From: a virus
DNA: 31,221 bases
IMG/VR virus record: IMGVR_UViG_3300029319_000208
Coordinates: 1 to 31,221 of that record
Strand: one strand, 5' to 3'
Within the stretch, counting starts at the first letter, position 1; the number at the start of each line of letters is the position of its first letter. The position numbers and the translations under genes are program-made. Positions 1 through 31,221 of this stretch are shown one piece after another. Under the pieces are notes generated by a model. The model worked only from the letters and a program-made list of their open reading frames with translations, was not told the origin of the DNA and ran no database searches.

Positions 1-975
1 TGGGGTGTTGAGTATCAAACCATATGTGATGTTATTGATATTGCATTAGCTGATAATGAGCTTACTGATTTGCGTAAAGCAGAACTTAACTTTGTTATCA
101 AGACAGCTAATCAATATTACAATTCTATTACTAATCATAGATACGGTCAGCTTCCATCATATCGTAAGGTACAAAACTATGCAGCTAAACTTAGTCATGT
201 ACTAGATATGTTTCTAGGTAAACCTAAACCAGAAGAAATTCGTAAATCTGCTGCACAACTTAAAGCAGAAGAATCTGAATCTGAACATGATGATACTGAA
301 GAGTCTGAAACACAACCAATAAATAGTGTAAAAGATTTGGAAAAACGTATGCGTAAAGATATGTTGGGAAGAATGAATTACAGTACAGGTAGTGGTGTAG
401 GTTACTGGGGTGACATGGAAATACATGAACCACCATTGACTGTAAACCTACAGGGTAGACTTAAAAATGGTAGAGCCTACAGGCCTGCTGATTACGGTTA
501 CAATCCTAAGTTCATACATAGATGGGCTAGTGACAAGCAGATATTCAAACAAAAACAAAATGTACTTGGTGGTACTATCTTGATAGATGCATCAGGTTCT
601 ATGAGTTTTTCTGGTGAGGATATCCTAGAGATTATGTCACTGTTACCTGCAGTAACTATTGCTATGTACAATGGTTACGGTGGCACTGGTGATTTACGTA
701 TCATTGGTCGTAATGGTATGCGTGTAACAGAAGAATATATTAACAATCATTCTGGCGGTGGTAATGTAGTTGATGGCCCAGCATTGAAATGGTTAACTAC
801 TATGCCAGAACGTAGAATATGGGTGTCAGATATGTACATATTTGGTGCTTCAGGTGATACATCAGGCTTCAATCTTATGAAGGACGTGATGGACACATGC
901 ATCAAAGGTAAGATAATTAATCTAAAAGATATAGAAGAAGTAAAGGAACACGCTATAAAACTTAACGTGTTATAG
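1..975 (+). CDS. VWA (MIDAS) domain protein, 5' partial
   Basis: The reading frame is open from the first base, so the true start lies upstream; a TTG at 70 is only an internal candidate. About 324 codons are visible. The first third is helical and charged, with an acidic linker near 270-320. A von Willebrand A fold follows, with the MIDAS motif DASGSMSFS (Asp codon at 586) and a late metal-loop-like WVSDMYIFG. The expected MIDAS threonine region reads GGGNVVDGPAL, so Asn may replace Thr. Proteins of this type (CobT/ViaA/MoxR-associated VWA) normally work with a MoxR/CobS-like AAA+ ATPase, and such pairs occur in cyanophages. The partner would be expected just left of the window. The VWA fold is clear; the phage role is inferred. 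Confidence 0.82.
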   Translation, partial: WGVEYQTICDVIDIALADNELTDLRKAELNFVIKTANQYYNSITNHRYGQLPSYRKVQNYAAKLSHVLDMFLGKPKPEEIRKSAAQLKAEESESEHDDTEESETQPINSVKDLEKRMRKDMLGRMNYSTGSGVGYWGDMEIHEPPLTVNLQGRLKNGRAYRPADYGYNPKFIHRWASDKQIFKQKQNVLGGTILIDASGSMSFSGEDILEIMSLLPAVTIAMYNGYGGTGDLRIIGRNGMRVTEEYINNHSGGGNVVDGPALKWLTTMPERRIWVSDMYIFGASGDTSGFNLMKDVMDTCIKGKIINLKDIEEVKEHAIKLNVL

Positions 976-1007
976 TAGTAGGTATACATGGCCCATCTGG
1001 CAACAGA

Positions 1008-1193
1008 GCGTGTGTACCTTTCGCACATGTTAAGGACGTGTTCGTAGCAGAATAGAGTGCAAGGAGAACTTGCAACGGGTATTCATATTCGTCAACAATC
1101 GACCTATAGTGAACACTGCTACGCCTACTCGTTATCCGGGAAGCTACCTGTTCTACTGCGCTGTACGCGTTACACGTCTGCACGGCCTGCAGA
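1008..1193 (+). ncRNA. candidate structured RNA in GC-rich non-coding gap
   Basis: The 976-1291 gap has no convincing gene. It is far richer in GC than its surroundings (34 of 60 bases at 1141-1200, against about 20 of 60 in the next gene). It contains nested perfect helices: 1034-1041 with 1172-1179 (one G-U), 1043-1050 with 1116-1123 (8 bp), a hairpin at 1058-1063/1069-1074 with loop GAGAA, and a hairpin at 1177-1182/1188-1193 that competes with the end of the first helix. Two 60-62 codon ORFs start with GTG (1057) or TTG (1070). They have GC-rich codons unlike the neighbours, and I do not recognise either. No tRNA T-loop was found. The strand is assumed from the neighbours. The family is unknown. 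Confidence 0.35.
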
Positions 1194-1291
1194 ACGGAGT
1201 ACGTTTCGCTTGTATCACATCCGCTTCCCTTCTAACTCGTATTAATTTTTAAATACAAGACAAGAATATAAAAAGAAACTAAGATGAAACT

Positions 1292-1525
1292 ATGAAAGAT
1301 ATAGATGAATTGTTAAGTGAAGCAGAAATAGGAAAACAATCTGCTGTATTTAACAGAATTACAGATGAAGCTATGCCTTTCTGGCAAGGTATCGTTGAAC
1401 GTATAGAGACTGGTAAAGCTATAAAGCCATACGTTGTACATAGAATTTTACGTGATGAATTTGATGTACATATAAGTGAATCAGCAATACGTAAACGAAT
1501 CAGGGACATACAGAATGGCAAATAA
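1292..1525 (+). CDS. small helix-turn-helix protein
   Basis: This 77-residue protein has an acidic helical N-terminus. The HTH-like C-terminal half (about 45-73) includes IKPYVVHRILRDEFDVHIS followed by AIRKRIRD, which would be the recognition helix. The ATG at 1292 is the only good start; there is no strong Shine-Dalgarno, only an A-rich leader. It overlaps the phosphoesterase gene by 11 bases, so the two are probably translationally coupled. Small HTH protein plus phosphoesterase pairs are common in phages. A DNA-binding or regulatory role is inferred. A small-terminase-like role cannot be excluded but lacks support. Confidence 0.75.
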   Translation: MKDIDELLSEAEIGKQSAVFNRITDEAMPFWQGIVERIETGKAIKPYVVHRILRDEFDVHISESAIRKRIRDIQNGK

Positions 1526-2582
1526 AAAACCTAAAGACGTAGATAAACTCATAGCAGAAGCTGAAAGTGCTACAATACAAGCATTAAAAGCTGACAATCT
1601 AAAGCTACTTAAACAGCTTGACAAAGCAAAAAACAAAAAAGAAGATATGATTGAAGCTGTATATGAAGCTGTATCTACTAACTTAAGAACTTGGAATAAA
1701 CCTAATATTCCAAAACCTAAATCAATAAAGAAATCAAAAGACGAAGAGATTGCTGTAGCTATATTGTCGGATGTACAGTTAGCTAAAGTAACACCTGAAT
1801 ACAATACTGAGATAGCAGAGAAAAGAGTAATAGAGTATGCACATAAGATAGTAGAATTAACAAATCTACAACGAAACGCGCATCCTGTGCGGAAGTGTGC
1901 TGTACTTGCTGCTGGTGATATCGTAGAAGGAGAACTTATATTTCCTGGTCAAACGCATCTTATAGATGCAAGTCTATATAATCAAGTGACAATAGATGGA
2001 CCTAGAATATTGACAAAGTTCTTTGACATATTACTAGCAAACTTTGATGAGGTAGAAGTAACCTGGGTAATAGGTAACCACGGTTCTCTTGGTGGTAGAG
2101 CAAGGAAAGACTATCATCCAGATTCTAACTCAGATAGAATGCTTGGTAAGATAATGTCAATGGTATATGAATATGAGAAAAGAATATCATTTATAATACC
2201 AGACAGCACAGGTGATAACCATTGGTTTGCAATAGCTAACCTTGGTGAAGACTGTAAGTTTTTTGTATGGCATGGAGATAATATCAGGGGACACTCAGGA
2301 TTCCCATGGTACGGCTTCGGTAAGAAGCTGCTTGGTTGGAAGGCATTAGCATCAAGAGACCTGATGCCTGACTTTGATTACGCTATAGCTGGACACTGGC
2401 ATACGCCCACAACTATGTACGTCAATGACGTAAGAGTCTGGGTAAATGGCAGCACAGAAAGCTATAACACGTATGCATTAGAACAGTTAGCTAGCATGGG
2501 TAGACCATGTCAATGGTTACTGTTCTGTAAACCAGGACATGGAATTACTGCAGAATACCTTGTAAAATTAGATAAAGTATAA
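1515..2582 (+). CDS. calcineurin-like metallophosphoesterase
   Basis: This 355-residue protein starts at the ATG at 1515, which overlaps the HTH gene; a GTG at 1476 would add 13 residues with poor support. Residues 1-60 form a Lys/Glu-rich probable coiled coil. The metallophosphoesterase core follows: SDVQ (D86, with Q88 where DxH is usual), AAGDIVEG (D135), VIGNHG (N188, H189), WHGDN (H253) and AGHWHTP (H294, H296). The family hydrolyses phosphodiester or phosphomonoester bonds with two metal ions; phage members are often called Mre11/SbcD-like nucleases. His-to-Gln in the first motif and GNHG rather than GNHD/E are deviations, so the substrate is uncertain. It precedes the recombination gene, consistent with DNA metabolism. 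Confidence 0.88.
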   Translation: MANKKPKDVDKLIAEAESATIQALKADNLKLLKQLDKAKNKKEDMIEAVYEAVSTNLRTWNKPNIPKPKSIKKSKDEEIAVAILSDVQLAKVTPEYNTEIAEKRVIEYAHKIVELTNLQRNAHPVRKCAVLAAGDIVEGELIFPGQTHLIDASLYNQVTIDGPRILTKFFDILLANFDEVEVTWVIGNHGSLGGRARKDYHPDSNSDRMLGKIMSMVYEYEKRISFIIPDSTGDNHWFAIANLGEDCKFFVWHGDNIRGHSGFPWYGFGKKLLGWKALASRDLMPDFDYAIAGHWHTPTTMYVNDVRVWVNGSTESYNTYALEQLASMGRPCQWLLFCKPGHGITAEYLVKLDKV

Positions 2583-2587
2583 CTATA

Positions 2588-2761
2588 ATGTATAGTATGA
2601 ATGACAGTAGTGTCAAGTCTATGTGGAAGATAAAGGGAATAGAATACGCTGGCATAGGTGACAGACCATATTTCATTCTGACCAATGAAAATGGTGGTGT
2701 AAAGTTAGTGCCTATCGAAAGAGGTATTACTAATCTCAGAGATGTACTAGACTTAAACTAA
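2588..2761 (+). CDS. small unknown protein (57 aa)
   Basis: The ORF begins with an ATG six bases after the phosphoesterase stop and encodes 57 residues. A possible later start is Met4 or Met12. It contains the beta-type stretch YAGIGDRPYFIL followed by VKLVPIERGITNL. It fills almost exactly the gap up to the hairpin before the annealing-protein gene, which supports a real gene. No domain is recognised. Confidence 0.55.
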   Translation: MYSMNDSSVKSMWKIKGIEYAGIGDRPYFILTNENGGVKLVPIERGITNLRDVLDLN

Positions 2762-2769
2762 ATATTAAT

Positions 2770-2802
2770 CTATTTGTTTTTTACCTACGTAAAAACAAAT
2801 AG
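2770..2802 (+). promoter_or_regulatory. hairpin upstream of the annealing-protein gene
   Basis: A perfect 12-bp inverted repeat pairs CTATTTGTTTTT (2770-2781) with AAAAACAAATAG (2791-2802) across a 9-base loop. The stem is AT-rich and is not followed by a T-run, so it does not look like an intrinsic terminator on this strand. It ends just before the AAAGGA ribosome-binding site (2807-2812) and ATG at 2818. It could be an operator, an mRNA-stabilising hairpin or a translational control element. Confidence 0.45.
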
Positions 2803-2817
2803 ATAGAAAGGAATGTT

Positions 2818-3336
2818 ATGACTAATAACGTTGACTTGTTATCCCCTTTTCCAAAGGAGCTTGTAATGAAAGCACCTGCGGGAAAGTTTGGTGATTACGT
2901 ACCACACGCACATTACGTAGAAAGACTACGTGATAGTGGTGTTAAATACTCATGGTCATGTGAACCAGTATATGGCAGAGTAGATGGTATTAAAAGAATC
3001 GTTGGTGCTAAAGGTACTATCACTATTGATGGTATGGGTAGCTTTGATGGATTCGGAGATGTTGATACTTTTAAACTTAACAACGATAAGTTTAATGATG
3101 GTAGCAATCTTAAAGATGCAGAATCAGATGCATTCAAACGTGCATGTATGCGCTTTGGTCTTGGTGTAGAACTCTGGACTGGTAGTAAACAATCAGAAGA
3201 AGATGCTAGGGCAGTTACTGAAGATAAAGTAGAAGTAACTAAAGTAGATATGCGTAAGAAAGAAAACAAACCTACAAAGGATGACATAGCCAAGATGGAA
3301 GCCATCATGGATAGTATTGTAGGTACTGATGGCTAA
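2818..3336 (+). CDS. Rad52/Sak-like single-strand DNA annealing protein
   Basis: This 172-residue protein starts at an ATG after AAAGGA. The core (about 5-125) ends in DAESDAFKRACMRFGLG (100-116), the conserved helix-strand of the Rad52/Sak family, preceded by the beta-sheet part with KGTITIDGMGSFDGFGD. The C-terminal third is charged and flexible, as in other members, where it often contacts SSB. It anneals complementary single strands for recombination-dependent replication and end repair. It overlaps the next gene by 8 bases. Family assignment is by motif; it is the main recombination gene visible here. Confidence 0.85.
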   Translation: MTNNVDLLSPFPKELVMKAPAGKFGDYVPHAHYVERLRDSGVKYSWSCEPVYGRVDGIKRIVGAKGTITIDGMGSFDGFGDVDTFKLNNDKFNDGSNLKDAESDAFKRACMRFGLGVELWTGSKQSEEDARAVTEDKVEVTKVDMRKKENKPTKDDIAKMEAIMDSIVGTDG

Positions 3337-3874
3337 GCAAGATGTGGAGTTTATTGCAAAGACTATAGGTGAAATGCTTGCTGATGTTGATGCAAACAAC
3401 GTACCAAAGATACTTGGCTTAGCTAATAAATACACACAAGTTAGAAACTTTCCTAAGAACAAAGCAGATTGGACAGACAAACAGTTGAATCTGTATTTTA
3501 CCTTTATAGAAAAGGTAGTTGATATGCCTGTAATGTATACGCAGACAGAGTTTAAAGACCTTGATATAATACAAAAGGTACAAGCTGTAATGGGTGATGT
3601 AGTAGATATTACACCATTGCCAGCAGGTTCTAAGACAAAAGGAATTGTGGATAAATTGGATGAAAAAAGAAAATATCGTGATGACCTAAAGTGTCCATAC
3701 TGTGGTGCTATGGTATACGATAACAGACTAAACAAGAAGTCAGATAAAAGTCCTGACTTTGTTTGTGCTACTAATGATGCAGCTATATGCGGTGGACACA
3801 CAGGCAAATGGCGTAAATCATGGTGGTTAGATAACAATGATGTACCTGCAGAATGGGGTATAGATAAAGAATAG
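3329..3874 (+). CDS. zinc-ribbon protein next to annealing protein
   Basis: This 181-residue protein has a helical N-terminal half. It contains a Zn-binding region with C122-x2-C125 (CPYCG) and C146/C154, then a Trp-rich tail WRKSWWL. The DNRLNKKSDKSPDFVC stretch between the Cys pairs resembles that of small phage zinc-ribbon proteins encoded beside recombinases. The start ATG overlaps the annealing-protein gene by 8 bases, so they are co-translated. A nucleic-acid-binding accessory role (SSB-like or loader) is inferred; no enzyme motif is seen. Confidence 0.7.
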   Translation: MAKQDVEFIAKTIGEMLADVDANNVPKILGLANKYTQVRNFPKNKADWTDKQLNLYFTFIEKVVDMPVMYTQTEFKDLDIIQKVQAVMGDVVDITPLPAGSKTKGIVDKLDEKRKYRDDLKCPYCGAMVYDNRLNKKSDKSPDFVCATNDAAICGGHTGKWRKSWWLDNNDVPAEWGIDKE

Positions 3875-3882
3875 GTGGAGAT

Positions 3883-4152
3883 ATGATACCAGAATACTTT
3901 AGGGACAGACCTGTTCCTAGATATATTAGAAGTAAATCCCAGCTACTTGCATGGGTATTCGAAACATTCATGGACCAAGAACCAATTAGTAATTGGGAAA
4001 TGGTACGTGACTTAAATTGTCACAGATTTGGTGGCATAATATTTAATCTAAGAAAACTAGGTTATAAAATTGTTACTGTAAAAGGTAAACAAAGGGGTGC
4101 AGCAATGTACTATTGCACTGAACTGCCTAGTACTACTGCTAACATTAGCTAA
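3883..4152 (+). CDS. winged-helix-like small protein
   Basis: This 89-residue protein has a good GGTGGAG ribosome-binding site eight bases after the previous stop. The centre (about 17-75) reads like a winged helix: helices around LLAWVFETFM and WEMVRDLNCHRFGGIIFNL, then a beta wing KIVTVKGKQRGAAMYYCT. Such domains bind DNA; the phage role is unknown. Its stop overlaps the next ATG (TAATG). Regulatory or replication-accessory functions are both possible. Confidence 0.6.
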   Translation: MIPEYFRDRPVPRYIRSKSQLLAWVFETFMDQEPISNWEMVRDLNCHRFGGIIFNLRKLGYKIVTVKGKQRGAAMYYCTELPSTTANIS

Positions 4153-4595
4153 TGATAGAAGTATTAATCAGTTGTGTGATAACCCCCTTATTATTGACAA
4201 CTGATATGGTAGTTGAGTATCGAGAATGCCAAGATATACGTACTAAATTGGCATATGTTGTGGACTGGCATGATACTGTAAACAACTACTTTGAATCAGA
4301 GGATGACATCCTGCGTGCTTTAGGGATAATCTACTGTGAAAGCAGTGGGAAGCCTACTGCTGTAGGTATTAACTCTAACGGGACAAGGGATGTCGGACTC
4401 TGGCAATTCAACGATGATACATGGGCTTGGTTAATTCCTAAGCTTGGTATAATAAGTGATAGGACTAACCCACAGGTCAGCACGGCTGTTGCGGCCTGGT
4501 TAGTCTATAATGATGGATGGCATCATTGGAACAGTAGTAAACACTGTTGGAAAGGGACAAGCAATAAAATGTTGAGATTAAATTATGACGTATGA
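4152..4595 (+). CDS. lysozyme-like (SLT/Rpf-type) muralytic protein
   Basis: This 147-residue protein has a short hydrophobic N-terminus (about 3-17, ISCVITPLLL) that could be a signal or anchor. A lysozyme-superfamily core follows: ALGIIYCESSGKPTAVG with probable catalytic E63, then DVGLWQFNDDTW (80-91) and AAWLVYNDGWHHW (114-126). This order matches lytic transglycosylase and Rpf-like domains that cleave peptidoglycan. It is small, with no cell-wall-binding domain. It lies in the early-type + strand operon, overlapping both neighbours, away from the holin on the other strand. It could be an endolysin or act in wall remodelling during infection. Confidence 0.72.
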   Translation: MIEVLISCVITPLLLTTDMVVEYRECQDIRTKLAYVVDWHDTVNNYFESEDDILRALGIIYCESSGKPTAVGINSNGTRDVGLWQFNDDTWAWLIPKLGIISDRTNPQVSTAVAAWLVYNDGWHHWNSSKHCWKGTSNKMLRLNYDV

Positions 4596-4740
4596 AAGTC
4601 TATCTCGTAAGTATCGTAAACAAATAAACAAGATATTAAATCTAGTATGTGATTTGTGTGGTGCAGGTTACATGACAGACTTTACATTGGTACATTACTG
4701 TGATGATTGTATTAGAAGATTGGAGATAGAACTTGGTTAA
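4585..4740 (+). CDS. tiny zinc-ribbon protein (51 aa)
   Basis: The ORF starts at an ATG inside the end of the muralytic gene. It encodes 51 residues with two knuckles, CDLC and CDDC, about 16 residues apart (LVCDLCGAGY ... HYCDDCIRRLE). This four-cysteine pattern strongly suggests a Zn-binding ribbon. It fills the gap to the following gene. The role is unknown; nucleic-acid or protein binding is likely. Confidence 0.6.
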   Translation: MTYESLSRKYRKQINKILNLVCDLCGAGYMTDFTLVHYCDDCIRRLEIELG

Positions 4741-4933
4741 CAGAATACAAAACATAGATAAAATAAATATATTTAATAATCCAGAGTTTATGAGAACATG
4801 GGGTAAACAATTTGTAAAGGCATGTGGTAGTACCACAATGAAAGTAAAGCCAGATATGTTACGTTTAAGGTTTCTTATGGATAAATTTGTAAAAGACTAT
4901 AACGAACAGCTTGGTGTATTAGAGGAGGAATAA
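4733..4933 (+). CDS. small unknown protein, TTG start
   Basis: This ORF is 66 codons from a TTG at 4733, with GGAG seven bases upstream and an 8-base overlap with the zinc-ribbon gene. No ATG occurs before codon 20, so TTG is the best start. The protein is helical and basic (FMRTWGKQFVKACGS, then MLRLRFLMDKFVKDYNEQ). No domain is recognised. It is coupled to the next gene through TAATG. Confidence 0.6.
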   Translation: MVNRIQNIDKINIFNNPEFMRTWGKQFVKACGSTTMKVKPDMLRLRFLMDKFVKDYNEQLGVLEEE

Positions 4934-5475
4934 TGAGTAAATTAGCAACACCAGAACAGAAGAATCATGTTACACCACAAACAAGTAAAGACAAGTATAT
5001 AGAGTGGAACAAGCGTATGGAAGATGCTGCAGCTGCATTAGATACGTATGGAGGCAAGAGACTGTTAGGAAGAACTGCTAAAGGGAATGACGTATGGGTA
5101 AAATACAGTATCGATAAAGAAACGTTAACAATGAAAATGGACATAACGCATGACTTAGATAACATAACTACGCTGGCACCACGTAGAACAACAGTGGGTG
5201 CCAATCGGTCATACAAGGGTAATCCTATGAGACCTAAAACAAAAGGTGACCATGGTGAAATAACAGAATCAAGCCTTAGATATCTAAAGCTTCTTAAAGA
5301 TATAGTAGACAGCACTATAATAGGTAAAGTAGATGGAAAGTGTAGTACACAGTTATTCATGTTAGTAAGTAACTTTGTGTACGAAGGTGGTACAACAGTA
5401 GAAGAACCTAGATGGAGAGATATTATGGCTACCTGGGACTTACCTTCAGGTAGTTACCTAACAGTGTATGGATAA
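4933..5475 (+). CDS. unknown early-arm protein (180 aa)
   Basis: Preceded by AGAGGAGG, this ATG overlaps the previous stop. Residues 15-75 are mixed helix/strand (EWNKRMEDAAAALDTYGGKRL, then DVWVKYSID). A Gly/Arg-rich middle (RRTTVGANRSYKGNPMRP, about 95-112) and a helical C-terminus follow. No catalytic motif or known family is recognised. It is the last substantial gene of the rightward arm. Confidence 0.65.
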   Translation: MSKLATPEQKNHVTPQTSKDKYIEWNKRMEDAAAALDTYGGKRLLGRTAKGNDVWVKYSIDKETLTMKMDITHDLDNITTLAPRRTTVGANRSYKGNPMRPKTKGDHGEITESSLRYLKLLKDIVDSTIIGKVDGKCSTQLFMLVSNFVYEGGTTVEEPRWRDIMATWDLPSGSYLTVYG

Positions 5476-5566
5476 AAAAAAAAGTTGTAGGACTTATAAA
5501 AGTAAAAATGGATATACAAAAATCTCAATCTGTAATTGTAAATACGGAAGTAGCGTAAGTCACTAA
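5468..5566 (+). CDS. possible 32-aa Cys-containing peptide
   Basis: A short ORF starts at the ATG overlapping the end of the 180-residue gene. It is basic and has three cysteines (KKKSCRTY, SICNCKYG). There is no convincing ribosome-binding site. The only support is the overlapping arrangement typical of this arm, so it may be chance. Confidence 0.25.
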   Translation: MDKKKSCRTYKSKNGYTKISICNCKYGSSVSH

Positions 5567-5587
5567 AAAATTTTTTAAATAAATTAT

Positions 5588-5604
5588 GTTAGAAAACATC
5601 TAAC
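5588..5604 (-). terminator. weak terminator ending the leftward arm
   Basis: A 6-bp hairpin GTTAGA/TCTAAC with a 5-base loop lies just past the last - strand gene. Read on the - strand it is followed by an AT-rich run ATAATTTATTT, then AAAAAATTTTTT (about 5565-5576). The stem is short, so efficiency is uncertain. The 5476-5613 interval is where the two convergent arms meet. Confidence 0.35.
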
Positions 5605-5613
5605 GACAATACA

Positions 5614-5904
5614 CTAATAACCTAGTTTGTTTAACTTTTTATTTAATTTTGCAGCTTTTCTAAGCTGTGCATCACGTTCAACAATAGCAGAATCTAACGT
5701 ACTATAAGCAGCAGATAGATGTCCAGCTTGTTTAAATGCAGGGTCAGAACCAAAGGCTCCAATTAATTTTTGCATCTCTTTAACTTGTTTTGCTGCACCT
5801 ATGCTTTTACTCATAGCTATATTACGCAACGCAGTATGTTGTTCTTTACGCTTTTTTAATTCTTGCTTACCAAGACCAGCGTATCCTTGTCCTACTTTAT
5901 CCAT
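5614..5904 (-). CDS. small helical unknown protein
   Basis: This 96-residue, Lys- and Ala-rich, largely helical protein (KKRKEQHTALRNIAMSK and KAAKLNKKLNKLG) is probably a coiled coil. It has no Cys and no membrane segment. It is the last gene of the late arm, with its ATG overlapping the holin stop (TAATG). A role in lysis or as a minor virion protein is possible; the family is not recognised. Confidence 0.65.
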   Translation of the reverse strand: MDKVGQGYAGLGKQELKKRKEQHTALRNIAMSKSIGAAKQVKEMQKLIGAFGSDPAFKQAGHLSAAYSTLDSAIVERDAQLRKAAKLNKKLNKLGY

Positions 5905-6185
5905 TACTTTGTAATTTGTTTTTTTGCGTATGTCTTGACAACTGCAAGCGCAGCACCACCACCAGCAAGTGCAGCTAACTGAATAGTTTCAGCTTCTACG
6001 CCTACAAGAGGAGCAACTGTTAAAGCACCAATGAACGCTTCAATGAAGGTCCAGGCAGTTCTTTCAAGCATATCTTTGAGGTCTTCACTCATTTTATAAC
6101 TCCATGCTTCGTTCCAAGGGGTCCACGCCACATCTTTCTTAAATGTACCATCGGAGTTTCTTTTTCTTTTAAACTTATCAAACAT
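5904..6185 (-). CDS. holin, r1t-like
   Basis: This 93-residue protein has a charged N-terminus (KFKRKRN), then ERTAWTFIEAFIGALTVAP (first membrane segment, about 44-61) and a second Ala/Gly-rich one (about 67-84, QLAALAGGGAALAVVKTY), ending in Lys residues. The ERTAWTFIEAF...AALAVVK pattern and length match r1t-type phage holins common in Gram-positive and actinobacterial phages. It would form membrane lesions that release or activate the endolysin. It lies downstream of the DUF5675 gene in a late lysis-type block. Confidence 0.75.
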   Translation of the reverse strand: MFDKFKRKRNSDGTFKKDVAWTPWNEAWSYKMSEDLKDMLERTAWTFIEAFIGALTVAPLVGVEAETIQLAALAGGGAALAVVKTYAKKQITK

Positions 6186-7375
6186 TATCTATCTCGTTTT
6201 AATGCTGCTGCAATACCTAACGCAGCTACATTTGTAAGAAGTTTACCTTTGCCTTTACCTTTTCCTTTAATTTTGTCAAGCTTTGCAAGACGTTGTGCTT
6301 GTTTTAATTTCTTTGCTTCTGGCATATTTTTAGGCATTTTAGAAACATATGAACGTACATCTGCAGGTACTTGAGGGTCAGCCATTTTTACTGGCTTAGG
6401 TGCATCAGGTGTAACACTGCTTACTTTATTACCAGATGCCTTACGACCTTGTTTAAATTGACCTGTAACTTGTGGTTGTTTGTATGGTTGTATCTCACCT
6501 GTAGCAGTAACACCTGTATATAATTTATAAGGTTTACCTGTTATTGGGTCTTTTTTACCCATACTAGCAGCTACTGTTTCTTCTAAACTACCAGATGTAT
6601 AAGATGTATTGTCAACTTTATATTTATCAGGCACTTTAGATTTATTTAATTCTCTATCTACCTTAACTTGTTTATATCCACCTTTACCATATTCTCCACT
6701 TTTAAGTTTTTGTGTAGGTAATTTTTTAGCACTAAGTCCTGTATCAATAATAGCTTGTGCATTTTTTATACCAGGGCCTTTACCTTTCTTAGTAGTAGGT
6801 AATGGTTTAACATCAGCTGTCATACGTTGTACTTCAGCATCTGTAATTTTACCTTTAGATGCTTGTCTTACACGTGTTTGTAATGCTTCTTCTTCATAAG
6901 ACATACCCATAGTTGATTGCTCTGCAGCTGTTGCTTCATAAGCTTTAGTTAATTCTGCTTGTAATTGTTCTATTCTGCCAGTAGCTCTCATTTCTCCAGG
7001 AACATCACTAAATCTTTTAGCTTTATCTAATGCATCTATCTCTGCATCTAATGCAGCTTCTATTGCAGATTCATCAGCTAACATAGAACCTAATGCTTTT
7101 TGTTGCTCACGTTCAAAAGGTATACCTTCCATATCACCAACACGACCGTATTGTGTAGGGTTATTTACAGGCCCACCAGTTAAAGAACCACCTCTGTTTG
7201 CTGCACCACCAGCTAATTTTTCATCAATATCTCTACCCATAAATTTATCTTGGGTTTGTTTTCTAAGTGGGTCCATTGCACCTGGGTCATATTCAGGGTT
7301 AGATGTACCTGCTTCAAACTCATCATAGGCGTCAAAAGGGTCATTTTCGCTTGAAAAATTTCTACCTTTTACCAT
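6185..7375 (-). CDS. Lys-rich unknown protein (396 aa)
   Basis: The ATG at 7375 overlaps the upstream stop (TAATG) and has AGAGG nine bases before it; a TTG two codons earlier has poor spacing. The protein is low-complexity: an acidic N-terminus, an Ala/Glu helical section (about 90-180), then repetitive basic, Gly/Thr/Pro-rich segments, and a KGKGKGKGK stretch followed by a short hydrophobic helix near the C-terminus. It has no Cys and is probably partly disordered. The position between DUF5675 and the holin suggests a virion or lysis-associated role, which is inference. Confidence 0.7.
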   Translation of the reverse strand: MVKGRNFSSENDPFDAYDEFEAGTSNPEYDPGAMDPLRKQTQDKFMGRDIDEKLAGGAANRGGSLTGGPVNNPTQYGRVGDMEGIPFEREQQKALGSMLADESAIEAALDAEIDALDKAKRFSDVPGEMRATGRIEQLQAELTKAYEATAAEQSTMGMSYEEEALQTRVRQASKGKITDAEVQRMTADVKPLPTTKKGKGPGIKNAQAIIDTGLSAKKLPTQKLKSGEYGKGGYKQVKVDRELNKSKVPDKYKVDNTSYTSGSLEETVAASMGKKDPITGKPYKLYTGVTATGEIQPYKQPQVTGQFKQGRKASGNKVSSVTPDAPKPVKMADPQVPADVRSYVSKMPKNMPEAKKLKQAQRLAKLDKIKGKGKGKGKLLTNVAALGIAAALKRDR

Positions 7376-7977
7376 TACCAAAACCTCTTTCCGTCAAGTT
7401 TAGCAGACATAATTTTGATTTCTCCACTTATCTCTTGTAGTTTTTCTTCTACATCAAATATCTGTGTCTCTTTAATAATCTCATCTACTTTTTCTAATGG
7501 ACTTATATCACCATCATAATCAATATACGTAACCTCTACATCTTGACCTGACAATATAGCTTCAGATACACGTGGATATACAAATTTATATGCCGAAACG
7601 CTACTGCCTACCCAACCATCAGGTTTAATTAAATTACTTTCTTGTGTCTGGCCAAGTATTAAACAACCTGCAGTTGACTCATCTGTATTACCCGTATGCC
7701 ATAAAATATATTCAAATCCAGGTACATCTTGTACCCATATCATACCTTTATGCCAGTCACCATACTTACCTGTATATCTACTATGGAATCCACCTTCAGT
7801 TCTAAGTTTTAATTTATATGTGCCTGCAGGTATTCTTGTTTCACCCCAAACTTTTACGTCTCTTTGTTCATCTTCAATGGTATAACACATGAATGTACGC
7901 TTACCATTGGTCGTTTCAAATAAAATTCCTGACGTGGAATCTTCTTGACTACTAATTCTAAGTACTTCTAACTTCAT
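7375..7977 (-). CDS. DUF5675-like protein
   Basis: This 200-residue protein has the DUF5675 signature order: CYTIEDEQR (31-39), GETRIPAGTYKL (45-56), VPGFEYILWHTGNT (85-98) and TAGCLILG (102-109). The His/Gly/Cys layout recalls L,D-transpeptidase-like folds, but activity in this family is not established to my knowledge. A helical C-terminal extension (about 155-195) is added. It is often encoded in phage lysis or tail regions. The ATG overlaps the stop of the small basic gene upstream (ATGA). Confidence 0.75.
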   Translation of the reverse strand: MKLEVLRISSQEDSTSGILFETTNGKRTFMCYTIEDEQRDVKVWGETRIPAGTYKLKLRTEGGFHSRYTGKYGDWHKGMIWVQDVPGFEYILWHTGNTDESTAGCLILGQTQESNLIKPDGWVGSSVSAYKFVYPRVSEAILSGQDVEVTYIDYDGDISPLEKVDEIIKETQIFDVEEKLQEISGEIKIMSAKLDGKRFW

Positions 7978-8147
7978 TTTTTAGACGCTCTCGACTTCTG
8001 TACAGCTTTTAAATCTATGTATTTACCCTCTTTGTACGCCTTAGCTGTTCTTCTAATTTCAGCCGCGACCTGTGATTTAGGATTCTTTTTATTTTTAAGA
8101 TACTTAGCAGGAACACCTTTCTCATATTTATTTTTTCTTTTTGGCAC
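7974..8147 (-). CDS. tiny basic phage protein, GTG start
   Basis: This 57-residue ORF starts with GTG at 8147 and has GAAGGG about eight bases upstream. It reads MPKRKNKYEKGVPAKYLKNK..., then AAEIRRTAKAYKEGKYID and ends KSRASKK. The KYEKGVPAKYL ... EI.RTA..YKEG layout recalls short conserved proteins in marine phages. It overlaps the gene upstream (8128-8394) and the next ATG (ATGA). Function unknown; the high charge suggests nucleic-acid contact. Confidence 0.75.
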   Translation of the reverse strand: MPKRKNKYEKGVPAKYLKNKKNPKSQVAAEIRRTAKAYKEGKYIDLKAVQKSRASKK

Positions 8148-8394
8148 TAGATTTACCCTTCTTTTTTATATCATTATCTTGAGAATGACCACCCCTAATA
8201 AAACTATTAACTCTCCCCATAGCCCAAGCAGCCATGGAAGATGACTTACTACCTGATGATAGATATGCTCCTTGTCCTCTTCTGTATACTTGTGCGAGTT
8301 GTCCATATGTATATTTTGATTTAGCTGCTTTCTTTTGTAAAGTAGCTTTTGTCTTAGCATTTAACGGTTTACGTGCTGGTTTCTTCTTAGCCAT
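8128..8394 (-). CDS. basic conserved phage protein (DUF5824-like)
   Basis: This 88-residue protein has Lys-rich ends and a conserved centre: KSKYTYGQLAQVYRRGQGAY (25-44), then AAWAMGRVNSFIRGG (55-69). The layout 'YGQL..VY.RG.GAY...S......WA..RVNSFI.G' matches the short DUF5824-type domain seen in many phages and giant viruses, whose function is unknown. The ATG overlaps the stop of the 40-residue ORF upstream (TAATG). Confidence 0.75.
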   Translation of the reverse strand: MAKKKPARKPLNAKTKATLQKKAAKSKYTYGQLAQVYRRGQGAYLSSGSKSSSMAAWAMGRVNSFIRGGHSQDNDIKKKGKSSAKKKK

Positions 8395-8516
8395 TATTTC
8401 TTCCTTATCTTTTTAATCTTGCCATTCTTAGTTCTGGCAAACTTATGAGTCTTAGTCTCACGAATAAGAGTCCCATAATATCTCTTGCCCTTCCACATCC
8501 AAGATACCTTAGCCAT
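8394..8516 (-). CDS. tiny basic protein (40 aa)
   Basis: The ORF begins MAKVSWMWKGKRYYGTLI and ends NGKIKKIRKK. Its ATG directly follows the stop of the 97-residue gene and its TAA overlaps the next ATG. The beta-like aromatic core with a very basic tail and the perfect tiling between neighbours support a real gene. Function unknown. Confidence 0.65.
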   Translation of the reverse strand: MAKVSWMWKGKRYYGTLIRETKTHKFARTKNGKIKKIRKK

Positions 8517-8810
8517 TTACCACTTAACCTTGTGTGACCAGTATCTTGCAGACATTTTACTAGGATTAGAATCCTGCGCGTTATGTCTTGCGTAATATGA
8601 TTTCTTACGTGCTTTATCTTTTTTAGATTTAGGGTTTTTACCTGCACCTCTAACACCTTGTTGACCAAACCTTATTAACTTTAACTTATGGCCTTCTTGT
8701 GCAAGAACCATATGTGATTTAGTCTTGTGTCCAGGTGTTCTTTTAGGTTTATTAACCCCTTTTAAATTATGTTTTTTAAGAAGTGATTTCTTACGTGCTT
8801 CATGTGCCAT
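8517..8810 (-). CDS. basic conserved phage protein (97 aa)
   Basis: This highly basic protein carries the motifs HKLKLIRFGQQGVRGAG (41-57), KARKKSYYARHNAQ (66-79) and KMSARYWSHKVKW (85-97). The 'IRFG..G..G....KARR.SF.ARH....SARYWS.K.W' pattern is one I recognise from short uncharacterised proteins of tailed phages and other large DNA viruses. AAGGA lies ten or so bases upstream. Function is unknown; nucleic-acid or capsid association is inferred from charge. Confidence 0.75.
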   Translation of the reverse strand: MAHEARKKSLLKKHNLKGVNKPKRTPGHKTKSHMVLAQEGHKLKLIRFGQQGVRGAGKNPKSKKDKARKKSYYARHNAQDSNPSKMSARYWSHKVKW

Positions 8811-8815
8811 AAGAA

Positions 8816-8872
8816 CTACTTCCTTTTTTTGACTTTATAAGCCTTCTTCTTGCCTTTTTTTCCTATTGGCAT
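8816..8872 (-). CDS. possible 18-aa basic peptide
   Basis: ATG at 8872 is preceded by AGGAG with six-base spacing, a near-ideal ribosome-binding site. It encodes MPIGKKGKKKAYKVKKRK and stops six bases before the next ATG. It overlaps the end of the zinc-ribbon ORF in another frame. It may be a real micro-protein or a leader that couples translation of the 97-residue gene. Confidence 0.4.
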   Translation of the reverse strand: MPIGKKGKKKAYKVKKRK

Positions 8873-8987
8873 TGTATCTCCTAACTTTAACTTGATAACG
8901 TGTACACCCTAGATTAACACAAGTTTTGTATTTCTTAAAGAATTTAAGAGCTTGTTTACACTGACCACAGTGTGTAATAACTTTTAT
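8835..8987 (-). CDS. zinc-ribbon ORF lacking a usual start codon
   Basis: Between the 60-residue membrane protein and the 97-residue gene lies an open frame with HCGQCKQALKFFKKYKTC followed by NLGCTRYQVKVRRY. The pattern is C-x2-C-x12-C-x4-C with a basic tail, a credible Zn ribbon. No ATG, GTG or TTG exists between the in-frame stop (TAG) and the first cysteines; candidates are ATA at 8987 (overlapping the upstream TAA) or ATT at 8978. Either a rare start is used through coupling, or the gene has lost its start. Coordinates assume ATA. Confidence 0.4.
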   Translation of the reverse strand: MKVITHCGQCKQALKFFKKYKTCVNLGCTRYQVKVRRYNANRKKRQEEGL

Positions 8988-9162
8988 TTTCTAAAACCTA
9001 TTGTCAATAACCAAACAACTAAAGTAATTACAGTTGCTAAACCTGTTATTTGTTGAGCAGAACCAGTCAATGTAAGAGTAGCAATAACTAAACCTACTAA
9101 AGTCCAACTAAGATTCAACGTTTCTTTAATTGCTTCTACAAACCATGTCCATAATTTTTTTA

Positions 9163-9166
<4 letters not shown>
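8984..9166 (-). CDS. small two-helix membrane protein
   Basis: This 60-residue protein has an amphipathic N-terminus (MIKKLWTWFVEAIKETLN) and two hydrophobic segments, about 20-35 and 40-57, separated by a short GSAQQ turn, ending in RK. The hairpin topology and size resemble class II holins, so it may be a second holin or a holin regulator. The ATG overlaps the poly-Thr gene stop (ATGA), so it is co-translated with it. Confidence 0.65.
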
Positions 9167-11109
<1,943 letters not shown>

Positions 11110-11119
11110 ATATTACCTC

Positions 11120-11305
11120 CTACATTAGGGCGTTGACCAACACCACCAATGCAGACCCTGCAACAAGCCAACCGCTTAACTCTTGTCTTGAAATTTTACT
11201 ATTTACTTTTTCGTGTAGTAAATCAATCCGTTCATTAGTTTTTTCTTGAGTTTCAATAATTATATTTAATAACTCTTTGTTTGTATAACCATTACCGTTT
11301 GTCAT
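11120..11305 (-). CDS. small membrane-anchored coiled-coil protein
   Basis: The ATG at 11305 overlaps the upstream stop (ATGA); a TTG five codons earlier lies inside the upstream gene. The 61-residue product has a helical N-terminal part (NKELLNIIIETQEKTNERID) and a C-terminal membrane segment (GWLVAGSALVVLVNALM). This resembles phage holin-accessory or spanin-like small proteins, or the XhlA hemolysin type, where a coiled coil precedes one membrane helix. Its TAG lies in the ribosome-binding site of the poly-Thr gene. Confidence 0.6.
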   Translation of the reverse strand: MTNGNGYTNKELLNIIIETQEKTNERIDLLHEKVNSKISRQELSGWLVAGSALVVLVNALM

Positions 11306-11427
11306 ACTATCCAATCCCAATCATCTTCTTTGTATTCATCTGGAACATTAGGCACAGCAAATTTATCTAACCATGTTAAAAAGTTTTTAATAAAATATCC
11401 TAATATAAATCCGATTACATAATCCAT
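11302..11427 (-). CDS. small N-terminally anchored membrane protein
   Basis: This ORF of 41 codons begins MDYVIGFILGYFIKNFLTWL, a probable membrane segment, followed by an acidic tail DEYKEDDWDWIV. There is no Shine-Dalgarno; instead TATAAT lies six bases before the ATG, so the mRNA may be leaderless. Its TGA overlaps the next ATG. It probably opens the lysis/surface operon (11427 downwards). Confidence 0.6.
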   Translation of the reverse strand: MDYVIGFILGYFIKNFLTWLDKFAVPNVPDEYKEDDWDWIV

Positions 11428-11433
11428 CAAGGG

Positions 11434-11444
11434 ATTATATCATA
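11434..11444 (-). promoter_or_regulatory. extended -10 promoter, leaderless start
   Basis: On the - strand TATGATATAAT contains an extended -10 (TGn-TATAAT). Six bases (CCCTTG) separate it from the ATG at 11427, which would place +1 at the start codon. The same 11-mer lies before the scaffold operon (21709-21719). No good -35 is seen. Confidence 0.5.
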
Positions 11445-11447
11445 GAT

Positions 11448-11750
11448 TTACTCAGGCTTTGGATTATCAGATTTAACTTTTGCTATAGCATCTTTCCAAG
11501 TAGTTGTACCATTTACTGAATCCCAATATTGTTGGTCCAGTTGGTCAGGTATACTTGCGTAAGCAGCTTGTCTTGCAGCAATGTAACCAAATTGTTGTTC
11601 TTCCCATTTAGAATTACCTAAATCAATCTTTTTTTGTGCATAATCTGCATCAGATAATTCCATTACAACACCATTAACTGATTTATTAAGAGGCTTTGCT
11701 GCCTCTATCTCTGCGTCTGCTTGTGCTTGTAGCTCTTCTTTTGTTGCCAT
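11448..11750 (-). CDS. small tail-associated-type protein
   Basis: This 100-residue protein has AGGAG six bases before the ATG. It has a helical N-terminus (ATKEELQAQADAEIEAAKP). The C-terminus, RQAAYASIPDQLDQQYWD then TTTWKDAIAKVKSDNPKPE, resembles the 'R...YPSI.DQLD..Y......W...I..VK..YPKP' ending of small phage proteins encoded beside tail fibres. It follows the six virion paralogs. It could be a fibre chaperone or minor tail component. Confidence 0.65.
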   Translation of the reverse strand: MATKEELQAQADAEIEAAKPLNKSVNGVVMELSDADYAQKKIDLGNSKWEEQQFGYIAARQAAYASIPDQLDQQYWDSVNGTTTWKDAIAKVKSDNPKPE

Positions 11751-11776
11751 AATATCTCCTATGTTACCATACTATT

Positions 11777-12334
11777 TTACTTGTTGAGTCCATAAAGTTT
11801 AAATGTTCCTGCTGTCATATTATTTCCTGCGTCTAATGCTAGAAATACACCATCACTTGCACTTGCAACAGTATGTGCAAATCCTGCCTGGATACCTCTT
11901 ACTGCATTATCATTTTGTTGATAGTGTGCTTCTTCTATTGTTACAAAACTAAACTCTCCTGTATTAGGAAAATTAAATAAATAATAAATTCCATTTCCAT
12001 TACCACCACTTACAGAACTTTCAATAGTTGTCATGTAATCTATTTTGTTATTGTCTGGTGAACCAAAAGAAGTAAAACTAGCATCTGATTTTAAATAAGT
12101 ACCTGCTGAATCATAAGCAGCATCACTTTGTGCAGTGCCTGATTTAGTAACTCTCATTATTGGAACATCATCTGCTGAAACTTGTAAATTATTTACTGTT
12201 AATTTATAAACATTGTAAGTACCATCAATAGAATAATTTAAACCACTACTACCACTACTACCACCACCTATAGTGACATTTGCTAATGCACTAGATATAG
12301 TAAATTCATCTAATAAAACTAAACTACTTGACAT
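11777..12334 (-). CDS. tandem virion paralog A (short type)
   Basis: This 185-residue beta-rich protein is last of six tandem paralogs. Family features visible: an N-terminal strand region with TYNVYKLTVNNL, then AAYDSAGTYLKSDASF, IYYLFNFP, and the ending GTFKLYGLNK. Its closest relative here is paralog D: both share FxxEEAHxQ, VRGxQxGxxHTVAxAxDG and AGTFxLY. A Gly/Ser insert (GGGSSGSSG) near residue 25 is unique. It is probably an exposed tail or adhesin-type protein (jelly-roll/lectin-like is inference). The ATG overlaps the stop of paralog B. Confidence 0.75.
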   Translation of the reverse strand: MSSSLVLLDEFTISSALANVTIGGGSSGSSGLNYSIDGTYNVYKLTVNNLQVSADDVPIMRVTKSGTAQSDAAYDSAGTYLKSDASFTSFGSPDNNKIDYMTTIESSVSGGNGNGIYYLFNFPNTGEFSFVTIEEAHYQQNDNAVRGIQAGFAHTVASASDGVFLALDAGNNMTAGTFKLYGLNK

Positions 12335-12858
12335 TATGTAACTCCATATACTGCTATTTTTCCTGTGTCATAAGGTCTACTACCAACAGTACCAAATATT
12401 CTTATACCTCTAACTGCCTCTGCTACCTTATGAGCTGCTATTCCTTTAAAACCTCTACTTTGACCTGAAAATCTACCTGCACCTTGCCATGTAAAAAATG
12501 TAAATGCACTACTAATTTGTGGATTATACACATATAAATTACAACTCATACCATCAGGACTTTCATCTATTTTCATCAACCTATCTATTCTTTCAAAATT
12601 TTCATTTTTATTATCAGCATAACTTGTATCAGACCTTAGCTCATTAACTGCATAATCATAAACATTATCTGAATCAAGTGTTCCACTATCATCAATTATT
12701 CTTAAACTAATAGTTTCATCAGAAGAGCCAACTGTGGAAAAATCTGCAAAAGTAATTTGGTAAATATTATATTTACTTGTAAAAACATTATCTATATCTG
12801 TAACTTCTTGACTAGCAGTAATATCAAAACTTGTAATAAACTCTAAATTTGTAGCCAT
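12334..12858 (-). CDS. tandem virion paralog B (short type)
   Basis: This 174-residue member of the tandem family has VFTSKYNIYQITFADF, NVYDYAVNELRSDTSY and LYVYNPQISSAFTF, and ends GKIAVYGVT. It pairs best with paralog E: both share the VF-x-(4)-IYxIxF entry, a (W/G)(Y/F)KGxxxx stretch and SRPxxxG at the end. One base is shared with each neighbour (TAATG), so translation is coupled. No enzyme motif; a structural or receptor-contact role is inferred. Confidence 0.75.
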   Translation of the reverse strand: MATNLEFITSFDITASQEVTDIDNVFTSKYNIYQITFADFSTVGSSDETISLRIIDDSGTLDSDNVYDYAVNELRSDTSYADNKNENFERIDRLMKIDESPDGMSCNLYVYNPQISSAFTFFTWQGAGRFSGQSRGFKGIAAHKVAEAVRGIRIFGTVGSRPYDTGKIAVYGVT

Positions 12859-13496
12859 TAAAAACTCCTTATTCCATATAAAGTAAAAGCACCACCTGTA
12901 AAAGTAGAACTACCATTTATGTCAGGGTGAAATCTTAAACCATTATCAAACCTTGCTGTAGGGTGAACACCAATACCATATTCGACACCAGGCACACCAC
13001 CATTTGTCATAAATGTAGCGTGATAAGTAATAGTTGTACACCTTGCACTATTTAAAGCATTATAAATATATATATATCCACTTGTATTTTCATTTGTAGC
13101 ACTCCCTATATTGTCAGTTATCCTTAATCCAGGAAGAGAAGTGCCACTTCCATTGGTATAACTAGCAGCAGATGTTAATACTCTACCTGCTGAATGATAA
13201 GCAGTACCACTTGCAACACCATTTTTTAAAAGTTCTAAGCCTATTCTTTTATTATCATTAGCAATACTTAAGTCATTAAAGGTTACAAAAAAAACATCAA
13301 AATTTCCATAATCATCAAGTGCTAAAAAATCCACTGTTGATGCACTACTTATAGATTCATTTGTCAACAAAAGTTCTAGTTGTCCATACTTAGTAAATTT
13401 ATTTTCATTATCTAATTCAATAATTTGATTAGGTGTAAGCACACCTTTGTTACTTCTGAAGGCTTGTGTTACTGCATCTTTTGGTATATAACTCAT
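12858..13496 (-). CDS. tandem virion paralog C (long, anchored type)
   Basis: This 212-residue protein carries the family domain (NFDVFFVTFNDL, AYHSAGRVLTSAASYT, GYIYIYNALNSA, GGAFTLYGIRSF) behind an extra N-terminal segment of about 40 residues containing NKGVLTPNQIIELDNENKF and QLELL. Only paralog F shares this extension. Similar segments occur at the N-termini of phage tail proteins and may attach the protein to the virion. It starts four bases after paralog D ends, the only junction in the array without overlap, and begins the second triplet (C-B-A). Confidence 0.75.
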   Translation of the reverse strand: MSYIPKDAVTQAFRSNKGVLTPNQIIELDNENKFTKYGQLELLLTNESISSASTVDFLALDDYGNFDVFFVTFNDLSIANDNKRIGLELLKNGVASGTAYHSAGRVLTSAASYTNGSGTSLPGLRITDNIGSATNENTSGYIYIYNALNSARCTTITYHATFMTNGGVPGVEYGIGVHPTARFDNGLRFHPDINGSSTFTGGAFTLYGIRSF

Positions 13497-13500
13497 ATCT

Positions 13501-14004
13501 CTACACTACCTTATACAATGTAAATGTTCCTGCTTCAATATTTCCACTACCCATAAGAAAACTAATACCATCATTTGCTTCAGCAACTGTATGAACACCA
13601 CCACCTTGTAAACCTCTTACTGTTGTTGTTCCAGCCTGTATATGTGCTTCTTCTGATGTCATAAAACTATATTCAGAAGAATTGTTAAAATTATAAAGAT
13701 ACATAATCATACTGTAACCATTATAAGCATTTTCCATTGTTGAAGTTGGTGTCCACCTATTATTATTTGTTGAACTGTCAGTACCAAAACTTGTATCTGC
13801 TTTTAAATATTTGTTTGCATAATCATACTCACTATCACTATCAGCTACTCCACTTGTTGTTACCCTTGCATATAATTGAGCATCAGATGCAGGTTTCATA
13901 CCACTCATAGCAACCATATAGACATCATCACTATCTATGCCTGTCAAAGTTACACTAGCTACTGCACTTGTTACTGTATTTGTTGCTACTTGTACTAATC
14001 CCAT
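13501..14004 (-). CDS. tandem virion paralog D (short type)
   Basis: This 167-residue protein has DVYMVAMSGMKPASDAQLYA, SEYDYANKYLKADTSF and MYLYNFNNSSEYSFMTSEEA, then VRGLQGGGVHTVAEANDG, and ends GTFTLYKVV. It is closest to paralog A, three genes downstream, and more so than to adjacent E or C. One base overlaps E. It lacks the N-terminal extension. Confidence 0.75.
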   Translation of the reverse strand: MGLVQVATNTVTSAVASVTLTGIDSDDVYMVAMSGMKPASDAQLYARVTTSGVADSDSEYDYANKYLKADTSFGTDSSTNNNRWTPTSTMENAYNGYSMIMYLYNFNNSSEYSFMTSEEAHIQAGTTTVRGLQGGGVHTVAEANDGISFLMGSGNIEAGTFTLYKVV

Positions 14005-14519
14005 TATGTATCAACTCGCAATCCATAAGTTCTAAACACACCACTAGTAATTGGTCGTGAATTAAGTTCAAATGCTTGAAATCCTGTTACTGAAGTTGTT
14101 TCTGTAAAAACTTGAACACCTTTATACCATCTTCTTGTTTCAACTGCCACTTGATTGATAGCGAAAGTGTAAGATGAACTTGAAAAAGGATTGAATATAT
14201 ATGCAACCCCACTTACTAGCTCTGGCGCTTCATCTGGATTACCAAAAAAATTATTCCAATTTGTACCATTAGTTTGGTTGCTTTCTGTAAAAGATGCTTC
14301 ACCTTTCATAAGTAAAAAAGCATAATCATATTCTGAAGAACTTATAACACTTCCACTTGAATTTATAAGTTTACAATGTAAAGGTGTAGCGTCTGTTGTT
14401 GTAATTCCATTAAAAACTATTTTGTAAATATCAAAATCTGCTGAAAAAACATCTGTTACATTCACAGAAGATACATTTGAAGTTATAGTAGTTTCATTTA
14501 ATAATCTAAGGTTACTCAT
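14004..14519 (-). CDS. tandem virion paralog E (short type)
   Basis: This 171-residue protein has VFSADFDIYKIVFNGI, SEYDYAFLLMKGEASFTES and AYIFNPFSSSSYTFAI, then RRWYKGVQVF, and ends SGVFRTYGLRVDT. It shares SRP-x-x-x-G near the C-terminus and the VF-entry strand with paralog B. The ATG overlaps paralog F by four bases (ATGA). Confidence 0.75.
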   Translation of the reverse strand: MSNLRLLNETTITSNVSSVNVTDVFSADFDIYKIVFNGITTTDATPLHCKLINSSGSVISSSEYDYAFLLMKGEASFTESNQTNGTNWNNFFGNPDEAPELVSGVAYIFNPFSSSSYTFAINQVAVETRRWYKGVQVFTETTSVTGFQAFELNSRPITSGVFRTYGLRVDT

Positions 14520-15142
14520 ATCTGTTTTACTCCATAGAGTTTTACAGTAAATGAAGAAAAATTAGTACTAGCACTTCCTGTAAATCTAATTCCATCTACT
14601 GTACTTGTTTGTGGTAAAACACTTCCACCAAATAAACCAATACTTTGTGGACTAGCATCTTGGTCATCGTCCATTGATTGACTTGTAACAAAAGTATATT
14701 TTGAACTGTCATTTGCATTATAAATGTAGGCATATCCATTAGTAACATCATTTGTAAAGTTACCTAACAAACAATAAGTTTCCCCTGTACTCTTGTTTTC
14801 AGCGAAACCACCTGCTGTACCATAAGATTGCAAAGCATATTGATAAACACTTGCAGTTTCTAATACTCCACTTTCAAAAAATCTCAATGCAGGTAGTTCT
14901 TCTGAAGCAAAATCAACATTTGCCCAAGTTAAAAAGTGAACATTATATTTAGCACCTTTTATAGAAGTAAAATCTACTGCTGAAACTGCACTTGAATAAG
15001 TTTGTTCTTCAATAAGCTCTAAACTACCACCAAGATGTCCCTTTTTTTCTAATTCATAAGCCTCGGAAACAGATATTACACCTTGATTTTTTATTTGTTG
15101 TTTTATCTTGGTAGAAGTATCTCCCAAATATCCAAATGACAT
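14516..15142 (-). CDS. tandem virion paralog F (long, anchored type)
   Basis: This 208-residue protein is the first gene of the array, with AGGAG six bases before its ATG. The N-terminal extension has NQGVISVSEAYELEKKGHLG and SLELIEEQ, matching paralog C in position and pattern. The family domain follows: KYNVHFLTWANVDF, VYQYALQSYG, GYAYIYNANDSSKYTFVTS and the ending FTVKLYGVKQI. Presumed to be the virion-attached member of its triplet. Confidence 0.75.
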   Translation of the reverse strand: MSFGYLGDTSTKIKQQIKNQGVISVSEAYELEKKGHLGGSLELIEEQTYSSAVSAVDFTSIKGAKYNVHFLTWANVDFASEELPALRFFESGVLETASVYQYALQSYGTAGGFAENKSTGETYCLLGNFTNDVTNGYAYIYNANDSSKYTFVTSQSMDDDQDASPQSIGLFGGSVLPQTSTVDGIRFTGSASTNFSSFTVKLYGVKQI

Positions 15143-15151
15143 TGGTTACTC

Positions 15152-15484
15152 CTAATCTGTTATTTCAAGATAACTTGCAAAAAATTCTATATCAGATGCT
15201 GCTGATGCTTTTACTTGTATTTTATCAGTTGCCTCTAAAACTAATTTAGAAGTTCCTAATACATCTAATGATGTATCAGCAGGAACTGACATTTCAAAAG
15301 CAATATAGGAATCACCTGAAGAACCATCCACAACTCTTACATCTACAGTTGCATCATTAGTTCCATCTACGTTAGTTGCTCTAAGCATTAAGACTATTGC
15401 CTCATGATTAGCATCTAATGCAGGAATTAAATCTGCTAGAGATGTAGTTCCATCTGCGTATGCGTTCTTAAATACATTTGCCAT
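15152..15484 (-). CDS. small beta-rich virion protein
   Basis: This 110-residue protein has AGAGGA five bases before the ATG. It has repeated beta strands: AIVLMLRATNVDGTNDATVD, DVRVVDGSSGDSYIAFEM, then SKLVLEATDKIQVKASAAS. This looks like a small Ig-like or jelly-roll fold seen in phage head/tail accessory proteins. No Cys. It lies between the tail fibre and the paralog array, so a tail-tip or decoration role is likely by context. Confidence 0.65.
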   Translation of the reverse strand: MANVFKNAYADGTTSLADLIPALDANHEAIVLMLRATNVDGTNDATVDVRVVDGSSGDSYIAFEMSVPADTSLDVLGTSKLVLEATDKIQVKASAASDIEFFASYLEITD

Positions 15485-15494
15485 ATTATTCCTC

Positions 15495-16331
15495 TTATCC
15501 TAGTGCTATTATCAATCCAATATCTGCAAAGCCTTGTGCTGCTATTGTTGTGTCAACAAAGTCTTTCACTGCTGCTGATGTTGGAAGTGTTGTGTCGTTA
15601 TCGTTTGATGAAATACCTTCTGATTCTGTAACAAGTGTTCCTGCTTTAATATTATCTACTTCTAAATTAGAAACAGTATTATTGTCCGCATCTATTGTCT
15701 TGTTAGTTAGAGTTGCTGTTTCAGCATCAGCGTAATTTTTTACTGCTGCAGAAGTTGGTAAAGTAGTATCGTTATCATTTGAAGTGATTGTTTCACTTTG
15801 AGTAACAAGTGTACCTGCAGCAATTTCTGATGCAGTTACTGATACAGTAAATGTTAAATCGTATGGGTCTCCATCTGTTCCATTATCTGTATCTGTCCAA
15901 TCAATATCGATTCCACCACCTTCAACAAACTTAACTTCTCTTGCTGTATAAACTCCTGATGCAACAGCAGGGTTAATTGTAACCTCTGTGCCATCACCAT
16001 CTTCTAATACGAAACCTTGTTGTATGGCATCATGTGCCTCATCAAAATGTTGTTTTACTACAGCAAGTCTTACTTTTGTTCCTGCCGCATGTGTTGGGTC
16101 AGTTCCATGTTTTGAATCTATATCTCTTGTTACAGTAGCTGCAGTATGGTCTGTTCCTGATGACCATAATACTACTTCTCTGTTGCTGTCATTATCAGGG
16201 TCAATTACAAAATAAGCAGGTGAATCAACTCCTGGGTCTGCTGATAAATTCATTGATGAACCACCACTTGCTAATTGAGCTGCAAGTGTGGTCTCAAAAG
16301 CGTTTACTAAATTAGTTTCTCTTGCTACCAT
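15495..16331 (-). CDS. tail fibre protein
   Basis: This 278-residue protein has an N-terminal module (about 13-90) ending in HGTDPTHAAGTKVRLA, which resembles one in the connector-type gene at 18280. The middle is beta-rich. Two 32-residue repeats, 171-202 and 229-260, are 25/32 identical (AGTLVTxSE...SNDNDTTLPTSAAVK). Between them sits TLTNKTIDADNNTVSNLE, a typical phage tail-fibre strand motif. It is probably trimeric and located at the tail, with receptor-proximal proteins encoded downstream. GGAGAG precedes the ATG. Confidence 0.75.
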   Translation of the reverse strand: MVARETNLVNAFETTLAAQLASGGSSMNLSADPGVDSPAYFVIDPDNDSNREVVLWSSGTDHTAATVTRDIDSKHGTDPTHAAGTKVRLAVVKQHFDEAHDAIQQGFVLEDGDGTEVTINPAVASGVYTAREVKFVEGGGIDIDWTDTDNGTDGDPYDLTFTVSVTASEIAAGTLVTQSETITSNDNDTTLPTSAAVKNYADAETATLTNKTIDADNNTVSNLEVDNIKAGTLVTESEGISSNDNDTTLPTSAAVKDFVDTTIAAQGFADIGLIIALG

Positions 16332-16339
16332 ATCTCTCC

Positions 16340-16345
16340 ATTATA
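16340..16345 (-). promoter_or_regulatory. possible -10 before the tail-fibre gene
   Basis: The - strand reads GTGTATAATGGAGAGATATG: a consensus TATAAT eight bases before the fibre ATG, in the short gap after the propeller gene. The same bases include GGAGAG, so the element may only be a ribosome-binding context. No clear -35. Confidence 0.3.
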
Positions 16346-16354
16346 CACTTTTTT

Positions 16355-18280
16355 TTATCCGAATCTCATTATAGCAAAACCATTTACTCCAAGAATATCT
16401 CCTGATGTTACCTGGCTAAAGGTTTGCTGTCTTGTTCCTCTAACAGTGAGTATAGCATATTGTGTTACGCTGCCAATGTTAGGATTGTCAAGTATTGGAT
16501 AACTTATTTTTTCTACAACACCTCTAATTATTTCTGCAGGGTCAAACAATTCTAAAGTTACAGCATCACCTTCTTTTTGTTTTAATGATTGATAAATTGT
16601 TTCACCTAGGTTTTTTACTCTTATAGGTTTTCTATAAGGTCTTTCTACTCTGTCAGAAATATTTACAGGTATTTGCACAACTACTAATTCAGGTCTTGCT
16701 AACGCTCTTATTTGTATAGATTTAAATTTTGGTGTGCTTGTTCCATTACCATTTAGTTCTATCTTTGCTGTAACATATCTTGCAACTCTTTGTAGCTGTA
16801 CCTCTTCACCACCAGTTCCTGATTGTTGACTAAGTTCAAGTTGCCAAGTGCTATCACTAGAATCATTTATAGATTCAAACTTGTTAGATATAAATACATC
16901 AACACTTTCTCCTGATGCAAGTTCTTCTGTCTCAATTTCAGCACCAACAAATTGTTTTGATTCTGCTGTGAAAAAATCTGCAGGTGGTGTTATAAGAAAA
17001 CCTGTCTCTTCAAAGTTAGATGTTTGTAAATATACACCACTACCACCAACAGTAAATATAAAATTTTCATCTACTTTATTTATACTTTCTATTATTCCAC
17101 CTGCAGCAGCTTTGTAATATCTTGCTATACCTGCTGTAGGTAAATAGTATCTCCATAAAAAAGATGTACTTCCTGATTCTTTTATACCAACATATATAGA
17201 ATCTCTTGTGTTGTATATTTCTTTTGGTGAATTATCAATGCCATCTGCATCCCACTCTTTGATAAGTTGATTATCTCCTAAAACATACAGGTCATCTGCA
17301 ACTCTAAGATTAGCTCTGTACAATCTACCAATTTTTTTTGAACCTGTTTGGTCCTCCTTTGTTCCATAGAATACAATTCCATTTGATTCAGCAACACAAG
17401 TTGGTATCTCATTTGTTATTTCTGTTTGTCCTTTTGGAGTAAATGTTCCTGATACATCTTTTAAAGAATATATCCTACCATCTGTAGCTGTTGCTAATAC
17501 AACAGCACCTATATCTGCAACATCAGTCCAGGTCTGACCTGAAGGTAAAGTAACAACTGCGGAACTAACAGTTGTAGCTCCATCATATTGATATAGTCCT
17601 GTTCCTGCAGATACAAGAAACAAACCTTTTACAGACCATATACCATCAAAAACTTGAGCTGTAGATTTTTGTGTGGATGTGCCACCACTTGTAAGAGTTT
17701 CTATCTCTCCTGCTGAACCATTGTTTGCCACTATATATAGTAGGTCTCCATGTGCAGCTAAACCTTTTATGTGATAACCTGCAGTCAATCCTGTAGATTG
17801 TGTAGAAAAAGTTTGTCCACCATCTGTTGATTTGTAAAGAGTTGCATCATCTGACACATAAATTGTAGTTCCAACAACCGCCATATAATTATCATTATCT
17901 GAAGAAGATAAACTTCTTTTGTTGTCTGTAGTATTTAACAGTTGTATGTTATAAGATTCTCCTAAGTCTTTTCCAAAAACATCTATACCTTGACTATCCC
18001 AAAATCTTATAACATCTTTTTCTGTGCCATCTCTTCTGTGTGCTGTATCTAAATTAGAACCACCTGAAAAATTATTCCTGGAAAAAACTCTACCAAGATT
18101 AGATGTAAAGTCTTCAGGATTCTGTCTTACATTGACACTAGCATCAGCAACATCAGATGATTGTATTGTCATTTGTTGATTGTTTGTTATAGCAGCTCTG
18201 TAAAGCTGATTGTCTATACGAAAATCATATCCTTTTCTTTTAGGATTAGAAACTTCTGCTTGTGTTGTAAGTCTAGGCAT
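16355..18280 (-). CDS. beta-propeller tail protein
   Basis: This 641-residue protein shows an N-terminal region (about 15-110) with YDFRIDNQLYRAAI and a long run of propeller-like blades (about 110-420) including a BNR/Asp-box STDGGQTF (151-158), LYIVANNGSAGEIETL and GRIYSL. A C-terminal beta domain has ERPYRKPIRVKNLGETIY. Phage tail nozzles (T7 gp12-type) and some minor tail proteins use such propellers. It sits directly after the connector-type gene and before the fibre, matching a nozzle or tail-hub role. TAATG overlap with the upstream gene. Confidence 0.65.
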   Translation of the reverse strand: MPRLTTQAEVSNPKRKGYDFRIDNQLYRAAITNNQQMTIQSSDVADASVNVRQNPEDFTSNLGRVFSRNNFSGGSNLDTAHRRDGTEKDVIRFWDSQGIDVFGKDLGESYNIQLLNTTDNKRSLSSSDNDNYMAVVGTTIYVSDDATLYKSTDGGQTFSTQSTGLTAGYHIKGLAAHGDLLYIVANNGSAGEIETLTSGGTSTQKSTAQVFDGIWSVKGLFLVSAGTGLYQYDGATTVSSAVVTLPSGQTWTDVADIGAVVLATATDGRIYSLKDVSGTFTPKGQTEITNEIPTCVAESNGIVFYGTKEDQTGSKKIGRLYRANLRVADDLYVLGDNQLIKEWDADGIDNSPKEIYNTRDSIYVGIKESGSTSFLWRYYLPTAGIARYYKAAAGGIIESINKVDENFIFTVGGSGVYLQTSNFEETGFLITPPADFFTAESKQFVGAEIETEELASGESVDVFISNKFESINDSSDSTWQLELSQQSGTGGEEVQLQRVARYVTAKIELNGNGTSTPKFKSIQIRALARPELVVVQIPVNISDRVERPYRKPIRVKNLGETIYQSLKQKEGDAVTLELFDPAEIIRGVVEKISYPILDNPNIGSVTQYAILTVRGTRQQTFSQVTSGDILGVNGFAIMRFG

Positions 18281-19290
18281 TATGCCTGGATTCCATATAC
18301 CTGACCATCAACTGATACTGCCTCAGGATATTTAGCTCTTAAATATTTTCTTGCTTGATTGACTAATAATTGTTGATACTGTAATAAAGAGTTCCTTACA
18401 TTGTTTGCACTACCAACAGGAAAATTAGAAACTGCAAGTTGGTCTGATATGTATTGTGAAGTAGCAGATGGTATATCTCTACTTGACATCATTTGAGCTG
18501 CAACTCCTGCCATAATAATTGGTTCATACTCAGGTTCTAAACCTATAGTGGCTAATGTATCTGATTCCAAAGTTGGTTCTGTAAATTTTTTCTTAAATGT
18601 TATGTGAGCAGTATGTCCTGCGGCTATACCACTGAATTGAACTGCATGAACAACGCTTGGTCCAGTAGTATATGTAATTGTTTTACTGTCATTATTTGAA
18701 TCTGTATATGTAAATGGATTCGGTAATTCAACTAAAGAACAAGTAACAGGTAAAAAGTTAACACCTGTTGTATCTGAACCTGCAGAAAAATCTGTATATT
18801 GAGATATAGCACTAAGTATTGATACTAAATAATTGTGTGTTCCAGGAGTTTCTTGTGAACCTAACAATGTGTAACCTGTTCCTGCTGTAATTGTTTGTGT
18901 TTCTACAGCAAACAATGTTGGGAATAAATTGTTTATTTGGTCTTTTACAGCATCAAAGACTACTTGTCTTGGAAATGGTGGAGCTATTTTAATTGTATCT
19001 CCTGCTGTATGTGTTATAGCAGTTGTACCTCTTACTCCTCTTACAACTTCTACCTGGTCGTTAACAGTATCAAGAGTCTTACAAAGCATAAGTTCTGTTC
19101 CTATTTCTATAATAGAACCTGCCTCCATAATGTCTTCTTCCTCTTGTGTTAGTAAATCACCATTAAAAGAAACAGTTGTAGCAGAATCTGTAAGACCTGA
19201 TGTTAACAAAGTATAAGGTTGTAATTCATCCATAGGTTCTAAATATTCTCTAAATGTTCTATCTATTAACCCTTGAATGTTTGTACTCAT
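18280..19290 (-). CDS. head-tail adaptor/connector-type protein
   Basis: This 336-residue protein has an N-terminal helix (GLIDRTFREYLEP), then a beta module (about 25-102) ending VVRGVRGTTAITHTAGDTI, a helical turn FPRQVVFDAVKDQINNLFP, a beta section, and a helical C-terminus (YEPIIMAGVAAQMMSS ... QYQQLLVNQARKYLRAKYPE). A helical bundle with embedded beta domains, encoded between capsid and nozzle-type genes, fits gp11/gp6-like adaptors. The assignment rests on layout and position rather than a diagnostic motif. Confidence 0.55.
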   Translation of the reverse strand: MSTNIQGLIDRTFREYLEPMDELQPYTLLTSGLTDSATTVSFNGDLLTQEEEDIMEAGSIIEIGTELMLCKTLDTVNDQVEVVRGVRGTTAITHTAGDTIKIAPPFPRQVVFDAVKDQINNLFPTLFAVETQTITAGTGYTLLGSQETPGTHNYLVSILSAISQYTDFSAGSDTTGVNFLPVTCSLVELPNPFTYTDSNNDSKTITYTTGPSVVHAVQFSGIAAGHTAHITFKKKFTEPTLESDTLATIGLEPEYEPIIMAGVAAQMMSSRDIPSATSQYISDQLAVSNFPVGSANNVRNSLLQYQQLLVNQARKYLRAKYPEAVSVDGQVYGIQA

Positions 19291-19475
19291 TAAGCTGCAC
19301 CTTCCTCTACTAATTCAGCAGCAAATATTGCTTGACCAAATGCACCTAATGCAAATAGACCATCATTTGCTTTTATTGTTGGATTAACAATAGGAAATGA
19401 AGGTTCTAATGGTTGGTCAGGAATACTCTCTATATCAAGATTTCTTCCTTCTTTAAGTATTAAGAGCATACTCAT
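19290..19475 (-). CDS. small unknown head-region protein
   Basis: This 61-residue protein has AGGAG five bases before its ATG and TAATG overlap with the next gene. The sequence has a Pro-rich middle (DQPLEPSFPIVNPTI) and a hydrophobic, Ala/Gly-rich end (GLFALGAFGQAIFAAELVEE). Function unknown; presumably head or connector accessory. Confidence 0.6.
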   Translation of the reverse strand: MSMLLILKEGRNLDIESIPDQPLEPSFPIVNPTIKANDGLFALGAFGQAIFAAELVEEGAA

Positions 19476-19483
19476 TGTTGCTC

Positions 19484-19816
19484 CTAACTATGTCTAAAAT
19501 GTAAAATTATTTTTCTGTCTGCTGCCTCGCTACCATTTGAGGTAACTCTTATATAACCATTACTTGCAAAAGCCCAACCTGATGGGTCGACTCTTACAAC
19601 ATCTCCTGCTGAAACTGTATAACTTACTTCAGTTCCATCTGTTTCTTTTACATCTGCCCATGTACTGTTGTCAAGTGCAAAATCAAATGTAACAGCAGTT
19701 CCTGTCATAGCTGCAGGAAACTGTATAGCACAAAGCAACATACCTTCTGCTTGTACTCCTAATGAATTACTTGCATCTGCAGATTGGTCTATTAAGGCTT
19801 GTTTTGATTTAATCAT
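19484..19816 (-). CDS. small beta-rich head/decoration-type protein
   Basis: This 110-residue protein has GAGGA five bases before the ATG. A beta sandwich pattern is visible: LCAIQFPAAMTGTAVTFDFA, then EVSYTVSAGDVVRVDPSGW, then NGYIRVTSNGSEAADRKII. This 'P.A...T.V.F..S.D...W..V....G' layout is common in phage head-decoration or minor structural proteins. It follows the major capsid gene after a terminator, so it may be expressed at a lower level. Confidence 0.6.
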   Translation of the reverse strand: MIKSKQALIDQSADASNSLGVQAEGMLLCAIQFPAAMTGTAVTFDFALDNSTWADVKETDGTEVSYTVSAGDVVRVDPSGWAFASNGYIRVTSNGSEAADRKIILHFRHS

Positions 19817-19825
19817 ATCTTCCTC

Positions 19826-19834
19826 ACTATAGCA
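19826..19834 (-). promoter_or_regulatory. possible extended -10 after the capsid terminator
   Basis: The - strand reads TGCTATAGT, an extended -10 with one mismatch, nine bases before the ATG at 19816 and directly after the terminator. It could restart transcription of the downstream tail operon. No -35 recognised. Confidence 0.3.
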
Positions 19835-19865
19835 GAAGAAAAGGGTGGAGGTGGAGTTCCACCCT
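19835..19865 (-). terminator. intrinsic terminator after the capsid gene
   Basis: An 8-bp GC-rich stem AGGGTGGA/TCCACCCT (19858-19865 with 19842-19849) has an 8-base loop and, on the - strand, is followed by TTTCTTCT. It lies 17 bases after the capsid stop. Because the U-tract is interrupted by C, partial read-through to the tail genes is likely. Confidence 0.7.
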
Positions 19866-19881
19866 AATCTTCAATGTTAAT

Positions 19882-21000
19882 TTATGAAACTGCTTGAATC
19901 TTGCAGTGATATGAAGGAGGTCCATATTCGAATCCCATCTCCATATAAATTGCCTTACCAATTCTAGCGTTGGCATCTTGGTCTATATCACGAACAAACA
20001 CTGTTCCAAATCCTGGGATATTGGTAAACACTGGTTGAATGTAAGCTAAGTCTAAGATGAAAGCAGTATTGTCAGGTAGGATATCAGGGTCGATAATCAT
20101 CATTCCGATTGAACCGAATGGTGTTACGATTGTATCGATATCTATACCTGCAACATTTCTATCTCTAGGAATGATTGCTCCTGCTATATCAACTGTACCT
20201 TTAACAAGTTCATTGTTAAGGTCTAGTAATTGTTTTGGACTAATAGCTAATACAGGTTGTTTCATTGGTGCATGGTTGTCATACATTCTCTTTAACGCAC
20301 CTGAAATAGATGCAAAAGATAGAACTTGTGTTGAACCACTACCATCACCTGCTGTGTCATTGTAGAAACAGTTACCACCTAATGGGTTAACTGCTGCTGA
20401 GTTGTCAGCGTTCTTGTTTATGGTAATCCATACATCAAGACCATACATTTCTCTTGTTCCTGACCCAGGTGTTACATTTGCACCATCTGAGAAAGAACCA
20501 TTGAATGCAAACCACTCAACTTCTCTAGCTACTTTTTCCATTGCTTTTTCCATTTGTAAAGCAAATTCATCATTTACTGGGTTTCCACCAAATAGTCCTA
20601 GTTTGTCTGCTGCAGTTACTGTGCCATCTCCATCTGAGGCATTTGCAATGTTAGCTGACAAATCAAAAGGATTTTGATTTCCAGTGGATGCTAAAGCTGT
20701 ATAGGTCATTTGTACACCTTTATGGAAAACCTGAGTTACATAAGTATATGCAGCTCTGTCTCTTCCAAGAAATTCTGTAGGTGCAGCACCTTCTTGTCCT
20801 TTAGTAGGCTCTGTTGAAATTTTTGCATTATCTTCTACTTGGACTTGCCAAAATGTAGAATTTAATGTCTTACCACCATTCAAACCACCGACTGCAGAAA
20901 GTAAAGGTGTTCTTTGACCACCAACTTTAAACAATTCACCAGTAAAGTTATTGATATTTTGTGCATAAATCGTATTATTTGTTAACGATATGTCTGCCAT
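19882..21000 (-). CDS. major capsid protein (HK97-fold, SU10/DUF5309-like)
   Basis: This 372-residue protein has AGGAG about nine bases before the ATG. Features: an N-terminal arm with GELFKVGGQRTPLLSAVGG; the extended section FLGRDRAAYTYVTQVFHKGV; a spine-helix region EFALQMEKAMEKVAREVEWF (about 150-169) followed by NGSFSDG; and a C-terminal half with TIVTPFGSIGMMIIDPDILP and the beta-rich end YMEMGFEYGPPSYHCKIQ. Length, order (scaffold directly upstream) and the 'DTIVTPFGSI..II.P.ILP...A.ILD' strand pattern fit SU10-type capsid proteins. Its message has its own hairpin and terminator. Confidence 0.8.
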   Translation of the reverse strand: MADISLTNNTIYAQNINNFTGELFKVGGQRTPLLSAVGGLNGGKTLNSTFWQVQVEDNAKISTEPTKGQEGAAPTEFLGRDRAAYTYVTQVFHKGVQMTYTALASTGNQNPFDLSANIANASDGDGTVTAADKLGLFGGNPVNDEFALQMEKAMEKVAREVEWFAFNGSFSDGANVTPGSGTREMYGLDVWITINKNADNSAAVNPLGGNCFYNDTAGDGSGSTQVLSFASISGALKRMYDNHAPMKQPVLAISPKQLLDLNNELVKGTVDIAGAIIPRDRNVAGIDIDTIVTPFGSIGMMIIDPDILPDNTAFILDLAYIQPVFTNIPGFGTVFVRDIDQDANARIGKAIYMEMGFEYGPPSYHCKIQAVS

Positions 21001-21016
21001 TTTTATCTTCTCCTAT

Positions 21017-21053
21017 AAATTGTCTATTGTTACTTTTACTTCTTTGACAATTT
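21017..21053 (-). promoter_or_regulatory. hairpin just upstream of the capsid ribosome-binding site
   Basis: An 8-bp inverted repeat AAATTGTC/GACAATTT (21046-21053 on the - strand pairing with 21017-21024) has a 21-base loop and ends two bases before AGGAG of the capsid gene. It may protect the capsid mRNA 5' end after processing, or expose the ribosome-binding site. Confidence 0.45.
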
Positions 21054-21063
21054 AGAAGATAAT

Positions 21064-21525
21064 TTACTTCTTGTTTTTGTTATCTTCCTCTATAGCAGCA
21101 AGTTTTGCAGCGATTGAATTTCGTACATTTCCTGATTTTTCTATCTCTCGAATTTGTCCTATGACATCCTCATCATAAATGTCAACCACTGAATTGTTTT
21201 GAATAGTATTCAAGCGTTCTTGACTTTGCTCTGTACTTTTTAAAGTATCTTGTATTCCGCCTTGTTGCCCAAACTCTACTCCAAATTCTTCAGATGCGTA
21301 TGCCTGGATTCCTTCTACAGATAAATCTCCTTCGTACATCATCTCAACTGCTTTACCAACTCCTTTTGAAGTGTCAAGACCTGCTTTACTAAAAATATCA
21401 GTTCTTTCTTTTGCCTCAAAATCAGCGACTTTCTTTGCTAAAAGTTCATTCTCTTCCCTCATAGCCTTCCAGTTTTTTTCACTGTCGTTAGTTTTTTCTT
21501 CTGAGTTATTAAGCTCTTCTGCCAT
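21064..21525 (-). CDS. scaffolding protein
   Basis: This 153-residue acidic, mostly helical protein has an N-terminal charged coiled coil (NWKAMREENELLAKKVADFE, about 18-37), a middle with TSKGVGKAVEMMYEGDLSVE, and a Glu/Lys-rich C-terminus. This is the usual make-up of phage scaffold proteins and it is encoded directly before the capsid gene. AAGGA lies nine bases upstream. It would direct capsid assembly and leave the shell. It is first in its own promoter-driven unit. Confidence 0.75.
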   Translation of the reverse strand: MAEELNNSEEKTNDSEKNWKAMREENELLAKKVADFEAKERTDIFSKAGLDTSKGVGKAVEMMYEGDLSVEGIQAYASEEFGVEFGQQGGIQDTLKSTEQSQERLNTIQNNSVVDIYDEDVIGQIREIEKSGNVRNSIAAKLAAIEEDNKNKK

Positions 21526-21560
21526 ATTTAATTGTCCTTACTTCACACGATATTTTTACA

Positions 21561-21707
21561 AGAGGTGTATGAGTTACCTCTGCCTATCTCCACATTATTT
21601 TTTACTCTACTTTTTTTATTTGACAGGTCTTGTTAGTAGGCATCAAGACCGAATACAAAATCTAGGTCTATTTTTAATCTCGGACCTTAGTACAAGATAG
21701 CTAAGGT
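21561..21707 (-). promoter_or_regulatory. structured leader of the scaffold-capsid operon
   Basis: This non-coding stretch (21526-21736) is full of inverted repeats: 21684-21690/21701-21707 (7 bp), 21626-21632/21644-21650 (7 bp) and 21561-21566/21576-21581 (6 bp). GGTC/GACC arms at 21626, 21646, 21664 and 21683 can pair in more than one way (for example 21646-21650 with 21626-21630 or with 21665-21669). The first dyad straddles the predicted start of transcription and could be an operator. Confidence 0.45.
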
Positions 21708-21708
21708 T

Positions 21709-21719
21709 ATTATATCATA
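21709..21719 (-). promoter_or_regulatory. extended -10 promoter for the scaffold-capsid operon
   Basis: The - strand reads TATGATATAAT, identical over 11 bases to the element at 11434-11444. A weak -35 TTTACA lies 15 bases upstream of TATAAT, within the end of the preceding gene region. It is in one of the few real intergenic gaps of the late arm, upstream of the most highly needed virion genes. Confidence 0.55.
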
Positions 21720-21736
21720 AATATTTAAATGTAAAG

Positions 21737-22600
21737 TTATTGTTCTTGTAATCCTACAACTTCACCAGTTCTTGCTCGTGCTGCTCCAAGTCTTGCTGCA
21801 CTCTCTTGTTCAGACTGTCCTGCTATTCTTCCTAATCTAACTTGTTGTTCTTGTATACCTAATTGTGTAGCCTCAACTACATCTGTAGCAGATACACCTG
21901 TTCTACCTTGTCTTCTAGCCATAGCTAAAAATGATGGTGCTGCCTGGAATCCTTGTCTTGCTTGTTGCCTGGATAAACCTTGTTGTCTTAATTGTTCTGC
22001 TTGTTGTACATCTATGTCAACCCCTGCTAACAAAGCCTCACCACCAATCTCTGCACGAAGAATATTTTGTGATATTATATCTGCTCCTGTTATAGCACCA
22101 GTCTGTAAGTCTTGACTTATCTGTGGGTCTATAGCACTAGCTATAATCTCTGCATCTGTAAGTGTCTTACCAAAAGTTTCTTGATAAAATTGTTTTACTT
22201 CAGGTATAGCTGTAACTACCTGTTGATAAACTTGATTTATTCTTTTACCAAACTCTACATTACTAACAACATTTGTAATCAATGTTTCTATTCTGTCTTG
22301 TGTAAGAATTAAATCTGCATTTAAACCTATTGATTCTATCTTTCTTTTGTAAGCATCTACTAAATTAAGATACTCTGATTCACTGTATTTAACTGATACA
22401 CCATCAGGGTTTATGTTTCCAGGAAAGCTAGTTTGATATTCTGTTGATTGTCTCATAGCTATGATTGCCTCATTGGCATCTTGATTGTTTGCAATAAAAG
22501 CATCTATATAAATATCAATCAATGCACTTGGAAATGATGCACCAAATTTTGTTTGAACATTAGTTCTTAATCTTGCTTTAGCTTGTTCTGTCAATGCCAT
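21737..22600 (-). CDS. pre-scaffold structural protein (287 aa)
   Basis: The N-terminal part (AKARLRTNVQTKFG ... MRQSTEYQTSFPGNINPDGV) is followed by YSESEYLNLVDAYKRKIES and a long helical section; the C-terminus is Gln/Arg/Ala-rich (QQAEQLRQQGLSRQQARQG, AARLGAARARTGEVVG). The 'T..Y...F.GN..P.G....S..EYL....Y' module recurs in phage internal or tail proteins whose function is unknown. It ends the internal-protein block, with TAATG overlap upstream. Confidence 0.65.
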   Translation of the reverse strand: MALTEQAKARLRTNVQTKFGASFPSALIDIYIDAFIANNQDANEAIIAMRQSTEYQTSFPGNINPDGVSVKYSESEYLNLVDAYKRKIESIGLNADLILTQDRIETLITNVVSNVEFGKRINQVYQQVVTAIPEVKQFYQETFGKTLTDAEIIASAIDPQISQDLQTGAITGADIISQNILRAEIGGEALLAGVDIDVQQAEQLRQQGLSRQQARQGFQAAPSFLAMARRQGRTGVSATDVVEATQLGIQEQQVRLGRIAGQSEQESAARLGAARARTGEVVGLQEQ

Positions 22601-24363
22601 TATGTAGGTACTCCTCTAACTACTGATGAAGGAGCTATGCCTTCAATAATATTATCTTCTACTCTATCAAAGACTGTCTCAATATTATTATTCAAACCAT
22701 ACTCAAGAAGTATTTTATTTATTTCTTCCTGGTCATTTGACCTTAGTATATTTATAAACTCAGGTTTCTTTTCATCTATTCTTTCTCCTAAGAACTGAAA
22801 TGAATAGTTACGCCATGGTGATGCAATATCTTCGTATGTAAGATTTTCATCATACAAGTCTGTAGAAAACAATGCTTTTCTAATTGCTTTCAATCTTTCT
22901 TGTACTTGTGCCTCACCAATTTGAGGTGATTCTGCATTACGAATCATAGATGCAAACTCTGATATGTTTGCTGATTCAAACTCTGCAAAGGTAGGACCTA
23001 ACCATTTCAATGCAAGTTCTTGTGCTTTAGCAAAACCTGCTTGAGTGGTTTCAGGTGCAACTCCACCGACTACACCTTCTAACCACCCTTTGAGTTGATT
23101 GTCGACAGTTATACCTGCCATTGGGTCTCCAATAGCTTTGGCTTGATTTACTGTATGTAACTCTGTCCAGTTTCCATTAGATAATTGCAATGCAAAAAAC
23201 TCTATCAGACTTTCTCCATCAGGATTAAATATTGAATCAGCATTTGTTACACCATTTTGTTGCAACAAAGTTTTTGCACGAATAATATTATTATCTAATA
23301 GAGCTTGTGCATCTGCAGGTAGTTCTCCTATACCTCTTCCTTGTGAAACTAATAACCAATCTCTTTGTTCTTTTGTATGCGTTCTCCACCAGTTAGTTCC
23401 TTGCCACTCATAATCTTCTATATCTCTGTCTTCTATTATTCCTTCTAACCATAATGTATAAAGTTCCTCATCTTCCATCCATGGTTGTACATTTTTAATT
23501 CTTTGAAAATTTGCTACTAACGAATCAAAAGGATTAGCTAAACCTAATTTAATGTTTGCATCTATCTCTGTGTAATCACCTAAAAATAAAGAGTTATACC
23601 ACTCGTTAGAATCCGAGTCTACACTTCTAACGCCTGGCATACCTGTTGTATAAAATGTTCCAAGTTGTTCATCACTTGCTTGGTATCTAACAAACATATC
23701 TGTTCCTGGGATACCAAATACTAAAAACTTTTGTCCTGTTTCATCCTGCCAAATCTGTGAACTCATACGACCTATTTGGTCTCCTGATGTTGAACCTAAA
23801 AATGAACCTCCACCTGCTCCTGTGTTTCCCTCAAATAAAGGTACAGGACTCAAAGAATATCCATTAGATAATGCTGACTGTAAATCTGATTTGCTGAATA
23901 CTCTTTCTCCGCCTGATGGAGCATCACCTCTATATATTGCTATACCATTTTTATAATCATCAGCAGTAAATCCAAACTCATCTCTATCTCCTGATTGTGT
24001 TGATTCTGTAGGTGTTGATGTTGTCGCTCCTGATAAAGCATCTTCAAAAGCATTTGATTCATCTACACCCATTTCATCTGTAGTTTGTATGGTTGAATCT
24101 TCTGTTCCTTGACCACCTTGTCTTGCTATTTCTGTTTTAAAAGCAACTGCCTCTAATGAACCTGCTTGACTTGGTACTTGTGATTCAAAATCTGCTCTTA
24201 CTGATTCTGCTCTTTCTGCAGCATCTAATAATCTTTGGTCAGCACTGACTGGAAGTGTAGCTCTAAGTGCGGCAATCCTTCTTTCATATCTTCTTTTTTC
24301 ATACTCTTCCATGGTTATAGAACCATTTATTAAAGCAGTTACATCATTGTAATCTGTTGACAT
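22600..24363 (-). CDS. large internal/ejection-type virion protein (587 aa)
   Basis: This 587-residue acidic protein starts MSTDYNDVTALINGSI. A disordered Thr/Ser/Gln region (about 75-130) is followed by a globular part with FLVFGIPGTDMFVRYQ, then Trp-rich helical segments (WMEDEELYTLWLEGI, WQGTNWWRTHTKEQRDWLL). No Cys. No enzyme motif is recognised. Similar Trp-rich helical modules occur in phage injection proteins, but this is inference from the block context. One base shared with each neighbour. Confidence 0.6.
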   Translation of the reverse strand: MSTDYNDVTALINGSITMEEYEKRRYERRIAALRATLPVSADQRLLDAAERAESVRADFESQVPSQAGSLEAVAFKTEIARQGGQGTEDSTIQTTDEMGVDESNAFEDALSGATTSTPTESTQSGDRDEFGFTADDYKNGIAIYRGDAPSGGERVFSKSDLQSALSNGYSLSPVPLFEGNTGAGGGSFLGSTSGDQIGRMSSQIWQDETGQKFLVFGIPGTDMFVRYQASDEQLGTFYTTGMPGVRSVDSDSNEWYNSLFLGDYTEIDANIKLGLANPFDSLVANFQRIKNVQPWMEDEELYTLWLEGIIEDRDIEDYEWQGTNWWRTHTKEQRDWLLVSQGRGIGELPADAQALLDNNIIRAKTLLQQNGVTNADSIFNPDGESLIEFFALQLSNGNWTELHTVNQAKAIGDPMAGITVDNQLKGWLEGVVGGVAPETTQAGFAKAQELALKWLGPTFAEFESANISEFASMIRNAESPQIGEAQVQERLKAIRKALFSTDLYDENLTYEDIASPWRNYSFQFLGERIDEKKPEFINILRSNDQEEINKILLEYGLNNNIETVFDRVEDNIIEGIAPSSVVRGVPT

Positions 24364-27008
24364 CAGTCTTCACTTCCTGGTAAATATTCTTGTGCTATTC
24401 TACCATAGACATCTTGAAACAATGTTTCATGTATTTCTTTAGTTAAAGCGTAACCAATAGAGTATTTATCTGAGTACGCATCTTCTGTAAACCCATCCCA
24501 AAATGCTGATTTAAAACTTTCTTCATCTCCTCTATTTTTTGCCTCTGACAATCCTTTACCTACATCTGCTGCAAGTAAAGCCATTTCATAAGCTGTATAT
24601 GCTGCTAATGCAGGTGCAGATATAAAAGCTAAACCTAGTTTTGGTAGTAATCTTTTTATACCTTGTTCTATAATTACATCTCCTGGAGCAACTGCAGTCA
24701 TACCTGTACCAAAACCAACCTTTCCTGCTTTCTTAGCAAAATCTAAAGCTGTTCCTGATATGTGTCTTCCTACATCTGTATTTTTCAAAACATCTTCTGC
24801 TTGTGCTAATTTATTTTTATCAACAGACCTAGCAATATCTTCAGGTGTATCTGCAATCTTTCTAAATTCAGGAGGGGTAAAGTAATCTTGAGGTAAATTT
24901 TTTATAAATCTTTGCACATCATCTACAGCATTTGTAGGTGTGTCTGATTCTAGTAAATAATTATATTGTGCAGATAATTCTTTTTGAAAATTTGACATAC
25001 CTTCTGGTTTTTTTCTTGGGTCAATAGGATTACCTTCTGCATCTAAATCCCAATTTTCTATGTCTGCTAATACTGCATCTTCTATTGGTGAAGGTTCTTT
25101 GTAATCAAATAAAATAATATTTATACTTTCTAATTCTCCTGGTCCATAAGGTTTAGTTAAATTATATTGGTCTTTAAATAATTCAAGTTTATCTGCAACT
25201 TCTTTATTAGTATAATCTAATAATTGCTCTGCTCTATCAGCAGGAAGTCCTTTAATAAATTCATCATAATCTAAATATCTTTTAAGTAAACCCTCTTGTA
25301 AAGGTGGAGTTTGTATTTTATTTTTAATAATTCTTTCTAGTCTAAGTCTTTCATTTACTACATTTTGACCAGGATTATTAGGTGTTACTCTTAAAATTAA
25401 ACTATCCATATATCTTTCACCTAAAGGAGTAGGTCCACCTGGAGCTTTCTTAGGTATCTCTCTTAATTCTGTATCAGGAATATTGAATAAATTAGGTTTG
25501 CCTCCTATTCCTTGTTTAAGTATTTGTAATTGTGCGTTACCTCTTGTCATATTAGATACATCAAAAAATTTTGCTGTTCTACTATCTAAAACCTCTACTT
25601 TAAAATCAGGATTTTTTTCAACATAATCTAATAAAGCTACAGTTGGTGTCATGTGCATAGGTTCTGTAACAGCTATATCAAATATACTTGAATAATTATC
25701 AACACCAAGATTATTCTTAAACACATTCAATGCTCTACCTCTTATATCTAACAAAGCTAACTCCTTAGGTGTGTTAGTTTTTAGTAAATTTCTTTTTGTT
25801 ATGTAATCTGTTTCGTATTGTATTGGTACTCCTGCAGTTCTGATTGCAGAATCTGAATTTGCCATCATTCTAAAATCATCTTCTGCATCTTTTTTGAGTT
25901 CTAAAACATCACTTGTAAATTCTTTTAAGGTAGCAAAAAATGGTTCAATTCTTCCAGTGGGTGTAAATGACAGATTTCTTTCAGCTAGTCTTTTAAAAAA
26001 AGAATTACTTGTAACAAAATCTTCATCTTGTACATTAGTTACTAAAGCAACCGCAGCTCTTCTCGTAGCTTTATTTATTTTATAATTACTCATAAGCTCT
26101 ATCGAACCACCATACAAATCACTAAAATCACCATTTAGATACTTTAAATATTCTTTACGAAATGTTTTCATGTATTGATTTAGCATATTTCTAACACCAT
26201 AAAATACATCATCTGTTTGAAATTCCATTATGTCGCTCATTGATTTATTATTAAAATTTTTGTAATCACCTGTTAAATTATCCATTTCAAAATTATCTAT
26301 TATGTCTTCAATTATTTTTCCAGTATCTTTAGAAACATCTACAGCATTGTTTAACTCAATCATCAATCTATTTCCTAAACTTTCTCCTCCCAAAAAACCT
26401 CTTGTCAGCTCTGATTGTATTCTAAAATATTGTTCTATAATTGAGTCTTTTATCATTCCTATGTTTAAACCTATTTTTTTACCTTCTACATCTGTAAGTT
26501 CTTGTAAAGTTTCTAATGATTCTATTTTTTTACTAACTGGTAGTTTATTAAATACTTCAAGTGCCTCATCCAAAAATGGTTGGTTGTTATCTAATATAAG
26601 TTTTAACTCATCATCTAAATTTCCTGCATTTTTTACAATTTGATAAATTAAATCTCCTGTAGGATTCATTACATCATCAGCATTTTCTAACATACTTGCA
26701 GTAGGATAAAAACCAATACCATTATTTGATACATCTATATCAAGCATGTTTGATATTAAATTTAATTCTTTGTACTCAGGTAATATTTCTAATAAATCTA
26801 AAATAAATTTTTGAGTATCTTCTATTCCTGGACCTAATTTACCTCTAACATATTCATCTAGTAAAAAATCTTTTGTACTTTCGTGAATATAATCTAAAGA
26901 AAAAATACTTTCTGCAGCAATCTCTCTTACGCTTTTTGGGTTGATACCATTATTTGCAAATAAATTATCAATTTCGTTTAAAAAAGATTGATACTTACTG
27001 TCGCTCAT
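24363..27008 (-). CDS. large internal virion protein (881 aa)
   Basis: This is the largest complete gene of the window, with 881 residues. It is helical and Lys/Asp/Asn-rich, with a long low-motif body. A C-terminal Gly/Ala-rich hydrophobic region (about 785-835, including LGLAFISAPALAAYTAYEMA) could insert into a membrane. No catalytic motif is seen. Size, composition and place in the pre-scaffold block fit an ejection or tape-like protein. It overlaps the 63-residue gene by 14 bases. Confidence 0.6.
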   Translation of the reverse strand: MSDSKYQSFLNEIDNLFANNGINPKSVREIAAESIFSLDYIHESTKDFLLDEYVRGKLGPGIEDTQKFILDLLEILPEYKELNLISNMLDIDVSNNGIGFYPTASMLENADDVMNPTGDLIYQIVKNAGNLDDELKLILDNNQPFLDEALEVFNKLPVSKKIESLETLQELTDVEGKKIGLNIGMIKDSIIEQYFRIQSELTRGFLGGESLGNRLMIELNNAVDVSKDTGKIIEDIIDNFEMDNLTGDYKNFNNKSMSDIMEFQTDDVFYGVRNMLNQYMKTFRKEYLKYLNGDFSDLYGGSIELMSNYKINKATRRAAVALVTNVQDEDFVTSNSFFKRLAERNLSFTPTGRIEPFFATLKEFTSDVLELKKDAEDDFRMMANSDSAIRTAGVPIQYETDYITKRNLLKTNTPKELALLDIRGRALNVFKNNLGVDNYSSIFDIAVTEPMHMTPTVALLDYVEKNPDFKVEVLDSRTAKFFDVSNMTRGNAQLQILKQGIGGKPNLFNIPDTELREIPKKAPGGPTPLGERYMDSLILRVTPNNPGQNVVNERLRLERIIKNKIQTPPLQEGLLKRYLDYDEFIKGLPADRAEQLLDYTNKEVADKLELFKDQYNLTKPYGPGELESINIILFDYKEPSPIEDAVLADIENWDLDAEGNPIDPRKKPEGMSNFQKELSAQYNYLLESDTPTNAVDDVQRFIKNLPQDYFTPPEFRKIADTPEDIARSVDKNKLAQAEDVLKNTDVGRHISGTALDFAKKAGKVGFGTGMTAVAPGDVIIEQGIKRLLPKLGLAFISAPALAAYTAYEMALLAADVGKGLSEAKNRGDEESFKSAFWDGFTEDAYSDKYSIGYALTKEIHETLFQDVYGRIAQEYLPGSED

Positions 27009-27186
27009 ATCTAAGCCTTATTTCTTCATTTCTTGCCCTAGATACAATATCATTTAACTCTTTAGTTGCATCCTTATCTCCAACAGAATCAATTATATTT
27101 TGTCTGTTTTCTCTACGCCATTCTTGTAAATAATTAGGATTTATTTTAATTGCATTCTTATCGAATGGTGTAAATTTACTTGCCAT
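26995..27186 (-). CDS. small charged protein between virion genes
   Basis: This 63-residue, strongly charged helical protein (YLQEWRRENRQNIIDSVGDK, then VSRARNEEIRLRYERQ) starts at an ATG inside the end of the lysozyme gene and ends inside the 881-residue gene. The double overlap supports coupled expression. Function unknown; an internal-protein chaperone is possible. Confidence 0.6.
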   Translation of the reverse strand: MASKFTPFDKNAIKINPNYLQEWRRENRQNIIDSVGDKDATKELNDIVSRARNEEIRLRYERQ

Positions 27187-27994
27187 ACAATCCCCTTAAT
27201 ATATCTAATGCAACTTTTTGGTCATCAGATAGTGTCTCTCTTTTTCTATCCATACTCATGTCGTTAGATATATCAGGTAGATTCTTTGCTCTTCTCTGAT
27301 TGTTTATTGCTGCTTGTATTAGTGCAACCACTTGACTTTCTGATTTAGCTACTGCATTTGTAAAATCAACACCTTGACTCCATATATTAGAAATCACAGA
27401 ACCTGCTCTTACTTGGTCTTGCATATTGCTTGGATTAACATCTCTTACATTACCTGCTCTTACTTGGTCTTGCATATTGCTTGGATTAACATCTTGTATT
27501 GGTGAAGGGTCAAAGCCTTCTTCAGGTTCAGGTATTCCTCGGTCTTGGTCTAACATTGCCAATTCAATCTCCAATCTTTTTACAAGTCCAGGAAAGTTTT
27601 TTCTATCTTGTTCAGTTAAAGATGTCTCCCAAACTTCTTGTATTTTATCTTCATCATCTAACAGTAAAGCATCATAGAATTTTTTACTAGATACTTTGCT
27701 CGGTCTGTTAAAAGTAGCTATTACCATAGTATCAAATTGTTCTTGAGTAAATGTAAGATTATAATTTTTTAACCTTTGGTTTACAATACGAACAATCTCT
27801 TTTAAATCTTCTTTTAGTAATTGTTCTGCTTTATCCTCTGTAATTACATCACCGATATCAAACTGTTCACCACCTGATAAATTACTGTGTCCATATCCAA
27901 TAGATACTGATGCACCATCTTCATAAGCCTCAAGCTGTAAAGTCTCAAGCTCTTTTATGATTACTATCGCAGGAGGCGATACATCCATTTCCAT
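27176..27994 (-). CDS. GH24 lysozyme, virion-block
   Basis: This 272-residue protein has an N-terminal GH24 (T4/P22-type) muramidase domain, about 8-150. In IKELETLQLEAYEDGASVS and IGYGHS, E17, D26 and S31 align with the Glu-Asp-Thr catalytic triad; Ser replaces the usual Thr. Then ITEDKAEQLLKEDL, and FTQEQFDTMVIATFN. Residues 160-200 contain a 17-residue tandem repeat (DVNPSNMQDQVRAG twice). The C-terminal 70 residues are helical. It is flanked by large presumed ejection proteins rather than the holin, so it is probably a virion enzyme that opens peptidoglycan during entry. Confidence 0.8.
   Translation of the reverse strand: MEMDVSPPAIVIIKELETLQLEAYEDGASVSIGYGHSNLSGGEQFDIGDVITEDKAEQLLKEDLKEIVRIVNQRLKNYNLTFTQEQFDTMVIATFNRPSKVSSKKFYDALLLDDEDKIQEVWETSLTEQDRKNFPGLVKRLEIELAMLDQDRGIPEPEEGFDPSPIQDVNPSNMQDQVRAGNVRDVNPSNMQDQVRAGSVISNIWSQGVDFTNAVAKSESQVVALIQAAINNQRRAKNLPDISNDMSMDRKRETLSDDQKVALDILRGLYGK
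27401..27494 (-). repeat. perfect 43-bp direct repeats (51-bp period)
   Basis: Copies at 27401-27443 and 27452-27494 are identical. The period of 51 bp equals 17 codons, so the lysozyme frame is kept. Perfect identity suggests a recent or homogenised duplication. Confidence 0.9.
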
Positions 27995-28926
27995 TATCTC
28001 TTGACACCTGCTCTAAATAAATTTGTAAGATTAGAAACTGTCCTTGCACCTCTTGACCTTATCTGTTCACCAACTTCTTGTTGTCTTGCTGCCTCTTCTC
28101 TTGGTGCAAATACTTCTTCTTCTATATCAGATAAGTCTTCTGCAAGTTGTTCTGTATCAGGTTGTTCTCCTGGTTCAGGAGGTAAGTATGTTCCTTGTAA
28201 AGGATTTGTAGGGTCAAATACTAAATTACCTGAGGTAGCAGGTTTGAGTCCTTCTATCTCTGTGTTAAACATATCTAATCTCTGTTGTATCTTATTAGAT
28301 ATGTAGTTTCTTTCTTCTGCATTCAAAGGAGCGCCTTTTCTACTTTTTGCTTTTGTAAGTAAATCATCAACAATATCATCCATTTGTTCATTGTCTATTT
28401 TTGGAGATGTAGTTTTTACAGCTTTCCTTACACTGAAGTTTGTGCGTAGTACACCAAGACTTTGTAACCAATCTAATTTACCACCATTATTCATAGAAAA
28501 CTCCATAAGTCTTCTTATGCCTTTTACAAATTCTTCATCTACCATAGCACCTTGTGTTTTTGTAAGGTCAAGTAAACCAACACTTGCCATTTGATTTTTA
28601 AGTAAAACACGAACTGCAGGTTCTATATCTCTTGCCGCCTCTCCTGCTTGATATGGAAAATACACAAAGTCGTAACCTTGTGCAGTCAAGTATTGTTCTG
28701 CAGATACATCTCTTTCTACACCATCTACCTCAACTTTATACTTACTTTGAAATCCATCACCTAATGGTTTTCCTGATGGGTCTAAACCTCCTAGTACATC
28801 TAAAACAAACTGTGTAGCATCATCATTTTGTACTACATCTGATACATTAGGGTCAATGTCAATAACATCTTGTTTATCTCCATCACCTCTAGGTATTGTA
28901 TAGCCTTCTATCTCTCCATTACTCAT
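27994..28926 (-). CDS. internal-block protein (310 aa)
   Basis: This 310-residue acidic protein starts MSNGEIEGYTIPRGDGDKQD. The centre is helical (DEEFVKGIRRLMEFSMNNGG, DDIVDDLLTKAKSRKGAPL). A Pro/Gly linker (about 235-260) leads to a basic C-terminus with EQIRSRGARTVSNLTNLFRAG. No recognised family. Its ATG overlaps the preceding large gene by eight bases. Probably a minor internal virion protein by context. Confidence 0.6.
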   Translation of the reverse strand: MSNGEIEGYTIPRGDGDKQDVIDIDPNVSDVVQNDDATQFVLDVLGGLDPSGKPLGDGFQSKYKVEVDGVERDVSAEQYLTAQGYDFVYFPYQAGEAARDIEPAVRVLLKNQMASVGLLDLTKTQGAMVDEEFVKGIRRLMEFSMNNGGKLDWLQSLGVLRTNFSVRKAVKTTSPKIDNEQMDDIVDDLLTKAKSRKGAPLNAEERNYISNKIQQRLDMFNTEIEGLKPATSGNLVFDPTNPLQGTYLPPEPGEQPDTEQLAEDLSDIEEEVFAPREEAARQQEVGEQIRSRGARTVSNLTNLFRAGVKR

Positions 28927-31221
28927 CTGATAAATCTCCTATTCCATACTTGGTAACTTCATTATAAAACACATCTTGGAAGACTGGAAGAAACTCAGGA
29001 GTTTCTTGTGAAAGCAAAGAACCTTTTTTATACAGCAAATCACGAACTTGTTGTGCCTCCTCTGTATTTGTTGTTCTTATCCAGTTAACAGCATCTTCTT
29101 TTATAGCAAAGTTTTTGCCTTTTTGTACACCAATAATTACTTGATTCCTAAAATCAAGATAATCTTTCATCTCTTTATATAAATCTAAGTTTGCAGCTCT
29201 TGGGTCTTCAACAGCTTGTTCCAATATTGGTATAACTAAATCCCAATCAAATGTTCTTGGTATCTCTTTTCCTGGAAGTTTTGTTGCTACTTCAGCAGGA
29301 TTTATTTCATAAGCAAGAGGAAACATTTGTTTTAGTGTAAGTTCTAATTGTGCCATCTCTTTTTTCTGTTCCGATGCTGTATATTGTTGTGTATCCCATT
29401 TAGCTCTGTATCTTTCTTTCATTGCTCTTTCGACTATTGATGCTGCATAGGTAGCTGACCTCCAGTAAAACTCTTCTTTATTTAGTGGTGTAATGTTTCC
29501 AAGTCCTTTTTGTATTCCATAAGATGTATAATCAACATCACCACTTCCAAGACCACCAAAGAAATAAATTATACTTCCTCCATAATCTCCATATAATTCT
29601 TCATTATTCATCAAGAAATCATATTCAGGTTTTGTTCTTGCCATAGGTCCTGATTCAGATATGCTTTTACCTTTCAGTTGTAATTGTGCAGATGTAAAAG
29701 CAGAATCTATATCGTATATATCAAGACCTAGTAATCTTACAACCTCTAATGTTGCCTCATAGTCAGCTTGTTTCTGACCCATAGTAAGTGCATAGTGGTC
29801 TCTCAAATCTTGATAGAAACCATGTAGAATAGATAGTTCTACAAAACTATTCCAGGCTACACCTGAAGTTTCTTCTTGTGTTCCATACCATTCATTAAAT
29901 GTACTGTTTTCTGCATCAATACGATATAAAACATTTACCCTTGGAACTAATGGGTTTATGTTTCTATCCCATGCTTTCAACCAATAAATGTTATCTCTAA
30001 TTGTTGCAGCAGTGTCAAACAAAAACTCAGGGTCATCTGCTCTATCAGGATGTAGTATTGCTGCTATCTGTACAGATTGTGTTGTTGCACTAAGGTATAA
30101 ATCTTCATCAAGTCCTTGTAAATCTAATTTACTTGCTATAGCGTTAAAAGCATTTTTTGCTGTAGCAGGTAATATTTCTTCTGTAAGAATTTCTCCTATG
30201 ATACCTTTTAAGTCTCCATTACCCATAGATTCAAAAGGTAATCCAAATTGAAATATTGTTCTTTCTAATAATCTTCTTGTCTTTGGATTATCTCTTGTTG
30301 CAAAACCTGTAGGTATAGCAACAACTGGACCTAATGGTGGGAACAAGCCACCACCTGCAACTCCTAGTGCAGATATTGGAAAACTTCTTTTGATAATTAT
30401 ATTGCTTTCTTCAATACTTACATCATCTGTCCAAGTACCTCTACCTTCAGATTTAACATAATCTTCTAACGCAGTACCTCCAACAGGAAGTATTAAATAT
30501 TTTTCTCCGAACTTGTCTGTATAAATATAATTATTCTCAACACCTTTTCTATATGCAAAACCAACTTGAGCAACCGCTCTAGGATTAGCTACAGACAACT
30601 GTGTCCATCTACCAAGAACTTCTCTATATGCCTCAAAGAAAGGTAATCCAACTTTATAAGCCTCTGCTACATAACCTCTTTCTAATAAGTTATATAACAA
30701 ACGATTATGAAGTTCAAAAGCGTATGCAGATGCAGTTTTATTTAAATCATTAAATGTCATATTTCTTGTGGTTGTTTGTCTTATACCATCTAGGTCTAAC
30801 ATTGTGTGATAATCTATCTCTGTAAATTCAGAAACAATACCTGATTTCTTTGGATTGTTTAAGACTAATTTACCTGATTTAGAATCAACCATTGCAAGAA
30901 GTCCAGTTCTTTGCATAAACTCAGCTACATCATCATACTTCGTATTACCCATCTGTAATACTTTTCTTAATTCTTTTATTGTTGGTGTAGGATTTTCTTT
31001 GATAAGAGCCTTAAAATTAGTTGTAATATCAAAAGTATTTTTATCTGTTCCTGCATGAAATTCTTTTAAAACTTTCACAAACTGTCTATCTTGTGAAGAA
31101 TCAAGCACACCATCAACTAAAACATTTCTTCGAGGTAAAGTAGAGTGATAAGTTCCAATCTTAGTATTTTCATCACCTAATCTAATACCACCTGCTGTTT
31201 CAATAGAATATGCTTTACTTT
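28919..31221 (-). CDS. large internal virion protein, 5' partial
   Basis: The frame stays open to the right edge, so the start lies outside; a GTG at 31108 is internal. At least 767 residues are visible. The N-terminal part is helical (FVKVLKEFHAGTDKNTFD), a middle hydrophobic Gly/Pro stretch (ISALGVAGGGLFPPLGPV) could contact membranes, and a long helical C-terminus follows (WRSATYAASIVERAMKERYR). No portal, terminase or enzyme signature is visible to me. Context suggests an ejection protein; a tape-measure-like role cannot be excluded. Confidence 0.6.
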   Translation of the reverse strand, partial: SKAYSIETAGGIRLGDENTKIGTYHSTLPRRNVLVDGVLDSSQDRQFVKVLKEFHAGTDKNTFDITTNFKALIKENPTPTIKELRKVLQMGNTKYDDVAEFMQRTGLLAMVDSKSGKLVLNNPKKSGIVSEFTEIDYHTMLDLDGIRQTTTRNMTFNDLNKTASAYAFELHNRLLYNLLERGYVAEAYKVGLPFFEAYREVLGRWTQLSVANPRAVAQVGFAYRKGVENNYIYTDKFGEKYLILPVGGTALEDYVKSEGRGTWTDDVSIEESNIIIKRSFPISALGVAGGGLFPPLGPVVAIPTGFATRDNPKTRRLLERTIFQFGLPFESMGNGDLKGIIGEILTEEILPATAKNAFNAIASKLDLQGLDEDLYLSATTQSVQIAAILHPDRADDPEFLFDTAATIRDNIYWLKAWDRNINPLVPRVNVLYRIDAENSTFNEWYGTQEETSGVAWNSFVELSILHGFYQDLRDHYALTMGQKQADYEATLEVVRLLGLDIYDIDSAFTSAQLQLKGKSISESGPMARTKPEYDFLMNNEELYGDYGGSIIYFFGGLGSGDVDYTSYGIQKGLGNITPLNKEEFYWRSATYAASIVERAMKERYRAKWDTQQYTASEQKKEMAQLELTLKQMFPLAYEINPAEVATKLPGKEIPRTFDWDLVIPILEQAVEDPRAANLDLYKEMKDYLDFRNQVIIGVQKGKNFAIKEDAVNWIRTTNTEEAQQVRDLLYKKGSLLSQETPEFLPVFQDVFYNEVTKYGIGDLSDE

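Follow-up and report, generated by a model that had tools for sequence, protein, structure and literature searches.

A new family of structured phage RNA between a VWA gene and an HTH-phosphoesterase operon

We identified a conserved structured noncoding RNA of 153 nt, RNA-1, at positions 977–1129 (plus strand) of a 31,221-nt stretch of viral DNA (hereafter the window), which comes from a virus record of 34,593 bases. RNA-1 is a real and new RNA family, which is strongly supported by the comparative evidence, and a tRNA-like module that replaces its 3' half in some relatives is a good lead to its function. The seven-helix fold, the conservation, the single copy and the fixed place of RNA-1 are shown by alignments and searches of its relatives.

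RNA-1 lies, in a single copy per source, between a gene for a VWA-domain protein (1–975, plus strand, open at the window edge; phrog_33218, E 8.5e-23) and an operon encoding a 77-aa HTH-like protein (1292–1525, plus strand), which is conserved among related loci, and a calcineurin-like phosphoesterase/exonuclease (1515–2582, plus strand; phrog_284, E 9.4e-40). The VWA and HTH labels are those of the initial annotation, which was made from the sequence of the window; phrog_33218 itself is of unknown function, and Pfam and PHROG searches with the HTH-like protein gave no match. The gene content fits the phage origin that the annotation had proposed.

The annotation placed a candidate multibranch RNA in a GC-rich island at 976–1260. 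The island is real, with a GC content of 0.467 compared with 0.346 for the whole window; of 3,103 overlapping segments of 200 nt, just one exceeds 1001–1200 in GC. Its description as the only gene-free gap of more than 300 bases holds loosely, since further gaps of 337, 352 and 338 nt appear when open reading frames (ORFs) of at least 80 aa are counted; two of these three contain plausible short genes, and the third is 8811–9162. Elsewhere the window encodes a 648-aa protein (9163–11109) with long threonine and glutamate runs and with weak PHROG matches only.

With the downstream phosphoesterase as a query we retrieved 77 IMG/VR loci, in most of which approximately 120 nt just 3' of the VWA stop are conserved at a blastn identity of roughly 70–90%, and matched changes were visible by eye in an early alignment of relatives. 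A covariance model (R1) was built from 10 relatives with the window copy excluded (alignment A3, 41 pairs), and it recognizes the window copy with 114.4 bits (E 3e-24). A DNA pattern that is independent of the genes, made from two conserved blocks, selected 100 viral stretches and 7 in bacterial genome contigs. R1 has one match in each of 111 sources, comprising 74 of the 78 gene-found and 37 of the 44 pattern-found ones. Four gene-found loci were missed, of which L020 and L072 are cut contigs and L071 and L075 are divergent. The seven pattern-found misses (L134, L175–L180), where the model finds nothing, are chance pattern matches and were dropped from all counts; a second R1 match in L141 (8005–8067, 11.3 bits, E 4.9) was likewise taken as chance. 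The sole true match in a genome contig (L174), where these phage genes are present too, comes from a gammaproteobacterial bin assembled from a metagenome. Among the 37 pattern-found members, the VWA gene lies upstream of RNA-1 in 36 (the remaining contig stretch begins at the RNA). The HTH gene follows RNA-1 in 33, and the sequence ends at the RNA in the remaining four.

No Rfam 15 family (4,227 families) scored at or above its gathering threshold within 977–1129, in agreement with the novelty that the annotation had suggested. At low stringency there was one chance-level match on the minus strand (E 0.67; 17.1 of 80 bits), and Rfam scans over the element in six loci and over L019 4110–4820 gave no match. 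The window copy contains neither a tRNA cloverleaf with an anticodon nor the tRNA-like domain of tmRNA (RF00023), and searches of a library of open-access papers found no description of an RNA resembling RNA-1. Phage structured noncoding RNAs and tmRNAs consisting of only a tRNA-like domain are known kinds already; the fold of RNA-1, and its joining with a tRNA-like domain (see below), are new as far as our searches reach. The ornate RNAs GOLLD and ROOL are structured and noncoding, at least some are of phage or prophage origin, and their function is unsettled; RNA-1 differs from them in its length (140–166 nt across the family) and in having no Rfam match.

Searched with blastn (E up to 1), 50,697 phage records yielded six short matches only, covering 4–11% of the 501-nt query, and the VWA protein and two large proteins had no match in phage records; therefore no cultured relative is known to us. 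Streptomyces phage Dagobah (L197 3693–5011) has a relative of the phosphoesterase after a small hypothetical gene, an arrangement that resembles the HTH-phosphoesterase pair, and no RNA-1 was found at that locus.

Fold and covariation of RNA-1

RNA-1 is closed by P1, in which AGUAGG (977–982) pairs with CCUACU (1124–1129), with all six pairs formed in the window. Domain I (984–1041), which is kept in all lineages even when the 3' half is another, contains P2 (984–989/1036–1041; one A-C mismatch in the window) at a three-way junction with two hairpins. The first, P3 (996–1007, UCUG-GCAA-CAGA), has a GNRA tetraloop, present in 42 of 48 sequences, and the second, P4 (1008–1030), has its loop at 1015–1023. 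In domain II (1044–1122), P5 (1044–1050/1116–1122) encloses the P6 hairpin (1058–1074; UGCAAG-GAGAA-CUUGCA, 1058–1063/1069–1074) and P7 (1077–1105), a short GGGU/ACCU helix around a variable loop.

Covariation was examined in alignment A4, in which 48 non-redundant sequences are placed on the model and which is thereby fitted to the structure. Standard pairs fill 95.3% of the 1,920 cells, and double changes occur at 34 of the 41 pairs. The number of cells with double changes (484) compares with 134.9 ± 10.9 in shuffles and with 31–61 when the partner is shifted by 1–3 columns. Because A4 was fitted to the structure, RNAalifold was also run on a MAFFT alignment made from sequence only (A1); it recovered P3, P5 and P6 unaided, with double changes at 14 of the 18 predicted pairs.

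Double changes are found at six of six pairs of P1 (94% of cells paired), whose variants include AGUAGG/CCUACU (window), GGUAUG/CAUACC, GGUAAG/CUUACC, AGAAAG/CUUUCU and others, at four of four pairs of P3, five of seven of P4 and six of seven of P5 (100% of cells paired); P6 is supported as well. The weakest helix is P7, with 84.3% of cells paired and one pair with double changes. We also considered a pseudoknot between a purine-rich strand 5' of P2 and the P4 loop, the complementarity of which is no better than in shuffled flanks (mean z −0.34, 54 sequences). The window has one matched double change (GGUA/UACC, GGAA/UUCC in relatives), and this pair is broken in other lineages.

The covariation in the 48 sequences strongly supports the initial proposal of a folded multibranch RNA rather than coding DNA, and two of its helices reappear in the conserved fold: the perfect 8-bp helix 1043–1050/1116–1123 corresponds to P5, and the hairpin with a GAGAA loop at 1058–1074 corresponds to P6. 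The boundaries and nesting it gave were wrong. The RNA ends with P1, the entire 5' domain (P2–P4) had been missed, and 1130–1245 holds a second structure that is not part of the same RNA. The proposed outer helix 1034–1041/1172–1179 exists as an 8-bp match with one G-U pair but is absent from the family fold. We rejected it, as 1036–1041 is the 3' strand of the covarying P2 (partner 984–989) and 1172–1179 sits in the separate element. An alternative hairpin at 1177–1193 is likewise present but forms part of that second element, not of RNA-1. The observation of a structured island is thus partly confirmed and its first interpretation partly supported.

Folding energy, which had been suggested as a check, is not clearly better than that of dinucleotide shuffles on the plus strand. 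The plus strand of 976–1260 has a z-score of −1.28 (12% of 200 dinucleotide shuffles are equally low) and that of 977–1129 a z-score of −1.82. Folded without constraints, the window copy reaches its energy minimum (−44.9 kcal/mol) in a structure that lacks P1, P2 and P4, whereas in the family fold it has −30.9 kcal/mol; the fold of the window copy therefore rests on homology, not on energy. Single-sequence folding energy alone, which the annotation had itself named as a refuting test, would have discarded RNA-1, a lesson of this case; the comparative evidence decides.

The weak folding energy, together with an open frame of ~62 codons from a GTG at 1057, could also be read as a chance structure or a short coding gene, a reading that the covariation already refutes. 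The spacing between two invariant blocks takes ten values that fall in all three classes modulo 3 (21, 16 and 11 of the 48 sequences); therefore the annotated ORFs at 1057 and 1070 are not kept in frame, nor is the length of the frame. A small ORF through domain I, with an ATG in P1 in some lineages, was discarded too, since loop-length changes break its frame.

Sequence conservation extends beyond the helices. CCUUUC in the P4 loop (1017–1022), which resembles an anti-Shine-Dalgarno sequence, and GAGA of the P6 loop are each present in 48 of 48 sequences. The internal strand GAAUAGAGU (1050–1058) is invariant, the strand opposite, UAGUGAACAC (1107–1116; UAGUUAACAC in a few), is nearly so, and UAGUNAACAC is an invariant block. 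New to Rfam and with unusually strong covariation, RNA-1 can be probed directly.

Divergent relatives and the tRNA-like 3' module

The HTH protein of the divergent locus L071 as a query gave 15 loci, of which 14 were examined (L182–L195); L182 is the L071 contig again, and the one omitted, L181, is the L075 contig, which had been seen before. R1 detects nothing in these 14 loci. Domain I is nevertheless kept between the VWA and HTH genes in all 14, with P2, the GCAA hairpin and a second hairpin that carries CUCCUUUCC in its loop in every case; four of the loci were aligned with 21 others for this domain. Domain II is missing from all 14, which have the same genes.

In L182–L184 the 3' half is one strong plain hairpin. 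In the other 11 loci (L185–L195) it is a tRNA-like domain, at about 2866–2944 in most, with a 7-bp acceptor (GGGGGUG/CACCUCC), a T arm and a CCA or CUA end. We take the G-U third pair of the acceptor to be an alanine identity element. Seven loci were scanned against Rfam (L183, L185–L188, L191 and L195), and the tmRNA family RF00023 matched in all six that have the tRNA-like domain (E 1.5e-8 to 1.7e-17), with the gathering threshold of 47 bits passed only by L195 (51.4 bits) and the other five at 30.2–45.4 bits. ARAGORN reported no tRNA or tmRNA in the 14 divergent loci. A tag-coding, mRNA-like part was not found in the sister loci, where only a short hairpin-sized stretch lies between the acceptor strand and the T arm, and no tRNA-like feature was found in domain II. 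This comparison shows RNA-1 to be modular, with a universal 5' domain and 3' modules exchanged between lineages.

Mycobacteriophage DS6A is reported to have a "TLD only" tmRNA; a similar molecule is described as a strong inhibitor of tmRNA, perhaps through titration of SmpB (PMC4131195; repeated in PMC11915505). The DS6A tmRNA resembles L185–L195 in having no tag-coding part. It differs from the window copy, which has no tRNA-like domain and whose 3' half is domain II, and the statements on DS6A in these sources make no mention of an upstream domain with a CCUUUC loop such as that of the RNA-1 family. Mao et al. 2009 is said to be the primary source for tmRNA inhibition by a molecule like the TLD-only form. 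Methylophage Melnitz is described as encoding a permuted, full two-piece tmRNA with a tag and with a glutamine riboswitch (PMC9004378). The likeness to RNA-1 is that of a phage-encoded structured RNA tied to translation, but ARAGORN finds no such tmRNA in the 14 divergent loci. Exchange of the 3' half for a tRNA-like domain of the tmRNA type is a rare functional clue for an orphan phage RNA, and it would tie RNA-1 to host translation and ribosome rescue.

Two further pairs of loci (L208/L212 and L198/L211) have no VWA, HTH or phosphoesterase match and were excluded as members. They carry tRNA-like ends and were found by a pattern that required TCCTTTCC together with such an end, so that the coincidence was selected; the L208 fold lacks the GNRA hairpin. 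In L208 (11450–12200) and L212, from an unrelated phage, a CCUCCUUUCC-containing hairpin is followed by a putative, pattern-selected tmRNA-like end, and several more hairpins lie within a long noncoding stretch. In L198 and L211, a phage tRNA-like end (GGGGGTG..CACCTCCACCA) is followed shortly by an ATG and an open frame.

Promoter-like hexamers and possible functions

A −10-like hexamer, TAAGAT (1280–1285, plus strand), lies 6 nt before the HTH start codon in the window. Of 46 distinct upstream sequences, 44 have such a hexamer, which ends 7 nt before the start codon in 40 of them and 6 nt before it in the other four, and TTG is found at the −35 position in 37; a −35 element of the TTG type is not evident in the window. 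By general promoter knowledge, a −10 hexamer 6–7 nt from the start codon presumably gives a leaderless mRNA, and its conservation suggests a conserved leaderless phage HTH mRNA. Since the hexamer is downstream of RNA-1, the main transcript of the HTH gene would begin beyond RNA-1, which sits at the 3' end of VWA.

RNA-1 has the same orientation as the HTH gene and lies about 40 to 540 nt upstream of it, which would suit a leader or attenuator of this operon that is reached by read-through from VWA. We consider this very unlikely: the −10-like hexamer falls between the RNA and the gene in 44 of 46 sequences, so that RNA-1 would not lie within the HTH 5' untranslated region as a leader or riboswitch does, and the spacing between RNA-1 and the gene differs by a factor of more than ten among loci. 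Phage antitermination RNA hairpins include the boxB pentaloops of lambdoid phages and HK022 put. The GAGAA loop of RNA-1 resembles the GNRA-like boxB pentaloops, but RNA-1 comes after a gene, not before one.

Another hexamer, TATAGT (971–976, plus strand), overlaps the VWA stop codon, and a TANNNT hexamer is present at this place in 48 of 48 sequences, even where VWA stops 6–10 nt earlier. We considered it as a promoter for RNA-1; a start 7 nt downstream, however, would exclude the 5' strand of P1, which covaries.

RNA-1 directly adjoins the VWA stop codon, an independent promoter comes after it, and strong 3' structure ends every lineage. These features would fit a cis-acting boundary element, a structured VWA 3' untranslated region that sets the 3' end, by termination, RNase processing or protection, and insulates the next operon. 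What matters in such an element is the fold, hence the exchangeable 3' modules. A run of at least five T residues lies 3' of the RNA in 4 of 48 sequences, and U-rich stretches lie 3' of the alternative 3' modules; in the other 44 no U-run directly follows P1, and the invariant GAAUAGAGU, GAGA, UAGUGAACAC and CCUUUC far exceed what a terminator or stabilizer needs. We judge this explanation possible, at clearly below even odds, and about equally likely as an RNA directed at translation, which is discussed below.

A regulator of VWA expression that binds a protein or a ligand, through autoregulation by VWA or HTH or as a riboswitch-like sensor, is more doubtful. The VWA and HTH neighbourhood is fixed in all contigs long enough to tell, and the invariant asymmetric internal loop is of a kind that binds proteins or small ligands. 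RNA-1, however, is 3' of VWA rather than 5', and in the 14 divergent loci, where these genes are retained, domain II with its internal loop is missing.

The explanation that we favour, tentatively, is that RNA-1 acts on translation. In this view RNA-1, a structured and modular noncoding RNA, occupies the 3' end of VWA, ahead of the separate HTH-phosphoesterase promoter. As domain I is common to all lineages, the function should reside there. The P4 loop would mimic the anti-Shine-Dalgarno tail of 16S rRNA: it reads UUCCUUUC or CUCCUUUC in most sequences and ACCUCCUUUC in L057 and L068, and 26 of 150 genomes from one phylum contain a 16S-like tail GGATCACCTCCTTTC (ending CCTCCTTTC). The tail that ends in CCTCCTTTC we take to be the 16S 3' end.

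The loop could then pair with GAAAGG-type ribosome-binding sites, for example the one in front of the phage gene for a single-strand annealing protein, which is GAAAGG in 39 of 76 loci and another purine-rich sequence in the rest. Ranked by duplex energy with the P4 loop, this site is first in 12 of 31 loci (~15 genes each) and is outranked by another gene in 19, in a ranking by raw duplex energy that includes the strength of the site itself. Complementarity to Shine-Dalgarno sequences is generic, as expected of any such pyrimidine loop, and we regard it as suggestive only. CCUUUC is invariant, so that covariation names no partner for it; the block may instead make a tertiary contact within RNA-1 or bind a protein. 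RNAIII and RsaE are small RNAs with C-rich loops that pair with Shine-Dalgarno sites; RNA-1 resembles them in its exposed pyrimidine loop complementary to ribosome-binding sites but differs in that its invariant sequence extends far beyond the loop.

In the same translation-directed model, the 3' module would fold the end of the RNA and hold a host factor, which for the tRNA-like version would plausibly be SmpB or alanyl-tRNA synthetase (AlaRS), by analogy with the tmRNA family. RNA-1 would not act on leaderless messages, of which the HTH mRNA is presumably one. It is conceivable, if distinctly improbable, that RNA-1 founds a modular ribosome-directed class of phage RNA, with a 5' domain that presents the anti-Shine-Dalgarno sequence on its three-way junction and exchangeable 3' modules, among them domain II and a tRNA-like domain that would sequester SmpB. 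Such RNAs would shut off both ribosome rescue and translation led by ribosome-binding sites, and leaderless messages of the phage would be spared.

Element 2 and other structured stretches

Separate from RNA-1, the minus strand of 1130–1245 contains a GC-rich rod-like hairpin with purine-rich internal loops (element 2; core 1137–1231). In the window the minus strand is the more stable (−38.9 compared with −33.3 kcal/mol for the plus strand). The 125 nt 3' of RNA-1 were examined in 23 loci; they are purine-rich, with the plus strand more stable, in 16, and purine-poor, with the minus strand more stable, in seven (the window, L003, L004, L013, L022, L054 and L064). The purine-rich strand is thus the more stable one in 23 of 23 loci, and the orientation of element 2 is opposite in 7 of the 23. 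On its purine-rich strand the element forms an extended rod in which purine-rich internal loops recur regularly, with a z-score of −3.16 in the window (minus strand) and of −1.7 to −7.1 in nine other loci; in L013 the z-score is +0.74, where the folded 120-nt stretch may cut the element.

A third structured stretch precedes the HTH promoter in L019 (4400–4800), L042 (4500–4800), L058, L038 and L063. It has a AAAGGATAAYATGTAA-like block, in which a ribosome-binding site precedes an ATG with TAA immediately after it, and in L042 it contains a long-range helix, ACAGTCTGATA/TATCAGACTGT.

Follow-up and report, generated by a model that had tools for sequence, protein, structure and literature searches.

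A duplicated three-gene array in a marine tailed phage probably encodes heterotrimeric receptor-binding tips

Six tandem genes of a marine tailed phage consist of a three-gene unit that is present twice. Each unit probably encodes one receptor-binding tip composed of three different, homologous subunits (classes I, II and III), most likely as a 1:1:1 heterotrimer that docks via class I, with two slots for such tips in this phage. The genes lie in the window, the whole stretch of 31,221 nucleotides that was analyzed, which comes from a virus record of 34,593 bases and encodes an SU10-type major capsid protein (MCP; PF17236, E 8.7e-42). An ORF check placed all six on the minus strand at 11777-15142, in agreement with the initial annotation. 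The array and its neighbors are listed here.

15495-16331, minus strand: 278-aa fibre-like protein with TLVTESE..NDTTLPTSAAVK repeats; constant upstream boundary of the slot in relatives
15152-15484, minus strand: 110-aa gene, phrog_1276-like, adjoining slot 1; candidate docking adaptor
14516-15142, minus strand: F, class I subunit of slot 1 (208 aa), docking tag plus predicted beta-sandwich head
15026-15142, minus strand: slot-1 docking tag of F, about residues 1-39, SFGYLGDTSTKIKQ...KNQGVIS...GHLGG; disordered with a short helix at 25-33 in the AF2 model
14004-14519, minus strand: E, class II subunit of slot 1 (171 aa)
13501-14004, minus strand: D, class III subunit of slot 1 (167 aa)
13497-13500, no strand: inter-triplet gap of 4 nt between D and C
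12858-13496, minus strand: C, class I subunit of slot 2 (212 aa)
13383-13496, minus strand: slot-2 docking tag of C, about residues 1-38, SYIPKDAVTQAF...NKGVLTPNQIIEL
12334-12858, minus strand: B, class II subunit of slot 2 (174 aa)
11777-12334, minus strand: A, class III subunit of slot 2 (185 aa)
11448-11750, minus strand: 100-aa gene immediately after the array; constant downstream boundary in triplet carriers

The six proteins gave no significant match to Pfam or PHROGs. Elsewhere in the window, very large virion-type proteins (587, 881, 766 and >1088 aa) are encoded upstream of the capsid gene (22600-31219), as they are in the related locus L131; the three that were scanned had no PHROG match. 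The region 9163-11109 encodes a protein of 648 aa whose start is signal-like; it has very acidic repeats, long linkers of the form TTTTTTTT and a hydrophobic C-terminal segment. This protein has no Pfam match, and we take its threonine-rich linkers to be reminiscent of secreted actinobacterial proteins.

The initial annotation had described the six genes as paralogs, each closest to the one three positions away, and this pairing was borne out. All fifteen pairs are homologous (z of 9-38, pairwise scores against shuffled controls), and the highest-scoring partners are F and C (147), E and B (179), and D and A (300, 44% identity). The lead of the F-C pair is narrow, with scores of 142 for F-D and 141 for F-A, and the pairing becomes decisive once relatives are included. 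An ML tree of 63 paralogs resolved into three clades of 21, which group F with C, E with B, and D with A rather than neighboring genes: first and fourth genes (support 97/95), second and fifth (99/93), and third and sixth (100/97). These clades define class I, which is long and tagged, class II and class III, and the gene order I-II-III is kept throughout the related IMG/VR contigs, which number in the dozens. The motifs attributed to the pairs are present, SRPxxxG in E and B and EEAHxQ, VRGxQxG and HTVAxAxDG in D and A, and so is the N-terminal extension of F and C, although its motif reads GV(I/L)-x(6)-EL and not x(4) as annotated. The junctions from F to A are -4, -1, +4, -1 and -1, so that D to C is indeed the only non-overlapping one in the window. 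As a general mark of the triplet boundary this gap was rejected, since III-to-I junctions vary from -4 to +9 in relatives. Within triplets, the I-II overlap is -4 in 47 of 82 cases and the II-III overlap is -1 in 66 of 79.

With the capsid protein as query, 80 related loci were collected. In sixteen, the array comprises three or six genes and is found 5-6 kb downstream from the capsid gene; one of these contigs ends within the fourth gene, and two further loci carry divergent versions. More loci were gathered with D, a slot-2 class I protein and a class II protein as queries, and the order I-II-III was the same whichever class was the bait. The search for further triplets and for single-triplet relatives, which the initial annotation had proposed, was productive: 29 of 47 non-redundant complete arrays read 123123 and 13 read 123, with a median class margin of 100 bits. 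The remaining five were examined by eye: L031 has three genes in a divergent form, L119 has broken frames, the class of the last gene in L110 is ambiguous, and in L104 the missing class I gene, with a slot-2 tag, sits in the gap. The fifth, L071, is the only true single among the complete window-type arrays and is a natural single-gene version in the triplet slot. Its single 207-aa domain copy (L071:16121-16744) has a fibre-like N-terminus (VNTIGEYTSGNGVTIDGxLIKDG) and is flanked by the fibre gene on one side and the 100-aa gene on the other. Class III is divergent in a further locus, L228. A tblastn search of INPHARED with D and with a class III relative gave no match, and the sole match of one class II query in IMG/VR was a contig of identical sequence.

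Both sets are old. Within one phage, the proteins of slot 1 and slot 2 have identities of 0.32, 0.30 and 0.35 for classes I, II and III, which is not above the values between phages (0.31, 0.29 and 0.36). A recent duplication within the window phage was therefore rejected, as was gene conversion between the sets; most complete arrays, moreover, have two sets. The cassette duplication followed by divergence that had been put forward holds insofar as a unit of an anchor and two partners occurs twice, but not as a recent local event or as strict inheritance in blocks. Subunits are exchanged singly between phages: 33 pairs of distinct triplets have one subunit in common at ≥65% identity, and in 27 of these pairs a second subunit is only ≤45% identical, whereas five share all three and one is intermediate. 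In slot 1 of L107 and L111, for example, class III is 96% identical, class I 35% and class II 45%. The distances of the three classes do correlate (Mantel r of 0.39-0.57), as expected where slots and lineages also matter.

In the window family the N-terminal extension is confined to class I, and classes II and III have no tag. Identity of the extension is 0.64 and 0.61 within the two slots versus 0.34 across slots. Identical tag types are also found on unrelated glycine-rich proteins that occupy the same slot; those tested match Gly_rich_2 (PF21722). Thus, MVGPTTFGYQNLGFGAGG on the class I protein of L007 has its counterpart in MAGPTSFGYQNLGFGGG on the glycine-rich protein of L001, and MSKYGYIGPDSATPTQS occurs on class I of L015 and on the glycine-rich proteins of L003 and L046. 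Overall, GYxG-type tags were found on nine class I and eleven glycine-rich proteins, and PxxFG-type tags on eight and six, respectively. The 110-aa neighbor gene accompanies 20 of 20 slot-1 tags of the GYxG type and none of 14 of the PxxFG type, counts that include near-identical contigs and are statistically uncorrected; its product is a candidate docking adaptor. Because the extension is slot-specific, tracks the 110-aa gene and recurs on unrelated proteins of the same slot, it is best read as a docking tag. The anchor role that had been assigned to it is hence better supported than the window alone could reveal, and the family has the hallmark of a modular anchored receptor-binding module, a conserved N-terminal anchor common to unrelated distal modules of one slot.

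The contents of the slot vary further. In L001, L003, L005, L010, L018, L019, L022, L025, L046, L062 and L252 it holds a protein of the Gly_rich_2 type, some 270-340 aa long, and in most cases a small MAHFAxI-type gene comes next. L018 and L019 have two such proteins in tandem with one tag each, which indicates that two docking slots occur without triplets too. Another small tandem duplication occupies the slot in L065 (15550-16229), where two short paralogs (GLxKSxQHxT) of about 112 aa adjoin each other. After the slot, L001 (12939-14021) and L005 (18853-19995) encode proteins of 360-380 aa with a flavin-binding-like start (GKGTAGA) that by eye are tryptophan halogenase-like, and also PQPAKNFIPDWYK-type proteins of 230-250 aa. 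Two contigs of about 52 kb each, IMGVR_UViG_3300020468_000009 (L022/L045) and IMGVR_UViG_3300025769_000167 (L037/L078), have two MCP genes, and in the latter the MCP copies and the slots differ from each other. These contigs are possibly chimeric or concatenated assemblies.

A tblastn search of INPHARED with a class I relative gave weak matches to Pelagibacter phages. HTVC019P encodes exactly three consecutive paralogs, as do HTVC010P and HTVC034P, and all are annotated just as hypothetical proteins. The window-family profile matches the HTVC019P proteins with E values of 1e-18 to 1e-23 (D itself matches phrog_14820 at only E 0.077), which points to one superfamily for the window family and the phrog_14820 trio. 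In a tree of 139 proteins made by a quick method, window trios and pelagiphage trios form separate clades with support of 98 each, so the trio arose independently in each. In 80 IMG/VR contigs that match the third gene of HTVC019P, taken together with the cultured phages, complete arrays have three genes in 50 cases, six in two, one in 13, two in one and four in one, frequencies that are no unbiased census since the array scans were baited with trio members. The arrays of two and four resolve into L164, with broken frames, and L183, which has three genes and a neighboring long single. A domain query from HTVC026P returned four loci. Most pelagiphage-type singles are longer (235-362 aa), and in two that were tested the N-terminus is phrog_18673, named tail fibre by PHROGs (E 6.6e-69 and 1.3e-27), with the domain behind it. 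Short singles are found in the cultured phages Lederberg and HTVC035P; together with L071 they indicate that a single gene can suffice.

The AF2 model of D is all beta (pLDDT 96.9, pTM 0.91), and that of F has the same strand order after the tag. Against the PDB, the best match of D has a Z score of 7.8, with galectins at 6-7, and that of F has 8.9, to a GH32 C-terminal sandwich, with lectins at 6-7. The head is confidently predicted to be a beta-sandwich with hypervariable loops that resembles lectins at a middling level (Z 6-9), which gives just a hint of sugar binding. Variability of class III is highest at residues 85-89 and 124-128. A class III profile searched against PDB sequences returned chance matches to staphylococcal nuclease only. 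Predicted viral structures gave strong matches, with TM scores up to 0.93, and several of these are named tail fibre, collagen triple helix or lambda Stf repeat, which are typical trimeric fibre parts.

One dockable chain of three, overlapping genes and a count of three in two lineages make a 1:1:1 heterotrimeric tip the simplest reading. Each triplet would form a heterotrimer with pseudo-threefold symmetry, presumably in the tail, that class I takes to the virion by its slot-specific tag, with the untagged classes II and III held by class I. The I-II and II-III gene overlaps suggest that translation is coupled and that the subunits are made in equal amounts. The heads would touch the host surface through their hypervariable loops, and the window phage would have its own heteromeric tip in each of two docking slots. 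Recombination with relatives could then alter the binding surface one subunit at a time over three seats, and the tag would allow an unrelated glycine-rich adhesin to take the place of the entire tip. Against the heterotrimer count the need for interfaces that tolerate variation if single subunits are to be exchanged freely, the short single copies in Lederberg, HTVC035P and L071, and the middling match to lectins. Of the two sets of heteromeric, perhaps receptor-binding tail parts that the initial annotation envisaged, the doubling of a three-gene unit is observed and the rest is probable.

Each slot might instead carry three separate homotrimeric receptor-binding proteins, or a stacked chain in which a class I homotrimer is basal and homotrimers of II and III are distal. 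Homotrimers are the norm among phage fibres, there are precedents for fibre chains, and the pelagiphage trios keep similar N-termini in all three proteins, so that these trios may be three homotrimers. However, II and III are untagged in the window family, and separate or stacked parts predict no three, the copy number (as 3 or 6) of two independent lineages; we therefore judge homotrimers to be unlikely. We give very little credence to class I being the sole structural subunit with II and III as class I-derived assembly factors or chaperones. An assembly protein is often encoded after fibre genes, and the adhesin gene of the glycine-rich module is regularly followed by the small MAHFAxI-type gene, but II and III are members of the domain family of the class I head, match it in length, and diversify and recombine likewise, and the place after the array is already taken by a 100-aa gene from another family. 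Capsid decoration, or another virion part without host binding, is suggested by a weak PHROG match of F labeled head and packaging (E 0.19) and is highly improbable given that relatives fill the slot with Gly_rich_2 proteins beside fibre-like genes, that the domain is C-terminal on tail-fibre proteins in single-gene relatives, and that the diversity and exchange of each subunit fit host recognition.

Phage fibre tips are usually assumed to be homotrimers of a single gene. Returning to the heterotrimeric tip, we lean towards a combinatorial adhesin, with three seats filled from independently recombining variant pools and a tag on one chain, that has at least two origins among abundant marine phages, HTVC010P relatives included, and in which gene copy number reports tip symmetry. 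Independently exchangeable seats, if real, would give a small genome a combinatorial repertoire of binding surfaces, and the heterotrimer would give a function to "hypothetical" trios of phages that are among the most abundant in the ocean. The rule that short copies come in threes and singles sit on longer fibres would make it easy to predict from a genome whether tips are hetero- or homotrimeric, and cultured pelagiphages already allow it to be tested. In GenBank, the MCP relatives are from actinobacteriophages, and a contig from an Actinomycetota MAG (L252) encodes an 82% MCP homologue; there, the slot holds a glycine-rich protein with a PxxFG tag; the host is likely a marine actinobacterium.

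Mammalian complement C1q, with three non-identical chains from tandem paralogous genes and heterotrimeric recognition heads, offers an analogy to the window triplets, and homology is not claimed; unlike them it is not viral and has a collagen stalk on every chain. The pelagiphage trio phrog_14820 (HTVC010P, HTVC019P, HTVC034P) appears to share the domain family and likewise has exactly three genes in a row (in a few cases six), each coding for about 200 aa, but is a separate clade from an independent triplication, has an N-terminal segment on all three proteins and keeps positions less cleanly fixed. Searches of the open-access literature turned up no account of such trios for tailed phages. 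The initial annotation likewise knew of none; this stands for the cultured-pelagiphage trios, which are undescribed, but a three-gene heterotrimeric tail is already known in virophages. The tail of virophage DSLV2 is encoded by three consecutive genes whose proteins co-purify as a 1:1:1 heterotrimer, a proposed receptor-binding fibre conserved in 44 virophages (J Virol 2025, PMC12724248). The window family has the same fixed-order trio of consecutive, co-oriented paralogs, whereas DSLV2 has one set of a different protein family, with a T4 gp37-like needle and a PF07484 collar, and the accessible part of its report mentions neither a docking-tag swap nor subunit exchange (PMC12724248). No Pfam match to PF07484 (phage tail collar) was found in any of the six window proteins at E up to 1, so the window family is not a DSLV2-type member and would only work like one. 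Modular anchored receptor-binding proteins are also known already; those of a Klebsiella podovirus, for instance, have a conserved slot-specific anchor and an exchangeable recognition part, with more than one such protein per virion (PMC8262889). There, anchor and head are on one chain (PMC8262889), whereas in the window one tagged chain probably carries two separately encoded, independently exchanged chains.
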